Part shown: positions 1 through 64,000 of the stretch, one piece after another
Layout: every line of letters starts with the position of its first letter
Numbering within the stretch: the stretch's first letter is position 1
Source of the DNA: Alphaproteobacteria bacterium
GTDB lineage: Bacteria; Pseudomonadota; Alphaproteobacteria; Caulobacterales; Aquidulcibacteraceae
Length of the DNA: 64,000 nucleotides
Reading direction: 5' to 3'
Assembly: GCA_018971945.1 (NCBI GenBank)
Contig: JAGWZH010000003.1
Coordinates: 1-64,000, forward strand
Program-made: the position numbers and the translations under genes
Notes under the pieces: generated by a model
What the model saw: the letters and a program-made list of their open reading frames with translations, nothing else
What the model was told of the DNA's origin: nothing
Databases searched by the model: none

Positions 1-1487
1 CCGTCGGCCGTGTTAGAGACGCTGATCACCCCATAGAAGCCACGTTCGGAGAGCAGGTTACCAGCATTGGTGAAAACATCGCCGATGCCAAACACGGCCA
101 AGGCGCAGGCCGCGAGCGCAAACGGATGACGCTGCACGCACACCATCGCCGCGACCATGGCCCCCATCCCGACAAATACCAGGACCGGCATGATCGGCAT
201 ATCCATCATCCGCGGCACAGCCACGAGCGCGCCCGCCACGACCGCCGCCACAAGGGCGACGCGCAGCAGGATCTTCGCCGTCGGCGCGCCCCACGGCCGC
301 AGCGCCAATGTGAGAGCGAGCGCGAGCGGATACTCAGCGATTGTGTTAAACAGCACGGGCGCGGCCAGCGCGGCGAACGCACCGCCAAGAACCCCCCCCA
401 CCGACATCCACATATAGAACTCGGTCAGCCCCGAGGCCTCCGGCCGCCGGCGGTAAAGCTCTTGGCAGCACACCAGAACGCCAAAGAACAAGGCCAGAAG
501 CGTGATCGTGAGGAGGCTGGTCCACTGCACATAGGTCCAGCTCAAGATCAGCGCTGACACCGTGAGAACAAGGTGGAACAGCAACGCGAACCGCGGTGCG
601 ATCAGCGGCTTCTTCATGAACGCCATAATGAAGGCAAGCAGATAAAGCGCGAGCGGCGCAACCCACAGGAGCGGCGCTGACGCAACGTCCGTGGTGATGT
701 GGGTGGAGGCCGCCACGAGCAGCATGGAGGGCGCAAAGGCGTAAAGCGTCCACATCCCCCGCTGCGTCCAGGTGGGCTTCGCCACCGCCGAAGCAGTATC
801 AGCCGCTGCAACAGGGGCTTCCGCCGCCGGTGCGGTCCTGCGCTGCAAGCTCAAGGTCAACAGCCCGCATGCTGCAATCAGAACGCCGAGAGCCACATAG
901 CCGAAAGTCCAGACCTCAGACTGCGCCTGCGCCCCCAGGAAAGGCTCCATCGCCAAGGGATACGCCACAAGCGCGATCAAGCTGCCGGCGTTAGAAGCGG
1001 CATAAAGGAAATAAGGGTCCGCCCCGTCCTTTCGGCCGGTTTTGGAGAACCACGCCTGAAGCAAAGGCGCGGTCGCGGAGATGACCATGAAGGGTGCGCC
1101 CACAGAGGCGGAAAAGAGCGCGATCAGCCACAGCGCTTGGCCACTCTCCGGCGGGGCGCCAAAGCCTGCGGCCACCGCCATCGGTAAGAAAAGACCTGCA
1201 AGCGCCAGCGCCGTCAGGTGTCCCGCAAGTTGCCCCTGGAGCGGCAACTTTTGAAGATAGTGCGCATAGGCGTAGCCAGCGAGCAGAGCGCCTTGGAAGA
1301 ACACCAAAGCCACGTTCCACACGGCCGCCGAGCCACCGACCACCGGCAGCACCATTTTGGCGAACATCGGCTGAACCGAGAACACAAGGCTCGCGCCCAA
1401 GAAGATCGCGAGAAGATAGACCGGCGCCGCTGCGATCTGCGCGATCGACTGAGCGGGTTTTTCCGGAGTGACGGCAACATCGGACAT
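1..1487 (-). CDS. Fused MFS/spermidine synthase-type membrane protein, N-terminal part (cut by window start)
   Basis: Reading left from the ATG at 1485-1487 gives about 495 open codons that leave the window without a stop. After a short polar N-terminus the protein has many hydrophobic segments (VYLLAIFLGASLVF, LWLIALFSAS, LLHLVLTVSALIL-like). The stretch SVQPMFAKMVLPVVGGS followed by VWNVALVFFQGALLAGYAYAH is typical of the membrane half of fused MFS/spermidine-synthase proteins. The last visible residues (LLSERGFYGVISV) match the start of the aminopropyltransferase-like half, which lies outside. Family members are seldom characterised, so substrate and true polyamine activity are unknown. 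The next gene is divergent. Confidence 0.8.
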   Translation of the reverse strand, partial: MSDVAVTPEKPAQSIAQIAAAPVYLLAIFLGASLVFSVQPMFAKMVLPVVGGSAAVWNVALVFFQGALLAGYAYAHYLQKLPLQGQLAGHLTALALAGLFLPMAVAAGFGAPPESGQALWLIALFSASVGAPFMVISATAPLLQAWFSKTGRKDGADPYFLYAASNAGSLIALVAYPLAMEPFLGAQAQSEVWTFGYVALGVLIAACGLLTLSLQRRTAPAAEAPVAAADTASAVAKPTWTQRGMWTLYAFAPSMLLVAASTHITTDVASAPLLWVAPLALYLLAFIMAFMKKPLIAPRFALLFHLVLTVSALILSWTYVQWTSLLTITLLALFFGVLVCCQELYRRRPEASGLTEFYMWMSVGGVLGGAFAALAAPVLFNTIAEYPLALALTLALRPWGAPTAKILLRVALVAAVVAGALVAVPRMMDMPIMPVLVFVGMGAMVAAMVCVQRHPFALAACALAVFGIGDVFTNAGNLLSERGFYGVISVSNTAD

Positions 1488-1622
1488 GGGGCGTGCGCCT
1501 TTCTGGTATCCGCAGAAAACCCGCCTGTCTTATAATGCAACACTTGAGTATTTGCTAAGCAAGACCCGTCGCATTGAAAATTCGGTCAAGACAATGCTAA
1601 ATGATAGATTAAGGCTGAGCAT

Positions 1623-2723
1623 ATGACCCATTCTGCAACGCTGCATTCCTCCATGGCCGCAAAAGCCCCCGTGGCCGCCATGAGCCAGCAGCTGGACCTC
1701 GTGCAGGCTTTACGCGGGCTTGCCGCCTTTGCGGTCCTGACCCATCACATCGCCGTTAGCATCGATCAGTGGTTCGGCACAGGCTTCACCCCGCCCGGCC
1801 TTGGACTCGGATGGGTAGGGGTGGACCTGTTCTTCGTGCTCTCCGGCTTTATCATGGTCTGGACCACTCAATCGTCAGGCCACGGCGTCCGCTCGGCCGC
1901 AGCGTTCTGGACGCGCCGGCTTCTACGGGTGTACCCACCCTATTGGGCGGCCGCCTTGATGGCGCTGGGACTCACAGCTCTGATCCCCGAAATCGTATCA
2001 AAGGACAGCGCCGGCCTTCTCGAAAGCTTCTTCTTATGGCCCGCAGAGCACCCGCCGTTTCTCCAGCCCGGTTGGACCCTGATTTATGAGCTCTGGTTTT
2101 ACCTGGGCTTCGGGCTCCTGATGCTCGCGCCCCGGCGCTGGCTCGGCCCCCTATTGGCAGGCTGGGCGACTGCCGTCCTCATCGTCGGCGACGCCTTCAG
2201 CCACGAGGCAAACCCCGTCTGGCACATTATGGCCAATCCCCTGACCTTGAACTTCCTGATGGGGGCAGGCGTGGCCTTGGCGCTGCTCCGTTGGCGAGGA
2301 AACCTGCCCCGAACCGCTTTGCTCGGCATTGTGGCCGCCGCAGCACTTCTCCTGCTAGGTGGCGCCTTGTATGTCACCGAGACAGGCTGGTCCGAATGGA
2401 CCCGGATGCTGGCCTGCGGCCCCGCCTCCGCCATTTTGCTGGCGGGCGCAGCGATGCTTGACCGCCAAGGCCGCCTCGCTCCGCCCAAAGCGCTCATCAC
2501 GCTGGGCGACTGGTCCTACGCCTTGTATCTGGCCCACCAGCCGATCGTGTACGCCGCCACGTTTTTGAGCGCGACCGCCCTCGGCGTTGGCTGGGTAAGC
2601 CTCTCGGTGGCGGTCTTGGGCGGACTCACCTTGCCGTTTGTGGCCGCTGGGCTCCTGCATCATGTGATCGAAAAGCCCGCGCAGCAAGCGGGCCGCCGCC
2701 TCGCCCGCGCCATCGCCCCCTAA
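1623..2723 (+). CDS. Acyltransferase-3 family integral membrane O-acyltransferase
   Basis: 366 residues, inner-membrane protein of the OafA/YrhL/NodX family, which moves acyl groups (often acetyl) onto surface sugars or lipids. The family N-terminal motif QALRGLAAFAVLTHH carries the conserved Arg31 and His41/42, followed by VDLFFVLSGFIMVW and about ten hydrophobic helices. The acceptor cannot be inferred because no polysaccharide genes lie nearby. ATG 1623 has AAGG about 10 bases upstream; ATG 1681 (MSQQLD) is a reasonable alternative start because the first 20 residues are not conserved-looking. Its TAA interlocks with the stop of the convergent amn gene. Confidence 0.85.
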   Translation: MTHSATLHSSMAAKAPVAAMSQQLDLVQALRGLAAFAVLTHHIAVSIDQWFGTGFTPPGLGLGWVGVDLFFVLSGFIMVWTTQSSGHGVRSAAAFWTRRLLRVYPPYWAAALMALGLTALIPEIVSKDSAGLLESFFLWPAEHPPFLQPGWTLIYELWFYLGFGLLMLAPRRWLGPLLAGWATAVLIVGDAFSHEANPVWHIMANPLTLNFLMGAGVALALLRWRGNLPRTALLGIVAAAALLLLGGALYVTETGWSEWTRMLACGPASAILLAGAAMLDRQGRLAPPKALITLGDWSYALYLAHQPIVYAATFLSATALGVGWVSLSVAVLGGLTLPFVAAGLLHHVIEKPAQQAGRRLARAIAP

Positions 2724-4162
2724 CGGAAGGCTGGCTCGTCAAAGCTCCTCAGTTTTCGAGAGTGAAGCGCGGTCACGTCCTCTTGCAGAAGGGTGATGGT
2801 TTTGAGCCCGATCTGAAGGTGCGCCCCGATCGCGCTCTCGTAGAACTTGTCCGCCTGACCCGGCAGCTTGATTTCGCCATGGAGGGGCTTGTCCGACACG
2901 CACAGCAGCACCCCATACGGCACCCGCATGCGGAAGCCTTGGGTTGCGATGCAGGCGCTTTCCATGTCCACCGCGATGGCCCGTGACTGGGACAAACGCT
3001 TGCGCTCGTCTTTGTAGTTTAACTCCCAATTGCGGTCGGCATAGGAGACCACAGTCCCCGTTCTGAGACGGGCTTTGAGCTCCTCACGGCCGTCCGCCGC
3101 TTCCGCGGCCGCCTGCTGAAGGGCCACCTGCACTTCCGCGATGGCCGGGATCGGGATCTCAAGGGGAACCTGGTCGTCGAGGATCTTGTCGCGCCGCAAA
3201 TAGGCATGGGCCAACACATAATCGCCAATCCGCTGGGTGGCGCGAAGCCCGCCGCAATGGCCCACCATGATCCAGCAATGCGGCCTCAAGACGGCCAAAT
3301 GGTCGGTGATCGTCTTGGCGTTCGAGGGACCAACCCCGATATTAATGAGGCTCACGCCTCCTCCCCCAGGCCGGATCAGATGATAGGCGGGCATCTGGAA
3401 CTTGCGCCAGGGGGCGTTCAGCGCAGCCTCGGCGATATTCGGCGCAGACGCGTCCAGCCGGACCCGACCGGCGCAGGACAGGATTGCGCCCGCGCCGCTG
3501 GCGACTTCGTCCGCGGCCCAACGGACGAACTCCTCCACATATCGCTGATAATTCGTGAACAAGATCCAGGACTGCAGGTCCGCCCATGGCGCGCCCGTGT
3601 AATGCTCCAGCCGCTTCAAGCTCATGTCCACGCGAGGCGCTTCAAAAAGCGACAAAGGTCGAGCCCCATCATGGCGCAGGATCGTATCGCCATCGACAAT
3701 CGCATCGCCCACATCGGCCAGTTTTGGGTAGGGAAAATGCCGCGCCAGGTCGCGCATTTTTATGGCGTTGGGATCAAGACTCCCAACCCCATCGATCACA
3801 AACGGATAAGGGATCTCGGCTTCCGAGACGCCCACTTCCAAAGCCGCGCCATAATCCTCGACAAGCGGCTTGAGCTGCTCCAGCAAATAGGGTCGGAAGT
3901 GTCGCGGTTGGGTAACCGAAACCGCATAATCGCCGGGCCAGATCAGTTGGCCGAAGGCGCGACTGGCCCGCCCGCGGGCGGAGGGGCGGCCGTCATAGCG
4001 CACGCGCAATTCAGGATAGCGGAATAACGCGCGCTCATCGCGGGTGGGCGTCGCGCCCGTCTCCGTAAAGCGTGCGACCGCGGTTTTCAAAGCGCCAACC
4101 GCCCTATCGAAATGGACAATCAGCTCCTCGACGGCGTGTTCGGGGGTGTCGCAGCGGGCCAT
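2720..4162 (-). CDS. amn: AMP nucleosidase
   Basis: About 480 residues, close to the E. coli enzyme. It cleaves AMP to adenine and ribose 5-phosphate, controlling the adenylate pool. The N-terminal Amn-specific domain (TRDERALFRYPELRVRYDG, then SRAFGQLIWPGDYAVSVTQP) is followed by a nucleoside-phosphorylase-like catalytic domain with INIGVGPSNAKTITDHLAVL, WIMVGHCGGLRATQRIGDY and AVDMESACIATQGF. The reading frame is open to a GTG at 4186. I prefer ATG 4162 because GAGG lies about 7 bases before it and the protein then starts at the usual length. The terminal four bases overlap the acyltransferase stop. Confidence 0.93.
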   Translation of the reverse strand: MARCDTPEHAVEELIVHFDRAVGALKTAVARFTETGATPTRDERALFRYPELRVRYDGRPSARGRASRAFGQLIWPGDYAVSVTQPRHFRPYLLEQLKPLVEDYGAALEVGVSEAEIPYPFVIDGVGSLDPNAIKMRDLARHFPYPKLADVGDAIVDGDTILRHDGARPLSLFEAPRVDMSLKRLEHYTGAPWADLQSWILFTNYQRYVEEFVRWAADEVASGAGAILSCAGRVRLDASAPNIAEAALNAPWRKFQMPAYHLIRPGGGGVSLINIGVGPSNAKTITDHLAVLRPHCWIMVGHCGGLRATQRIGDYVLAHAYLRRDKILDDQVPLEIPIPAIAEVQVALQQAAAEAADGREELKARLRTGTVVSYADRNWELNYKDERKRLSQSRAIAVDMESACIATQGFRMRVPYGVLLCVSDKPLHGEIKLPGQADKFYESAIGAHLQIGLKTITLLQEDVTALHSRKLRSFDEPAFR

Positions 4163-4296
4163 GGGCGCCTCTGAAGGCGCGAGCACACGGCAAATGTCAA
4201 CCTGTTTTCAAAACCCGCTCCCCTAGGGGACGGAAGCTGAGCGGCCTGGAGGGCGCATTGGGGGCGACCGGAGAGATTGGGGATGGACGCGAAGCG

Positions 4297-4863
4297 TCAT
4301 TCGCGTATCACCGGGTCCGCAATCCGCGGCCGGCGATACTCCACCTTGGCGATTTCAAAGGGCATCGCTGAAAAGAGACCCAAGGGCGGCTCATAATCAA
4401 TCAATGTTTCGCCGACCACCAGACCCGAGTTGGGAATCTGCATGCCCTCGGGAATAGCGATCGTCGTCCCCGGCGCCAGGGGCGTCATGCCCGCCCCTTC
4501 GCTCCACTGGACTTCGGCCACACCATCCTCATCAATGAAGACGCTGGTGATGCGGGCCGTGACGCGGCTCGCTTCGGTCGGATGCGTCAGCCAAGGCACC
4601 GCAGCAAACAGGTCCTCGACTTCCTCGTCGGTCACGACCACATCGCGGGAGACGATATCAGCCAGAGATCCCGCAGCGATCTCAGCCCGGCTATTGGCGG
4701 CGGCGGCGTCGGTCAGCTCAAACGACATGAACAACAAAAGGAACATCATCGGGGCGATCAGCGCGAACTCGAGCGCCGCAACTCCGTCGCGGCTCTCTCG
4801 AAAGCGGATGCACAAAGCCGAGACATTCAGCCCCTTGGCAATCTCGATCACAATCGCCCCCAT
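4297..4863 (-). CDS. TadE/TadG-like pilus assembly pseudopilin
   Basis: 188 residues. After a basic start (FRESRDG) comes VAALEFALIAPMMFLLLFMSF, the TadE-like prepilin segment with a conserved Glu near the start of a single hydrophobic helix. The rest is a periplasmic domain. TadE/F/G proteins are minor pseudopilins of the Flp/Tad pilus, processed by the prepilin peptidase. It lies 141 bases beyond a second TadE-like gene on the same strand, so the two probably form one transcript running away from the pilin genes. It could equally be called TadF or TadG; its length argues against a full vWA-type TadG. Confidence 0.78.
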   Translation of the reverse strand: MGAIVIEIAKGLNVSALCIRFRESRDGVAALEFALIAPMMFLLLFMSFELTDAAAANSRAEIAAGSLADIVSRDVVVTDEEVEDLFAAVPWLTHPTEASRVTARITSVFIDEDGVAEVQWSEGAGMTPLAPGTTIAIPEGMQIPNSGLVVGETLIDYEPPLGLFSAMPFEIAKVEYRRPRIADPVIRE

Positions 4864-5004
4864 CAGCGAGACACTCGCCTTCTCAAAAGCAAAATCGATG
4901 CCGACGCAGGTGCGCGAAACGGACGTTCCGCCGCCTGTTAGGGAGTTCCTGCTCCCTTGCGCAACCGCAGAAACGATCCCTCAAGACGATGCGCGGATTT
5001 GGGT

Positions 5005-5565
5005 TCATGACCCGTCCGGCCAGGGCTCGTTGCGAAATAGAAAGGCTGAGTACATCACCCTCTGCCCCCCATCGATATTGCCGAAAATGTCCTGAAAGAA
5101 GGGCGTGAAAACTTGATGCTGGTAAAATCCGCGAACCAGAACAATGTCGCTGGGATCACCTGGGTCAAAAGCCATCTCCGCCTCTTCGATCAGACCATCG
5201 TCGGCTGGATCGCCGTCCGCCACCTCCGTGAACGCGTCGAACCGGCGGACGTCGACAAAGAGGTCGCCGCCGCAATCAACCGGCAAGATACGGCCCATGC
5301 TGGAGCAAACCTCATTCCGGATATCAGCCGCGGTGAGGCCGGCTTGCTGAATTTCGCCAGTGCGGATGCGCCGGGCCGTCTCGGTCATGGCGAGGTCGAG
5401 ATTGCTTTGGACCAAACCAATAACGGCCACTTCCGCGAGCGCCATCAAGGTCAAAACAAAGGGCGCGCCGATCAAAGCAAATTCCACCGCCGTCGCGCCG
5501 CTGCGGTCTTGCCCGGCGCGTCGCAGCGGGCCAGCAAGCCTCAACAGAACTCCTTGGAACGCCAT
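5005..5565 (-). CDS. TadE-like pilus assembly pseudopilin
   Basis: 186 residues. The basic, glycine-ending leader (RRAGQDRSGA) and TAVEFALIGAPFVLTLMALAE form a clear TadE-type type III prepilin signal with Glu5 present. A soluble extracytoplasmic domain with a Cys pair (NEVCSSMGRILPVDC) follows. ATG 5563-5565 has a GGGAG-like site about 7 bases upstream. It is the first of two tandem TadE-like genes, and the secretin-N-domain gene sits upstream on the same strand. It is probably a minor component in Flp pilus assembly. Confidence 0.82.
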   Translation of the reverse strand: MAFQGVLLRLAGPLRRAGQDRSGATAVEFALIGAPFVLTLMALAEVAVIGLVQSNLDLAMTETARRIRTGEIQQAGLTAADIRNEVCSSMGRILPVDCGGDLFVDVRRFDAFTEVADGDPADDGLIEEAEMAFDPGDPSDIVLVRGFYQHQVFTPFFQDIFGNIDGGQRVMYSAFLFRNEPWPDGS

Positions 5566-5689
5566 GCCTGCTCCCTCGAAAGCCTCTGCGCGCCTCCGAT
5601 CCGCGAGCGAACAGGCTAAGCAGGAAATGTTTGCTCATTCAGCCAATGAACATGGTGAACCCGCTCTAACTGCGCAGGACGGGTGCGAT

Positions 5690-6214
5690 CTATTCAGCAC
5701 TCCGGGCCTGTCCGGAGCGGGCATTGGCTTGTCCAAGCGCGCGCTCAAAGCTAATGCTGCTATCGCCAATATCGGGGCTCGGGCGACATTCGGGGTTGCA
5801 CGCCAGACGGCTGACATCGGCTCCCCGGATGACCATCACCGCGCCTGTCTCATCCGGCACAACCGTCACTCTACCATGATAAATCACAGCGCCCGCATCG
5901 TCGACCACCGTCAGGCTCGTCGAACCGTAGGCGCGTCCGGTCACAAACAAAAGACGGTTGTTCTGAACCGACACGCCAGCGACTGAGGGGTTTCCGATCA
6001 CCACGCCCGCTGCATCGGCCGAAAGCCGAACAGGAGCGGCGGTGTCGATTGTCAAATGGAGATCCCGGTTCTCCGCAGCCACGACCGGAATTCGGGGGGC
6101 GCTCCGCGGCGCTCCGCCATCCGCATGGGCCGCTCCGGTGGCCCAAGCCATCCCCGCCAGGACGGCCGCCGCTCCGCCCGCCGCCAAAGCCCCCACTGTC
6201 ATCGCGCTCCGCAT
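5690..6214 (-). CDS. Pilus assembly N-terminal-domain protein (lone secretin N-domain, CpaC-like)
   Basis: 174 residues from ATG 6212-6214, chosen over the in-frame GTG at 6235 because GAGGG lies 4 bases before the ATG. A signal peptide (AMTVGALAAGGAAAVLAGM ... AHA) precedes one domain of the T2SS/T3SS pilus N-terminal type. The pattern VRLSADAAGVVIGNPSVAGV ... VTGRAYGSTSLTVVD parallels the start of CpaC in this window (LPVDARDVLLSNPAIADAVV ... VIGRSLGQTNAFF). It has no secretin channel domain, so it is likely a periplasmic accessory of the Tad secretin. The end ARSGQARSAE is low complexity. Confidence 0.78.
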   Translation of the reverse strand: MRSAMTVGALAAGGAAAVLAGMAWATGAAHADGGAPRSAPRIPVVAAENRDLHLTIDTAAPVRLSADAAGVVIGNPSVAGVSVQNNRLLFVTGRAYGSTSLTVVDDAGAVIYHGRVTVVPDETGAVMVIRGADVSRLACNPECRPSPDIGDSSISFERALGQANARSGQARSAE

Positions 6215-6517
6215 ATCGCCCTCTATGGCCGCCACGCCCGGCCGGCGGGCGCTTCTCTGATTTCACACGAGGTCTGAGATAGCGGCTTTAGGTTGCCCAA
6301 ATCTGAAGAGCTCGGAGGCGCCCGCCGCACGCGCTGCGGTCCAGACCCCAAGGCCTGACGAGGGCGCTCGCGCAGCTTGCGCTAGTGATTTGTTTTTTCT
6401 TTTTTTCAAGGGAGCTCGCCTTGCACGTTTGTTTGATCGTGTCTGGACTGATCGTCAGTCATGGCGATCAAGGCGAGGCGCTTAGGTCCTTGATTTTACG
6501 CGAACAGGAGAGCCCCC
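6215..6517. other. Intergenic region between the Pil_N-type gene and the first flp gene
   Basis: About 300 bases separating divergent genes. No convincing ORF. It contains a short hairpin (GCGCA-GCT-TGCGC, 6370-6382), a T-rich stretch at about 6391-6407, and the nested inverted repeat at 6433-6471 described separately. Promoters for both directions must lie here, but I cannot assign -35/-10 boxes with confidence. Confidence 0.6.
6433..6471. promoter_or_regulatory. Nested inverted repeat in the leader of the variant flp gene
   Basis: Outer perfect 7-bp arms TTGATCG (6433-6439) and CGATCAA (6465-6471) enclose inner perfect 6-bp arms GACTGA (6446-6451) and TCAGTC (6455-6460) with a TCG loop. 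The arms are nearly concentric, with asymmetric internal bulges of 6 and 4 bases. It ends 46 bases before the flp start, so it could be an mRNA leader stem-loop or a protein-binding dyad. The role is inferred only from symmetry and position. Confidence 0.45.
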
Positions 6518-6697
6518 ATGATGCTGACCACCCTGCGTCGTTTTCTGAAATCCAAAGATGGCGCCACCGCGATCGCGCACGGCCTCATCGACGCCCTGAT
6601 CGGCGTTGTGATCATTTCCGCGGTGACCGCCCTTGGAACGACCATCGAAACCCAGTTCAACGCCATTGAAAAGGCGATCGCCGCCTCGACCGCCTGA
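6518..6697 (+). CDS. Variant Flp-type prepilin lacking Glu5/Tyr6
   Basis: 59 residues. The sequence resembles the second flp gene 350 bases downstream: leader RRFLKSKDG, predicted cleavage after Gly15, then a hydrophobic helix (IGVVIISAVTALG) identical in both. The Flp core, normally ATAIEYGLIAALI, reads ATAIAHGLIDALI here. Mature residue 5 is Ala not Glu, residue 6 is His not Tyr, and residue 10 is Asp not Ala. Glu5 is the family's most conserved residue, linked to methylation and assembly. The gene has a GGAG-containing site about 8 bases before its ATG and an intact frame. It may be a minor or regulatory subunit, or a decaying duplicate. Confidence 0.85.
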   Translation: MMLTTLRRFLKSKDGATAIAHGLIDALIGVVIISAVTALGTTIETQFNAIEKAIAASTA

Positions 6698-7048
6698 TCT
6701 CAATCATAAGGCGCGCCTTCGCCCTTGAGGTGGGGCGCGCCCTGAGGCGGCCCGCTGCGTCGTTCTCCTTCGCCGCCTCCCCCCCGGCGTCCGATCCCCT
6801 CGGGTCCCGCCCTCTCGCCGCGCCTCACGTTTCAAGGGGGGCCTCTCGCGCCAAAGACGGCGGCCATCTCTCCCGCGGGTGGACATATATAGTTATTTCA
6901 CATCAACTATATTTTCTTCTTTTTTGCCTTTATTTGTTTACTGACCCTCAACTCCAATCTGTCATCTAAGGTCGCGTCTGGACAGGGCGTTGGGTGCTCC
7001 GACAAACGCCAGGCGGCTCGGTGCACACAACCAGAAGGAGTTATCACC
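6698..7048. other. Intergenic region between the two flp genes with an AT-rich island
   Basis: 351 bases without a convincing gene. First comes a GC-rich part with a hairpin (ggcgcgcc arms at 6710-6717 and 6734-6741, no T-tract) that may stop or stabilise the first flp transcript. Next is a markedly AT-rich island (about 6884-6950) in an otherwise very GC-rich genome, carrying the dyad at 6887-6912. Finally there is about 90 bases of leader ending in AGAAGGAG, a good ribosome-binding site 8 bases before the second flp ATG. Confidence 0.65.
6887..6912. promoter_or_regulatory. Perfect 8-bp dyad in the promoter region of the main flp gene
   Basis: ATATAGTT (6887-6894) and AACTATAT (6905-6912) are perfect inverted copies separated by 10 bases. 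They lie at the start of the AT-rich island upstream of the canonical flp gene. TATATT (6908-6913) could double as a -10 element, which would make the dyad an operator overlapping the promoter. I do not recognise the cognate regulator. There is no CtrA-type TTAA-N7-TTAA site here. Confidence 0.45.
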
Positions 7049-7225
7049 ATGATGATGAAGTTGCGTCGTTTTCTCAAATCCAAGGACGGGGCGACGGCGA
7101 TCGAGTACGGCCTGATCGCTGCGCTGATCGGCGTTGTGATCATTTCCGCGGTGACCGCCCTCGGCACCACAATCGAGAACCAATTCAACGCCATTGAAAA
7201 GGCCGTGAAGGCGCCGAAGGTCTAA
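7049..7225 (+). CDS. pilA: Flp/Fap-type pilin (main Tad pilus subunit)
   Basis: 58 residues. Leader MMMKLRRFLKSKDG, cleavage expected after Gly14, then ATAIEYGLIAALIGVVIISA, the canonical Flp pilin core with Glu5-Tyr6 of the mature protein. It ends in a short polar tail (KAVKAPKV). This is the structural subunit of the Tad pilus, processed by CpaA and polymerised by CpaF/TadB/TadC. ATG 7049 is preceded by AGAAGGAG. It has its own AT-rich promoter region and a strong terminator before cpaA, as expected for a subunit needed in excess. Confidence 0.95.
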   Translation: MMMKLRRFLKSKDGATAIEYGLIAALIGVVIISAVTALGTTIENQFNAIEKAVKAPKV

Positions 7226-7236
7226 CCGGGACATTT

Positions 7237-7270
7237 GCGCGCCGGGACGATGAGCTCTGGCGCGCCTTTT
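7237..7270 (+). terminator. Hairpin just after the main flp gene
   Basis: Arms gcgcgcc (7237-7243) and ggcgcgc (7259-7265) form a 7-bp stem followed by CTTTT. It lies 12 bases after the pilA stop and may act with the stronger terminator further on. Confidence 0.5.
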
Positions 7271-7293
7271 CTCCTCGTCTTACTTCGCTCAAT

Positions 7294-7332
7294 CGAGCCG
7301 CCTCGCTTCTCGCGCGGCGGCTCGCTTTTTTT
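7294..7332 (+). terminator. Rho-independent terminator between pilA and cpaA
   Basis: Arms cgagccgcc (7294-7302) and ggcggctcg (7316-7324) pair perfectly over 9 bp with a 13-base loop and are followed by C and seven Ts (7326-7332). This is the best intrinsic terminator in the window. It would insulate the abundant pilin message from the assembly operon. Confidence 0.85.
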
Positions 7333-7396
7333 AAGCGTCGGGCTCGACAGGGCCGTCGGCCAAGCCGCCTGATCCTTTCCAACAAGGGTTTTCTCG

Positions 7397-7912
7397 ATGC
7401 TCATCATCGCCGCCTTGACGCTCTTTACGATCCTGCTCCTGGTCGCGGCGGCGAACGATATCGCCACAATGACTATTCCCAACTGGGTCTCTGCAGCTCT
7501 GGTCTTCGCATTTCCGCTTTTCGCCCTCGCTGCGGGCCACAGCATCGCTTTCATCGGCTACCACTTGGCCGTCGGCCTCATCGTGCTTGCTCTCGGGATC
7601 GGCTTGTTTTCTCTCAATCTTCTCGGCGGCGGGGATGCGAAAGTGATCGCAGCCGCAGCCGTATGGACCGGCTTGAGCGGGCTGGTCGTGTTTGTGAGCG
7701 CCATGGTATTGGCAGGCGGAGTTCTGGCGCTCAGCCTTCTCGCGCTGCGGCGTTTGGCGAAGCCGCAGGACGGACGACCTGCTTTCCTCAACCGCCTGCT
7801 CGATCGCCAGCGCGGAGCCCCTTATGCCGTGGCGATCGCTGTCGGCGGGATCGCCGCATTGCCCTCCTTGCCCTTTGCAAGCCAAATCGCGGGCCCGTTA
7901 ACTCCGTTTTAG
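7397..7912 (+). CDS. cpaA: Prepilin peptidase CpaA/TadV
   Basis: 171 residues, inner-membrane aspartic peptidase (A24 family) of the short, non-methylating TadV/CpaA type. The two catalytic aspartates are visible: Asp21 in NDIATMTIPN and Asp80 in LLGGGDAKV. Four to five hydrophobic helices surround them. It would cleave the Flp leaders at Gly-Ala and probably those of the TadE-like proteins. It is first in the cpaABCDEF-tadBC run, 65 bases after the pilin terminator, so a promoter is expected in that gap. Confidence 0.93.
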   Translation: MLIIAALTLFTILLLVAAANDIATMTIPNWVSAALVFAFPLFALAAGHSIAFIGYHLAVGLIVLALGIGLFSLNLLGGGDAKVIAAAAVWTGLSGLVVFVSAMVLAGGVLALSLLALRRLAKPQDGRPAFLNRLLDRQRGAPYAVAIAVGGIAALPSLPFASQIAGPLTPF

Positions 7913-7966
7913 GCGTGGCGTGAAAATCAGAGGGAGGTTGCATCTCGCGACGGGGGCCCTGCTTTC

Positions 7967-8812
7967 ATGCTGTCTGTTCGTCAGCTCATCGTCCTCGGTG
8001 TGGCCCTTGCGGCGGCCGTCGGCGCCGCGCTGCTCATCGGCAATATGTCTGCTCCCGCGCCCCCCGCCCCTGAAGCGGCTCAGGAGGCGACAGGTCAACA
8101 GGTGCTGGTCGCCGTGCGGGACATCCCGCAGGGCTCTCTTCTCTCCGCCGCGGATTTGCAGTGGCGCCGCCTGCCGGACGACGCGATTGGGCCGACCTTC
8201 ATCACTGAAACGGCCCACCCCGACGCGCTCACTGAATTTGTCGGCGCGGTCAATTTGCGCCCATTGGCGACAAACGAACCCCTCCAAGACGGGGCTCTCG
8301 TCAAGCCTGGCGATGGCGGGATGCTTGCAGCGCAAGTGGCGCTTGGATATCGCGCCGTCGCCGTCATGATCTCGGAGGAATCCGCCGCAGGCGGCTATAT
8401 CCAACCCAATGACCGGGTCGATGTGATCTTGACCGTCAGGAGGCCTACGCCTGCTGCAGGCGGCGGCAGCGGCTTTGAAATCATTTCCGATGTGATTTTG
8501 GAAAATGTGCGGGTGCTCGCGGTCGGCGAGCTCACGCAAGTCGCGCCGCCGCGGGAGGGCGAAGGCCAAGCCCAAAATCTCGCTCAAACAGCGGTCCTGG
8601 AATTGAGCCAGGAGGACAGCCGCACAGTGGCGCGGGCGGAGGCGTTAGCGCAAGATACGGGCGGATTGCGCCTCGTCTTGAGGGGCGTGCAGTCAGAGCC
8701 GCCGGGTTTGGAGGCGCCGAGCGCGCAGCGCTGGCGCGCCGCCTCTCTGGAGCAGGGCGTGGAGCAAATGGGCGGCGTCCGGGTGCATTCCTTCGGCGAG
8801 GAAGCACGATGA
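7967..8812 (+). CDS. cpaB: Flp pilus assembly protein CpaB (RcpC)
   Basis: 281 residues. One N-terminal membrane helix (LIVLGVALAAAVGAALLIG) is followed by a SAF domain (VLVAVRDIPQGSLLSAADLQ, residues ~45-105) and an RcpC/CpaB domain with VAVMISEESAAGGYIQPNDR and VDVILTV. CpaB is a periplasmic partner of the Tad secretin. Its end overlaps cpaC by ATGA, suggesting translational coupling. Confidence 0.92.
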   Translation: MLSVRQLIVLGVALAAAVGAALLIGNMSAPAPPAPEAAQEATGQQVLVAVRDIPQGSLLSAADLQWRRLPDDAIGPTFITETAHPDALTEFVGAVNLRPLATNEPLQDGALVKPGDGGMLAAQVALGYRAVAVMISEESAAGGYIQPNDRVDVILTVRRPTPAAGGGSGFEIISDVILENVRVLAVGELTQVAPPREGEGQAQNLAQTAVLELSQEDSRTVARAEALAQDTGGLRLVLRGVQSEPPGLEAPSAQRWRAASLEQGVEQMGGVRVHSFGEEAR

Positions 8813-10479
8813 ACAGGCTGCTCCGCTGCGCCCTCGCTTCGGCGACCTCGCTCGCTGTCGCTGTTCCCGCACCGCTTTACGCACAGGCTCCCGTGGAGAC
8901 GAGCGCAATCCGCATCTCCTCCAGCGCCGACGGGCAAACCGCCTTCTTGGTGCTGCCGCTGAACAAGGCCGCCATTATCGATTTGCCGGTCGACGCCAGG
9001 GACGTGCTGCTGTCAAATCCCGCCATCGCCGACGCGGTCGTCCGTACCGCACGGCGGGTGTACGTCATCGGCCGAAGTCTGGGGCAAACAAACGCCTTCT
9101 TCTTCGATGCGCGGGGCGGCCAAATCGCCAGCGTGGAAATCCGCGTCGAACCTGATGTCGGCCCTCTCAATGAGCTGTTGGCGCGGCACGCGCCTGAGTC
9201 CCGAGCGCAAGCCGAAGCCGTGAACGGCTCATTGGTGCTGACAGGCTCTGTCCGCAGCGCGGCGGAAGCCGAACGCGTGCTGCAGATCGCCACCCGCTTC
9301 ATTCAGTCCGGCGGGGCCGCAGCCGGAGGCGGAGCGCCCGGCGCCAGCGCCGGGGCCGGCGGCGCCGCGCCAGAAATCGTCAATCTTCTGCAAGTGGGCG
9401 GCTCCGAACAAGTGATGGTTCGGGTCCGGGTCGTCGAAATGAGCCGGACGCTGGTCCGCCAGCTCGGGGTGAATGTCAACGGGGAGAATATCCTCAACAC
9501 CCTGATGCCGGAAGACGTCTTTGTTCGGGTCGCCACGGAAAACGGCTTTTCTATCGCTGGTCGCGCGCTCGGCGGTCTGTCCGCGACGGCGGGCGTCGCC
9601 GACACCATCCTCCAACCCAGCAGCCTCACCTTTCCAGGCTCACAGGCAGCCACCGTGCCCAGCGCAGCGGCAGGCGTCGGGGGCTTTTCGTTCGATAATG
9701 GCGGAACGCTCGACCCAGTCGACGACGAGACGGTCTTCGGGCCCGCCCAGACCCGCTCCAGCCAAGTGGACGCCTCCATCGACGCGTTTGAACGCGCAGG
9801 TCTGTTGCGCGTGCTGGCGGAACCGAACCTTACTGCGATTTCAGGAGAGCCAGGGCGCTTTCTCGCAGGGGGGGAGTTTCCTGTTCCCATCGCCGCCGAC
9901 AACGGCGAGATCTCAGTGGAGTTCAAACCCTACGGCGTGGCCTTGGCCTACACCCCAGTCGTGCTCTCCGGCGGCCGGATCTCGCTCAAACTCTCGACGG
10001 AGGTCAGCGAACTGACCAGCGAAGGCGCGATCGCCACCGGCGATGTGCCGATCCAAAATCCGGACGGCTCCACCTCCGTCTTGCGGGGCATCACGATCCC
10101 AGCCCTGCAAGTGCGGCGGGCGGAAACGACCGTAGAGTTGCCGTCGGGTGGCGCGCTGGTGCTCGCAGGCCTCATCCAAGAACGCTCCCGGGCCGCCATT
10201 GAAGGCATTCCCGGCGCCATGAACAGCCCGATCCTGGGAGCCCTCTTCCGCTCGCGGGATTTCGTCAATAGCGAGACTGAACTGGTCATCATCGTGACCC
10301 CTTATCTCGTTGAGCCGACCAATCCCAACCAGCTGCGGACCCCGGCGGACGGTTTCCGCAATCCGACTGAGGGGGAGTCCATTCTCGGCGGTCGCCTTAA
10401 CGCGATGTATCGCACACCCACTGATGGGTCCGGGCGCCCCCGCGCTTTGCAAGGCCCTCACGGCCATGTTCTCCCATGA
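8809..10479 (+). CDS. cpaC: Tad pilus outer-membrane secretin CpaC (RcpA)
   Basis: 556 residues. Signal peptide ending APLYAQA, pilus N-terminal domain (LPVDARDVLLSNPAIADAVV, ~35-115), a BON-like segment (~120-165), a Gly/Ala-rich linker, then the secretin domain (~330-530). The secretin domain contains VPIAADNGEISVEFKPYGV and VLAGLIQERSRAAIEGIPG, followed by ETELVIIVTPYLVEP. It forms the outer-membrane channel of the Flp pilus. Both ends overlap their neighbours by 4 bases (cpaB and cpaD). Confidence 0.95.
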   Translation: MNRLLRCALASATSLAVAVPAPLYAQAPVETSAIRISSSADGQTAFLVLPLNKAAIIDLPVDARDVLLSNPAIADAVVRTARRVYVIGRSLGQTNAFFFDARGGQIASVEIRVEPDVGPLNELLARHAPESRAQAEAVNGSLVLTGSVRSAAEAERVLQIATRFIQSGGAAAGGGAPGASAGAGGAAPEIVNLLQVGGSEQVMVRVRVVEMSRTLVRQLGVNVNGENILNTLMPEDVFVRVATENGFSIAGRALGGLSATAGVADTILQPSSLTFPGSQAATVPSAAAGVGGFSFDNGGTLDPVDDETVFGPAQTRSSQVDASIDAFERAGLLRVLAEPNLTAISGEPGRFLAGGEFPVPIAADNGEISVEFKPYGVALAYTPVVLSGGRISLKLSTEVSELTSEGAIATGDVPIQNPDGSTSVLRGITIPALQVRRAETTVELPSGGALVLAGLIQERSRAAIEGIPGAMNSPILGALFRSRDFVNSETELVIIVTPYLVEPTNPNQLRTPADGFRNPTEGESILGGRLNAMYRTPTDGSGRPRALQGPHGHVLP

Positions 10480-11192
10480 GGCGCTCCATGACGCTTTCCT
10501 CCCCTCGTTGTTCCAACCCGCTGCTTGTCGGCCTTGGCTTGTCCATGAGTCTCGGCGCCTGCGTCACCCCCAACACGCCGCCTCCGCCCGTGGCGTTGGC
10601 GAGCGCAGTGGACCAGCATCGCATCGAGGTGCTTCAGACGGGCGAGCGTTACGACATCACGGTGGGCCCTTCCGATATGGGTTTGACGCCGGAGACCCGC
10701 TCCGAGATTCTCGCCTTCGCCTCCGCCTATCAGGAGGAAGGCCACGGCGCCTTGGTCATGAGCGCACCATCGGGCGGAGACAACGCCGACGCCGCAGCCC
10801 GCGCGGCGCAACAAACGCGGCTCGCTTTGATGTCCGCAGGCATACCCTATGCCGCGATCGCGCCTTCGGTCTATGACGCCTCCGGCATGGCGAGGCCGCC
10901 GATCGTGCTGAGCTTCACACGCTATGAGGCTGTCGCGCCCGACTGCCGTCCGATCTGGGAACAGGATCTCTCCGACAATATGCACCAACCCTACGCGAGC
11001 TTTGGCTGCGCGACACAGGCCAATCTGGCTGCGATGATCGAGGATCCCCACGATCTCTTGCAGCCAAGGACAATGACGCCCCGCGACGCGGCCCGACGCG
11101 CGGTGGTTCTGGACCGCTATCGCAACGGTCAGCCCACGGGGGCCGAGCGGTCCAGCGACGAGCAGGCCGCGATCAGCGATGTGATCGATTGA
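10476..11192 (+). CDS. cpaD: Tad pilus lipoprotein CpaD
   Basis: 238 residues. A lipoprotein signal (LGLSMSLGAC) is followed by TPNTPPPPV and a CpaD domain resembling OmpA-like sugar-binding folds in layout (LTPETRSEILAFASAYQEEG ... ALMSAGIPYAAIAPSVYD). The conserved cysteine-containing block PDCRPIWEQDLSDN ... YASFGCATQANLAAMIEDP is diagnostic of CpaD. It probably helps CpaC reach or stay in the outer membrane. It overlaps cpaC by 4 bases. Confidence 0.9.
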   Translation: MRRSMTLSSPRCSNPLLVGLGLSMSLGACVTPNTPPPPVALASAVDQHRIEVLQTGERYDITVGPSDMGLTPETRSEILAFASAYQEEGHGALVMSAPSGGDNADAAARAAQQTRLALMSAGIPYAAIAPSVYDASGMARPPIVLSFTRYEAVAPDCRPIWEQDLSDNMHQPYASFGCATQANLAAMIEDPHDLLQPRTMTPRDAARRAVVLDRYRNGQPTGAERSSDEQAAISDVID

Positions 11193-11203
11193 GAGGAACG
11201 CCC

Positions 11204-12727
11204 ATGTCTCAGCGTGAGGCCTCAACCGGCCGGCCGCCGCTCAATCCAAGAAACGTCCTCGCTGGCGACGATCCGTTCGCCGCGGCGCTGCGCTCCGACG
11301 AGACCCAAGCCGTGGCTCGCAAAGGGGCGCGACCTGCGTCCGCTGCTCTCGGCGGGTTTATCGGTCTTGTTTCGGACGAGGCGGCGGATCCAACGCCCTC
11401 GCCGACGACTGGTCCCTTTCCCTCCCTGTCTGCGGAGCCAACGCCTTCGGCGGCCGCCTCATCCTCGAGGACGCCGCCCGGGGAAGCCCTTGGCGGAGGC
11501 GATATGTTGGGTGCGGGGGTCCGCGATGCCGACCAGCCCGTCCCCTATATCCGTATCCACGCCGCCTGCGATCGCCGCGAAGTGGCCAAGACGATCCAAG
11601 CCGCCGCCGGAGACAGGCGATTGGCCAAGGCGCAGATCAGCATCGAACTTGGCGGGGTTGGAGCCGCTTTGGTTCGGCTCGCGGGCCAGCCGAGCCCCGA
11701 CCTCTTGATCCTCGACACCGAACTGCGTGGTCAGGATCTGCTCCATGCCCTGGAACGCATGGCCGAGCTTGTGGAACCCAAATGCAAGGTCATGGTGATC
11801 GGGGCCACCAACGATATTGGTCTCTATCGGCGTCTGATGCAGATGGGCGTCAGCGAGTATCTTGTGGCGCCGCTGCAGATTGTGTCCCTGATCCGGTCGA
11901 TCGGCGCGCTCTATGCGGATCCAGACAAGCCCTTTGCAGGACGGACAGCGGCCTTTATCGGCGCCCGCGGCGGGGTGGGCGCGTCCTCGCTCGCCCACAA
12001 TGTCGCCTGGGCAATCTCAGAACAGCAGCGGGCCAATGTCAGTCTTGTGGATCTCGACCTTCCCTTCGGCACCGCCGCTCTCGACTTCAATGAAGACCCT
12101 GCGCAATCGATCACTGAGGCCCTCGCCGCCGCCGACAAGGTGGACGCGATGTTCCTCGACCGGGTGATCAGCCGTCCCACAGAGCGTCTGCAGCTCTTCA
12201 GCGCGCCAGCCAAGCTTGAGCGGACCTTGGAGATCGACCCCGAAAGCGTCAGCCTCGTTTTGGACAAGATCCGCCGGACAGGGCCCCATATTATTCTTGA
12301 TTTGCCCCATCTTTGGAACGGCTGGATGAACCAGACGCTGGCCAGCGCCGATGATATCGTGATCGTGGCTTCGCCGGATCTGTCTTCGTTGCGCAACGCC
12401 CGGCATCTTGTCGAGTTCGCCGTCAAGAGCCGGCCGCACGACGCGCCGCCCTTCGTGGTGCTGAACATGGTGGGCGTGCCGAAACGTCCTGAAATCGCTC
12501 TCAAGGACTTCGCCGAGCACGTGGGCGCCGCGGTCGTTGCGGAGATCCCCTTCGATCCCGCCGCGTTCGGGGCCGCCATGAACAACGGACGTATCCTGAT
12601 GGAAGCCTTCGGAGAGTCCAAGACGGCGCAAGCGATTTCCGCCCTCGCCGCCCGTCTGACCGGGCGCGAGCCGCAGGCGCCGAAGAAAACGCGGTTGTTA
12701 GACAAAATTGGCTTGACCAAAAGGTGA
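11204..12727 (+). CDS. cpaE: Tad pilus localisation ATPase CpaE (TadZ)
   Basis: 507 residues from ATG 11204, which has GAGAGGA 6 bases upstream; the frame also opens at a TTG (11189) that I reject. A Pro/Ser-rich N-terminal region (~1-105) precedes an atypical receiver domain (~110-235; LLILDTELRGQDLLHALERM, VMVIGATNDIGLYRRLMQMG). A MinD/ParA-like ATPase follows, with deviant Walker A FIGARGGVGASSLAHN, and DLPFGTAALDF and IILDLPHLWN further on. The usual catalytic Lys of Walker A is replaced, as is common in CpaE/TadZ. It directs the pilus apparatus to its cellular site. Confidence 0.93.
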   Translation: MSQREASTGRPPLNPRNVLAGDDPFAAALRSDETQAVARKGARPASAALGGFIGLVSDEAADPTPSPTTGPFPSLSAEPTPSAAASSSRTPPGEALGGGDMLGAGVRDADQPVPYIRIHAACDRREVAKTIQAAAGDRRLAKAQISIELGGVGAALVRLAGQPSPDLLILDTELRGQDLLHALERMAELVEPKCKVMVIGATNDIGLYRRLMQMGVSEYLVAPLQIVSLIRSIGALYADPDKPFAGRTAAFIGARGGVGASSLAHNVAWAISEQQRANVSLVDLDLPFGTAALDFNEDPAQSITEALAAADKVDAMFLDRVISRPTERLQLFSAPAKLERTLEIDPESVSLVLDKIRRTGPHIILDLPHLWNGWMNQTLASADDIVIVASPDLSSLRNARHLVEFAVKSRPHDAPPFVVLNMVGVPKRPEIALKDFAEHVGAAVVAEIPFDPAAFGAAMNNGRILMEAFGESKTAQAISALAARLTGREPQAPKKTRLLDKIGLTKR

Positions 12728-12733
12728 TCCTCT

Positions 12734-14191
12734 ATGTTTGGAAAGCGCACCAACGACGCTTCGCCGTCCGCGGCGGCGCCAGCCCTGGTAGGCTCTTCCC
12801 GATCGGGTGACGCCCTTCGCGCCGCACAGCCCTCCGACAGCGCCGCCCCCCCCAGGGCTGGGGCGAAGCCTGCGCAGGCCCCCCTGGCCCAGCCTTCGCC
12901 GGATGTCCATTCCGAACAATATTATCAAATCAAATCAATAATCTTCAACGCGCTGATTGAAACCATCGATCTGTCGCAGTTGGCGCAATTGGACATAGAA
13001 AGCGCGCGCGAAGAGATCCGCGATATCGTTGCTGAAATCATCAGCATCAAGAGCGTTGTGATGACCGTCTCCGAGCAGGAGCTGTTGCTCGACGATATCT
13101 GCAACGATGTCTTGGGTTATGGCCCTCTCGAACCCCTTCTGGCGCGAGACGACATCGCCGACATCATGGTCAACGGGGCGAGCACGACCTTCATCGAAGT
13201 CAACGGCAAGGTGCAGAAAACCAGCATCCGCTTTCGCGACAATGCGCAGCTCATGAATATCTGCCAGCGGATCGTCAGCCAGGTGGGCCGCCGCGTCGAT
13301 GAATCCAGCCCGATCTGCGACGCCCGTCTCGCGGACGGCTCGCGGGTCAATGTCATCGCCCCACCCCTGTCGATCGACGGTCCGAGCCTCACGATCCGCA
13401 AGTTCAAAAAGGACAAGTTGAAGCTTGCAAACCTTGTGGCCTACAAATCCATCAGCGAGCCCGGCGCGAAGATCCTCCAGATTATTGGCGCCTGCCGATG
13501 CAACACGCTGATCTCAGGAGGCACAGGTTCGGGAAAAACGACCCTGCTCAACACGTTGACCGCCTTCATCGACCCTGGCGAGCGGGTCATCACCTGCGAG
13601 GACGCCGCTGAGCTGCAACTGCAGCAGCCGCATGTGGTGCGGCTCGAAACCCGTCCGCCAAACATTGAAGGCTCGGGTCAAGTCAGCATGCGGGATTTGG
13701 TGAAGAACTGCCTGCGGATGCGCCCTGATCGCATCATCGTGGGCGAGGTGCGGGGCTCGGAGGCGTTTGACCTCTTGCAAGCCATGAACACCGGCCACGA
13801 CGGCTCAATGGGCACGCTGCACGCGAACACCCCCCGAGAGGCCCTGTCGCGCCTTGAATCGATGATCTCGATGGGGGGCTTTTCCCTGCCTCAAAAGACC
13901 ATCCGCGAGACCATTGTGGCGGCCGTCGACGTGGTGATCCAGGCAGCCCGGATGCGCGACGGCTCTCGGCGGATCACCCACATTACAGAGGTGATGGGCC
14001 TCGAAGGTGACACCATCGTGACCCAGGATCTCTTAATCTACGAGATCGAAGGGGAAGATGAAGACGGCCGCATCCTCGGCAGACATGTCTCAACCGGCGT
14101 CGGTCGCCCCCGCTTCTGGGAACGGGCTCGCTATTATGGTCTCGAGCGGGAGCTCGCCACAGCCCTAGACGAGGCGGAGCGCGCGCGATGA
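12734..14191 (+). CDS. cpaF: Tad pilus secretion ATPase CpaF (TadA)
   Basis: 485 residues, PilT/VirB11-like hexameric ATPase. A disordered Ala/Pro-rich N-terminus (~1-55) precedes the N-terminal domain ([15 protein letters not shown]) and the motor domain. The motor domain has Walker [17 protein letters not shown], Asp box [21 protein letters not shown], Walker [13 protein letters not shown] and His box [14 protein letters not shown]. It powers Flp polymerisation and retraction with TadB/TadC. RBS AAGGTGAT precedes the ATG; the end overlaps tadB by ATGA. Confidence 0.96.
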
Positions 14192-15162
14192 CCCCCACCG
14201 CCTTGCTTGCCGCTTGTCTGATCTTCGCCGCAGTGGCCCTCCTCGCTTTGTTGTTCGAGCCGAAGACAAGCGACAAACGCGCCCTGCAGCGCGTGAAGGA
14301 GATCCAGACCAAGTCGGTCGCCAAACGCGGCGATCTGGACGCCTCGAACGTGAAACGCCGGCAAAACTTTCAAGATGCGCTGAAGGCGCTTGCGGAAGAG
14401 AACAAAAAAGTACGCAAAAGGCGGGTCTCCCTCAAAGGCCAACTCGCCCAAGCCGGACTGCCCTTCGACGAGAGCAAGTACTGGATCGGCGCAGGCGTCC
14501 TTTCGCTCCTGTTGGGGCTTCTTGGTTTCATGCTGCAGGGCATGATCGGCGGTCTTGTCGGGGCCTTCATCGGCGCCTTCGGCTTGCCCCGCTGGCTCTT
14601 GGGCTTTCTCGTCGGACGGCGGCAAAAGAAATTTCTCAACCAGTTCGCCGAAGGCATCGACATGATCGTCCGCGGGGTCAAATCCGGCCTACCGCTGACC
14701 CAATGTTTGAGAATGATCGCGCAGGAGGGCCAAGAGCCGTTGAAGTCGGAGTTTCAGGCCTTTGTCGACGGGCAATCCATGGGCGTCCCGTTCGAAACAA
14801 ACTTGCGGCGCATGTATGATCGCATGCCCCTACCGGAAGTCAATTTCTTCAACATCGTGCTGCTCATTCAACAAAAGACAGGGGGAAACCTTTCGGAGAC
14901 GCTTTCCAACCTTTCAACCGTTCTCCGTTCCCGGAAAATGCTGAAAGAAAAAGTCAAGGCCCTGTCGTCCGAGGCTCGCGCCTCGGCAATGATCATCGGC
15001 TCTTTGCCTTTCATTGTTATGGGCCTTGTTTATATGGTTCGGCCCGATTACATGAATCTGCTTTTCACATCAACGGTCGGGAACTTAATACTCTTGGGCG
15101 CCGGCCTGATGATGAGCGCTGGCGTCCTCATCATGAACAAAATGGTCAATTTCAAATTCTAG
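14188..15162 (+). CDS. tadB: Type II secretion F-family platform protein TadB
   Basis: 324 residues. N-terminal helix, a basic cytoplasmic stretch (KRALQRVKEIQTKSVAKRGD), two further helices (~105-145), then a T2SSF domain (NQFAEGIDMIVRGVKSGLPL ... FFNIVLLIQQKTGGNLSETL) and two C-terminal helices. It is an inner-membrane platform subunit paired with TadC. It starts inside cpaF and is followed after 12 bases by tadC. Confidence 0.94.
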   Translation: MTPTALLAACLIFAAVALLALLFEPKTSDKRALQRVKEIQTKSVAKRGDLDASNVKRRQNFQDALKALAEENKKVRKRRVSLKGQLAQAGLPFDESKYWIGAGVLSLLLGLLGFMLQGMIGGLVGAFIGAFGLPRWLLGFLVGRRQKKFLNQFAEGIDMIVRGVKSGLPLTQCLRMIAQEGQEPLKSEFQAFVDGQSMGVPFETNLRRMYDRMPLPEVNFFNIVLLIQQKTGGNLSETLSNLSTVLRSRKMLKEKVKALSSEARASAMIIGSLPFIVMGLVYMVRPDYMNLLFTSTVGNLILLGAGLMMSAGVLIMNKMVNFKF

Positions 15163-15174
15163 GGCGAGTGGGCG

Positions 15175-16161
15175 ATGGATTTCGGCGAGTGGATCACCAA
15201 CCCTTCCGTCTTGGCGAGCCTGCTTGGGGCTGGGGCGGCCTTCGCCACCATCCTGACCATAGCCCAACCGCTGCTCAGCGGCGCAAAGGCCAGTGCGCGT
15301 TTGAAGGACGTGGCCAAAAGGCGCGAAGAATTGCGCCTTAGAAGCCGGGCTCAGCTTGAGGTGTCTGATCGAAAGTCGCTGACGCGGGCGGACGCGGCGC
15401 AGTTCATGACCAAAGTCGTTCAGCGCTTCAATCTGGAAGCGGCGCTTGCGGTGGAAGGACTGTCTGACAAACTTCAACGGGCGGGGCTCAGAGGGCCTGC
15501 GGCTACAACGACCTATTATTTCTATCGCGCCGCTTTGCCGATCGGGCTCGGCTTGGCCGCCTTTTTCTATCTGTCGGTTCTCGGCTTCGCAGAACGCTTT
15601 GAGATGAACGGCACGCATGTGATGGTGGCCGTGGTCTTCTTCATGGTGATCGGCTTTTACGCGCCCTCGCTCTACATCTCCAATCTCGCCTCCAAGCGGA
15701 AAGAAGCGATCATGCGCGCTTTTCCGGACAGTCTTGATATGCTGCTGATCTGCGTGGAGAGCGGCATGTCCATCGAGCTGGCGCTACAGCGCGTGGGTCA
15801 AGAGATCGCTCCGGTCAGCACGGAGTTGGCCGAGGAGCTGCAGCTGACCTGCGCGGAGCTCTCGTATCTTCCTGATCGGCGCCAGGCTTTTGAAAATCTC
15901 TCCAAACGCACCGATCATCCAGGGATCAAGGCGGTGGGCATGGCGCTCGTGCAGGCGGAAAAATACGGTACGCCGCTTGGCCAGGCCCTGCGGATCATGG
16001 CCAAAGAGAACCGCGACCTGCGGATGAACGAGGCGGAGAAAAAAGCCGCCGCCCTGCCTGCCCAATTGACGGTTCCGATGATCGTGTTCTTCCTGCCGGT
16101 ACTGTTCGCGGTGATCATTGGGCCGGCCATGATCCAGGTTATGGAGATGATGGGCGATTGA
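15175..16161 (+). CDS. tadC: Type II secretion F-family platform protein TadC
   Basis: 328 residues. N-terminal membrane helix (LASLLGAGAAFATILTIAQ), cytoplasmic region, two helices (~125-180), a T2SSF domain (AFPDSLDMLLICVESGMSIE ... YGTPLGQALRIMAKENRDLR) and a C-terminal helix (VPMIVFFLPVLFAVIIGPAM). It is the second platform component of the Flp pilus. It is last in the plus-strand cpa operon; tadD faces it 15 bases beyond its stop. Confidence 0.94.
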   Translation: MDFGEWITNPSVLASLLGAGAAFATILTIAQPLLSGAKASARLKDVAKRREELRLRSRAQLEVSDRKSLTRADAAQFMTKVVQRFNLEAALAVEGLSDKLQRAGLRGPAATTTYYFYRAALPIGLGLAAFFYLSVLGFAERFEMNGTHVMVAVVFFMVIGFYAPSLYISNLASKRKEAIMRAFPDSLDMLLICVESGMSIELALQRVGQEIAPVSTELAEELQLTCAELSYLPDRRQAFENLSKRTDHPGIKAVGMALVQAEKYGTPLGQALRIMAKENRDLRMNEAEKKAAALPAQLTVPMIVFFLPVLFAVIIGPAMIQVMEMMGD

Positions 16162-16176
16162 GCAGAGCCTGAGCGC

Positions 16177-16983
16177 TTATCGGCGCAAGGCGGCGTCGAG
16201 ATCGTCCCAACGGCGCGGGTCTTCGAAAAGACCCCGCAGATAAGACACATTCTCCGTGGCCATGGCAGGGGGCAGGTCCACGCGGGCGATGGCCTCGGCT
16301 TCATCCAGACGGCCCTGGAGACCAAGAGCGATGGCGAGGTTCTGCCGGGCCTCGGCCGGAGCGCCAGTCAGCGCCGCCGCCTGGCGCAGAACGGCTTCAG
16401 CTTCCTCCGCCTCGCCCGTCAAAAGAAACGAGACGCCCAAATTGGTCAAAGCGCGGGGATCGTCGGGGCGGATCGCAAGCGCCTCCCGGTAGGCCATGCG
16501 CGCGTCCTCGAACCGCTCCAGCTGATCAAGGGCCACGCCCAAGGCTGAGCGGCTATCGACATCGTCCGGTTCGGCTCGAGCCAAAAGGGCCAGGGGCTGC
16601 AGCGCCTCCTGCGGCCTTCCAGAGGCGAGATAGGCCAGCCCGAGCGAACGCCACAAGGACGGGTCGCCGCCATGGCGGCGCAAAGCCTCGATCGACACCG
16701 CGACGGCGCGGTCATGCCGACCGCCCTGGCGTAGAGCCTCCGCGAAGCCACGCGCGGCGGCGATATCCTCTGGATTGGCTCCATAGTCGGCGGCCCAGAA
16801 GGCCATCTGGGTGAGCATGTCCTCACGGCCGATCGCGGCGCGCGCGAGGGCGCGATCTTCGACGCCAGCGGCGGTGCGATCTTCAGGCGCGGCGACGCTG
16901 TCATCGCCTCCGCCCAAGGACGCGCATCCGCCCAGCCCGCTCGCCAGCAACGCCACCGCAGCGCCCGCCATGACCTTGCGCAT
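16177..16983 (-). CDS. tadD: Tetratricopeptide lipoprotein TadD
   Basis: 268 residues from ATG 16981-16983. The open frame extends further upstream, but only this ATG gives a clean lipoprotein signal (AAVALLASGLGGC, lipobox LGGC). It contains about four TPR units (e.g. PSLWRSLGLAYLASGRPQEA, DSRSALGVALDQLERFEDAR, ALTNLGVSFLLTGEAEEAEA). TadD acts as a pilotin-like outer-membrane lipoprotein needed for secretin assembly. It is convergent with tadC and divergent from the aminopeptidase gene. Confidence 0.9.
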   Translation of the reverse strand: MRKVMAGAAVALLASGLGGCASLGGGDDSVAAPEDRTAAGVEDRALARAAIGREDMLTQMAFWAADYGANPEDIAAARGFAEALRQGGRHDRAVAVSIEALRRHGGDPSLWRSLGLAYLASGRPQEALQPLALLARAEPDDVDSRSALGVALDQLERFEDARMAYREALAIRPDDPRALTNLGVSFLLTGEAEEAEAVLRQAAALTGAPAEARQNLAIALGLQGRLDEAEAIARVDLPPAMATENVSYLRGLFEDPRRWDDLDAALRR

Positions 16984-17118
16984 CGATCTGACCTTTAAGA
17001 TGTTATGCTCGCAGCGATGCTCGCCGCACTCGGTCAATAAAGCCTTAACTCCTTCGTTCTCCCAGCGCCTTCCTTCCGCGCGCTGGCATGCGCGAGGCTC
17101 CGCAGGATTGCGCACTCC

Positions 17119-18501
17119 ATGTCTGACCCTCTCCCGTTCATCGCCTCCGCCTCGGGCGCCACGCCCATCGCAGTGATCCGCCCCGAAGACTGGCCCGCGT
17201 TCCAAGACACGCTGTCGCCGGCCCAGAAAGCCTTTGCCGCCCATCTCGATTGGCGGGGCCAAGCGGGACGCGCGCTTTCCTTGCCGGCAGCGGCTGGCGG
17301 GGTTGAGCGGGTGCTGTTCTGCTTGGCTCAGACGGCGACGCCGATGACGCTCGCGGGGTTCGCAGGAGGCCTTGCGCCCGGCGACTACCGCTTGGAGCGC
17401 TTGCCACAGGACATCTCGCCGACGCTGGCGGCGCTGGCCTGGGCGCTGGGGACCTATCGGTTCACCCGCTACAAAGCGCGAAAGGCCCCTGCGGCGCGTC
17501 TCGTATGGCCGGAGGGCTCAGACCAAGCCGAAGCAATCCGGCTGGCCGAGGCGGTGCGCCTGGTCCGGGATCTGGTGAACACGCCCGCCCAAGACATGGG
17601 GCCGGACGCTTTGGAAACCGTCTTCCAGGCTCAAGCGCTCCATCATGGGGCCGCTTTCGAAACCATTGCGGGAGACGCGCTTCTGAAGGCGAATTATCCC
17701 CTGATCCATGCGGTGGGGCGCGCCGCGGCGGAGGCGCCGCGTCTGGTCCGGCTGCGTTGGGGAGACCCTGCCCATCCGCGGGTGGCTCTGGTCGGCAAAG
17801 GAGTGACCTTCGACACCGGCGGCCTAGACGTGAAACCCAGCGCCGGCATGCGCATCATGAAAAAAGACATGGGCGGCGCCGCACACGCTCTCGCTTTGGG
17901 GCGGCTTGTCATGGACGCGGGTCTGCCCGTCCATCTTGAGGTGACGGCCGCGATCGTCGAAAACGCGCTGTCGGCCAACGCCCTTCGGCCAGGGGACATC
18001 GTCAAAAGCCGCAAGGGACTGACAGTGGAGATCGACAATACCGACGCCGAGGGGCGGCTGATCCTGGCGGATGCGCTGGTTCGGGCCTGCGAGGATACGC
18101 CAGAGCTGCTGCTTGATTTCGCCACGCTCACCGGAGCCGCGCGGACCGCGCTCGGTCCCGACGTCCCGCCTTTTTTCACAGACGACGAGACGCTGGCCGC
18201 GGACCTTGCTGCGGCGGCCCAGGCGGTCCACGACCCGTTGTGGAGGCTGCCCCTGTGGATGGGCTACGACGCCGACATGGATAGCCCCATCGCCGATCTC
18301 AAAAACACCGGGGACGGCGCTTTTGCAGGGGCGATTTTCGGCGCGCTTTTCCTCAAGCGCTTCGTCACCGCTTCCTCTTGGGCCCATTTCGACATCTATG
18401 CCTGGTCCAACAAAGAACGCGGGGGCCGGCCGGTCGGCGGGGATGCGCACGCTCTGCGTGCGGTGTGGGAAGTGCTGAAGGCGCGCTACCCTAAAAGCTG
18501 A
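17119..18501 (+). CDS. M17-family leucyl aminopeptidase
   Basis: 460 residues, cytosolic two-zinc aminopeptidase. The catalytic domain has Lys227 and Asp232 in KGVTFDTGGLDVKPSAGMR and the metal/catalytic block NTDAEGRLILADAL near residue 310. MKKDMGGAA and the C-terminal VGGDAHALR block also fit. The N-terminal half is shorter and more divergent than in PepA, so a PepB-like or general M17 assignment is safer. It is transcribed divergently from tadD, with 135 bases between the start codons. Confidence 0.92.
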   Translation: MSDPLPFIASASGATPIAVIRPEDWPAFQDTLSPAQKAFAAHLDWRGQAGRALSLPAAAGGVERVLFCLAQTATPMTLAGFAGGLAPGDYRLERLPQDISPTLAALAWALGTYRFTRYKARKAPAARLVWPEGSDQAEAIRLAEAVRLVRDLVNTPAQDMGPDALETVFQAQALHHGAAFETIAGDALLKANYPLIHAVGRAAAEAPRLVRLRWGDPAHPRVALVGKGVTFDTGGLDVKPSAGMRIMKKDMGGAAHALALGRLVMDAGLPVHLEVTAAIVENALSANALRPGDIVKSRKGLTVEIDNTDAEGRLILADALVRACEDTPELLLDFATLTGAARTALGPDVPPFFTDDETLAADLAAAAQAVHDPLWRLPLWMGYDADMDSPIADLKNTGDGAFAGAIFGALFLKRFVTASSWAHFDIYAWSNKERGGRPVGGDAHALRAVWEVLKARYPKS

Positions 18502-18592
18502 CCGCCTTTGCCAATGACGCGCGCCGGACCTTGTCGAGCCGGCCAAATCGGAGAATGGTGAATCATCTTTTAATGAACAGGAGCGATTCTCC

Positions 18593-18961
18593 ATGGCCGC
18601 CGACAGCGTGTCTCAAGCCGACGCTCTGGACGTCTGGCGCGCCGTCACGATGCAGGCGGTGCGCGGCGGTGAACCCGACCTGACGACGCGTCAGCTGGCG
18701 ATCCTGATGACCATCACGCTTGGGTCCCCACCGCACACCGTGCGGGGCCTATCCCAATCCCTTAAGATCGGAAAGCCAGCGGTCACCCGTTCGGTGGACG
18801 CGCTTGAGCGGCATGGGTTGGCCGTGCGGATGGAAGATGAAGACGACGCCCGCAGCGTGCTGATCGTCAGGACCGCCCGAGGACAAAGATTCCTCGCAAC
18901 CCTGGCTGCGGCCGGCGCGCCAAGGGCCGCCGAGGCGGCCGCCCTCATGAAGCGGATCTAG
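18593..18961 (+). CDS. MarR-family transcriptional regulator
   Basis: 122 residues, short for MarR. It contains a winged helix-turn-helix: LTTRQLAILMTITL, TVRGLSQSLKIGKPAVTRSV, DALERHGLAVRMEDEDDARS and VLIVRTARGQRFL. The helix-turn-helix lies at residues ~52-75 and the wing at ~82-95. AGGAGCG precedes the ATG by about 8 bases. The short C-terminus may weaken the usual dimer interface. The target is unknown; the gene stands alone between the aminopeptidase and a convergent cytochrome gene. Confidence 0.85.
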   Translation: MAADSVSQADALDVWRAVTMQAVRGGEPDLTTRQLAILMTITLGSPPHTVRGLSQSLKIGKPAVTRSVDALERHGLAVRMEDEDDARSVLIVRTARGQRFLATLAAAGAPRAAEAAALMKRI

Positions 18962-18983
18962 AGGCGGCGACGTCCCCGGGCGA

Positions 18984-19619
18984 TCACCCTGGCGCGGTCG
19001 CCTCAAGTTCTTGTCCACCGGCGGCTTCCTCACCCCCCACTGCAGGCGCAGCGGGCCCCCGCGGCGGCGGGAGCGCAGCCGGCGCATCGTTGAGAGAACG
19101 CAAATACGCCACCAGAGCAGCCCGATCTTCCGATTGCCGCAGGCCAGCATAGGCCATGGCGGTGCCTGAAATATAGCCGGAAGGCCGTTCCAAGAAGGCG
19201 TAAAGATTGTCGTAGGACCAAGTCTGGCCATAGGCCTTCATGGCGTCGGAATAGCTGAAGCCCGGATGAACCCCCGCTGCGCGGCCGAACACCCCGTAAA
19301 GGGCGGGGCCGATGCCGTTGGCGCCGCCCGGCTCAACAGAATGGCAACTGGCGCACGCAGCCTGGAGCCTGTCGCCGCGTTCGATCAGCGCGGCCAATTG
19401 AGCAGGATCAGCCAAAATCGAACCCCAATCCGGGGGTCCAGCGTCCTCCGCGCCGCTGCCCCCGCTCGCCTCCGCCTCCACGACAATGTCTGGTTGGAAA
19501 CCCGGCGTTTCAGGATAGTGCGGCGCAAAAAGGACCTCCGACCCCCAATTCACCATCATCACGCCAAGAGCCGAAGCCAACACCGCCCCGGCGATCGCAT
19601 TCAACCGTAGATCGCTCAT
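18984..19619 (-). CDS. Membrane-anchored c-type cytochrome (CycM-like)
   Basis: 211 residues. An uncleaved N-terminal helix (AGAVLASALGVMMVNWGS) tethers a single class-I cytochrome c domain to the periplasmic face. Haem attachment is at CASCHS and the distal Met lies in SGTAMAYAG. A Pro/Ala-rich tail follows the domain. In alphaproteobacteria such proteins carry electrons from the bc1 complex to cytochrome oxidase. It is divergent from pheA, with a 216-base gap that should hold both promoters. Confidence 0.9.
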   Translation of the reverse strand: MSDLRLNAIAGAVLASALGVMMVNWGSEVLFAPHYPETPGFQPDIVVEAEASGGSGAEDAGPPDWGSILADPAQLAALIERGDRLQAACASCHSVEPGGANGIGPALYGVFGRAAGVHPGFSYSDAMKAYGQTWSYDNLYAFLERPSGYISGTAMAYAGLRQSEDRAALVAYLRSLNDAPAALPPPRGPAAPAVGGEEAAGGQELEATAPG

Positions 19620-19835
19620 TGTCTCTTCCGCATCGAGGAGCGCTCTTTCGCCCCATACAGCTATGGATCGGCCTTATGGCCTGCGTCGAAGGCTTTTCGC
19701 AAGGCGTTGTGGCGCCGCAAAATCGAAAGCGCCCCGGATATCAGCGCCGCGCGCCCGCTTGGGAGACGAAAGCGACGATGCGCCGCGGCGAACTAACGGG
19801 TTGCATAACCCACCGTCCTCCGCCACCAACAGCGC

Positions 19836-20690
19836 ATGAGCCAGAAACCGCCCCCGCAGATCGCCTTTCAGGGCGAGCCCGGCGCCTATAGCCACCAGGC
19901 CGCCCGCGCCGCCTACCCCGCATGGACGCCCCTGCCATGCCCGACCTTTGAGGATGCTTTCGCCGCGGTGCAGGAGGGCGCTGCGGCCCTGGCGATGATT
20001 CCGATCGAGAACTCCCTCGCCGGCCGCGTGGCGGACGTCCACCACCTCTTGGCCGAGGCCGATCTCTACATCATCGGCGAGCGCTTCGAGCCGATCCGCC
20101 ACCAGCTTTTGGGGCTGAAGGGCGCAAATCTCACCGAGATGAAACGGGTCCGCAGCCACCCGATGGCCCTGGGCCAGTGCCGCCGGCTGACCCGGCGCCT
20201 CGGCCTGCTGCCGGTCAAAACCGCCGACACCGCAGGGGCCGCCCGTGAGATCACTGAGCTGAAAGATCCGCTTGAAGGCGCGCTGGCCTCAAAACTCGCC
20301 GCCGAGATCCATGGCCTCGACATCCTGATGCCCGACGTCGCCGATGCGCCCCACAACGCCACCCGCTTTGTGGTCCTCTCCAAATCCCCCGACGACGCCG
20401 AGCCCGAAGCAGGTCCCTGCATCACCAGCTTCGTCTTCCGCGTCCGCAACGTGCCGGCCGCGCTCTACAAGGCCATGGGCGGCTTCGCCACAAACGGGGT
20501 GAACATGACCAAGCTGGAGAGCTATCAGCTCGACGGCAGCTTCACCGCGACACAATTCTACGCCGACGTCGAAGGCCACCCCTCCGACCGCGGCGTCCGC
20601 CTCGCCCTGGAAGAGCTGCAATTCTTCTCCAGCCATCTCAGGATCTTGGGCGTCTATCCCGCCGACCCTTTCCGGAAAGGAACGCCATGA
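19836..20690 (+). CDS. pheA: Prephenate dehydratase
   Basis: 284 residues, a monofunctional prephenate dehydratase making phenylpyruvate for phenylalanine. The catalytic domain starts IAFQGEPGAYSHQAARAAYP and includes the active-site motif HNATRFVVLS (TRF). A C-terminal ACT domain (~195-275) carries the Phe-binding KLESYQ motif, so feedback inhibition is expected. There is no chorismate mutase part. A small hairpin (GGGTT-gcat-AACCC, 19798-19811) lies 24 bases before the start. A GST gene overlaps its end by 4 bases. Confidence 0.95.
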   Translation: MSQKPPPQIAFQGEPGAYSHQAARAAYPAWTPLPCPTFEDAFAAVQEGAAALAMIPIENSLAGRVADVHHLLAEADLYIIGERFEPIRHQLLGLKGANLTEMKRVRSHPMALGQCRRLTRRLGLLPVKTADTAGAAREITELKDPLEGALASKLAAEIHGLDILMPDVADAPHNATRFVVLSKSPDDAEPEAGPCITSFVFRVRNVPAALYKAMGGFATNGVNMTKLESYQLDGSFTATQFYADVEGHPSDRGVRLALEELQFFSSHLRILGVYPADPFRKGTP

Positions 20691-21301
20691 GTTTGACGCT
20701 TCATCATTGCCAAGGATCGCGGTCGTTTCGCGCCGTATGGGCGCTTGAGGAAATGGGGCTCCCCTACGAACTCGTGTCATGGCCTTTCCCGCCGCGCGCG
20801 CTCGCGAGAGAATATCTCGCCGTCAACCCCTTGGGGACCGTGCCGTTCTTGATCGACGGGGCGGTTCGCATGACTGAGAGCGCGGCCATTTGTCAGTATC
20901 TTGGAGACCGGTACGGTCCCACATCCCTGGCGGTCCAGCCCGGGGAGGACGCCTACGGCGATTATCTCAATTGGCTGCACCAATCGGACGCCACCCTCAC
21001 TTTCCCATTGGCGATCCGCCTCCGTTACAGTTTTGTCGAGCCCCCCGAACGGCGCCTCGCCCAGGCTGTTGAGGACTACGGCAAGTTCTATCTCGGGCGG
21101 CTGCGCTGGGCCGAGGCCTGCTTGGCCGATGGGCGGGAGTATCTCTGCGCCGGGCGTTTCACGATGGCCGATATCGCCATCGGCTATGCGCTCCAGCTCG
21201 GGACCTTTCAAAAGCTCGGGGACCAGTTTCCAGTCCATGTCGCGTCTTATTATCAGCGGCTCATTGAACGGCCCGCCTATCAGCGCGCCCTCCTGCGCTA
21301 A
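20687..21301 (+). CDS. Glutathione S-transferase family protein
   Basis: 204 residues, cytosolic. Thioredoxin-like N-terminal domain (LTLHHCQGSRSFRAVWALEE, then NPLGTVPFLIDGAVRMTESA containing the glutathione-binding Glu-Ser) and an all-helical C-terminal domain (RFTMADIAIGYALQLGTFQK). The substrate is unknown. The ATGA overlap with pheA indicates co-transcription, although no metabolic link is evident. Confidence 0.9.
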   Translation: MSLTLHHCQGSRSFRAVWALEEMGLPYELVSWPFPPRALAREYLAVNPLGTVPFLIDGAVRMTESAAICQYLGDRYGPTSLAVQPGEDAYGDYLNWLHQSDATLTFPLAIRLRYSFVEPPERRLAQAVEDYGKFYLGRLRWAEACLADGREYLCAGRFTMADIAIGYALQLGTFQKLGDQFPVHVASYYQRLIERPAYQRALLR

Positions 21302-21842
21302 CGCCTGGCGCGCCGCCAAGCCAAGTCACAAAGTCGCGCAGAGCCCACAGGGAATCTGCAGGACGCCTCCGGATTAAACCAAAGCGGATCGGGGCGATGA
21401 CGCGCAGCCTAAGGACGGGTTCTGGGGCCAGGCGGACCCCTCAGCCGAATGTCTCTGAGGTCAGGTTTCGCTCTCTTCGGGCGCTCAAGCGGCTATCGCT
21501 GTCGTTTTCGCACCTGTCCGCCGGGATGGATGGACGCATAGCCCTCAGGGCTGACGATCGCGAACAAGAGACGATCGCGAACAAGACAGGCAGACCAGGG
21601 CCCTCAGACCGCAGGCGGTCTTCGCGCCTTTCAGCGCCCGCGCTCCAACATGTCCGCGGCAACGGCATGGCTCTCAAACAAGGGACGGCGGGGATGAGAC
21701 GTGCAGGTCTTCCCCGTCATAAGCGGGGCGTGGACGGCCGGGATTGCGCTTCAGGGTTTGGCCGCGCTCCCGCGTCAGCACAAACCGCGCCCGCCTCGAG
21801 ACAACCGGAGCGCCCATCGCAGGGCGATCGGCTGGGCGCCCC
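21302..21842. other. Noncoding region between GST and nudC genes
   Basis: 541 bases between convergent genes. The open frames here are low-complexity and match no family I know. The only clear structure is the 17-bp tandem duplication at 21553-21586. I see no RNA gene. The region could hold decayed sequence or an unrecognised small RNA. Confidence 0.5.
21553..21586. repeat. Exact tandem repeat, 17 bp x 2
   Basis: gacgatcgcgaacaaga occurs at 21553-21569 and again, directly abutting, at 21570-21586. No further copies follow. Confidence 0.9.
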
Positions 21843-22787
21843 TCATGGCTCTTCCGCCCACGCCTTGAGAAGGTGATGGGCGATGGCAAGACGAGGCGGC
21901 GCAAAGACGCGTCGCCCGTCTGAAAGGGTCGCGCCGCCAGCCAAGGCCGCGCTTGCCTCCGCTCTGGTCAGCCACACCGCTTCTGCGATCTCGTCCTCAA
22001 GCACCAGATCCTCATCAAAAAGGACCTCGGCGATCATGCCAATCATGAGCTGGGAGGGATAAGGCCACGGCTGGGCATGGAGATAGCGGGCGCTCCGGAC
22101 CGTGAGTCCGACCTCCTCCAACACCTCCCGCGCCACCGCTTCCTCCAGGCTTTCCCCCGGCTCCACAAACCCCGCAAGGGCGGAATACATGCCTGGCGGA
22201 AATCGCTCCTGGCGGCCCACAAGGGCGCGATCGCCCCGGACCGGCAACATGATCACCACGGGGTCGACGCGCGGGAAGTGCTCCGTCGCGCAGCCTGCGC
22301 AAACGCGCTTCCATCCACCCTCGGCAGGATCGGTGGGCGCACCGCAATGGGCGCAAAAGCGATGACGCCGGTGCCAATCAAGCAGCGACTTCGCGCACCC
22401 CAAAATGGCGCATGCGTGGTCCGACAGCGATGGCGCGCTCCCCCGCAGATCCTCAAACCCGCCAAGGCCCGCGAGCGGGCTGTCATCCAGATTGAACCGC
22501 ACCCCCATCGAGACCGCGAAATGCGGCGCGCCGGAAGCGTCCAGGCCGAGGAAAATCACCGGGCTCGCTTTGTCCGCGAGGCCCAACACCGCGGGGCCCA
22601 GCCATACGGGCGTAAGACCCGAAGCCCCCTCCGCCACAAGCGGCTGATCCTTCCGAAAGGCGCAAATTTGTGCGTCGTCCCGGGTTAAAGCCTCGCTGAG
22701 CCAGCCTGCGTCCTTGCGACGATGACCAGCCCTATCGAGGGGATAATTGGCGAAGGTGTTTGGATTGCGTGGTTGGAGCATGCCCAT
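21843..22787 (-). CDS. nudC: NAD(+) diphosphatase NudC
   Basis: 314 residues. The zinc ribbon is FCAHCGAPTDP ... RVCAGCATEHFPRVDPVVI. The Nudix box GFVEPGESLEEAVAREVLEE (completed by VGL) and the NADH-pyrophosphatase signature QPWPYPSQLMIG are intact. It hydrolyses NAD(H) and can remove NAD caps from RNA. It lies 34 bases downstream of rmuC on the same strand. ATG 22787 and ATG 22781 are both possible starts. Confidence 0.94.
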   Translation of the reverse strand: MGMLQPRNPNTFANYPLDRAGHRRKDAGWLSEALTRDDAQICAFRKDQPLVAEGASGLTPVWLGPAVLGLADKASPVIFLGLDASGAPHFAVSMGVRFNLDDSPLAGLGGFEDLRGSAPSLSDHACAILGCAKSLLDWHRRHRFCAHCGAPTDPAEGGWKRVCAGCATEHFPRVDPVVIMLPVRGDRALVGRQERFPPGMYSALAGFVEPGESLEEAVAREVLEEVGLTVRSARYLHAQPWPYPSQLMIGMIAEVLFDEDLVLEDEIAEAVWLTRAEASAALAGGATLSDGRRVFAPPRLAIAHHLLKAWAEEP

Positions 22788-22821
22788 GGGCTAGCACGAG
22801 CGACAGCCCGCGGCGAGAGCA

Positions 22822-24222
22822 TCAGCCGCCCAGCCCCTTTGACGCCTTTTTCCCAGACTTGGCGGCGTCCAGGTCAAGCTCCGCCTGCGGCGCCGGCAAT
22901 CGCGGCATGAGATTGGACTGTTCGATCACCGCAATCTCGCCCTCTTCCCCAGCGCCGAGTTCTTTGAACCGCCGCGCCTGCGGCAGCACCCGCGCCTCCA
23001 CCGAACCCACAAGCTCATTGTAGCTCTTCACCGACTTCTCGAGGCTGTTGCCTAGATTGCCGATCTTGTCCGCCATCGTGGCGAGCCGCCGATAAAGCTC
23101 GCGGCCCAAAGTCGCGATCTCTTGCGCGTTCTTGGCCGCGGCTTCTTGCCGCCAGCCGTAGGCGACGGCCTTCGCGAGCGCCACGAGCGTCGCCGGCGTC
23201 ACGATGATGACCTTAAGAGCCAGACCGTCCTCAAAGAGGTCGGGATCGCGCTCCGCCGCCGCGGCGAAGAAGTTCTCGCCGGGCACGAACAGCGCGACGA
23301 AATCCGCAGTGTCCGGCACGTGCTTCCAATACTCCTTGCCGCCCAGCTGCTTCATGTGCGTGCGCAACTGCAGGGCATGGTTCTTCAAATGCGCTTCCCG
23401 GGTTGTCTCGTCGGGCGCGTCCATCGCATCGAGATAGGCGCTGAGCGCGACCTTGGAGTCGACCACGATCTGCCGGTTGCCCGGCAACCGAATGATGACA
23501 TCGGGCCGAAGCTTTCCGCCCTCGCTGTCCACGCTCGCCTGCTCGGTGAAATCGACGTGCGCGGAAAGCCCAGAAAGCTCGAGCACGTTGCGGAGCGTCT
23601 CTTCCCCCCATCGACCGCGGGTCTTGGGGGCCGCCCGCAGCGCGGTGACGAGCTTGCCCGTCAGCCCTTGGGTCTCCTTCAGGGATTCACTCACCTGCCG
23701 GATCTGCTCGGAAAACGTCGAGGCCTCCTGCAGCCGCGCCTTGTTGAGCGCGTCCACGGTTTCCGAAAGCCGGGAGAACGCCTCCTGCACCGGCGTCACA
23801 ACCTCTTTCACCCCGCCCGCAGCCGCCGTTTGGTGTTTTTCAAACGTCTCATTGGCGAGCGCGATAAACCGCGCTTCGCTCTTGGCGAGCGCCTCGCCTG
23901 CGAGCGCCCCAAAGCTCTTCTCGACATCCAGCTTGAAGGCGATCAGAGCCTGCTCCCGCTCTCGCGCCGCGGCTTCCCGGGCTTCAGCAGCGCTTTCGCT
24001 GGCCGCAAGCTTGGCGGCGAGATCCCGCGCTTCCGCCCGGGCCGCGTCGCGCTCAGACGCCGCCGTCGTGAGCGCCTTCAACTCTGCGGCCTGCGCCAAT
24101 GCCTGCCGCTCGGCGACCTCTCGCGCGGCGCGCTCCTTCGACGCAGCGCGGGCGAACCAACAGGCGGCCCCCAAGGCCGCCGCGATCAAAAGCCAATAAG
24201 GCGCAGTCTGCTCAATGCTCAT
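22822..24222 (-). CDS. rmuC: DNA recombination protein RmuC
   Basis: 466 residues. N-terminal membrane helix (YWLLIAAALGAACWFAR), then a long Ala/Glu/Arg-rich coiled coil (~30-180) and the RmuC nuclease-like domain (~185-420) with GRWGEETLRNVLELSG, DVIIRLPGNRQIVVDSKVAL and FVPGENFFAAAAERDPDLFE. RmuC family proteins limit inversions and other rearrangements at inverted repeats. It is divergent from the small twin-helix gene. Confidence 0.93.
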   Translation of the reverse strand: MSIEQTAPYWLLIAAALGAACWFARAASKERAAREVAERQALAQAAELKALTTAASERDAARAEARDLAAKLAASESAAEAREAAAREREQALIAFKLDVEKSFGALAGEALAKSEARFIALANETFEKHQTAAAGGVKEVVTPVQEAFSRLSETVDALNKARLQEASTFSEQIRQVSESLKETQGLTGKLVTALRAAPKTRGRWGEETLRNVLELSGLSAHVDFTEQASVDSEGGKLRPDVIIRLPGNRQIVVDSKVALSAYLDAMDAPDETTREAHLKNHALQLRTHMKQLGGKEYWKHVPDTADFVALFVPGENFFAAAAERDPDLFEDGLALKVIIVTPATLVALAKAVAYGWRQEAAAKNAQEIATLGRELYRRLATMADKIGNLGNSLEKSVKSYNELVGSVEARVLPQARRFKELGAGEEGEIAVIEQSNLMPRLPAPQAELDLDAAKSGKKASKGLGG

Positions 24223-24339
24223 CCGCCTAACGTTAAGGGATTCGGCTCAACCCGCCCCCATCGGCGCGGCGCGCTTGCCTGCCGCGACAGCCGCAGTTCC
24301 AGGATGGCCAGAGGTCAGTCCCCGCATTATCTCTTAAGG

Positions 24340-24546
24340 ATGCAGACCGTCTTCAATGTTCTTGTACCCGCAGCCCTGCTGGCCGTGCTGGCGATCCTGC
24401 TCTTCGGAATCTTTGCGTTGTTCAAGGGCGGCGACTTTGGCCGCAGCTGGTCGAACCGCGCCATGCGCCTAAGGGTGGTCGCGCAATTTGTAGCCATCCT
24501 GGTGCTGCTGGCGGCGGCATGGGTGGCGCGCCAGGCGGGGTCATGA
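24340..24546 (+). CDS. Twin-transmembrane-helix small protein
   Basis: 68 residues from ATG 24340. Two hydrophobic helices (FNVLVPAALLAVLAILLFGI and VVAQFVAILVLLAAAWVA) flank a loop SWSNRAMRLRV resembling the HIG1-type R-x-N-x-x-M-R pattern. In many alphaproteobacteria this small gene precedes the cobalamin adenosyltransferase and etfBA genes, as here. HIG1-domain relatives associate with respiratory complexes; a direct role is inferred only. Its TGA overlaps the next ATG. Confidence 0.82.
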   Translation: MQTVFNVLVPAALLAVLAILLFGIFALFKGGDFGRSWSNRAMRLRVVAQFVAILVLLAAAWVARQAGS

Positions 24547-25118
24547 TGGTTAAGCTCGACAAAATCTACACCAAGGCAGGCGACATGGGGCTGACCCGTC
24601 TGGTGACGGGCGAAGAGGTCGCCAAATGGTCCCCGCGCGTTGAATCATATGGCGCGGTTGATGAGACCAACGCCGCGATTGGTCTCGCCCGTCTCTACGC
24701 AGAGGGCGCTATGGATGAGGGCCTCGCCCGCATTCAGCACGATTTGTTTGATTTGGGCGCCGATCTCGCCACGCCCGAACGGGACACCCCGCTGCCCTTC
24801 CAACCCCTTCGCATCGTGCCCACCCAGGTCGCCCGGCTTGAAACCGAGCTCGACGCCATGACCGAGCGTCTGGCCCCGCTGACGAGCTTTATTCTTCCCG
24901 CAGGCTCACCCCTCGCAGCCCATCTTCATGGCGCTCGGACCATCGCCCGCCGGGCGGAGCGCTTGATCGCCGCCCTGGCGCACACGGAAGGCGAAAAAGT
25001 CGCGCCGGAGGCTCTGGCCTACGCCAACCGCCTGTCGGACTGGCTTTTCTGCGCCGCCCGTGTCGCCAACGATGACGGCCGCGCCGACGTGCTCTGGGTT
25101 CCCGGCGCGAACCGCTAA
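24543..25118 (+). CDS. pduO: PduO-type ATP:cob(I)alamin adenosyltransferase
   Basis: 191 residues from ATG 24543 (ATGA overlap with the twin-helix gene). Diagnostic blocks: KIYTKAGDMGLTRLVTGEEV (ATP-binding loop), VESYGAVDETNAAIGLAR, GARTIARRAERLIAAL and YANRLSDWLFCAAR. It converts corrinoids to adenosylcobalamin. It is convergent with the serine hydrolase, and the two stops share CTAA at 25115-25118. Confidence 0.93.
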   Translation: MMVKLDKIYTKAGDMGLTRLVTGEEVAKWSPRVESYGAVDETNAAIGLARLYAEGAMDEGLARIQHDLFDLGADLATPERDTPLPFQPLRIVPTQVARLETELDAMTERLAPLTSFILPAGSPLAAHLHGARTIARRAERLIAALAHTEGEKVAPEALAYANRLSDWLFCAARVANDDGRADVLWVPGANR

Positions 25119-26530
25119 CCCACCGCTGCGGCGGCCCCCATCAGCGCTTCGCCCACCGCCGGCGCCGCCTCGTCCACCGCGCCGGAGTTCGCCGCTGCCG
25201 CCGCAACGAGCCGCCGAGGCGCGTCGATCAGCAGCTCGGCGTACCACAAAGTGTTTGACCCATTATGCCACAAGACCCCATCGGCCCGCACAATAAGCCC
25301 CATCGCATAATCGCCCCCGAACGGCGGGGTGTGCAGCATCGCCCAGCTCTCAGGGCGCAAATAAGCACTCCGGTCCCGGTGCGCGCCAGCGAACAGGAGC
25401 AAATCCGCAAGACTCATATGCGCCCGCCCCGCCGGCCCCAACACCGCAGGATTGTCGGTGACAGGCGATCCCACAAGATAAGCCGAAAGGCGCCCCATGC
25501 CCCGGGCATGCCCTGAGGGCTGATCCACCGCGCCCGGTGTCCCCGGAGCGCCAAACCCAGCGCTCGTGATCCCCAGGGGCGCAAACAGACGCTCCTGGAT
25601 CACCGCCTCCCAAGCTTGGCCGGCGACGTTCTCGATAATCGCACCGGCGATCACATAGCCGGAGTTCGAATACTCAAAATGCACGCCAGCCGGGCCCTCC
25701 GGCGCGACCGAAAGGGCTTCTGCCGCATACACAACCCGGTTCGCCCGCGCATCGGCCTCCTCGCGAGGATAGGCCAGTAATCGGTGTATGGGGATATTGC
25801 CCGTCAAGCCCGAGCGATGGCTCAAGAGATGCCGCAGCGTCACCGCGCGGTATTCTTCCCGCATCGCGACGCCTTCCAGCATCTGCGACAAGGGCGCATC
25901 CCAGGACAGCAGCCCCTCTTCGACCAGTTTCGCTACAAGCGTCGCGGTCATCGACTTGGTGATCGAGCCCACATGCCAAAGATCTCCTGTCGTGACAGCG
26001 GCCTCCGCCCCGCGCTGGCGCACGCCAACGGCCAGATCAAGCGAGCGCCCCTCAGCCCCCCGCGCCGCTGCAGCGATCGCAGGCGCTCGGGACCGCGTGA
26101 GGAGCTGGCCAAGACCCTGCGCCGTCAGCGCCTGCGCGATCCTTGGCGCTGTAAGCCCCGCCTCACCCCGCTCAAACCGCAGAGGAATAGCCCCGCCTTG
26201 GGTAAAGGTCCCCACGAGCGCCCCATTCTCCAAAGCGCCTTCATAGCGGGCGTTGACCCCAGCAAACCGCAATGACGCCGTGGTCGGGGATAGGGCGGCC
26301 GCGCTCGCGGGGATCGCTTCATTCCCCTGGTCGATGCTATAGAGAGCCGCGCTCCCATCCGCCCCGATCACAAGCCGCAGCCGCAGCTGCGCCGACCCGA
26401 CCTGCAGAACGCCGGTCCACTCGCCGACCAGCCCAGGCGCTTGCCCCGAAGCGCCCCCACCAACGCCCAAACCCACAAGCGTCGCCACCGCCGCAGCCCC
26501 ACCCGCAAGAACTGTCCGTCGTTTCTGCAT
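25115..26530 (-). CDS. Serine hydrolase, beta-lactamase class C/penicillin-binding-like
   Basis: 471 residues from ATG 26528-26530. A twin-arginine-like leader (QKRRTVLAGGAAAVATLVG) suggests periplasmic export. A ~100-residue N-terminal beta-rich region precedes the hydrolase domain. The catalytic motifs are SITK (SxxK, in HVGSITKSMTAT), YSN (FEYSNSGYVIAG) and HNG (LWHNGSNTLW), matching class C enzymes and D-alanyl-D-alanine esterases. The substrate is unknown; peptidase or esterase is as likely as beta-lactam resistance. Confidence 0.88.
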   Translation of the reverse strand: MQKRRTVLAGGAAAVATLVGLGVGGGASGQAPGLVGEWTGVLQVGSAQLRLRLVIGADGSAALYSIDQGNEAIPASAAALSPTTASLRFAGVNARYEGALENGALVGTFTQGGAIPLRFERGEAGLTAPRIAQALTAQGLGQLLTRSRAPAIAAAARGAEGRSLDLAVGVRQRGAEAAVTTGDLWHVGSITKSMTATLVAKLVEEGLLSWDAPLSQMLEGVAMREEYRAVTLRHLLSHRSGLTGNIPIHRLLAYPREEADARANRVVYAAEALSVAPEGPAGVHFEYSNSGYVIAGAIIENVAGQAWEAVIQERLFAPLGITSAGFGAPGTPGAVDQPSGHARGMGRLSAYLVGSPVTDNPAVLGPAGRAHMSLADLLLFAGAHRDRSAYLRPESWAMLHTPPFGGDYAMGLIVRADGVLWHNGSNTLWYAELLIDAPRRLVAAAAANSGAVDEAAPAVGEALMGAAAAVG

Positions 26531-26746
26531 CGCGCCTATCCCAAGATCTTGTCGCCGCCGGCCATGACGATCGTTCCCCGGCGCCGCCGACGCCACTGCA
26601 GCCCTTACAACAGACGCCCCCCTTACATTGACGGAGACGAAACGCCGCAGCTACTGTGCGTGTCTTTCCAGGGAAGCCATGTCTGGCGCTGCGCCGGACG
26701 TGCCGTTAGAAGCACGTCCAACGGTCCAACCAGGGGGTAATGCGCG

Positions 26747-27496
26747 ATGAAAGTTCTCGTGCCCGTGAAACGGGTGCTCGATTACAATTTGAAGGTCCGG
26801 GTCAAACCCGATCAATCGGGCGTCGATCTGTCGAACCTCAAAATGTCGATGAACCCCTTCTGCGAGATCGCGGTCGAGGAAGCTGTTCGGCTGAAAGAAA
26901 AAGGCGCGGCGACAGAAATTGTGGCGGTTTCCATAGGCCCCGACCAGGCGCAGGAGACGATCCGGACCGCCCTCGCCATGGGCGCAGACCGCGGCATCCT
27001 GGTGAAGGCCGACGCCGAGATGGAGCCCCTCGCCGTCGCCAAGATCTTGGAGGCGGTCGTGGCCGAGGAAGCGCCGGGGCTCGTGATCCTGGGCAAGCAA
27101 GCCATCGATGACGACAGCAACCAGACCGGCCAGATGCTCGCCGCCCTTTTGGACTGGCCGCAAGCGACCTTCGCCAGCCAGATCACATTGGATGGCGGCA
27201 AGGCCACGGTCGTCCGCGAAGTCGATGGCGGGCTTCAAACAGTGGCGGTTGAGCTCCCTGCCGTCGTCACCACCGATCTGCGCCTGAACGAACCGCGCTA
27301 CGCCAGTCTTCCCAACATCATGAAGGCGAAGAAAAAGCCGATCGACCTCAAGACCCCCGCAGATTATGGCGTGGACGCCGCTCCACGCCTGCAGGTGGTG
27401 AAGGTGACCGAACCGCCTAAACGTCAAGGCGGGGCGAAGGTCAAGACTGTTGATGAACTGGTGGACAAGCTTAAAAACGAAGCAGGAGTGCTCTAA
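26747..27496 (+). CDS. etfB: Electron transfer flavoprotein, beta subunit
   Basis: 249 residues. Opens [20 protein letters not shown] and contains [20 protein letters not shown] and [20 protein letters not shown], the AMP/ADP-binding regions of EtfB. With EtfA it carries electrons from acyl-CoA and other dehydrogenases to the quinone pool. It is followed after two bases by etfA, whose ribosome-binding site (AGGAG) lies inside the etfB 3' end. Confidence 0.96.
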
Positions 27497-27498
27497 CC

Positions 27499-28443
27499 AT
27501 GGCCGTCCTCGTCATCGCCGAGCATGACAACGCCTCGCTCAAAGAGGCCACCGCCAAAGTCGTCGCCGCCGCCAAAGCGATCGGCGGGGATGTGGACGTG
27601 TTGGTCGCCGGGCATAACGCCGCGCCCGCAGCCCAGGCCGCCGCCAAGCTCGACGGCGTACGCAAGGTGTTGCACGCCGACGGCCAATCGCTGGCCAAGC
27701 AGCTGGCCGAAGCGCTGGACGCGCTCGTGACGCCGCTGATGACGGGTTACGACGCTGTGTTGTTTCCCGCTTCCACCTCAGGCAAGAACGCCGCCCCACG
27801 GATCGCGGCCCGGCTGGATGTGATGCAGATTTCCGGCGTCATCGGCGTCTTGGGCCCCGATCTCTTCGTGCGGCCCATCTATGCCGGCAACGCGATCCTC
27901 ACCGTCAGGGCGACGGACGCGAAAAAGGTGCTGACGGTCCAACCAACCGCCTTCAAGGCCGTCGGCGGCGGCGGCGAGGCGCCCGTGGAGACGATCGCGG
28001 CGCCCGCCGGCCCGTTCAAGGCGGCCTTTGTCGCAGAAGAGCTCTCAAAGTCTGACCGACCCGAGTTGACCGGCGCCAAGCGGGTCGTGTCCGGTGGCCG
28101 GGCTTTGGGGTCGGAAGCCGAATTCAAAGCCGTCATCGAGCCCCTGGCCGATCGGCTGGGGGCCGCCGTCGGGGCTTCCCGCGCCGCGGTGGACGCAGGC
28201 TATGCGCCCAACGACTATCAGGTCGGCCAGACCGGAAAAGTCGTGGCGCCGGAACTCTATGTCGCCGTCGGCATCTCAGGCGCTATTCAGCACCTGGCGG
28301 GCATGAAGGACTCCAAGATCATCGTCGCCATCAACAAGGATGAAGAAGCCCCCATCTTCCAGATCGCGGACTACGGGCTTGTCGCCGACTATAAAACCGC
28401 AGTTCCGGAGCTGATGGCGGCCTTGACCAAGGCTGGCGTCTGA
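27499..28443 (+). CDS. etfA: Electron transfer flavoprotein, alpha subunit
   Basis: 314 residues. The N-terminal ETF domain (AVLVIAEHDNASLKEATAKV) and C-terminal FAD domain (GASRAAVDAGYAPNDYQVGQ, VAVGISGAIQHLAGMKDSK, KDEEAPIFQIADYGLVAD) are complete. It pairs with EtfB to bind FAD. A strong hairpin follows 37 bases after the stop. Confidence 0.97.
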   Translation: MAVLVIAEHDNASLKEATAKVVAAAKAIGGDVDVLVAGHNAAPAAQAAAKLDGVRKVLHADGQSLAKQLAEALDALVTPLMTGYDAVLFPASTSGKNAAPRIAARLDVMQISGVIGVLGPDLFVRPIYAGNAILTVRATDAKKVLTVQPTAFKAVGGGGEAPVETIAAPAGPFKAAFVAEELSKSDRPELTGAKRVVSGGRALGSEAEFKAVIEPLADRLGAAVGASRAAVDAGYAPNDYQVGQTGKVVAPELYVAVGISGAIQHLAGMKDSKIIVAINKDEEAPIFQIADYGLVADYKTAVPELMAALTKAGV

Positions 28444-28480
28444 AAGAGCGGCCACAGCATTTTCAAGGCGGTCCCTTGGC

Positions 28481-28512
28481 GCAGGGCCGCGACCTGAGGG
28501 TTGCGGCCCTGC
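28481..28512 (+). terminator. Strong hairpin after etfBA
   Basis: A 14-bp stem with one G-U pair: arms 28481-28494 and 28499-28512, loop TGAG. No T-tract follows, so it may be an intrinsic terminator of the U-poor kind or a 3' stabilising stem. Confidence 0.6.
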
Positions 28513-28634
28513 TACGACTCCTCGCGTTCTTAAGCGGGCAGCGCTCGTCACCGCTTGACATGCCGCGTCGGCCGCTGTCCGCTAGGCGGACAGATGCCGA
28601 TATGCCGCTTTGTTGCGTTCGCGAAATGCGGTAG

Positions 28635-28647
28635 TGTGCATCGCACA
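28635..28647. promoter_or_regulatory. Short dyad upstream of 3-hydroxybutyryl-CoA dehydrogenase
   Basis: TGTGC-atc-GCACA, perfect over 5 bp, ends 37 bases before the ATG. It could be an operator for a fatty-acid/PHB regulator, but the match is short and the regulator is not identifiable. Confidence 0.3.
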
Positions 28648-28684
28648 ATAAGGACGGGCGCAGACCGCTCGGGAAAGGGCCACT

Positions 28685-29605
28685 ATGGCTGAAACCCTCT
28701 TCGCAAGTCAGGCTTCCGCCGACAACGCCGCGCCGCTCAAGACCATCGCTGTGGTCGGGGCGGGGCAAATGGGCAATGGAATCGCCCACGTGGCGGCGCT
28801 CGCGGGCTATCATGTTCGGCTCAACGACGTCGCCGAGGACCGGCTCGAGGCCGCCCTGCGGCAGATTGAGCACAATCTGGCCCGACAGCGGCACCGCGGG
28901 CTGATCACGCCAGCCGCCATGGATGAAGCCATGGGCCGGATCGCCCGCACCTCCGATCTCGCCGTGGTCGGCGACGCGGACCTCATTATCGAATCGGCCG
29001 TCGAAAAGGCTGACGTCAAGAAAGCGATCTTTGACGCGCTGAGGCCGCACCTCAAGCCCACGGCGTTCCTCGCTTCCAACACCTCCTCGATTTCGATCAC
29101 GCGGCTCGCCGCAGCCACCGACCGGCCCGAACGGTTCATCGGCATCCACTTCATGAACCCCGTTCCCGTCATGAAGCTGGTCGAGTTGATCCGTGGCCTG
29201 GCCACGAGCCAGGAAACCTACGCCATGGCTCTGGCCTTCACCCAAAGCCTTGGCAAGACCGTCGCCAACGCGGAAGACTTCCCTGCCTTCATCGTCAACC
29301 GCGTGCTGATCCCCATGATCAACGAGGCCATCTACACGCTTTATGAGGGGGTCGGCACGGTGCAGGCGATCGACAAGGCGATGCGCCTGGGCGCCAATCA
29401 TCCGATGGGGCCGCTCGAACTTGCTGACTTCATCGGCCTCGATACCTGCCTTTCGATCATGCAAGTGCTGAACGAAGGCCTCGCCGACACCAAGTATCGT
29501 CCCTGCCCGCTGCTGGTGAAGTATGTCGAAGCCGGCTGGCTCGGCCGGAAGACCGATCGGGGCTTCTACGACTATCGCGGCGAACACCCGGTTCCCACCC
29601 GCTGA
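28685..29605 (+). CDS. hbd: 3-hydroxybutyryl-CoA dehydrogenase
   Basis: 306 residues. The NAD-binding motif [20 protein letters not shown] is near the N-terminus. The catalytic His-Glu region reads [19 protein letters not shown], and the C-terminal dimerisation domain has [19 protein letters not shown]. It interconverts 3-hydroxybutyryl-CoA and acetoacetyl-CoA in fatty-acid or polyhydroxybutyrate metabolism. It follows etfBA, a common alphaproteobacterial order. AAAGGG precedes the ATG. Confidence 0.95.
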
Positions 29606-29633
29606 GCCTTTGCGCCCCCGACCAAGGGCGGCT

Positions 29634-30164
29634 ATGGCTCAAACCATGACTGACGCCAAGACTTCAGCGCTCAATCCGCAGCCGCGCTTTCCTCCGCTCG
29701 CGTTGCGTCGGCCGGTATGGCTGTGGCTCCCTATCGCCTACGCGCTGTCTGCAGGCTGGCCGGTGGTCGCGCTGGCAGGCCTCGGCGTCGTGACGTCCGC
29801 CCTCGCAGCCAATGTCGCGGTCACGGCGGCGCTCGCGCTGCTCACGGCCCTCATCCTCCGGGAAGCCGCGCGGCCTCTGCGGACGCGACGGGATGTCGTC
29901 CTTTTGTTTTTGATTTATGGCGCGGCCGGGGCGGGGATCGCGCCCACGATCATCGGATACGCCACTGGCGCAGTGGGCGCGGCGGGTTTCGACGCCAGCA
30001 CGGCGGCGAGCCTCTGGCCCCTGGCGCTGATGACGGGGCTGCCAGTCGCTCTCCTCGCAGGCCTCGTCTTCTCCGGCGTGGCGTGCGTGAAACCCCCGGC
30101 GCGGGAACCGGATAAAGTCCCCATGGAAGCCTCGCCTCCTCAAGAAGCATCGCATGAACGCTGA
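29634..30164 (+). CDS. Unknown integral membrane protein (first of a look-alike pair)
   Basis: 176 residues from ATG 29634 (AAGGG 6 bases before; ATG 29646 is possible). I do not recognise the family. Four hydrophobic segments are visible: WLWLPIAYALSAGWPVVALA, NVAVTAALALLTALIL, VLLFLIYGAAGAGIAPTIIG and LWPLALMTGLPVALLAGLVF. The tail is polar. It begins with PPLALRRPVWLWLP, close to the start of the next gene (PALALRRPGWFWGP). The two overlap by 11 bases. Confidence 0.65.
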   Translation: MAQTMTDAKTSALNPQPRFPPLALRRPVWLWLPIAYALSAGWPVVALAGLGVVTSALAANVAVTAALALLTALILREAARPLRTRRDVVLLFLIYGAAGAGIAPTIIGYATGAVGAAGFDASTAASLWPLALMTGLPVALLAGLVFSGVACVKPPAREPDKVPMEASPPQEASHER

Positions 30165-30603
30165 AAGCCCTTTCGCCATGCGCGACTCACCGGCTCTCGC
30201 CCTGCGGCGCCCGGGTTGGTTCTGGGGACCCGCGGGCTTGGTCTTGGTCTATCTCCTCGGGCTCATGGCGGCCACCCTCGCTGCGCGGCTGTTTCTGGGC
30301 TCGGGCTGGGGGGCCGCGGCGGGCCTGAGCGCTCCCGCTGTCATGGCGACCGTTCTGACCGCTACCGATCTCGGCTCGACCCTGCGTCGGAAAGAGGGAG
30401 CGCCCCTGCGCCGGTGGGTCGTCGGCGGCGCCCGGGCATGGGGCGCGGTGGGGGCGGCCTGGCCTCTGGTCTGGGCCGTGATGGGCGCGCCCGGGGCAAT
30501 CTGGCTGGAGGCCCTGCGGGTCTTGGCCGGCGGCGCCATCGGCGCAGTCGCCGGCGCTGCGGCGGCTTTGGCTTCAGCGCGCCTGGCGCTGGCGCGCGTC
30601 TAA
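30154..30603 (+). CDS. Unknown integral membrane protein (second of a look-alike pair)
   Basis: 149 residues, family not recognised. It has about four hydrophobic helices (LVLVYLLGLMAATLAARLFL, AAAGLSAPAVMATVLTATDL, AWGAVGAAWPLVWAVMG, VLAGGAIGAVAGAAAALASA). The N-terminal ALALRRPGWFWGP mirrors the upstream gene. It is convergent with piuC; the stops share CTAA at 30600-30603. Confidence 0.65.
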   Translation: MNAESPFAMRDSPALALRRPGWFWGPAGLVLVYLLGLMAATLAARLFLGSGWGAAAGLSAPAVMATVLTATDLGSTLRRKEGAPLRRWVVGGARAWGAVGAAWPLVWAVMGAPGAIWLEALRVLAGGAIGAVAGAAAALASARLALARV

Positions 30604-31268
30604 GGCCTCGCCCATAGCCGCATCAGGTTCGAGACAGCCTGGTCAAGCCTCAATAGCGCGCTTTCCTCCGCCCCCGCCTCGGCCAATTGCGCTCGGGTCT
30701 GATCGAGCTGAAACAAGAGCTCGCGCTCGGCCGCGCCTGGAACAAGGCTCTCCACCCAACCGACCGCCGCCCATCGCACACCAGTCAGGATCGGCGCGAC
30801 CTCGTGAATTGAGCCGGCCGGGTAAAGAACCGCCTGGCCAGGCTCGAGCTTGATCTCCTGCACGCCAAAAGTCGTCTCCACGCGCAGCGCGCCTCCCTCA
30901 TAGCTCTCAGACGGCGCCAGAAAGAGCGTGAAGGCGAGGTCGGCCCGCAGACGCTGCTCCCCCGTCCCCATCACCGCATCGTCGGTGTGAGGGCCATAGG
31001 CCATCCCGGGCGCATAACGGGAAAACAAGATGGGAGAGATCCGCCTCGGTCGGGCGGCGGACACAAAAACAGCATGCCGCTCCAAGGCCCGGCGCACAAA
31101 ACCTTGCAGCGCCGCCGCTTCTTCTCCACGAGCCTGCTCGTTGCGTTTGACCCTCCGCGCCGCAGCGCCAGCCGTCACGCGCCCATCGCCCCAGGCGGCC
31201 CGCCCGAGCCTCTCCCGCAACAGCATCGCGTCCTCAGGACTGAGCACCGCGTCCAATATAAGCATCAT
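30600..31268 (-). CDS. piuC: Fe(II)/2-oxoglutarate-dependent PKHD-type hydroxylase PiuC
   Basis: 222 residues, the usual PiuC/YbiX length. The jelly-roll domain shows the iron ligands His and Asp in YGPHTDDAVMG and the distal His in GSIHEVAPI. The 2-oxoglutarate Arg is in TGVRWAAVGW. A C-terminal PiuC helical domain follows (ERELLFQLDQTRAQLAEAG). The substrate is not known; homologues accompany siderophore receptors and are iron-repressed. Start ATG 31268 or 31265. The Fur-like dyad begins 12 bases upstream. Confidence 0.93.
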   Translation of the reverse strand: MMLILDAVLSPEDAMLLRERLGRAAWGDGRVTAGAAARRVKRNEQARGEEAAALQGFVRRALERHAVFVSAARPRRISPILFSRYAPGMAYGPHTDDAVMGTGEQRLRADLAFTLFLAPSESYEGGALRVETTFGVQEIKLEPGQAVLYPAGSIHEVAPILTGVRWAAVGWVESLVPGAAERELLFQLDQTRAQLAEAGAEESALLRLDQAVSNLMRLWARP

Positions 31269-31279
31269 GCGGACGCTTA

Positions 31280-31296
31280 TTGCGAATTATTCGCAA
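31280..31296. promoter_or_regulatory. Fur-type 7-1-7 operator between piuC and the divergent lipoprotein gene
   Basis: TTGCGAAT-T-ATTCGCAA is a perfect 8-bp inverted repeat around one base; its core TGCGAAT-T-ATTCGCA has the 7-1-7 layout of Fur boxes. It lies 12 bases from the piuC start and 50 bases from the lipoprotein ATG (31346), so one dimer site could repress both. PiuC family members are typically iron-regulated, which supports the reading. Confidence 0.65.
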
Positions 31297-31345
31297 CTCG
31301 TCCAGTCTGCGCCATCGTGTTCAAACCAGACAGGGAGCTCCGTCC

Positions 31346-32191
31346 ATGATCAGAAACGGCCAGTTCCTCTGGCGTAGCCTGACCGCCATGAGCCTCGCAT
31401 CAAGCCTGGCCGCCTGCGTCCCCGCCGGCGGCGAACCCGGCGAGCGCAACCTCACAGCCCCACAGGGCGCGGATGGGGAAGCCGGCGCCGGCGGCGACGC
31501 GTCCCCGGGTCCGACCGCTCCCGCCCCGTCGGGTGAATCAGGGGAAGCCGGCCTCGCCGGCGTCATGGATGGGCTCGGCGACGCCGAACGCGCCGCAGTC
31601 CGGCTTCAGCAACTCAAAGGCTTTTTCATCGCCGCCGACGCCTTGATGCGCGGCTCCGACCTCGCGCCCGCTGGGGTCTTGATCGGACAAGGGGTGTTGG
31701 AAGTGTATCACGCCTTCCCCAACGACATGGCGGGCTATGACCCAACCCGGGCCGAGGCCGCATCGCGGATCGGCCTCGGCCGCAATCCCTCGCGCCCGGC
31801 CATGGCGGACGCGTTGCGCGACGCCATGGCCGGCGTTGACGCCCAGATCGCCAGCCTGGACGTGAACGGCGCCGTCATCGCCGGCCGCATGATCGAGGCG
31901 AGCGAAGGGCTCTATCGGCATGTTGATTTGGGGGACGGGCTCGTGGACGAGACCGAGTACCAGCACAGCTTCGCCGCAGCGATCGCAGCGCGAGACGCGC
32001 TCGTGCGAGACGAACGCCGGCTGCGGCGGATCAGCCCCGCCGCCTACGCCGAGGCGCTCCGGGAAGTCGAGGCTTTCGCAGCGCTCTGGAACGGCCCAGA
32101 CGCACCCGCCGACCTCCTGCCTTTGGGACACGTGCTGGCGCAGGGATCGCGCGCGCAGCTCGCCCTGTCGGCGCTTCAGAGCGGCGGGTGA
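31346..32191 (+). CDS. Unknown lipoprotein divergent from piuC
   Basis: 281 residues from ATG 31346, with AGGGAG about 9 bases upstream; a longer frame opens at 31280 but would begin inside the operator. The lipoprotein signal (SLTAMSLASSLAAC) is followed by a Gly/Pro/Ala-rich disordered linker (~30-75) and a helical domain (LQQLKGFFIAADALMRGSDL ... VLEVYHAFPNDMAGYDPTRA). I recognise no family. Sharing the probable Fur box with piuC suggests a role in iron starvation. Its end overlaps the convergent TlpA-like gene by 16 bases. Confidence 0.75.
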   Translation: MIRNGQFLWRSLTAMSLASSLAACVPAGGEPGERNLTAPQGADGEAGAGGDASPGPTAPAPSGESGEAGLAGVMDGLGDAERAAVRLQQLKGFFIAADALMRGSDLAPAGVLIGQGVLEVYHAFPNDMAGYDPTRAEAASRIGLGRNPSRPAMADALRDAMAGVDAQIASLDVNGAVIAGRMIEASEGLYRHVDLGDGLVDETEYQHSFAAAIAARDALVRDERRLRRISPAAYAEALREVEAFAALWNGPDAPADLLPLGHVLAQGSRAQLALSALQSGG

Positions 32192-32796
32192 TCGGCGACC
32201 ACCGCACGGATGAGACGCTCGGCCTCGGGACTTGACCAGTCTGCATCGCCAGCCAACCGCGCGAGTTCGGCTCCATCGCGGTCATAGATGATCGTTAGCG
32301 GCAGCCAACCTGACCTGCTGTCGAGATGGGTCCAACGGCTGATGTCATGGTGGAAGGCGAGCCGGCCGTCAGTCAGCGCCGCCAACATGGCGCGGGCCTC
32401 GTCAGCTTCAGTCCCTTCATCGATGCTAATGGCGGCGACGCGCACTTGATCGCCAAACCGCTCCTGCAGCGCCGCCAAAGTCGGCATCTCCACCCGACAT
32501 GGGGCGCAAAAAGTCGCCCAATAATTCACAATCAGGATCTCGCCCCGCATCTGCGGGAGCGAGGTGCTCCGGCCGTCCGGCCCAGTAAAGGGATGAGGGG
32601 GTTGTGGGGGGGGATCATCGAGCACCTCCAACCGCGACAAAGGACCCTCTGCGAAGCGCTCATAACCTTGCGCCGGAGGCTTGGACGTGGCGGCGAAAAC
32701 GACGTAGAGGAAAGCGGCCGCGCCCAGCAGGGCCAGCCATCCCGCCGCACTCAGGGCCCAAGAGCGCGGCGTCAGTTTCGAAGAGTGCGCGTTCAT
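32176..32796 (-). CDS. TlpA-family membrane-anchored thiol:disulfide oxidoreductase
   Basis: 206 residues from ATG 32794-32796. N-terminal anchor WLALLGAAAFLYVVFAA, then a TlpA/ResA-like thioredoxin fold with active site NYWATFCAPCRVEMPTL (CAPC) and the cis-Pro region SGWLPLTIIYDRDG. It probably reduces periplasmic disulfides, for example in cytochrome c or copper-protein maturation. The argH-linked position is familiar in alphaproteobacteria. Its start codon overlaps that of argH on the other strand. Confidence 0.88.
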   Translation of the reverse strand: MNAHSSKLTPRSWALSAAGWLALLGAAAFLYVVFAATSKPPAQGYERFAEGPLSRLEVLDDPPPQPPHPFTGPDGRSTSLPQMRGEILIVNYWATFCAPCRVEMPTLAALQERFGDQVRVAAISIDEGTEADEARAMLAALTDGRLAFHHDISRWTHLDSRSGWLPLTIIYDRDGAELARLAGDADWSSPEAERLIRAVVADHPPL

Positions 32797-34231
32797 GTCC
32801 AAAGCCCCCCCATCGCCTGCTTCCGAAGGCCAGAACATGTGGGGCGGGCGCTTCGCCGCCAAGCCCGATACTGTGATGCAGGCCATCAACGCCTCGATCG
32901 GTGTGGACAAGCGGCTCTGGCGGGAGGACATCGAAGGCTCGAAAGCCCACGCCGCCATGCTTGCAGCCTGCGGGATCATCACGCGGGATGAGGCGGACAA
33001 GATCCATGAAGGGCTGGAGGCCATCGCCCTGGACATCGCCTCAGGGCGCTTTGTCTTCGATGAGGCGCTGGAAGACATCCACCTCAATATCGAGGCGCGG
33101 TTGACCGACATGATCGGCGAGCCGGGCCGGCGTCTGCACACGGCCCGCTCGCGCAATGATCAAGTCGCGACAGACTTCAAGCTTTGGACGGCTCGGGCCT
33201 GCGACGCGGCCGGGGACGCCCTTTCAGCGCTGCAACAGGTGCTGCTTGATCGGGCGGAGGAGCACGCCGATTGGGTGATGCCGGGCTTCACGCACCTGCA
33301 AACCGCGATGCCCATCACCCTGGGCCATCACCTTCTGGCCTACGTCGAAATGCTGGACAGGGACGCGATGCGTCTGGCCGCTGCAGCCTCCATGGCGCGA
33401 GAGGGATGCCCGCTCGGAGCCGCCGCGTTGGCCGGCACAGGATTTCCAATCGACCGTGGCATGACAGCCAAGTTGCTCGGCTTTGACGGTCCTGCAGGCA
33501 ATTCTCTCGATGCGGTGTCTTCGCGGGACTTCGCACTGCAGGCGGTCTCAGTCCTCGCCATCTGCGCCACACACCTGTCGCGGCTGGCGGAGGAGATCGT
33601 GCTTTGGACAAGCCCCCAGTTCGGCTTCGCCCGGCTCTCAGACGCCTGGTCTACAGGCTCTTCCATCATGCCGCAGAAACGCAATCCGGACGCTGCCGAA
33701 CTCATCCGCGCAAAAGCCAGCCGGATCGCGGCTGATTTCCAGGCTCTGGCGAGCATCGTGAACGCCCTGCCCCTCGCTTACGCCAAAGATCTGCAAGAGG
33801 ACAAAGCTCTGACATTCTCCGCCTTCGACTCGTTTGATCTCTGTGCTGCGGCCCTGCGCGGGATGATGCAAACCATCAGGTTCAATCGCCAGACCATGGC
33901 GTTGGCCGCCGAGAAAGGCTTCTCCACCGCAACAGAACTGGCGGACTGGTTGGTGCGGGCCGCGGGGATCGCCTTTCGCGACGCCCACCATATTGTCGGC
34001 GCCTGCGTGAAAAAGGCCGAGGCGTTGGGCCATGAGTCCCTGTCCTCCATGGCCTTGTCGGAGTTTCAAACCATCGACCCCAGAATCAACGCAGAGGCGG
34101 TGGCGCAGCTCTCAGTGGACAAGGCTGTGGAAGCCCGCGACAGTCTTGGCGGAACCGCTCCTCAGCGGGTGCGCGAAGCCGTTCAACGCTGGCGCGCCGC
34201 TTTGGGCGCTTTGGACGAGGAAGAAGCCTGA
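32795..34231 (+). CDS. argH: Argininosuccinate lyase
   Basis: 478 residues. It cleaves argininosuccinate to arginine and fumarate, the last step of arginine synthesis. Family landmarks: NMWGGRFAAKPD near the start, EDIHLNIEARLTDMIGEPGR, LHTARSRNDQVATDF and the fumarase/aspartase signature GSSIMPQKRNPDAAELIR. The start could be ATG 32795 or ATG 32837 (NMWGGRF), the latter with GAAGG 8 bases upstream. Downstream genes lptM-like and lysA follow almost without gaps. Confidence 0.96.
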   Translation: MSKAPPSPASEGQNMWGGRFAAKPDTVMQAINASIGVDKRLWREDIEGSKAHAAMLAACGIITRDEADKIHEGLEAIALDIASGRFVFDEALEDIHLNIEARLTDMIGEPGRRLHTARSRNDQVATDFKLWTARACDAAGDALSALQQVLLDRAEEHADWVMPGFTHLQTAMPITLGHHLLAYVEMLDRDAMRLAAAASMAREGCPLGAAALAGTGFPIDRGMTAKLLGFDGPAGNSLDAVSSRDFALQAVSVLAICATHLSRLAEEIVLWTSPQFGFARLSDAWSTGSSIMPQKRNPDAAELIRAKASRIAADFQALASIVNALPLAYAKDLQEDKALTFSAFDSFDLCAAALRGMMQTIRFNRQTMALAAEKGFSTATELADWLVRAAGIAFRDAHHIVGACVKKAEALGHESLSSMALSEFQTIDPRINAEAVAQLSVDKAVEARDSLGGTAPQRVREAVQRWRAALGALDEEEA

Positions 34232-34232
34232 C

Positions 34233-34445
34233 ATGAAGTCGACGCTCCCGCATCTGACCCATGCTCTTTTGGTCGCCGCAGCGCTTTGGGGTCTCGCTGG
34301 GTGCGGCTATCGCGAGGGACTGGAGCGCCCGCCGCCGATGTGGGGGGAGGCGCGCGCCAGCCATGAACGCGAAGAGGCCGCGCGGCGGCAAGCGGAGGAG
34401 GCCGCCGAGGCCGCAGACCAGCCGTCGCAGGACCCGCAGAACTGA
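34233..34445 (+). CDS. lptM: Small lipoprotein, LptM-like
   Basis: 70 residues. The signal ALLVAAALWGLAGCGYREGL has the lipobox LAGC followed directly by Gly and a basic/proline stretch (ERPPPMWGE), as in LptM (YifL), which aids LptD/LptE maturation. The remainder is charged and probably disordered. Location between argH and lysA is typical for this family. One base of its TGA is shared with the lysA ATG. Confidence 0.75.
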   Translation: MKSTLPHLTHALLVAAALWGLAGCGYREGLERPPPMWGEARASHEREEAARRQAEEAAEAADQPSQDPQN

Positions 34446-35722
34446 TGCACCACTTCGCGTATCGGGACGGCGTTCTCTTTTGCGAAGAGGTTTCTCTGGC
34501 GGCCATCGCAGACGCCGTGGGCACCCCGGCTTATGTCTATTCCACCGCAACTTTGCGGCGGCATTTTCAGGTTTTCCGGGACGCCATGGCCCCGCTCGAC
34601 CCGCTGATCGCGTTCGCCGTGAAGGCGAACGCCAATATCGCGGTTCTCCACGTCCTGGCCCAAGACGGCGCCGGGGCGGACACGGTTTCGGCGGGGGAAA
34701 TCAAGCGCGCCTTGGCCGCAGGCGTGCCGCCGGAAAAGATAATCTTCGCTGGCGTCGGTAAAACCAGGGCCGAGCTCGGCTTCGCCGTCGATGTCGGCGT
34801 GGGCCAGATCAATGTGGAGAGCCCAGGCGAGCTCGTGGAGCTTATCGCTTGCGCGCAAACCCGGGGACGGAAGGCGCCTGTGGCCTTGCGGGTCAATCCC
34901 GCGATCGGCGCGGGAGGGCACGACAAAATCGCCACCGGGGGCGGCGACACAAAGTTCGGCATCAGCCTCGCCGACGCGCCGGCGCTCTATCAGGCGGCCT
35001 GCCAAAATCCCTGGTTGGTCCCAAGAGGCCTCGCGGTGCATATCGGCAGCCAGATCAAAGACCTCGCGCCCTTGCGCACAGCTTTCCAGCGGGTGCGCGC
35101 TTTGGCGGAAACCTTGCGCGCCGATGGTTGGCCCGTGCGCCATCTCGACCTTGGGGGAGGGCTCGGGGCGCCCTATTTCGACGAACCCGATCCGCCGAGT
35201 CCGTCGGCATACGCCGCCCTCGTCAAGGACGTGTTTGCAGGGTTTGATGCGGCCTTCGCCTTCGAGCCGGGCCGGCTCATCGCGGCCAATGCTGGGGTAT
35301 TGCTGACCCGGGTGATCCGGCGTCAGCCGCGGCCAGAGCGAGACATTCTGGTGCTGGACGCCGCCATGAACGATTTGGTCCGCCCTGCGATGTACGAGGC
35401 CTATCATGATCTCAAGCCTCTCCAGGAGAAGGACGCCGCGGTCGAGACCATCGATCTTGTGGGGCCGGTCTGCGAAACTGGCGACACCTTCGCCAAAGGC
35501 CGAACCATGCCGCGCCTTGAGCCCGGAGAAGCGGCCGCCTTTATGACCGCAGGAGCCTATGGCGCGGTGATGGCCTCCACCTACAACGCCCGCCCGCTGG
35601 TCCCCGAGGTCCTGGTCAGCGGGGACCGTTTCGCCATTGTGCGCGACCGGCTGTCTATTGAGGAGCAGATGGGCCGGGAGCGCCTCCCCCCTTGGGCAAA
35701 CGCTGAGCCGACCCCGCCTTAA
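34445..35722 (+). CDS. lysA: Diaminopimelate decarboxylase
   Basis: 425 residues, PLP fold-III enzyme making lysine from meso-diaminopimelate. Visible motifs: FAVKANANIAVLHVLAQDGA (PLP lysine), HIGSQIKDLAPLR, LDLGGGLGAPY, EPGRLIAANAG and the catalytic-Cys region GPVCETGDTFAKGR. It is translationally coupled at both ends (TGATG upstream, TAATG downstream). Confidence 0.96.
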   Translation: MHHFAYRDGVLFCEEVSLAAIADAVGTPAYVYSTATLRRHFQVFRDAMAPLDPLIAFAVKANANIAVLHVLAQDGAGADTVSAGEIKRALAAGVPPEKIIFAGVGKTRAELGFAVDVGVGQINVESPGELVELIACAQTRGRKAPVALRVNPAIGAGGHDKIATGGGDTKFGISLADAPALYQAACQNPWLVPRGLAVHIGSQIKDLAPLRTAFQRVRALAETLRADGWPVRHLDLGGGLGAPYFDEPDPPSPSAYAALVKDVFAGFDAAFAFEPGRLIAANAGVLLTRVIRRQPRPERDILVLDAAMNDLVRPAMYEAYHDLKPLQEKDAAVETIDLVGPVCETGDTFAKGRTMPRLEPGEAAAFMTAGAYGAVMASTYNARPLVPEVLVSGDRFAIVRDRLSIEEQMGRERLPPWANAEPTPP

Positions 35723-38307
35723 TGCTGCACCCCGCCGCCCTCGCTGAACTCGACAGACAGGTGCGAAAAGCGCAAAGGGCGCTCGCTTGGGATCGGTTGG
35801 CGGCGGCTCTGGCGCCCTTTGTCGGCGCCAGCCTTGTCTGGTTCGCCATCGGGCTCTTCGGCTTGCCTCAGCTGGCGCCGCCCCTGGTGGAAACGCTCGT
35901 CGGCTATGGCGCGCTCATTGGCCTTGCCTGTCTTGGCTGGCGCGGCGCCCAATGTTTCCGTCGGCCCACGCGAGACGAGGCGCGGGCGGGGCTGGCGAAG
36001 GCCTGCGCCCTCGATCCAGGCGCTTTCGATATCCTCGAAGACAGGCCTGCGCGGTTGGACGCGGCGAGCCTTGCATTGTGGCAGGGGGCTCGCGCGCAGG
36101 CGGTGCAGGACGCCGTCTCAGCGCAGCCTCGTTGGCGGATGGACGCGTTGAACGCGGTCGACCCCAGGGGTCTCAGGTGGATCGCCGCCAGCCTCTTCGC
36201 CGCAGCGCTCCTGGTCGCGGGGATGGCCGCGCCCGAACGGATAGGGCGGACGCTTTTTCCAAGCCCAGGGCCGCTTCTGGGGGACGGACGGCTCTCGGTG
36301 GAAGCTTGGGCTGCGCCGGCTTCTTATACCAATGCTTCCCCCGTCCCCTTGTCCGACCTCGAGGGCGAGACGGTTGCGCTCCCGCCAGCGGTTACGGTGA
36401 CGCTCCGGGCGCAGGGGCTCGCGGGGGCCCCCATCTTGGCCTTTGAGCCCGACCACGGCCCCGCTGTCCGTCTGCGGCTGACCCGCGCCGCAGACGGCGC
36501 CTTTGAAGGCGATCTCGCGATCCCAGGCCCCGGCGTTCTGCGGTTGGTGCGGTTTCATACCGTGGCTTGGTGGCGGCTCGCACCGGCCGCCGACAGAGCG
36601 CCGGAGGCGGCCTTCACCCAGCCGCCAGCGCCGGGGCGCAACGAGGACATGATCATCGCCTGGCGGGCCCGCGACGACTACGGCGTCAGGGCCGTTGGTC
36701 TCAGCGTGCGGCCCGTGGACCCGCCCGCGGGTCTCCAGGACGCCACAGCGCATGTCACGATCATCGACGGACCCGCCGGCGACCCCCTGGCGGCGGAAGG
36801 CGAAACCATCGTCGATCTCGCCGAACACCCTTATGCCGGGCTGAGGGTTCAGATGCGGCTCCTCGCACAGGACGCTATGGGCCAGGAAGGCTTGTCCGAT
36901 CCCATCGAATTGGTGCTGCCGGAAAAGATCTTCCTGCAGCCCTTGGCCCTGGCGGCGATTGAAATCCGTCGCTCCATTCTGTGGGAGCGCCGACCCTACG
37001 CAGCAGCGCAACCTGCTCCTGGCGGGCCCATCGCCCTGCCCGCCGCTTCCGACGGCCTTTTGGGGATCGAGCCCCTCATCATCGAAACGGACGACCAGCA
37101 CCCCACCATCGAACGGGCGCCGCCAGCCATTCGACGAGCGGTCCGCCAACTCGACGCGCTCACCTTCGCTCCGCGCGACGGATATTTCGCCGACATCGCT
37201 GTCTTCGCCGGTTTTCGCTATGCGCGCGACACCCTCATCAACGCCGCCGCCATCGAGGACACCGACAGCGCCGCCGCCATTCTGTGGGCCACCGCCCTGC
37301 GGGCGGAATACGGATCAAGCGCGGACGCCGCTCGGGCCCTGGAACAGGCGCAGAGGGCCTTGAGCGACGCCCTCGCTCGGGGCGATCCGCCGGAGCGCAT
37401 CGCGCGATTGACCGATGCGCTTCAGGACGCCACGCGGGACTATCTTCAGGCCTTGGCGGCGGAGGCGCAGAACCAGCCGCCGGAAAACCGCGACGACATC
37501 GAAGAGCAGACGGAGATGTCCGGCGCCGATATCGACGAGATGCTGCAGGAAGTGGAGCGGCTCGCCGAAGCCGGCCGCACAGCAGAAGCGCAGCAGAGAC
37601 TGCAGGAATTGTCTCAACTCTTGCAGAACTTGGAGGTGCGCCTCTCCGACGGCCCTGGCGCGAACCCTGACGGCCAAGGCGCGGAGGGTGGCGACGACGC
37701 GGGCGTCCGCGACCTGAATGACGCCATGCGCGCCCAGGAAGCGCTGGCGGAAGACACCGAAAGCGCCCGAGGCGGCGGCGCGGGCGAACGCGAACAAAGC
37801 GGCCCCGGGGAGGAGGAGGCCGACGTGGAAGGGGCGCGGCGCCTCGCGGACCGCCAGAGGCGCATCCGCGAGGACCTCGCAGAGGCCCGCGCAGGGGTAG
37901 GCCCACGCGGAGACAATCTGGACCTCAACGCTGCGGACGAAGCGATGGGCCTAGCGCTCGACGCTCTGCAGGACGGCGATTTAGAGGACGCGTCCGCCGC
38001 GCAACAGGAGGCCTTGGACCGGCTGCGGCGCGGCATCGCTCAGGCCGCCAGTCAAGGCCGCAACGAGACCGCGGGGCCGCAGGCGCCCGCCGGCGCGCCC
38101 GGACGGACCGACCCGCTCGGACGGGAGACGTCCGCGACAGGAGCGGCGGCGGACGAGGACGGCGGGGAAGCGCTGCCAGCAGGCGCAGAGCAAACGCGTG
38201 CGCGGCAAATTCTCGACGAGCTGCGCAGACGCTCCGAGGACCAGACCCGCAGCCAAGAGGAGCGGGACTATCTTCATAGACTTCTTGACCGTTTTGAAGG
38301 GTCCTGA
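35722..38307 (+). CDS. TIGR02302/DUF4175-family large envelope protein
   Basis: 861 residues. Two N-terminal helices (LVWFAIGLFGLPQLAPPLVE; TLVGYGALIGLACLGW) and a third near 155 (IAASLFAAALLVAGMAA) anchor a beta-rich periplasmic region (~180-430). A long, highly charged helical and low-complexity C-terminus follows (Gln/Glu-rich, e.g. EEQTEMSGADIDEMLQEVER). This layout and the position after lysA match the alphaproteobacterial family TIGR02302, of unknown function. Confidence 0.88.
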   Translation: MLHPAALAELDRQVRKAQRALAWDRLAAALAPFVGASLVWFAIGLFGLPQLAPPLVETLVGYGALIGLACLGWRGAQCFRRPTRDEARAGLAKACALDPGAFDILEDRPARLDAASLALWQGARAQAVQDAVSAQPRWRMDALNAVDPRGLRWIAASLFAAALLVAGMAAPERIGRTLFPSPGPLLGDGRLSVEAWAAPASYTNASPVPLSDLEGETVALPPAVTVTLRAQGLAGAPILAFEPDHGPAVRLRLTRAADGAFEGDLAIPGPGVLRLVRFHTVAWWRLAPAADRAPEAAFTQPPAPGRNEDMIIAWRARDDYGVRAVGLSVRPVDPPAGLQDATAHVTIIDGPAGDPLAAEGETIVDLAEHPYAGLRVQMRLLAQDAMGQEGLSDPIELVLPEKIFLQPLALAAIEIRRSILWERRPYAAAQPAPGGPIALPAASDGLLGIEPLIIETDDQHPTIERAPPAIRRAVRQLDALTFAPRDGYFADIAVFAGFRYARDTLINAAAIEDTDSAAAILWATALRAEYGSSADAARALEQAQRALSDALARGDPPERIARLTDALQDATRDYLQALAAEAQNQPPENRDDIEEQTEMSGADIDEMLQEVERLAEAGRTAEAQQRLQELSQLLQNLEVRLSDGPGANPDGQGAEGGDDAGVRDLNDAMRAQEALAEDTESARGGGAGEREQSGPGEEEADVEGARRLADRQRRIREDLAEARAGVGPRGDNLDLNAADEAMGLALDALQDGDLEDASAAQQEALDRLRRGIAQAASQGRNETAGPQAPAGAPGRTDPLGRETSATGAAADEDGGEALPAGAEQTRARQILDELRRRSEDQTRSQEERDYLHRLLDRFEGS

Positions 38308-38376
38308 CACGCAGCCGACCCGAAGCGACCGCACAGCGACACAGCCAGGACCGCGGGGAGCGCCGCGCTGAGGGCG

Positions 38377-39246
38377 TCAGCCTCGGTCAGGCTCGTCGAC
38401 GATCGAAGGCATCAACTGGTCGCCAAAGCCGCCGAGAAGCGCGCGCGGCGGCTCTTCCTCAGACAAGACCTGGTTTTCGGGAGACAAGTCCACGGGCGGC
38501 TCGTCGGCGGGCGGCGCCAACGGCGCAGGCGCCACGGCTTCGCCTGGAGCGGCGAAACTCGCTTCCAGATCCACTGCATTGAGCGGAGGATTCTCAAGCC
38601 GCACCGAGAACGGCGTCCCTCCGCCAGGGGCGATCACGCCCGCCGGCAGCGCCTGAACAATTTCAAAAACAGGTTGGCCGTGCTCGTCCCGAAGGGTCAA
38701 CCGAAGCGGAGGCGCTTCCTTGTCGTCTCCCCCGATATTGCGAACCTCTCCGGATACAACCACAATCGGGGTCGCCCCATCGAAGTCACGGGCGACTTGC
38801 AGGTCCATGATCTCAAGGCCGTAAACGTTCACATCGAGGCCCAGAGCCGTGAAAGCGCTGGCGCTGTTGGGCCAAAGCTCCGCCACGTCTTGACGCACGG
38901 CAACGACGCCTGCGGCCGTGGCGGCGATAGCGGCTCCAGTCGCCCCCCAAGTCACGAGGGAAGCCCGCACCCGCTCCCGGCGCATGCGCTCGGCTTGCTG
39001 CTGTCTAAAACGCGCAGCCGCCGACGAGGGAGGCGATGACGCCGCCGGACCCCGGCGCATTCTCTCCACCTGATCGCGGGTCAGAGACGGACGAGGCCCC
39101 GGAACCACACTCGCGTCCAGCACCAATTGCGCCTCGGCGAACCACGTATTGCCGCACGCGGCGCAGCGCACCGATCGGCCATTCGGTCCAATGAGGCCGT
39201 CGTCCGCGTAATAACGCGTCGAGCAAGCGGGGCAGGTCAGGATCAT
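38377..39246 (-). CDS. MJ0042-type zinc-ribbon membrane protein (DUF3426)
   Basis: 289 residues. The N-terminal zinc ribbon TCPACSTRYYADDGLIGPNG ... VRCAACGNTWF has four Cys. A basic linker, one membrane helix (SLVTWGATGAAIAATAAGVV, ~105-125) and a periplasmic DUF3426-like beta domain (ATPIVVVSGEVRNIGGDDKE, PFSVRLENPPLNAVDLEASF) follow. It is divergent from ftsE, a widely kept arrangement in alphaproteobacteria. Function unknown; a link to FtsEX or envelope signalling is inferred. Confidence 0.85.
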   Translation of the reverse strand: MILTCPACSTRYYADDGLIGPNGRSVRCAACGNTWFAEAQLVLDASVVPGPRPSLTRDQVERMRRGPAASSPPSSAAARFRQQQAERMRRERVRASLVTWGATGAAIAATAAGVVAVRQDVAELWPNSASAFTALGLDVNVYGLEIMDLQVARDFDGATPIVVVSGEVRNIGGDDKEAPPLRLTLRDEHGQPVFEIVQALPAGVIAPGGGTPFSVRLENPPLNAVDLEASFAAPGEAVAPAPLAPPADEPPVDLSPENQVLSEEEPPRALLGGFGDQLMPSIVDEPDRG

Positions 39247-39335
39247 GTTACCATTTCACTTCTACCACCAATCCTCCCATGCTGGGTGGGGCGATTCGGG
39301 CCATGGTGTCCATCGAAGGGATGCGCCGCAAACGA

Positions 39336-39350
39336 TTAACACAAGGTTGA
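39336..39350 (+). promoter_or_regulatory. Near-consensus CtrA-like site upstream of ftsE
   Basis: TTAA-N7-TTGA (39336-39339, 39347-39350) differs by one base from the CtrA consensus TTAA-N7-TTAA. It ends 15 bases before the ftsE ATG, so binding here would block rather than recruit polymerase. Short motif; chance occurrence is possible. Confidence 0.3.
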
Positions 39351-39365
39351 AAACGGATTTTAGCG

Positions 39366-40091
39366 ATGCCGCGGGGCTCTGATTTCGACGAAGATCTGAT
39401 TCGCGCCGGACTCGCGGTCAAAGCCACCGGATTGACCGTGGGTTATGGTCACATCGTGGCGCTGAGCGACATCCGTTTCGAGGCCAGAGTGGGCGAAGTG
39501 ACCGTGGTTTCAGGCCCGGCGGGGGCGGGCAAAACTAGCCTTTTGCGCGTCCTCCGGCTCGCCCTTGCGCCTCGCGAGGGCGGCTTGTTCCTGTTCGGCG
39601 TCGACGCCACAAAGCTGAGCCCAGCGCGTAGGGCGAAAGCGCGGAGGCGGATCGGCGTGATGGAGGACCAGCCGCTGCTCGTGGACCATTGGAGCGCGGC
39701 CGACAATGTCGCCCTGCCGCTCCTTTTGGCGGGGAAAGCCCGCAGAGACGTCGACGTGGACGTCGCCGATCTCTTGGGTTTTGTCGGGGTCGGAGCGGAG
39801 GCGGACGCCCCGGTGGCTGGCCTCTCCGCGGCGCAGCGCAAACAGGTGGCTCTCGCCCGGGCTCTCGCCGCCAAGCCCACGCTCTTGTTGGCCGACGAAC
39901 CCGCGGCGGGCTTCTCACCCCAGGCAGGAGGCCGCGTGCTGCGCGTGCTGCACGAGATGCGCAAGCTGGGAGCCGCCGTGGTCATCGCCACCCAAGACCC
40001 CGATCTCGCCGCGGACATGGGCGCCACGCACTGGCGTCTCGAGCGCGGACGCCTCGCCCTTGCGGCGCAGGGCGGCGAGCAGAGGCTATAA
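39366..40091 (+). CDS. ftsE: Cell-division ABC ATPase FtsE (divergent motifs)
   Basis: 241 residues. Walker A VSGPAGAGKTSLLRVL and Walker B LLLADEP are intact. The signature reads LSAAQRKQ instead of LSGGEQQR, the D-loop region DEPAAGFSP lacks the usual NLD, and the H-loop is IATQD not IATHD. With FtsX the family couples septum constriction to peptidoglycan hydrolase activation. Identity rests on fold, the adjacent ftsX and synteny with the zinc-ribbon/plsC block. Confidence 0.88.
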   Translation: MPRGSDFDEDLIRAGLAVKATGLTVGYGHIVALSDIRFEARVGEVTVVSGPAGAGKTSLLRVLRLALAPREGGLFLFGVDATKLSPARRAKARRRIGVMEDQPLLVDHWSAADNVALPLLLAGKARRDVDVDVADLLGFVGVGAEADAPVAGLSAAQRKQVALARALAAKPTLLLADEPAAGFSPQAGGRVLRVLHEMRKLGAAVVIATQDPDLAADMGATHWRLERGRLALAAQGGEQRL

Positions 40092-40096
40092 GACCG

Positions 40097-40957
40097 ATGC
40101 GGCGGATGATCCCTCCCCCACACTGGGCCCTTGCGGCGTTGATGGCTCTTGCCCTGGGCTTCGCCGCCGTCACAGGTCTCGGCGTCCGGGCCCTTGAACG
40201 TCTGGCGGCGGCCCAAGAGGCGGCTTTGGACCAAGAACGGATCGTCCGGGTCGTTGCGCCGGAAGGGAATGGCGCTCTTCGGGAGGCGCGGGCGGCCCTG
40301 GCGCGGGCGGCCGATGTGAGGGAAGCGCGGATCATGACCACAGCGGAGGCGCAGTCCCTCCTCTCAGGCTGGGCCGAAGAGGCCGTCGTCCCGGAGGAAG
40401 CCTTGCAGGACCTGCGGCTGATCGTCGTTCGGCTCGAGGCGAACGCCCCGCCGACCATCGGGGCGCGCCTGCAGGCGGACCTTGCAGAGGCCGGACTCAG
40501 CGTCGAGATCGCCGGACCCGGGACCGCCGCGCGGGCCGCCGCGAGGGGACGTGGCGGCAGTCCCTTTGGCGGTTTGACCATCGTGGCTTTGGTCGTGGCG
40601 GCGGCTGTGGTCGGCTTCGCCGGCCGGGCCGCCGCCGCATCCCAGAGCGCGACGACGCGGCTTCTCGCCGCGCTCGGGGCCACCAGAGCGCAGGCGCAAA
40701 CCGCCCTCGCGCGCCCCATCGCAGGCGCGGGGTTCGCCGCCGGCGTCGGAGCCGCAGCGGCGGCGGCGGCAGGCTGGGCGGCGTTGGCGGCCTACTGGCC
40801 GGAAGCGGCCGCGCTCCGGCCCACGGACGCCGCTCCGCTCGCGATGGCCGACATTGCGCCGCTCCTTGCGGCGCCGATCGTCGGGTACTGGGCTGCGCGG
40901 TCCGGGGCCCGCGCTGGCGCCGGCCGCTCTTTTGATCGCGCCGATTTCTCGCCATGA
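40097..40957 (+). CDS. ftsX: Cell-division permease-like protein FtsX
   Basis: 286 residues from ATG 40097, 5 bases after ftsE. One N-terminal helix (WALAALMALALGFAAVTGLG), a periplasmic loop (~35-165, VVRLEANAPPTIGARLQADL) and three more helices (IVALVVAAAVVGFAGRAAAA; AGAGFAAGVGAAAAAAAGWA; APLLAAPIVGYWAAR) give the FtsX topology. The sequence is very Ala-rich, so similarity is weak. Position between ftsE and ydcF supports the call. The end overlaps the next gene by ATGA. Confidence 0.85.
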   Translation: MRRMIPPPHWALAALMALALGFAAVTGLGVRALERLAAAQEAALDQERIVRVVAPEGNGALREARAALARAADVREARIMTTAEAQSLLSGWAEEAVVPEEALQDLRLIVVRLEANAPPTIGARLQADLAEAGLSVEIAGPGTAARAAARGRGGSPFGGLTIVALVVAAAVVGFAGRAAAASQSATTRLLAALGATRAQAQTALARPIAGAGFAAGVGAAAAAAAGWAALAAYWPEAAALRPTDAAPLAMADIAPLLAAPIVGYWAARSGARAGAGRSFDRADFSP

Positions 40958-41664
40958 AAACCGCCGCCCGCTTCCTCGCGCGCACGATCCGATTGGCGAC
41001 GCCGCTCCTGAGCGTCGGCGCATGCATCGCCCTGGCGGTCGGGTTTTTGCAGTTCGTCCAGCGCGTGCATGCCCTGCAGCCCCCCGCAACCCCGCCCGCC
41101 GCCGACGCGATCGTTGTTCTGACCGGGGGCACACGCGGCCGCCTTGAGGCGGGATTGGCGCTTCTCAACGACGGAGCGGGCGAGAGATTGTTGATTTCCG
41201 GCGTCAACCGCAATCTCAGCGACGAAGCATTGTACGACGCCCTCGCCGTCAGCGCGGAACTCGCTTCTTGTTGCGTGGACCTGGGACGCGATGCGCAAGA
41301 CACCCTGGGCAACGCGTCGGAAACAGCGGCCTGGGCAAGACGATGGCGCTTCAGCCGCGTGCTTTTGGTCACCGACGACTATCATATGCCGCGCAGCTAT
41401 ATCGAATTGCGGCTGGCCATGCCCGGAGTGACGCTGCTGCCCTACCCGGTGGAGACGCGGTGGGCCGATCCCGGAACTTGGGGCAGCCAACCAGGAAGCG
41501 CGGGCCGGATGGCGGTCGAATACGGCAAGTTCCTGATCGTGCGACTGCGGGAGGAGGTCATTGCGGCCCTCGACCGCGAGCCGCCAGCGTCAGGGGAGGC
41601 TTCGCCCCATCCCGACGAGGCTGGCCTGAGCGTTCCCTCCGGGACGGAGGATGTAGCGCCATGA
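40954..41664 (+). CDS. YdcF/ElyC-family (DUF218) envelope protein
   Basis: 236 residues. N-terminal membrane helix (PLLSVGACIALAVGFLQFVQ), then a DUF218 domain: ADAIVVLTGGTRGRLEAGLA, LLISGVNRN, NASETAAWARRWRFSRVLLV and TDDYHMPRSYIELRLAMPG. The catalytic-type Asp and Arg residues of the family are present. Relatives ElyC and SanA affect lipid-linked peptidoglycan precursors and vancomycin sensitivity; function here is inferred. It overlaps ftsX and plsC by 4 bases each. Confidence 0.88.
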   Translation: MKTAARFLARTIRLATPLLSVGACIALAVGFLQFVQRVHALQPPATPPAADAIVVLTGGTRGRLEAGLALLNDGAGERLLISGVNRNLSDEALYDALAVSAELASCCVDLGRDAQDTLGNASETAAWARRWRFSRVLLVTDDYHMPRSYIELRLAMPGVTLLPYPVETRWADPGTWGSQPGSAGRMAVEYGKFLIVRLREEVIAALDREPPASGEASPHPDEAGLSVPSGTEDVAP

Positions 41665-42380
41665 ATCTGTTGCGGTCCATCGCCTTCGTCCTATGGCTTT
41701 ACGGCTCCATGACGCTGATTGGGCTCGTCTACGCCCCCGTCCTGCTTGTCTCGCGGCGCGCAGGCCTGGGCGCCGGCCGCGCCTGGGCCCAGGCCACGCT
41801 TTGGGGCGCTCGCTGGATCGTGGGGATCAGGGTCGCCGTCACCGGCAGAGAGCGCCTGCCGCAAGGGTCCTTCATCGCCGCGGCCAAGCATCAGTCCATG
41901 CTCGACACCTTGATGCCGTTCCTGCTCCTTCAGGATCCCGCCATCGTTTTGAAAGAAGAGCTCTTGGCGGCGCCGGTTTTTGGTTGGTACGCCAAGAACT
42001 TACGCATGATCCCCGTGGCTCGGGACGCCAACGCGGCGGCTCTGCGGACCCTGCTGAAGGCCGCCAGACCCGCCGTCTCAGAGGGTCGTCAGATTTGGAT
42101 TTTTCCTGAGGGCACAAGACGCAAGCCCGGCGAGCGCGGAGACTACAGGCCCGGGGTCGCCGCTCTTTACAAAGATTTGAACGTCCCCGTCGCGCCGATC
42201 GCCCTGGACACCGGCCGCTGCTGGCCCGCCTCCGGTTTGATCCGCCGTCCGGGCGTCGTGACCGTCACGATCCTGGACCCGATTCCGCCTGGCCTGCCGC
42301 GGCCGGAATTCATGGCGCGGCTGGAGACGGCCATTGACGACGCCTCTGACGCCCTGGCCGCAGAAAGCCCACCCCTATGA
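41661..42380 (+). CDS. plsC: 1-acyl-sn-glycerol-3-phosphate acyltransferase
   Basis: 239 residues from ATG 41661. N-terminal hydrophobic helices, then the PlsC motifs: HX4D in AAKHQSMLDTLMP, KEELLAAPVFGWYAKNLRMI, FPEGTRRKPGE and VPVAPIALDTG. It makes phosphatidic acid for membrane lipids. It is translationally coupled within the ftsE–ftsX–YdcF–plsC–DUF2125 run. Confidence 0.94.
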   Translation: MNLLRSIAFVLWLYGSMTLIGLVYAPVLLVSRRAGLGAGRAWAQATLWGARWIVGIRVAVTGRERLPQGSFIAAAKHQSMLDTLMPFLLLQDPAIVLKEELLAAPVFGWYAKNLRMIPVARDANAAALRTLLKAARPAVSEGRQIWIFPEGTRRKPGERGDYRPGVAALYKDLNVPVAPIALDTGRCWPASGLIRRPGVVTVTILDPIPPGLPRPEFMARLETAIDDASDALAAESPPL

Positions 42381-43417
42381 CCACGCCCGTTGCAAAAACC
42401 AGCCGCTGGGGCCTCATTATTCCCTGGGCCATCGCGGCGCTGATCGCCTTTGGCTGGTGCGGCTATTGGATCGTCCTGCAGGGGACCGTTCGCAACGCCC
42501 TCGCCGCATGGTCCCAGGCCCAAACAGAAGCCACAGGGCGGCCCGGCTACGCGACCCTGACGACAGGCGGCTTCCCCTTGCGCCTCGAGGTTCGGCTGAT
42601 GGAAGCCGCGCTCGTCGATCCCCGGGGCGCCTATGTCGCCGCAACGCCAGTCGCGCTTGCCGCGGTCGATCCGCTCAATCCCCAGCACGTGATCCTCTCC
42701 TTCCCCGCGCCTGTCGCCTACCGACTGGAGGATGGGGCGGAGCGACTTCTGACAGGAGATCGGGTCGCGGCGAGCGTGCGGCTTGCAGGAGATCGGCTCG
42801 CCCGGGCGAGCTTCTCGGCCGAGGGCTTGGCCATCGCCGCCTCAGACGCAGCGGCCGGGCAGGGTCTGTTCTTCGCCGAGTTCGGGGTTCATGTCAGACC
42901 CGATGAGCGCAATGCGGCTGACTGGCAGGTGGCGATCGCGGGCAAAGGAATTCGGTTCGGCAGCCCGGTTCAGGCCTTCGAGGCCTTCGGACAAGAGATG
43001 TCGCGCTTACAGATTGGGGTAGTCCTCAGCAAGGCCGAAGCGCTCGCCGCCGCCGGCGACCCTCTGGAATTGTGGCGGCAGGCGGGAGGCGAAGGGCGAT
43101 TGGAGGCCTTGGACATCGTTTGGGGGCCTTTTACCGCCACTGGCGAAGGTGTGCTCCGCCTTGACGCGGCCCACAGGCTGGAAGGGACCTTGAACCTGCG
43201 GCCAGGGGACATGCGCTTGTTCCTCGACGCCATGGCCACCGAAGACGACCATCCGCTCGCGGCGATCTTAGCGGAGGGCCTTGAGGCCAGCACGGTCACG
43301 CTGACCGCGCAGGCCGGGGTCTTGCGCTGGCAGGCCGATACGCCTTTGGGCGAGATCGCCCCTCAACCACTGCGGACCCTGGGGCCGATCCGCCCCCAGG
43401 CGTCGATCCGACCCTAG
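42377..43417 (+). CDS. DUF2125-family secreted or membrane-anchored protein
   Basis: 346 residues. One N-terminal helix (GLIIPWAIAALIAFGWCGYW) followed by an extracytoplasmic beta-rich domain (RPGYATLTTGGFPLRLEVRL, VILSFPAPVAYRLEDGAERL, LDIVWGPFTATGEGVLRLDA). Matches DUF2125 in length, layout and location next to plsC and tyrosine-synthesis genes. Function unknown. Its stop interlocks with that of tyrA in CTAG (43414-43417). Confidence 0.85.
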   Translation: MTTPVAKTSRWGLIIPWAIAALIAFGWCGYWIVLQGTVRNALAAWSQAQTEATGRPGYATLTTGGFPLRLEVRLMEAALVDPRGAYVAATPVALAAVDPLNPQHVILSFPAPVAYRLEDGAERLLTGDRVAASVRLAGDRLARASFSAEGLAIAASDAAAGQGLFFAEFGVHVRPDERNAADWQVAIAGKGIRFGSPVQAFEAFGQEMSRLQIGVVLSKAEALAAAGDPLELWRQAGGEGRLEALDIVWGPFTATGEGVLRLDAAHRLEGTLNLRPGDMRLFLDAMATEDDHPLAAILAEGLEASTVTLTAQAGVLRWQADTPLGEIAPQPLRTLGPIRPQASIRP

Positions 43418-44337
43418 GAGACAGCGTCGCGGCCAAAATTGGGGCTGGGCGTGTCCTGCCCCGCCTCAATGACCTCGCGCCGAACCCGACGGGCCCGACT
43501 GAATGTCTGGAACAAGGCGTCTCCGTCGCCCCAACGAATGGCTCGCTGCAGCGCCGACAAATCCTCCGAGAAACGGCCCAGAATCTCCAGGACCGCGTCG
43601 CGGTTGGCGAGGAAGACGTCGCGCCACATCGTGGGATCGGAGGCGGCGATGCGGGTGAAGTCCCGGAAACCTCCAGCGGAGTACTTGACCACCTCCTGCT
43701 CCGTCACCTGCTCCAAGTCCTCCGCCGTCGCCACGATACAATAAGCGATAAGATGCGGCACATGGCTCGTAATGGCCAGGACCAGATCATGGCGGTCCGG
43801 GTCCATGGTCTCGACCTTGGCGCCCAGCCGGCTCCAGAAAACAGCCAGCCGCTCGGCCGCCTCGGCGTAGGCAGGTCTTGGATCAGGCAAGGGCGTGATC
43901 GCAGCCCATCGCCCCTGAAAGAGGCTCGCGAAACCAGCCTCGGGGCCTGACTGTTCAGTGCCCGCAATCGGGTGGCCAGGAATGAAGAAAGCATGATCAG
44001 GCACGTGCGGACCCACTGCGTCGATCACCGCACGCTTGGTGGAGCCGACGTCAGAGACGATCGCGCCGGGGCTTATCCCCGCCGCCATCGCCTCCGCAGC
44101 GAAGCCCATGGCGCCGACGGGCGTCGCCAGCACGATCAGATCGGCGTCGCGCACGGCTGCGGAGGCGGACGCCGCGGCCTCTCCCAAACCCAGAGCTCCC
44201 GCCCGGGCCAAGACCGAGGCGTCGGCGTCATATAAAGAGATCGAAACCGCTGCGCCCGAAGCGGCGGCGGCGCGCGCCAGCGATGAGCCGATAAGGCCGC
44301 AGCCGATGACCGCAAGCCGCTGAAAGACCGCGCTCAT
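43414..44337 (-). CDS. tyrA: Prephenate/arogenate dehydrogenase
   Basis: 307 residues from ATG 44335-44337. NAD(P)-binding start RLAVIGCGLIGSSLARAAAA, then DLIVLATPVGAM, VSDVGSTKRAVIDAVG and HPIAGTEQSGPEAG, with the helical prephenate dehydrogenase domain (SHVPHLIAYCIVATAEDLEQ, GGFRDFTRIAASDPTMWRDV). It commits chorismate to tyrosine; no ACT domain is attached. Its upstream region is now occupied by the IS110 element. Confidence 0.94.
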   Translation of the reverse strand: MSAVFQRLAVIGCGLIGSSLARAAAASGAAVSISLYDADASVLARAGALGLGEAAASASAAVRDADLIVLATPVGAMGFAAEAMAAGISPGAIVSDVGSTKRAVIDAVGPHVPDHAFFIPGHPIAGTEQSGPEAGFASLFQGRWAAITPLPDPRPAYAEAAERLAVFWSRLGAKVETMDPDRHDLVLAITSHVPHLIAYCIVATAEDLEQVTEQEVVKYSAGGFRDFTRIAASDPTMWRDVFLANRDAVLEILGRFSEDLSALQRAIRWGDGDALFQTFSRARRVRREVIEAGQDTPSPNFGRDAVS

Positions 44338-44399
44338 CAAGCAACCTCCCGGTGACGCTGACTCAGTTTAGCTGGGAAGGCGTTGGTTCCTGGCCGCCG

Positions 44400-44597
44400 C
44401 CGTGATCGCCTTGCGCGCTCGCTCTTCAAGAGCCCGCATGAGACCAGCGGGGCGACGGCGGCCGGGCGCTCCAGACGGGCTACAGGAAGATGCGCGGCGG
44501 GCCGTTCGACCAAGAGCGCCCGCGAGCGCCGATTGATGAGCACCCCGTAAGGGCGCCCGGCACGAGGAATCGTACTCCAGTTTGAGGAGCTGCGCCC
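44400..44597 (+). ncRNA. Candidate IS110 bridge-RNA region (left-end noncoding)
   Basis: IS110 recombinases are known to use a bridge RNA transcribed from the noncoding left end. This 198-base stretch directly upstream of the transposase contains a perfect 8-bp helix (GGGCGCTC 44464-44471 with GAGCGCCC 44514-44521), further GC-rich self-complementary segments and GAGGAG just before the ATG. The guide loops cannot be assigned without knowing target and donor junctions. Confidence 0.4.
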
Positions 44598-45815
44598 ATG
44601 TCTTTTTTCGTCGGCCTTGATTGGGGCGGACAGAGCCACGCCGTCTGCATCGTCGGCGCCGACGGCAAGATCGCCGACCGGTTCATTGCCGAACACGACC
44701 GCGACGGACTTGCACGCCTCATCGCGCGTCTCACAAAGCTCGGCCCGGAAACGGCGATCGCCATCGAGCGGCCGAGCGGTCTTCTTGTCGATGCGCTGGT
44801 AGAGGCGGGGCTCGCCGTCGTCCCGATCCATCCCAATGTCGTCAAAGCCTGCCGGCCGCGCTATCGCGCGACCGCCGCCAAGAGCGATCCGGGCGACGCC
44901 TATATCCTCGCCGACATCTTGAGGACCGACGGCCATCGTCTCAGCGCCCTCAAGCCGCAATCCGACGCCGTCAAAGCGCTGCGCGCGCTGGTGCGCGGAC
45001 GCGACGACCTGGTGGCGACGAAAGTCGCGCTCGCCAATCAATTGCGCGCACTGCTCGACAGCTTCTGGCCGGGCGCGGCGGCGCTGTTCGCCGACATCGC
45101 CTCGCCCATCGCGCTTGCCTTCCTCGACCGCTATCCCACGCCGCAAAGCGCCCAAAGGCTCGGCGAAAAGCGCATCGCCGCCTTCCTCGCCCAGCACCAC
45201 TATTGCGGGCGCCGCGCGCCCAAGGACGTGCTCGCACGCCTGCGCGCCGCAGCGATCGGATGCGCCGGCGAGGCGGAAGCCGAAGCCAAGGGCGAGCTCG
45301 TGCGGGCGCTGGCGCGCACCCTGGAAAGTCTCGTGGCGCAGATCGCCAAGCTCTCCTCGCGCATCGAACACGACGTCGCAGAACTGCCCGAAGGACGCAT
45401 CGTCATGAGCTTCCCGCGCGCGGGAAAAATCTGCGCGGCCGAGATTACGGCCGAGCTCGGCGACGTGCGCGCCCGCTTCCAGAGCGAAGACCAGCTCGCC
45501 GCCGAGGCCGGCGTCGCGCCGGTCACTTACGCCAGCGGAACATCCCGCGGCGTCGGCTGGCGCTGGGCCTGCAACAAGCGCCTGCGCGCGGCCGTCACAT
45601 GCTTCGCCGACAATTCCAGACACGCCTCGCAATGGGCCGCAGACGTCTACAAAGGCGCCCGCGCGCGCGGCTGCCATCACGCCCACGCCGTGCGCATCCT
45701 CGCCCGCGCCTGGATCCGAGTCCTCTGGCGCGCCTGGTCCGACGCCGTCCCCTACGACCCAGCTAAACACCCCGCCGCGCGCGCCCTCAACGCCGCTTCT
45801 CCACAGCCAGGTTGA
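44598..45815 (+). CDS. IS110-family transposase (bridge-RNA-type recombinase)
   Basis: 405 residues. The RuvC-like DEDD domain has Asp8 (GLDWGG), Glu57 (AIERPSG), Asp97 and Asp100 (KSDPGDAYILAD), with the family's 49- and 3-residue spacings. A helical middle precedes the C-terminal Tnp domain, where the catalytic Ser is expected at Ser313 in APVTYASGTSRGVG. All key residues are intact, so the protein is probably active. GAGGAG lies 8 bases before the ATG. The minus strand also has a long open frame here, which is a composition shadow. Confidence 0.95.
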   Translation: MSFFVGLDWGGQSHAVCIVGADGKIADRFIAEHDRDGLARLIARLTKLGPETAIAIERPSGLLVDALVEAGLAVVPIHPNVVKACRPRYRATAAKSDPGDAYILADILRTDGHRLSALKPQSDAVKALRALVRGRDDLVATKVALANQLRALLDSFWPGAAALFADIASPIALAFLDRYPTPQSAQRLGEKRIAAFLAQHHYCGRRAPKDVLARLRAAAIGCAGEAEAEAKGELVRALARTLESLVAQIAKLSSRIEHDVAELPEGRIVMSFPRAGKICAAEITAELGDVRARFQSEDQLAAEAGVAPVTYASGTSRGVGWRWACNKRLRAAVTCFADNSRHASQWAADVYKGARARGCHHAHAVRILARAWIRVLWRAWSDAVPYDPAKHPAARALNAASPQPG

Positions 45816-45826
45816 CACAGGAAGTC

Positions 45827-46237
45827 TCATGCCCGCACCGCCCGCGCAGCGGCGAACAAAGCGATCCCAGTGATCAGGACATAAGCCGCGATGGCCCCAT
45901 GCCGCGCCACCATGGAGACCGCAGCCCCCGCCTGTTGCGCCACCCAAGCATCGCCCAGCGGCATGAGCAGCGCTGCAAGGGCGGTCCATTTCAGGGCGTC
46001 AAGATCCCGCCGAAGCAGGAAAATGCTGACCAGAACAGCGATGAAAGCTGTCCGCAGACCATAGATCATCACCCAAGACGCATCCGCCGCGGCCACCAAA
46101 GGCGCGCCCATATAGGCTGCGAAGCCCTCTGGATCGAGCGCCGCCCGCACCACATTCACCCCCTGCAACACAGCGAGCGGCACAGCCATCCAAAACCCGA
46201 TGGTTTTGGTCGGCGCTTTCTGTTTTGAAGCTGACAT
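45827..46237 (-). CDS. DUF4267-like small membrane protein
   Basis: 136 residues from ATG 46235-46237, preceded by GGAGGA; an ATG 12 bases further out would place that site inside the gene. Four helices (IGFWMAVPLAVLQGVNVV, WVMIYGLRTAFIAVLVSIFL, WTALAALLMPLGDAWVA, AIAAYVLITGIALFAAA) with the pattern FAAYMGAP ... YGLRTAF resemble DUF4267. Function unknown. It is divergent from a LysR regulator that may control it. Its stop lies 11 bases from the IS110 transposase stop. Confidence 0.78.
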   Translation of the reverse strand: MSASKQKAPTKTIGFWMAVPLAVLQGVNVVRAALDPEGFAAYMGAPLVAAADASWVMIYGLRTAFIAVLVSIFLLRRDLDALKWTALAALLMPLGDAWVAQQAGAAVSMVARHGAIAAYVLITGIALFAAARAVRA

Positions 46238-46291
46238 GGCTTCCTCCATGCCGCGAGGCTAGCAACGCCCGCCCGGGGAAGAGCCTTGAAT

Positions 46292-46309
46292 TTCCCCATT
46301 TATGGGTGA
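46292..46309. promoter_or_regulatory. Imperfect dyad at the LysR gene start
   Basis: CCCAT (46295-46299) and ATGGG (46302-46306) form a perfect core, extended imperfectly by TTC/GAA on the flanks. It lies between the divergent genes and overlaps the first possible LysR start, so it may be the auto-regulatory site if translation begins at ATG 46323. Confidence 0.35.
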
Positions 46310-47258
46310 ATTATTCTCATCTATGAATGCCTCTGCTAAACCCCCATCCCGCGCCAGCCTTGAGGCCTTTGCCGCCGCCGGCCGCCGCCAGAGCTTCCGC
46401 GATGCAGCGCTTGATCTGGGCGTGACGCCGTCAGCGATCAGCCACCAGGTCAAAGTGGTGGAGGCCTGGGTCGGCGCGCCCTTGTTTGAGCGTGGCGTGC
46501 GAATTGTTCGCCTGACCCAGCAAGGACAGGCCCTCAGCGCAGTCCTCAACGCGGCCTTCGCCGCCATCGATCAGGCGCTTGACACCGCCCAACGCGCAAA
46601 TCGCGCCTCGGCGCTGAAAGTCGCGACCCTGCCGCTCTTCGCGGGCGTCTGGCTCGCCCCCCGCATCGCGGGCTTTGAGGCCCAGCATCCGGCGCTGTCG
46701 CTGAGCATCCACACCGACCCGCGGGTCTATGATCTTCTGGCGGGAGAAGCCGATGTCGCCATCCGCAACGTGCCTGCCCCAAGCGCTGGCCTGCACGCAC
46801 GCAAGCTGATTGACCTCCGCGCAACGCCTCTTTGCGCGTCCAGCCTCGCCCAAGACTTCAAGACGCCACAGGATCTGACAAGCGCTACGCTCATCGGCTT
46901 GAGTGTGGGCCGCGCCGGTTGGCCGGACTGGTTGGCGGCTGCGGGAGTTCCGGGCCTGAAACCCAAGCGGACGCTGGTCGTGGATACCATCCCCGACGCC
47001 ATTGACGCCGCCATCCAAGGTCGCGGCGTGATGCTGGGCCTGACCCCCCTGATCTGGGACGCCCCTGCCGCAGCAGAGCTTGTAGCTCCCTTTAGGACGC
47101 CGCCGCAGGAGGCCGGCGCCTATTTCATCGCCTGCCGGAAGGAACGCCTTACAGAACCCGTGATCCAGTCCTTCATCGAGTGGCTGACCAGCGCGTGGCG
47201 CGCAGACGCCCCCCGCCTGAAGCGGCTCGAGAAGGAGCGCCTTTCCGACAGGCGCTAG
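46302..47258 (+). CDS. LysR-family transcriptional regulator (GcvA-like)
   Basis: 318 residues (311 if ATG 46323 is used). N-terminal winged helix: SLEAFAAAGRRQSFRDAALD, LGVTPSAISHQVKVVEAWVG, APLFERGVRIVRLTQQG. The effector domain follows (LKVATLPLFAGVWLAPRIAG ... LSLSIHTDPRVYDLLAGEAD). The strong resemblance to GcvA-type regulators is in the DNA-binding part only. Its likely target is the divergent DUF4267-like gene. Confidence 0.9.
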   Translation: MGELFSSMNASAKPPSRASLEAFAAAGRRQSFRDAALDLGVTPSAISHQVKVVEAWVGAPLFERGVRIVRLTQQGQALSAVLNAAFAAIDQALDTAQRANRASALKVATLPLFAGVWLAPRIAGFEAQHPALSLSIHTDPRVYDLLAGEADVAIRNVPAPSAGLHARKLIDLRATPLCASSLAQDFKTPQDLTSATLIGLSVGRAGWPDWLAAAGVPGLKPKRTLVVDTIPDAIDAAIQGRGVMLGLTPLIWDAPAAAELVAPFRTPPQEAGAYFIACRKERLTEPVIQSFIEWLTSAWRADAPRLKRLEKERLSDRR

Positions 47259-47430
47259 GCCCTGCCGCCCCCTGCGAACGCGCCTCATAAGCCACTCGGC
47301 GCAAACGAGGGCGTGGGAAGCCCCTTCTTCGATGGGCGCAGCGACCAGGCCGACGTGACAGGAGCCGAGACGGCCTCAGGAAAGGCCGAAGCAGGTCAAT
47401 CTATTTCTTCAGTATACCAATGTGTTTCGG

Positions 47431-49806
47431 TCATGGCGTTGGCATTCTTTCGCCGTCAACGCGGACGCTTCTCAACCGCAGCGCGTTCACGATCACCGAT
47501 ACAGACGACAACGCCATTGCCGCGGCGGCGATGACGGGTGAGAGAAGATCACCCGTGATCGGATAGAGCGCCCCAGCCGCAATCGGGATGCCGGCCGCGT
47601 TGTAGGCAAAGGCGAAGAATAGGTTCTGCCGGATGTTGCGCATCGTGGCACGCGAAAGGCTTCTCGCGCGTACAATGCCGGTGAGGTCTCCGCGCAAGAG
47701 CGTGATCCCGGCGCTCTCGATGGCGACGTCCGTCCCTGTGCCCATCGCGATGCCGACATCGGCGGCTGCCAGTGCGGGCGCATCGTTGACGCCGTCGCCG
47801 GCCATCGCGACGACGCGGCCCTCGCGCATGAGGCGCGCGACCACTTTCGCTTTGTCTTCGGGAAGCACCTCCGCTTCGAAGGCGTCGATCGCCAAGGCTC
47901 GCGCGACGGCTTCAGCTGTCTTGTGATTGTCACCCGTCAGCATGACGAGGCGGAGTCCCCCCTCCCGCAAAGCGGCAAGCGCTGAAGCCGCCGTTTCCTT
48001 CAAAGGGTCTGCGATCCCGATGACGCCGGCGAGCCGGTCATCCAGAGCCACAAGGATCGCGGTGGCGCCGTCCGCCCGGAAGGCATCAGCTGCTGACGCC
48101 AGCCCATCTGCGGAAATTCCGCGTTCGCGCAGGAAACGATCCTGTCCGATCAGGACGCGGCGACCTTCGACGATACCTTCAACGCCTTTGCCGGGGGGGC
48201 TGTCAAAGGCGGTGGGTTCGCTCATGGTCAGACCGCGCCTGCGGGCTTCTGCCGTCACCGCCTGCGCAAGCGGATGTTCGCTGCGGCTTTCCACGCTTGC
48301 CGCAAGGCGCAGCACCTCCGCCTCATTCTGATCCGGCGCAATCGCCAATCCCACGATCGCGGGCCGGCCCTCGGTCAGCGTGCCGGTCTTGTCAAGCACG
48401 AGGGTGTTGACCGTTTCCAGACGCTCCAAAGCCTCGGCGCTTTTGATCAGCACGCCCATCTGAGCGCCGCGGCCGATGCCCGCCATGATCGACATCGGAG
48501 TGGCAAGCCCCAAAGCGCAAGGACACGCGATGATCAGCACAGAAACTGCCGAGATCAGGCCGAAACTGAAGGCGGGTTCAGGGCCCACTGCCAGCCAAAC
48601 AACGAACGCTGTCAAGGCCGCGCCAATCACGGTTGGAACGAACCAAGCTGACACCTGGTCGGCAAGTCGCTGAATTGGCGCGCGAGAGCGCTGCGCTTCC
48701 GCGACCATGGTCACGATCTGAGAGAGCATCGTGTCTCTGCCCACGGCTCGCGCCTCGATCAGCAGAGCGCCGGTCTGGTTCAGACATCCCCCAATGACGG
48801 CATCGCCTGGCCCGCGCGTCACGGGCATGGACTCCCCCGTGATCAAGCTTTCGTCGAGCGCCGAGCGCCCGTCGATCACGACGCCATCGACAGGTGTCTT
48901 TTCGCCCGGCCGAACGCGGAGCGTGTCACCGACCTGGACGGCGTCCAGCGGCACTTCCTCTTCTCCGCCTTCCCTCACGCGGCGGGCCGTCTTCGGCGCA
49001 AGGCCCAGGAGCGCGCGGATGGCGTCGCCGCTGGCTTCGCGAGCGCGCAATTCAAGCACCTGACCGAGCAACACGAGCACGATGATGACGGCGGAGGCTT
49101 CAAAATAAACCGCGACAGTCCCGTGTTCGGTCTGAAAGGCCGGCGGGAATATCTGCGGCGCCACGGTAGCGACGACGCTGTAAACCCATGCAGCCCCCGT
49201 CCCCAAGGCGATCAGGGAGAACATGTTGAGACTGCGGTTTCGTATGGATTCTGCAGCGCGCGCGAAAAACGGCCACCCCGCCCAGATCACCACGGGGGTA
49301 GCGAAAGCGAATTGCCACCAAGGGCTCAAGCGCGGCGGGACGAGATCAAAGCCCAGAACGTGGGCCCCCATCTCCAGCAAGAGGACGGGGATGGTTAAGG
49401 CAAGGCCGATCAAAAAGCGGCCGCTCATTTCTGCCAGCTCTGGGTTGGGCGCATCGTCCAATGTCGGCGTGATCGGTTCGAGCGCCATGCCGCAGATCGG
49501 GCATGAGCCAGGGACATCACGCACGATCTCGGGATGCATGGGACAGGTCCAGCGCGTCGCAGGCGGCGCAGCGGCGCCCAGAGAAGGCGTCCCGTGACCA
49601 TGATGGCCGCCGCCATTGACCAGCGGGTGAAGATACCGCCCGGGGTCGGCCTCGAACTTTCCCTGGCAGCCAGAGCTGCAAAACAGAAGGGTCTTGCCCT
49701 CATGCGCCAAGCGATGTGGCGTATTCCAGTGCGGGAACATACCGCAGACCGGGTCAATCGGACGCGAGCCGTGCCCCTCAGAGGCGCCTCGATCAGAGGG
49801 AGCCAT
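47431..49806 (-). CDS. Copper-type P1B heavy-metal-transporting ATPase
   Basis: 791 residues from ATG 49804-49806, chosen because AGGAGAG precedes it by 4 bases. Domains: a YHS-like metal site ([11 protein letters not shown] ... [10 protein letters not shown], ~15-60), a heavy-metal-binding domain ([20 protein letters not shown], ~85-110), then an eight-helix ATPase with [11 protein letters not shown], the CPC motif [13 protein letters not shown], the phosphorylation loop [11 protein letters not shown] and [20 protein letters not shown]. It exports Cu(I) (possibly Ag) from the cytosol. No classical CxxC HMA domain is present. It is divergent from csoR across two operator boxes. Confidence 0.95.
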
Positions 49807-49851
49807 CAAACTCTCCTGCATGGGCGACCTTGCGCCGGGAGCGCAGGCAAT

Positions 49852-49868
49852 ATACCCTACCGGGGTAT
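49852..49868. promoter_or_regulatory. CsoR-type operator 1
   Basis: ATACCC-taccg-GGGTAT, a perfect 6-bp inverted repeat spaced by five bases. GC-core dyads flanked by TA/AT are typical CsoR/RcnR-family operators. It lies 46 bases upstream of the ATPase start. Confidence 0.7.
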
Positions 49869-49873
49869 TCAAT

Positions 49874-49890
49874 ATACCTGGAAGGGGTAT
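49874..49890. promoter_or_regulatory. CsoR-type operator 2
   Basis: ATACC-tggaagg-GGTAT, a second 17-bp dyad whose centre (49882) is 22 bp, about two helical turns, from that of operator 1 (49860). It lies 13 bases before the csoR ATG, so it fits autorepression. Confidence 0.68.
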
Positions 49891-49902
49891 CACGACAAGC
49901 CC

Positions 49903-50169
49903 ATGGATCCTGGAACTGCGAAAAAGACCCTGACCGCCCTCAAGCGCATTGAAGGACAGGTGCGCGGCGTCGGCAAAATGGTTGAAGACGGCCGCTATTG
50001 CATCGACATCGTCACGCAGGTCGAGGCCGCCCGCGCGGCTTTGGCCAAGGTCGAGGCGGACCTTCTGCGCCAACATCTCAGCCACTGCGTGGCGAAAGCC
50101 ATGAAAGCGCCTGATCCGGGCGAGCAAGAACGGGTGATTGAGGAATTGATCGGGGTGTTTCGGCGATGA
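49903..50169 (+). CDS. csoR: CsoR-family copper-sensing repressor
   Basis: 88 residues from ATG 49903. All-helical fold: [20 protein letters not shown], then [20 protein letters not shown] and [14 protein letters not shown]. The Cu(I) ligands of CsoR are matched by Cys33, His58 and Cys62 (H-x3-C), distinguishing it from FrmR/RcnR. It would derepress the ATPase and its own operon when copper is bound. It overlaps the downstream TolC-family gene by ATGA. Confidence 0.92.
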
Positions 50170-51569
50170 AACGAGCCTTGGCTCTGATCTCCGCCCCGCT
50201 GACGCTGGCCGCGTGCGCAACGGTTCCGGTGGCGGACGGCGAAGCCTTGTCAGCGCGACTGGAGCGCGATATCGGCGCAAGCCCTTTCTGGGCACGGGAT
50301 GCGACCGCTGAAGAGCAGACGCGGGACCAGGTCGCCGCCATCTTGGCAAGGCCTCTCAGCGCTGACGCCGCGGTCCAAATCGCGCTCCTCAACAATCCGC
50401 GGGTCACAGCTGCATTCGAGGGTCTCGGCGTCGCTCGGGCCGATTTCATGGACGCTGCCCTGCCCTCGCCGCCATTTTTGCACTTTATGGAGCTGCGCCC
50501 CCAAGACGGTGATCCCAACGTCCTAAAATACGGGATCGGATTCGATCTCTCGCGGCTTGTGACCCTACCCGCCGCCCTTGGCTCCGCCGAGGGCGCCAGG
50601 GAGGCCGCCCGAGCGGAGGCGACGGCGGAACTCCTGGGCGTCGCTTCGCAGGCGCGCGGGGCCTGGATCGACTACGCGCAGGCCCGCCAAATCGCAGACT
50701 TGATGGCGCAAGCGGCCGAGACCGCAGACGCAGCCGCTGCCGCGGCGGACGCGCTCTTGGCGGCCGGGAACATCGCCCAGGTGGAACGAGACCGCGAGGC
50801 CCTCTTCGCCGCTGAGATCGGCATCGCCAACGCTCAGGCGCAGGCCGCGTTGGTTCCTGCCCATGAGAAGCTGATCGCAGCTTTGGCCCTGAGGCCGGAA
50901 CAAGCCCAACTCCTGATCAGCCTCGAGCGCCTGCCCCCACCGCCAAACACGCCCATCGCGCGGCAAGACCTGGAAAGCCGCGTTATCGGCGCCAGCACCG
51001 ATCTCGCCGTCGCCATGGGCGCGCTGCAGGCCGCCCGCGCCGACCAAAGCATATCATGGCTGACTTCGCTTCTGCCCGGGCTTGCGGCGGAAAGCGAACG
51101 CGAGCGGGACGATGGCGGATGGAAGGAGGGCTTCGGCTTGTCGTGGATGGCGCCGCTGTTCGATCTTGGCGGGGCAGACAGGCTGCGGCGCGCTTCGACC
51201 GAACGTCGCGCAACGGCGCTCGCCGAAGCGTTGGATCTTGAGCTACGCGCCGAAGCCCGCACGCGCTTGGCCCAAGCCGAAGCGGCCCGGCAGATCGCCC
51301 TGACCCGACGCACCGTTATCCTGCCGCTTTCAGCTGACGTGTTTGACGGCGCGGTGAGGGACTTCAACGCGATGGAGATCGGCATTCTCCAGCTGTTGCA
51401 GGAGCGTCGCGCCCGCCTTGAGGCGGGCCGCGCCACGATCGCTGCGACCGCAGACTATTGGCGCGCGCAGGCCGCCTTGGACTTGCTGCTGGCTGGCGCA
51501 CGCAGGACAGAAGCCGCACCCTTAAGCGCCCCCGCGGCTGGCGCCCGCGCCCCTGATCCCGGACACTGA
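50166..51569 (+). CDS. TolC-family outer-membrane efflux lipoprotein
   Basis: 467 residues. Lipoprotein signal [13 protein letters not shown], then two outer-membrane efflux repeats with long Ala/Glu-rich helices ([49 protein letters not shown]-like periodic segments). It belongs to the CusC/OprM fold group. No RND pump or adaptor gene is in the locus, so it may partner with proteins encoded elsewhere. It is coupled to csoR by a 4-base overlap and followed after 8 bases by the oxidase. Confidence 0.85.
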
Positions 51570-51577
51570 GGACTTCG

Positions 51578-52945
51578 ATGAGCGCAGACCTTCCTGACCT
51601 GAACCGGCGCGGCGTCATGATTGCAGCCGGCTTGACCGCCGGGGCCGTGACACTCGCCGCTGGCGCAGCCCACCCCGCCCAGGCCCACGCCGCCCAGGCC
51701 CACGCTACGAGCGTCCCCCATAACCAGTCCTATCCGCCAGGTCGTTCGGGAACGGACTATCAGCCGGTGATCGCGCCGAACGCCACGAAAATCCCATTCA
51801 CTGTGCGCGCGGGCGTCAAGATCTTCCACCTGACGCTCGGGGAATATGAGCACAGATTTGCTGAGGGTCTGTCTGCGCGGGTATGGGGCTTCAACCAGGC
51901 CGCCGCGGGAGCGGTGATTGAGGCCGTCGAGGGCGACCGCGTCCGGATTTATGTCACCAACGGGTTGAGCGCGCCGACGGCCGTCCATTGGCATGGCGTC
52001 ATCCTGCCTTCTGGTATGGATGGCGTAGGCGGCCTGACGCAGGAGAACATTCCGCCCGCCGAAACCTGGGTCTACGAGTTCACTCTGGTCCAACACGGCA
52101 CCCTGATGTTTCATGCCCATCATGACGAGATGGTGCAGATGGGCTTGGGGCTGACGGGGATGTTCATTATTCATCCACGCCGGCCACGGGCGCGGGTCGA
52201 CCGCGATTTCGCCCTGCTGCTGCACGAATGGAAGATCAGGCCCGGGACCCGCCGTCCCGACCCCAATGAGATGACCGACTTCAATGTTTTCACTCTAAAC
52301 GGAAAGGTCTTCCCCGCCACCGATCCCTTGATCGTCCGGCAGGGCCAAAAGGTGCGCATCCGCTTCGGCAATCTCGGGATGCAGAACCATCATCCGATGC
52401 ACATTCACGGCTATTCCTGGACCGTGACGGAAACCGATGGCGGTGTGATCCCCGAAGCAGGGCGCTGGCCGGAAACGACGGTTCTGGTGCCAGTCGGCTC
52501 AACCCGCACTGTTGAATTCAACGCGGATTATCCCGGCGATTGGGCGATGCACTGCCATATGCTCCACCACCTGATGAACCAGATGGGTCATGGCGCCCCC
52601 AACATGGTGGGGGTGGACACAGACGCCCTGCAGGCCCGCACCCAGGACGTGCTCCCGGAAGCCATGATCATGGGACGCAACGGCATGGGAGACCATGGCG
52701 AGCATGTCGAAATGGGCCATATGCCAGTTCCGGACAATGCGATCCCGATGGTCGGCGCCCGAGGGCCGCGGGGGTACATCCCAATGGGCGGCCTGGTCAC
52801 GGTAGTGAAGGTGCGCCCCGGGATCACGAGTTTTGAGGATCCGGGTTGGTATGAAAACCCGCCGGGAACGGAGGCGCGGAGGGCGACGCCAGAACAATTG
52901 TCACAAGACGGAATATCAGCACAAGAAAGAGGAGGCGCGCCATGA
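51578..52945 (+). CDS. Periplasmic multicopper oxidase (copper-resistance type)
   Basis: 455 residues. Tat-type leader (LNRRGVMIAAGLTAGAVTLA). All four copper-ligand motifs are present: VHWHGVILP, FHAHHDEM, HHPMHIHGYSW and the type 1/type 3 string HCHMLHHLMNQM. A Met/His-rich C-terminal part (MGDHGEHVEMGHMPVP) may bind extra Cu. It probably oxidises Cu(I) to less toxic Cu(II) in the periplasm. The end overlaps the next gene by ATGA. Confidence 0.94.
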   Translation: MSADLPDLNRRGVMIAAGLTAGAVTLAAGAAHPAQAHAAQAHATSVPHNQSYPPGRSGTDYQPVIAPNATKIPFTVRAGVKIFHLTLGEYEHRFAEGLSARVWGFNQAAAGAVIEAVEGDRVRIYVTNGLSAPTAVHWHGVILPSGMDGVGGLTQENIPPAETWVYEFTLVQHGTLMFHAHHDEMVQMGLGLTGMFIIHPRRPRARVDRDFALLLHEWKIRPGTRRPDPNEMTDFNVFTLNGKVFPATDPLIVRQGQKVRIRFGNLGMQNHHPMHIHGYSWTVTETDGGVIPEAGRWPETTVLVPVGSTRTVEFNADYPGDWAMHCHMLHHLMNQMGHGAPNMVGVDTDALQARTQDVLPEAMIMGRNGMGDHGEHVEMGHMPVPDNAIPMVGARGPRGYIPMGGLVTVVKVRPGITSFEDPGWYENPPGTEARRATPEQLSQDGISAQERGGAP

Positions 52946-53340
52946 AGCATATAATGATGGTGGCCGCAACGGCGGTCTGTGCAGCGATCGGCTTCTCAGC
53001 CCCGGCTGTGGCCCAGCAAGGCGGCCACGGCGGCCACGGCCAGCACAGTGGCCACAGGGCTGTGATGGAGATGCGCCCTTCCATTCTGGACGGCGCGGTT
53101 TTAACCGCTGCGCCAGACCGGGTTGACTTCACCTTCACCCCGGCGATGCGGCTCATTGCGGCGCAGCTCACCACGGCGACGGGCGAAATCATCCCCGTGC
53201 AGTTCGACGCCGAAGCTCCCGAAGCGACCACCGCCACTGTCCGGTTCGCTCCTCTCGCCCCCGACAGCTATACCCTCACCTATACCGCCGATATGGGCGA
53301 TCACACCATGCCCGGCCGCGTTCGCTTCACCGTCCGTTGA
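52942..53340 (+). CDS. His-rich CopC-like periplasmic copper-binding protein
   Basis: 132 residues. Signal peptide ending APAVAQ, then a His/Gly cluster (GGHGGHGQHSGHR) and a CopC-like beta-sandwich (LTAAPDRVDFTFTPAMRLIA, AQLTTATGEIIPVQ, PLAPDSYTLTYTADMGDHTM). It has the CopC outline but lacks the classical N-terminal His of CopC. Probably a periplasmic copper buffer working with the adjacent oxidase. Translationally coupled to it. Confidence 0.8.
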   Translation: MKHIMMVAATAVCAAIGFSAPAVAQQGGHGGHGQHSGHRAVMEMRPSILDGAVLTAAPDRVDFTFTPAMRLIAAQLTTATGEIIPVQFDAEAPEATTATVRFAPLAPDSYTLTYTADMGDHTMPGRVRFTVR

Positions 53341-53361
53341 GCCAATCAAGGAGCCTTCGCC

Positions 53362-53715
53362 ATGTGGCGTCATGCCCCTCTCGTCCTCGCTCTTCTCGCA
53401 GCGCCGATTTCCGCCGCGTTGGCCCACACTATGGTGCAGTCTGTCTCGATCGCCGAAGGCGCCCGGCTTCAGGCCCCGCCCGAGCAACTGACAATCCGCT
53501 TCGAACACGCCGCACGCTTCGGCTCGGTCCGCCTCGAGACCGCCGCAGGCGAGCGGATCCCGGTCACCTACACCCCACCCAACGAGGCCACGACCATCTT
53601 CACCATCCCTTTGCCCACCCTCGCGCCCGACCGCTACCGCGTGACGTGGCGCGTCATCGCCGAAGACGGACACGTGATGACTGGCGCGGTCTCCTTCGCC
53701 ATCGTGCGCGGCTGA
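53362..53715 (+). CDS. copC: Copper-resistance protein CopC
   Basis: 117 residues. Signal peptide cleaved before His (ISAALA-HTMVQSVSIAEG), giving the N-terminal His copper ligand of CopC. The end YRVTWRVIAEDGHVMTGAVS carries the conserved Asp-x-His pair. It is a small periplasmic Cu(II) carrier that hands copper to CopD or the oxidase. It follows the His-rich CopC-like gene by 21 bases. Confidence 0.92.
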   Translation: MWRHAPLVLALLAAPISAALAHTMVQSVSIAEGARLQAPPEQLTIRFEHAARFGSVRLETAAGERIPVTYTPPNEATTIFTIPLPTLAPDRYRVTWRVIAEDGHVMTGAVSFAIVRG

Positions 53716-53722
53716 GGGTCGC

Positions 53723-54577
53723 GTGGGGAGCCTTGATTTTCTGACGCTCGGCGGGGTTGCGGCGAAATTCGCTTGGGTCAGCGCTGGGCTCATGGCCACA
53801 GGCTTTAGCCTTCACGCCGCTCTCGGCGTGACCCCACTCGCGGAGAGAGAAGTGGGCCGCCCCATCGTCCTTGCAGCAACGGCCCTCGCCGCGGCCATTC
53901 TGGTGCGTCTTGCATGGAGCGCTGTAGAACTGGCTGGCGGTGCGATGGAGGCTCCTGCCTTGCTGCCCCTCGTCTGGTCGGTGCAGCAGGCCGCGATCGT
54001 CAGCACCTTGATGGGCGCTGTAGCGCTGGTCTTGGGCGCGATATGGAGCTCCCGTCTGGCTTTGGCGGTCGGCGCTCTGATAGCCGCCTTGGCGTTCGGC
54101 TTGACGGGCCACGCCCAAGGAGACGGAGCGCCGCCCTTGGCTGCAGCCCTTGTGGCGCTGCATGTCTTGTTAGCAAGTTTCTGGGCAACGGCGCCGCTGT
54201 CTTTATGGCCGCGCGCGGGGCTGAACGACGCTGCGCTCGCAGTGCGACACCGCCGCATAGGGATGATCGCGCTTGCTGCAGTCCCGGTGCTTGTGATCGC
54301 CGGCGGGATCCTGGCCTTCTGGTTTGGGGGCAATTTGGCCGGTCTAATCGGATCGCCCTATGGCGCAGCAATCGCCTCCAAAGCTTTCTTGGCCGCCGCC
54401 GCCGTCGCGGTGGGCGCCTGGAACCGGCTCGTGCTCGCAGCGCGTCTCACGCAAGACCCTGCGAACGCACGGCAGGCGCTGCGGACGGCGATGGCGGTCG
54501 ATGCTGGGCTATTTCTGGGAGCGGCGGTGGCCGTCACTTTAGCCACCACCATCGCCGCCCCAGCGCCAATGAACTAA
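53723..54577 (+). CDS. copD: Copper-resistance membrane protein CopD
   Basis: 284 residues from GTG 53723, with GAGGG about 7 bases upstream. Eight hydrophobic helices and the CopD landmarks LGGVAAKFAWVSAGLMATGF, LVALHVLLASFWATAPLSLW, YGAAIASKAFLAAAAVAVGA and NRLVLAARLTQDP. It is thought to move copper across the inner membrane. It is the last gene of the csoR-driven copper run. Confidence 0.88.
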   Translation: MGSLDFLTLGGVAAKFAWVSAGLMATGFSLHAALGVTPLAEREVGRPIVLAATALAAAILVRLAWSAVELAGGAMEAPALLPLVWSVQQAAIVSTLMGAVALVLGAIWSSRLALAVGALIAALAFGLTGHAQGDGAPPLAAALVALHVLLASFWATAPLSLWPRAGLNDAALAVRHRRIGMIALAAVPVLVIAGGILAFWFGGNLAGLIGSPYGAAIASKAFLAAAAVAVGAWNRLVLAARLTQDPANARQALRTAMAVDAGLFLGAAVAVTLATTIAAPAPMN

Positions 54578-54801
54578 CGCGCGCCAAACGACTTAATCCA
54601 TTCCCCTGAGGCGGTCTGTCAGGCGCGTGCAGCCATTAGCTTGAGAGGATGGCCAATAGGATTGAGCCTGGCAGACAAGAGATTCCCTTTATGCGACGCA
54701 TTCACCGCATTCGACCCAGGCCGCAAGAATCCCAGAGCCGAGTTTTCGGAAATTTGTCAAGAGGCTTTCCGAAAACAGACGTTCACGGACGCTATCGATG
54801 A
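54578..54801. other. Spacer after copD
   Basis: About 220 bases with no supported gene. It leads into the decayed region and may contain the lost upstream part of the Fic-like gene, but I see no conserved FIC core motif (HPFxxGNGR) in any frame. Confidence 0.4.
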
Positions 54802-55113
54802 AGTTGCGAAAGGCCCCTGTCCGTCGTCAGCGACTTCTTGCGCGCCCTTCAGCCGCAAAAACGAAGGCTGGAGAAGAAGATCGACCAAGAGCGCCTGATC
54901 GTGACCGCCCTGCCCGAGCTGTCATTGCAAATCCTGAACGCCACCAAAGAGCGAGGCCGCGTTTCCAATGCCGACGTCTTCGCCCTCATCGGCGCGAACC
55001 GCAACACCGTCAAAAAGCACCTCGCTGCGCTCGTGGCCGCGACCCATCTCACCCAGCATGGGGCCGGTAACGGGACATGGTACGAGGCGAGCGAAACCGC
55101 TCAAGAGCGCTCA
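54802..55113 (+). pseudogene. C-terminal remnant of a Fic-family protein
   Basis: An open frame after a stop at 54799-54801 encodes VVSDFLRALQPQKRRLEKKI, then LPELSLQILNATKERGRVSN and the winged helix ANRNTVKKHLAALVAATHLT ending QHGAGNGTWYEAS. This is the linker plus C-terminal helix-turn-helix found after the Fic AMP-transferase domain in one Fic subgroup. The catalytic domain is missing and no good start codon exists. Read-through continues into the transposase remnant. Confidence 0.6.
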
Positions 55114-55168
55114 CGCAAGCCATTGCCCACGGAAATCAAGGCAACACAAAAGATCAGGGGGGCCTTTA

Positions 55169-55520
55169 GCGGCCCCTCTGGTCAAGGCTGCCCTGACGGC
55201 GCTGGCGCGGCCTTGAAAAACCTCGTCGCGAGCGATCAAAAAGACCCTCCAAACTGGCGGCCTGGCTGGCGAGCGCCGTACCCGAGGGTCGCTGCGTCTT
55301 CGCCCTTCCCAAACAAAACCGCAAAAGCATGCGCACCTCCAACCCCATGGAGAGCGCCATTCAGCAGGAGATCAAACGCCGCACCCAAAAAACCCGCGTC
55401 TTCCCAAACGAGGCATCCCTCGAACGCCTAGTCTCCGCAGTCTTAATCGAAATCGACGGACAATGGGCAGACTGCAAACAACCCTCAATCGACTGGAAAA
55501 CCCCGAAGCCGAATAAAGCT
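55169..55520 (+). pseudogene. Frameshifted C-terminus of an IS256-family (mutator) transposase
   Basis: Three frames must be joined: PLVKAALTALARP (from 55169), then ALKNLVASDQKD, then SKLAAWLASAVPEGRCVFAL followed by MRTSNPMESAIQQEIKRRTQ and VFPNEASLERLVSAVLIEID. The last block is the conserved IS256-type end with the catalytic Glu region (NPMESA, normally N-x-x-ER-x). No N-terminal domain or inverted repeats are visible. A dead, truncated insertion. Confidence 0.72.
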
Positions 55521-55548
55521 CCAGGGAAAAGTCCGGGCGGGAGGTTGC

Positions 55549-56115
55549 GTTATCGACCTGGTAGGGCCGTCGCAAGCGTTCATCGCCCTTCCCGGCGCCT
55601 GGGTGCAGCCCGTCTGGGAAACCGCCCCACCCGTGATGAGTGTTTCCGGCCTGCCCTCCGTCGTCACCAAGTCCTCTGACGAGGCCTGACCCGACTCCGA
55701 CATTCTCGTGATCGGCGGAGCAGGCGGCCCAACCCTAGACGCGATGCGCCACGCCCCGACACTGGCCTTTGTCCGCAAGCCGGACGGCAAGCGCGAAGTG
55801 GGTCGTCAGCGTTTGCACCGGCTCGTTGAACCTTGGGGCCGCCGGCCTGTTGAAAGGCCCCCGCGCCGCCGCCTTTTGGGCGGTTCGGGACCATTTGGCG
55901 GCCTTTGGCGCCATCCCAGACCCCGCCCGCATCGTCTTTGACGGAAGGTTCTGCACCGGCGGCGGCGTCACCGCCGGCATCGATGTCGGCATAGCGGTTG
56001 TCGATGCAATTGCCGGCGAGGATCACGGCCGCCTGTGCGAATTGATGCTCGAGTACGCCCCAGCCCCGCCTTTCGGGGTGGGTCGCCGCGAAAACCGCCG
56101 CTGGCTGAGGCGGAA
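55549..56115 (+). pseudogene. Broken DJ-1/PfpI-family (isonitrile hydratase-like) gene
   Basis: Begins without a start codon at VIDLVGPSQAFIALPGAW, meets a TGA at 55687-55689 inside DEA*PDSDILVIGGAGGP, and shifts frame near 55770-55790 into AKWVVSVCTGSLNLGAAGLL ... RIVFDGRFCTGGGVTAGIDV. The nucleophile-elbow Cys (VCTGS) is still readable. At least one nonsense and one frameshift plus a missing 5' end make it nonfunctional. It lies directly after the IS256 remnant, which may have removed its start. Confidence 0.72.
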
Positions 56116-56536
56116 GGCCAGGGGCAAAGGGCTGAGCCCGCGAGCGGGCCGCCGCGCATCGATGGTTTTTGCCATCCATGCAACCGTGAGATTGCAGGCT
56201 CTTGACAGGTCTACGAATCCAGTGAGACGATTTTGCCATGCGGAGCCTGCATCAAGTCCTCGTGCTCCGGTCTGTTCAGTTTCACCTGAAGGACTGGTTC
56301 AACGAATGAGCCCCCCACCGCGGGGTGATCGCCTCTCGGCGTCACGCTGAGGGCGCGCATTTGCAGCCAATCTAATCGCGTGTGCATCTCGGAACGCCTG
56401 TGGGCCGCGCCCCTCTCTGAGCGCGCCCGTGGCGCCGGGCCGAAGTCACAGCCCTCCCCCCGCGCAATCAAACCTTGCGTCCACGCTGCGGCTTTGCGCC
56501 GCCGCCGTCTCAGCTCACGTTTGGGGGTCCTTTGTC
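56116..56536. other. Region upstream of the TonB-dependent receptor
   Basis: 421 bases with no supported gene. TTGACA (56202-56207) could be a -35 element, but no good -10 lies at the right distance. A small hairpin GATGG-ttttg-CCATC is at 56161-56176. The promoter of the receptor operon is expected here. Confidence 0.45.
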
Positions 56537-59359
56537 ATGTCCAGTCCAATCTCCTCGCGTCCAGGTTTTGGCCGTCTGGCGCTGCTTTTGTGCACCGCAG
56601 CTTTCCCTCTGGCCGCGCCCGCCTACGCCCAGGAGCCCATCCCAACGCCTCAGCCCTCTGCGGCGCAGGCGGCGGAAGAGGAAGCCATTGTCGTTATCGG
56701 GTCCCGCATTCCCGGGGTGGCGCAGGACGGCGCCGTCCAGGCGCTGGTCGTGACCCGCGAGGACATCCTCCAAAGCGGCGCGGCGGAAACCAGCGACATT
56801 CTGCGTGATCTCACGGTCACGGCCGGCGGCTCCGGCACCTTCTCCACTTCCACCGCCGGCGCCTTGTCCAGCGACACCCCGGTCGGCTCCTCCGCGGTGT
56901 CATTGCGCGGCCTCGGCGCAAGCTCCACTCTGACCCTGGTCAACGGCCGCCGCGCTTCCGTCAGCGCCTTCGCCCTTGGCCAACAAAGCTTCATCGATGC
57001 GGGCTCCATCCCTGCCGCAGCCATTGAGCGGGTCGAGGTGCTCCCCAACGGGGCCTCTGCTCTTTATGGTGCGGACGCCATTGCAGGCGTGGTCAATATC
57101 GTGCTCCGCGAAAACTTCGAGGGTTTCGAAGTCAGCGTCTCATACGGCGACAGCACCGCAGAGACTGACGAAGGCCGCTTCAACTTGAACGCCGTCTGGG
57201 GAGCGAATTGGGGTGGCCACCAGGTGATGGCGGTGGCGGATTATTTCCAGCGCAACGCGCTGTTCGACCGCGATCGCGCCATCTCACGCGACAGCGTTCG
57301 CCCAAGCCAGCAGGGCTTCTATCCCAGCTTCAACGACCTGTTCTTGATGGTGAACGATCAGACCGAAGAACCCGCGGACGGCGGTTGCTCGGCTGCGGAC
57401 TTCGGCGTCGGCAGCTTGGGCGAGTTCTGCGAAGTCGACACCAACGACTTCGTGTCCACCAACGACGCGCTCGAAAGCTTCGGCGGTCTCTTCACCCATC
57501 GCTACCGCTTCAGCAATGGCCTTGAATGGTTCAACGAGGCGATCTTTCAGCAGACCGACAGCCGCGGCACAAGCTCGCCCGCGAACTTCTCCCGCGCGCC
57601 GACCGATCCGGAAAACCCGAACTGGCCCGCAGCCCTAATCGCCGACATGATCGCCGAGGGCCGCGTCTCTCGATTCAGCGCCTTCAACCGGTTCCCGATC
57701 TTCGCCTGGGGCAAGTTCCCCGAGCCCCGCGCGGTTGAGGTGGAAAGCGCCTCGTTCAGGCTCACCACAGGCCTCGGGCTTGAGTTCGAGAACGGCTGGA
57801 CCTTGGACGCAAGCCTGCTTTACGGCGGCAACGACCGCACCCAGCGGGGGCTGTCCGGCCTCGTGCTGTCCGAAGCGTTCTATGACGCGAACCTAGGCAA
57901 TCTGTGCACGGATGGAAGCCGCGTCCGCCGCTGGGATGTCACCCCGTCGCGTCCCACCGCACGCTATTTCGGCCAAACCTGCGAAAGCCTTGGCCGCACC
58001 ACTTTATGGTACAATCCCTTCGGCGGTCAGGGCCAACAAGCACCCGGCATTGACGGGGCCATTCGCACCAAAGCCGAGCGCACGGGCGAATCCCGCCTCT
58101 GGATCGCCGACGTCGCCGCCACTGGCGACCTCTTCGCCCTCAACGGCCGCCTCGTTCAGGCCGCCTTTGGTGCGGAGTGGCGCCGCGAGGAGCTGAACGA
58201 CACCCCCGCGGGCGTTGCGCGCGCGACCTTCCGCAACCCAGAACCCATCCTGGGCTTCAGCTCAACCTCAGCCCAAGGCGAGCGCGACGCTTACGCCGCT
58301 TTCGCCGAGTTATTCATTCCGCTGTCGGACTCGTTCGAACTCCAGCTGGCGGGCCGCTACGACGAATATGACGGCTTCGGCGGAGACTTTAACCCCAAGG
58401 TCGCCTTCCGCTTCGCCCCTGTCGATGCCTTCATTGTTCGCGGCAACTGGTCGACGTCGTTCCGCGCGCCATCCATTGCCGAGGCGGGCGCCGGCACCCT
58501 GTTGTCGAGCTACACTGTAAGCTGCCGGGTGACCCCGCAGGCCTGCAACGGCAGCGCCACGGCCACCGGCCGGGCGTTGCTGTCGGAGGATGTTGCGAAC
58601 CCTAACCTGCAACCGGAAGAAGCCGAAACCTGGGGCCTGGGCTTCCTCTACCGTCCCACCTCCAGCATCGATATCAGCCTGGATTATTGGAACATCGAGC
58701 ACGAGAACCTGGTTGGCATCGACGAGGACGACTTCATCCGCCGGGCGCTCGCCGGCGCCTTCCCAGTGGTCGCCCCGGGCCTATTGCCCACCGGCTCCCC
58801 AGGTCTTGAAGTGGATCGCGGCTTTGTCACCGACGCCCACTTCCAGCTGACCAATCTCGGCTTCCAGCGCACCTCGGGCTTTGATCTGAGCTACACCCAG
58901 TACATCGACACCGCTTTGGGCGAGTTCAGCCTCTTGGCCGATGTGACATACCTGTTGGCGTTTGAGCGCAAGTCCTCCGACAGCGCTTTGGTCGAAGATC
59001 TGGCGGGCACGTTCCGCTATCCTGAACTCCTCGCCGATGTCCGCCTGCGCTGGCGCGGCGACCGTTGGGGTGCGTCCGTGGGCGCCAACTACACGGGTGC
59101 TTACGACGACGATCCGGCGCCGCGGACGCTGGCGGCTGTGGGCCTGCCCGCCGATGCGCAGGTGGAAGTGGACTCCTGGCTGGTCTTCGACACGAGCGTC
59201 ACCTTCGACGTGACCGAGAAGGCCACCCTCCGGCTCAATGTTCAGAACATTCTGGATGAAGAGCCGCCATTAGTCCTCGGCGTCAGCGCCAATGTCGACC
59301 ACATCAACCACGACAGCCTTGGCCGCTTCATCAGCCTGCGCTTTACCCAGAGCTTCTGA
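56537..59359 (+). CDS. TonB-dependent outer-membrane receptor of the cyanophycin-type locus
   Basis: 940 residues from ATG 56537; the frame opens further upstream at a GTG but the signal peptide starts here (RLALLLCTAAFPLAAPAYAQ). Plug domain ~45-170 (EAIVVIGSRIPG, RGLGASSTLTLVNGRRASV, ERVEVLPNGASALYGADAIA), then a large beta-barrel with SWSTSFRAPSIAEAG-like and NLQPEEAETWGLGFLYRP blocks, ending in the aromatic FISLRFTQSF. It is the type common in Caulobacter/Xanthomonas relatives for peptide and polysaccharide uptake. The substrate is inferred from the downstream enzymes. Confidence 0.93.
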   Translation: MSSPISSRPGFGRLALLLCTAAFPLAAPAYAQEPIPTPQPSAAQAAEEEAIVVIGSRIPGVAQDGAVQALVVTREDILQSGAAETSDILRDLTVTAGGSGTFSTSTAGALSSDTPVGSSAVSLRGLGASSTLTLVNGRRASVSAFALGQQSFIDAGSIPAAAIERVEVLPNGASALYGADAIAGVVNIVLRENFEGFEVSVSYGDSTAETDEGRFNLNAVWGANWGGHQVMAVADYFQRNALFDRDRAISRDSVRPSQQGFYPSFNDLFLMVNDQTEEPADGGCSAADFGVGSLGEFCEVDTNDFVSTNDALESFGGLFTHRYRFSNGLEWFNEAIFQQTDSRGTSSPANFSRAPTDPENPNWPAALIADMIAEGRVSRFSAFNRFPIFAWGKFPEPRAVEVESASFRLTTGLGLEFENGWTLDASLLYGGNDRTQRGLSGLVLSEAFYDANLGNLCTDGSRVRRWDVTPSRPTARYFGQTCESLGRTTLWYNPFGGQGQQAPGIDGAIRTKAERTGESRLWIADVAATGDLFALNGRLVQAAFGAEWRREELNDTPAGVARATFRNPEPILGFSSTSAQGERDAYAAFAELFIPLSDSFELQLAGRYDEYDGFGGDFNPKVAFRFAPVDAFIVRGNWSTSFRAPSIAEAGAGTLLSSYTVSCRVTPQACNGSATATGRALLSEDVANPNLQPEEAETWGLGFLYRPTSSIDISLDYWNIEHENLVGIDEDDFIRRALAGAFPVVAPGLLPTGSPGLEVDRGFVTDAHFQLTNLGFQRTSGFDLSYTQYIDTALGEFSLLADVTYLLAFERKSSDSALVEDLAGTFRYPELLADVRLRWRGDRWGASVGANYTGAYDDDPAPRTLAAVGLPADAQVEVDSWLVFDTSVTFDVTEKATLRLNVQNILDEEPPLVLGVSANVDHINHDSLGRFISLRFTQSF

Positions 59360-59371
59360 AACAGGGCCATT

Positions 59372-59404
59372 CCGACCGGGGCGGCGATCATCCGCCCCGG
59401 TCGG
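59372..59404 (+). terminator. Perfect 13-bp hairpin between receptor and transporter genes
   Basis: CCGACCGGGGCGG (59372-59384) pairs with CCGCCCCGGTCGG (59392-59404) around a 7-base loop, followed by GGTCTCGTTT. It starts 12 bases after the receptor stop and ends 29 bases before the YfcC-like ATG. It may be a partial terminator or a 3' stabiliser that lets the receptor be made in excess over the downstream proteins. Confidence 0.7.
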
Positions 59405-59433
59405 GGTCTCGTTTAACCGCCAAAGGCGACCCC

Positions 59434-60927
<1,494 letters not shown>

Positions 60928-60942
60928 TTGGAGAGGCGTCCC

Positions 60943-62205
60943 ATGCGGCTTTTCGTGAAAGCGGCGGTGCTGGCCGCCGCGTTGACCGGCGCAGCGCACG
61001 CCGAACCCGGCCGGCTCGTCATCGCCGGAGGGGCGGTCTCCCGCGACAATGTCGGCGTCCATGGCGCCTTTTTGGAGCATGTGGGCGCGAACGGCCGGAT
61101 TGCCGTGATCCCGGCCGCCTCCGGCGAGCCCGCCCAATCCGCTGCGGCCTATATCGAAACCCTCAGAGGTTTTGGAGTGAACGCTGACCGCATCGATATT
61201 GTCCGCCTCGCCGTGATCGACGACGACGCCACCCCAGACGTCGATGAAAGCGCTTGGGCCGCCAACGCGACCAACCCCGATGAAATCGCCAAAATCAGCG
61301 CCGCTTCGGGTGTCTGGTTTACGGGCGGGGACCAAATGCGCATCACAGCGACGCTTCTGACCGCCGGTGGCGCAGCCACCCCGATGCTGAGCGCGATCCG
61401 TGGACGCCTCGCCGCAGGCGCCACCATTGGCGGCACAAGCGCGGGCGCGGCGATCATGAGCCAAACCATGATCGCCCGCGGCGATAGCCTCGCGGCCCTC
61501 ACCCGTCCCCTGCTGACCGGCGAGGCCTCCGAGAGCGAGATGGACGGCGGCGCGCTGATGGTCGCTCAAGGCCTGGGCTTCTTCCACTATGGCCTTGTCG
61601 ATCAGCACTTTGACCGCAAGGCCCGCCTCGGCCGCTTGACCCGTGCCTTGGCCGAGCTTGCCCCCGCCCAGCGCCTGGGCTTCGGCGTCGATGAAGATAC
61701 AGCCCTCGTGGTGGACCTCGCGCAAAATACTGCTTTCGTTGCGGGCGCCAGCGGGGTCACCGTCCTCGACGCCCGCGAAGCGCAAGCCACTGTCAGCCGC
61801 CGCGGGCGCTTCGCCGTGACAGGCGTCGCCTTGGGCCATCTGGCGACCGGCGACCGGATCGATCTTGCGACCCTCGCCATCACCCCAGCCGCAGGCCGCG
61901 CCGCGATCCCGCGGGGAGAGGGCTACTACAACCACGCGGCCCAATCGGGCGCCGGCATGGCCCTGCCCAATGACGGCCTGGAGGACGCCCTCGGCGTGGA
62001 ATTGCTCGATAACCGCGTGAGCGACCGACTTGAGCGGGTGTCCTTTGACGGCGAAGGCGTGGGGGTCCTTTATGTCTTTGAAGAAACGTCCGAAAGCTTC
62101 AGCGCTTATGGAGATGACGCGACCGGCGCAGGCCGCTACACCATTGGCGGCGCGCGTTTTTCCATCGAGCCCGTTGACGTCCGCATCCGCCGGAGCCGCC
62201 CATGA
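60943..62205 (+). CDS. Secreted cyanophycinase-like S51 peptidase
   Basis: 420 residues from ATG 60943 (GGAGAGG upstream; an in-frame TTG at 60928 is rejected). Signal peptide VKAAVLAAALTGAAHA. S51 motifs are complete: VWFTGGDQMRITATL, the nucleophile Ser in IGGTSAGAAIMS, VDQHFDRKARLGRLTRAL and FGVDEDTALVV. A C-terminal extension (~300-420) exceeds cytosolic CphB and resembles extracellular CphE-type enzymes. It would cut cyanophycin into beta-Asp-Arg dipeptides in the periplasm or outside. It overlaps the next gene by ATGA. Confidence 0.9.
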   Translation: MRLFVKAAVLAAALTGAAHAEPGRLVIAGGAVSRDNVGVHGAFLEHVGANGRIAVIPAASGEPAQSAAAYIETLRGFGVNADRIDIVRLAVIDDDATPDVDESAWAANATNPDEIAKISAASGVWFTGGDQMRITATLLTAGGAATPMLSAIRGRLAAGATIGGTSAGAAIMSQTMIARGDSLAALTRPLLTGEASESEMDGGALMVAQGLGFFHYGLVDQHFDRKARLGRLTRALAELAPAQRLGFGVDEDTALVVDLAQNTAFVAGASGVTVLDAREAQATVSRRGRFAVTGVALGHLATGDRIDLATLAITPAAGRAAIPRGEGYYNHAAQSGAGMALPNDGLEDALGVELLDNRVSDRLERVSFDGEGVGVLYVFEETSESFSAYGDDATGAGRYTIGGARFSIEPVDVRIRRSRP

Positions 62206-63086
62206 CCACCGACCCTGGCCCTTGGGCCATCGCCCTGCATGGCGGATCAGGCGTTGAGCCCTCCCGTGACTACTCCAAGGCCGTCGCCCACCTGGACGGC
62301 CTCGTCCGCCGCATCGCTGCGCACCTTGAAGCCGGCGACGCCGCCCTCGATGTGGTCGAAAGCGCCGTCGCCGAAATGGAGGCCTCAGGTCTCTATGTCG
62401 CGGGCCGCGGATCCGCGCCCTCCACCGCCGGCGTGGTCGAACTCGACGCCTCAATCATGGATGGATACCGCCGCCGCGCCGGCGCCGTCGCCGCCGTGGC
62501 GAATGCCGTCCATCCTGTCAAACTGGCCCGCGCCGTGATGGACGCCACTCCGCACGTTATGCTCGCGGGCGAAGGGGCCCTCGCTTTCGCCAAATCCCAT
62601 GGTCACCCCCTCGTGGCTGACCCGGCGGGCTATTACGTGCTGCCCCCCGGCGTGGAGGCGAAGGATTTGAGCGCCGCTTTGCGCCACCACGGCACGGTCG
62701 GCGCCGTGGCCCTGGACACGTCGGGCCGGCTCGCCGCCGCCACCTCCACAGGCGGTCTCTTCGGCAAGCTCGCCGGCCGCGTCGGCGACACCCCCTTGAT
62801 CGGAGCGGGCACATGGGCGGACCAAACCGTCGCAGTGTCTTGCACAGGATCAGGCGAGTTTTTTATCCTCGCTGGCGGGGCCCAGGACGTGGCCTCCCGC
62901 ATGCGCTATCAGGGCTCAGGCCTTCAAGCTTCCGTCGACGGATTGATTGAGGACGTCGCCCGCTTGGGCGGCGATGGCGGCGTGATCGCTGTCACCCGAT
63001 CGGGTGAGATCGCCTTCGCCTGCAACACGCCGGGCATGAAGCGCGCCGGCGCTAGCTCTTCGATGGCGCCCTTCGCAAGCCTTTAA
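62202..63086 (+). CDS. iaaA: Isoaspartyl peptidase/L-asparaginase (Ntn hydrolase)
   Basis: 294 residues, plant-type asparaginase that self-cleaves before a Thr nucleophile. Visible motifs: WAIALHGGSG at the start, the cleavage site HHGTVGAVALDTSG (Thr), ATSTGGLFGKLAGRVGDTPL and GAGTWADQTVAVSCTGSGE. No signal peptide, so it acts in the cytosol. It can split beta-aspartyl dipeptides, including beta-Asp-Arg from cyanophycin, to free amino acids. The 4-base overlap with the cyanophycinase gene argues for a joint pathway. Confidence 0.93.
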   Translation: MTTDPGPWAIALHGGSGVEPSRDYSKAVAHLDGLVRRIAAHLEAGDAALDVVESAVAEMEASGLYVAGRGSAPSTAGVVELDASIMDGYRRRAGAVAAVANAVHPVKLARAVMDATPHVMLAGEGALAFAKSHGHPLVADPAGYYVLPPGVEAKDLSAALRHHGTVGAVALDTSGRLAAATSTGGLFGKLAGRVGDTPLIGAGTWADQTVAVSCTGSGEFFILAGGAQDVASRMRYQGSGLQASVDGLIEDVARLGGDGGVIAVTRSGEIAFACNTPGMKRAGASSSMAPFASL

Positions 63087-63659
63087 CGGAGGCCGAAGCT
63101 CCTCTGCCCAGCTTCGTCATAGCCACCGGGGCGGACTGGAGAACCGCTCCAGCGCCGGGTCGATCAAGGCGAAAGGCTCAGGACTGAGGCCCCCTCGGGA
63201 GCGTTGTGGACGCCCCAATCGCTCCCGATCTCAAAGGGCTCACCGTGCGCCCACAACGGCGCAAGGCCTCCAAAATGGGTCGACCACGGATGACCGCACC
63301 GCCCGCGATTCCGGCGACATGGCCGCACGCTGGGCTTCTGCAGCCTGTCGCCACCGCAGGATCAGGTCCCGCGCATCGATGGGGGGCTGTCGCCGAGAAG
63401 CTCCGACAGCCGACCCTGCATCGCACGCCGGGAGGCGTCCCTCTGGAGAAAGCGGTCCTGCGCGTGGGCGCCCCAGGGCCGCGGTAAAGATCAGCCTGGC
63501 TTACAGCCCCCCTCGGGGACGGGGTGGGAACGATGCCATGAGCGATGATTGTGACAGGTCGGGTTGGGGCCAACCGCTGACAGCGGCCGGGCTGAGGCTG
63601 GAAACCGCGCGGGCGCCAACAACGTCATTAGGCCGAAGGCGTGGCCTGCTTGTGTGGTT
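63087..63659. other. Noncoding region after the cyanophycin-type operon
   Basis: 573 bases. Open frames on both strands are low-complexity and match nothing I know. No clear terminator hairpin with a T-tract follows the operon. Probably decayed sequence. Confidence 0.5.
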
Positions 63660-63893
63660 ATGAAACGCACTTTCAACCGAACAATCCACCAAAACCAACG
63701 ACCTGTAACCGAAGCGTTCGGACAGCGCTCGTCGCACGCCTATGAGCGCTGGGGCAAAGGCGTCCACCTTGCAGATCTCAATGTCTGCGAGCGCTCTGCC
63801 TATGCCTCGGTTGAAGAATGCGCTCTTGCCTTGCTCTTTATCGGCGAGGATTTTTCGCGGACGAGCATGGTCGAGGCTCTCTCGCGCCCTTGA
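63660..63893 (+). pseudogene. VapC (PIN-domain toxin)-like C-terminal remnant
   Basis: The frame encodes RPVTEAFGQRSSHAYERWGK followed by GVHLADLN, then AYASVEECALALLFIGEDFS and RTS. The order matches the VapC end (aY-RfGKG-HPA-LN-GDc-aYAlA ... LLF-GeDF--TD). The catalytic GD is replaced by CE (NVCERSAYAS) and TD by TS, and the N-terminal half with the first Asp is absent. No VapB-like gene is beside it. Assignment is tentative. Confidence 0.4.
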
Positions 63894-64000
63894 CAACGAT
63901 CCCCGCGGCGGGCGGGTCCGCCTGACGACGCATCGCAAAGCCGCTGAGGAAGAATGGCAAGCAGAGGCTCGGGCCAAGGCCGGAGCGCGCCCGACATGGC
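63894..64000. other. Window end, nothing recognised
   Basis: The last 107 bases contain no supported gene or motif. Confidence 0.5.

Follow-up and report, generated by a model that had tools for sequence, protein, structure and literature searches.

A tandem Flp pilin variant lacking Glu5 and Tyr6 as a possible tip-side subunit of an alphaproteobacterial Tad pilus

The window, a 64,000-nucleotide stretch of an alphaproteobacterial contig, carries two Flp pilin genes arranged head to tail, flpV and flp, upstream of an intact tad/cpa cluster (Table 1). The pair is flanked on one side by a divergent tadE/tadF pair and a T2SS-T3SS_pil_N protein, which is small, stand-alone and divergent from flpV, and on the other side by the genes from cpaA to tadC. 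Translation of both genes reproduced the positions and substitutions given in the initial annotation: relative to Flp (leader MMMKLRRFLKSKDG, mature part ATAIEYGLIAALIGVVIISAVTALGTTIENQFNAIEKAVKAPKV), FlpV (leader MMLTTLRRFLKSKDG, mature part ATAIAHGLIDALIGVVIISAVTALGTTIETQFNAIEKAIAASTA) has exchanged Glu for Ala, Tyr for His and Ala for Asp at mature positions 5, 6 and 10.

Table 1. Features of the flpV-flp locus (window coordinates; a colon in a peptide marks the prepilin cleavage point)
Feature	Position	Strand	Basis
TadE/F-like minor pilin, Glu5 kept (DG:VAALEFALIA)	4297..4863	-	
TadE-like minor pilin, Glu5 kept (SG:ATAVEFALIG)	5005..5565	-	
T2SS-T3SS_pil_N domain protein (CpaC N-terminal-like)	5690..6235	-	
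TCGTGTCTGGAC, remnant of the flp leader 5' end upstream of flpV; remainder unrecognisable	6437..6448	+	
Shine-Dalgarno-like AGGAG of flpV	6506..6510	+	sequence
flpV, Flp prepilin variant, 59 aa, E5A Y6H A10D	6518..6697	+	translation, Pfam
Retained Gly codon (-1) of the flpV prepilin peptidase site (KDG:ATAI)	6560..6562	+	
flpV codons for mature positions 5-6, GCG CAC (A, H); flp counterpart GAG TAC (E, Y)	6575..6580	+	
Probable gene-conversion tract of 38 bp, with the same bases as flp 7124-7161	6596..6633	+	run test P=0.025
Conserved flp leader element, 77 nt, structured mRNA leader, ends at flp SD	6963..7040	+	
SD AAGGAG of flp	7035-7040	+	sequence
flp, gene for the canonical major pilin Flp, 58 aa	7049..7225	+	translation, Pfam
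Prepilin peptidase (CpaA/TadV, Peptidase_A24)	7397..7912	+	
cpaB, secretin cpaC, cpaD, cpaE, cpaF ATPase, tadB, tadC (cpaD, tadB and tadC assigned from position and translation)	7967..16161	+	

Both proteins exceed the cutoff of 32.2 for Pfam Flp_Fap (PF04964), FlpV with 45.4 bits and Flp with 63.8 bits, and an NCBIfam search gave no match for either. FlpV has a basic leader and a Gly at -1 (KSKDG:A), a Peptidase_A24 gene lies in the same locus, and where the Flp motif demands GXXXXEY the variant reads GATAIAH. Its frame, leader and ribosome-binding site are intact, as first described, and flpV is free of stops, frameshifts or a lost start that would mark a pseudogene. Judged by these signals, FlpV is probably inserted into the membrane and cleaved by CpaA like a normal Flp. 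The C-termini of the two proteins differ as well (FlpV/Flp: T/N, I/V, A/K, S/P, T/K, A/V), and it is FlpV rather than Flp that keeps the residues common in relatives, the T of 'IETQF' and the I of 'KAI'. Codon adaptation fails to separate the copies, with a CAI of 0.726 for each, and this value is not significantly above that of synonymous random sequences (P = 0.08). No sigma-54 or CtrA site upstream was convincingly conserved, and a sigma-70 scan of the upstream plus strand returned no site.

flpV arose from the major pilin gene by tandem duplication. Across the 46 helix codons the two genes differ by 15 synonymous and 4 nonsynonymous changes (dN 0.041, dS ~0.65), and since most synonymous sites differ outside the shared 38-bp run, they are not young copies. 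This run, which had been noted as almost 40 identical bases, is flanked by synonymous differences and therefore looks like a gene-conversion tract. Compared with relatives, the FlpV helix is altered solely at positions 5, 6 and 10, and Flp is altered from T to N and from I to V near its C-terminus.

The dN/dS comparison that the initial annotation had proposed as a check was carried out with maximum-likelihood branch models, which gave an omega of ~0.06 for flpV, equal to the background. Under a shared clock, meaning equal time since duplication for flpV and flp, neutral evolution of flpV since the duplication was rejected (2dlnL 28.1, P = 1.1e-7; P = 3.9e-8 without the conversion tract), but it was not rejected by the weaker, clock-free test of the flpV branch (P = 0.10 overall, 0.37 for the mature part only), which gave P = 0.036 when positions 5, 6 and 10 were omitted. 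Outside these three positions omega was near 0 and below the background (P = 0.012 with the clock, 0.041 without). Constraint has probably acted on flpV during most of its existence, although it may have been released recently. The view that it is not simply a dead copy draws support from its intact frame, leader and cleavage site and from the shared-clock test, though not from the clock-free one. Were three replacements scattered randomly over 45 mature codons, they would strike both position 5 and position 6 with a probability of ~0.003, by post hoc arithmetic.

The loss of Glu5 and Tyr6 is real and rare. A DNA pattern for a Flp core in which Ala, Gly or Val occupies position 5 gave one match among 398 order genomes and one among 385 class genomes, in each case flpV itself, and a core whose position-5 codon does not start with G was found in none of the 398 order genomes; these patterns demand an otherwise canonical core, leaving strongly diverged copies uncounted, and leave out Asp (GAY codons). 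As a positive control, the corresponding Glu-Tyr pattern matched 94 of 100 genomes, and none of the canonical matches listed for it showed Asp at position 10. The same variant, which the initial annotation had expected to be sought beside flp in relatives, was matched by these patterns in no other genome of the two sets, and E5 and Y6 are kept in all of the close Flp copies examined in the family and in mixed relatives. An orphan third Flp gene, AGKTAIEYSMIAALIA, which keeps E5 and Y6, was observed on contig C184 (L076, about 3756-3905, plus strand), with no tad genes among the ORFs listed around it.

The two genes also differ in what precedes them. A model built from 24 leaders found the flp leader element in 40 of 60 family genomes, about once in each, and strong matches for which the position of flp is known sit directly upstream of that gene (for example in L053 and L036). 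In a sample of 160 order genomes the element occurred in this family only (20 genomes). The flp gene of the window carries it at 43 bits, its sequence having been among the inputs of the model. Two mutually exclusive stems covary in the leader (6976-6981/7009-7014 and 6989-6997/7023-7031). The stem GUCUGG/CCGGGC with its inner hairpin has 91.6% of cells paired and 6 double-change pairs, with 0 of 500 shuffles reaching its covariation score, and the stem GUCGGGUGC/GCACUCGAC has 95.3% paired and 3 double-change pairs, with 1 of 500 shuffles doing so, both counts ignoring relatedness. Rfam had no match at the flp leader, its low-scoring microRNA and sRNA hits lying elsewhere and far below gathering scores, and the minimum free energy of either leader was not below that of shuffles (z = -0.52 and 0.61). 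We regard the element as a new candidate for an RNA that regulates the major pilin gene in cis. The idea that flpV has kept this leader through compensatory changes was rejected with covariance models, in which its 5' GTGTCTGGAC part alone matches (R1, 12.2 bits; R2, 0.3 bits).

What the substitutions may mean for assembly can be read from the two solved Tad pilins, which align to Flp with the common core ATAIEYGLI. Within the Tad pilus of Caulobacter, Glu19 (mature 5) forms hydrogen bonds with the Ala17 backbone in one neighbour and with Tyr20 (mature 6) in another, and both Glu19 and Tyr20 are reported to be required for pilus assembly, though not for expression or processing (PMC11067988). 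Because Glu5 bonds to the Tyr6 of a neighbour and FlpV has neither residue, a single network has lost its two partners. By analogy with Caulobacter PilA, FlpV would be expected not to polymerise into the shaft. Filaments grow from the tip to the base. In a T4b pilus, the E5V minor pilin TcpB can start a filament and is not inserted efficiently into a growing one (PMC5207764). Together with the direction of growth, this makes a Glu5-less subunit a better candidate for the start of a filament, at the tip, than for a terminator at the base. Glu5 had been called the hallmark of type IV-like pilins, and it is one, but in type 4 filaments the subunit that caps the tip is normally without it (PMC10191384). 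Within the locus, the TadE- and TadF-like proteins keep Glu5. A TadG-like protein of 668 aa with a VWA domain and a very long proline-rich tract, encoded on contig C139 (L074, 563-2569, minus strand), has Ile at pilin position 5. With this protein present, a cap may already occupy the extreme tip, in which case FlpV could be an adapter, as has been proposed for KilK and KilO (PMC12075869).

Our preferred reading, which we hold tentatively and short of an even chance, is that FlpV is processed like Flp, is excluded from the shaft and serves as an end-restricted, low-copy subunit or adapter on the tip side. The analysis establishes the sequence of FlpV, its uniqueness among the genomes searched and the constraint outside positions 5, 6 and 10, and its processing, position and function we infer. 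After membrane insertion and cleavage by CpaA, FlpV would be barred from an ordinary place in the shaft by the removal of the Glu5-Tyr6 hydrogen-bond network on both sides. It would sit beside the TadE/TadF/TadG-like tip complex, where the Glu5 of the next Flp could meet the N-terminal backbone of FlpV and perhaps its His6, and FlpV itself would need no Glu5, and it could act like the adapter Flps KilK and KilO or like a Glu5-less tip pilin. A tip-side role draws support from the ORF, SD, leader and cleavage Gly, all of them intact, from the fall of the replacements on both assembly residues, from the rejection of neutrality under the shared clock, from the low omega of flpV and its near-zero value outside the three positions, and from precedents in tip-capping pilins without Glu5 (PMC10191384; PMC5207764) and in KilK and KilO (PMC12075869). 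Against it stand the occurrence of the variant in one genome only, the nearest relatives compared being other genera, the clock-free test, the missing leader element, the possible occupation of a Glu5-less tip slot by the TadG-like VWA protein, the lack of an extra domain, and the size of GspK-type caps, which usually exceeds that of the major pilin. A minor subunit, one of the roles first suggested for flpV, is still a viable assignment. It is unlikely, in our judgement, that the stronger version holds in full, namely that FlpV is a selected Flp that gave up the Glu5/Tyr6 docking pair and became confined to the tip end as a minimal single-helix initiator or adapter, three substitutions away from the major pilin and uncoupled from its structured leader RNA.

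A serious competing possibility, though again one we would not call probable, is that flpV is a redundant duplicate in early decay, which was functional for long, partly through gene conversion with flp, and recently lost both assembly residues, so that it now has no role or is mildly harmful. The main argument comes from the variable fate of the slot in the nearest genera, all of them other than flpV's own. The upstream second flp copy is canonical in G015, is diverged in G008, with E5 kept and Y6 lost, and is absent from G020, G016, G025, G021, G009 and G007; the g10 genomes lack it. In both G015 and G008 the single leader match precedes the other copy, in line with the missing leader of flpV, and decay would also fit the failure of the clock-free test to reject neutrality. 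The slot ORF of G008 is Flp-like but strongly diverged (L059, 6788-7351, ~370 bp upstream of flp; GGA:RVSVEQGLIAALVGVV / GGARVSVEQGLIAALVGVVIVSVV) and has no clear SD. Decay is less easily squared with a gene that has no stop or frameshift, whose other helix residues are unaltered, whose replacements fall on the E5/Y6 pair and whose codon adaptation equals that of flp, with the reservation on significance given above.

Improbable, in our view, is an assembly inhibitor, a processed but non-docking pilin that would occupy the machine or the membrane pool, or end chains, and so set pilus length or number. FlpV keeps all hydrophobic helix contacts and could still reach the platform or other pilins, and its place outside flp leader control would allow a different ratio under different conditions. 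However, to end a chain a subunit has to dock below the one added last, for which Glu5 is needed, and TcpB E5V behaves in the opposite way (PMC5207764); the chain terminator put forward in the initial annotation is accordingly disfavoured, and the literature searched held no precedent for an inhibitor of this kind. Very improbable indeed is entry into the shaft through a replacement contact, Asp10/His6 for Glu5/Tyr6, giving hybrid or alternative pili. An acid and a polar partner do remain, shifted by one turn (His6/Asp10 = i, i+4), with an Asp10 not seen among the canonical matches listed, but this purely geometric argument would require a changed register or symmetry and describes a contact that no relative uses.

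The contacts made by Glu5 and Tyr6 are regarded as universal in the assembly of Tad pili, and a natural, translatable subunit lacking only this pair would offer a direct test of whether a Glu5-less Flp helix is able to initiate, cap or poison Tad filaments, and of how the shaft joins the TadE/F/G tip. Should flpV be a decaying duplicate, it would have little import beyond showing concerted evolution of flp repeats.

Among known systems, FlpV is closest to the Flp/PilA major pilins of Tad (T4c) pili (PF04964; Caulobacter PilA, PDB 8u1k/8u2b), with which it shares the leader, Gly(-1), the ATAI start, the hydrophobic helix and a position beside cpaA-tadC, and from which it differs by Ala/His in place of the Glu5/Tyr6 of GXXXXEY (PMC10934763, PMC5430801) and by Asp at position 10. 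With the Glu5-less tip pilins (GspK/PilK type; TadG/CpaL) it has a non-acidic residue at position 5 in common, Ala5, but these are large and carry extra domains, whereas FlpV has 44 mature residues and, at 59 aa against the 58 aa of Flp, is of the size of its major pilin. Bdellovibrio Flp2 is likewise a motif-deficient Flp paralog in a tad locus and mirrors FlpV, since it lacks the cleavage Gly and keeps EY while FlpV keeps the Gly and has lost EY; this truncated Flp2 appears essential for predation (PMC5430801), which shows that a gene may be alive even when its motif is deficient. Finally, KilK and KilO are short Flp adapter pilins that prime the Myxococcus Kil Tad pilus, with roles shown genetically (PMC12075869). 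Unlike them, FlpV scarcely differs from the major pilin of its own locus, but like them it is predicted from its sequence to be a short, all-helical Flp with a leader and cleavage motif (KilO has 59 aa), encoded beside a different major pilin and possibly acting as an adapter between tip and shaft.
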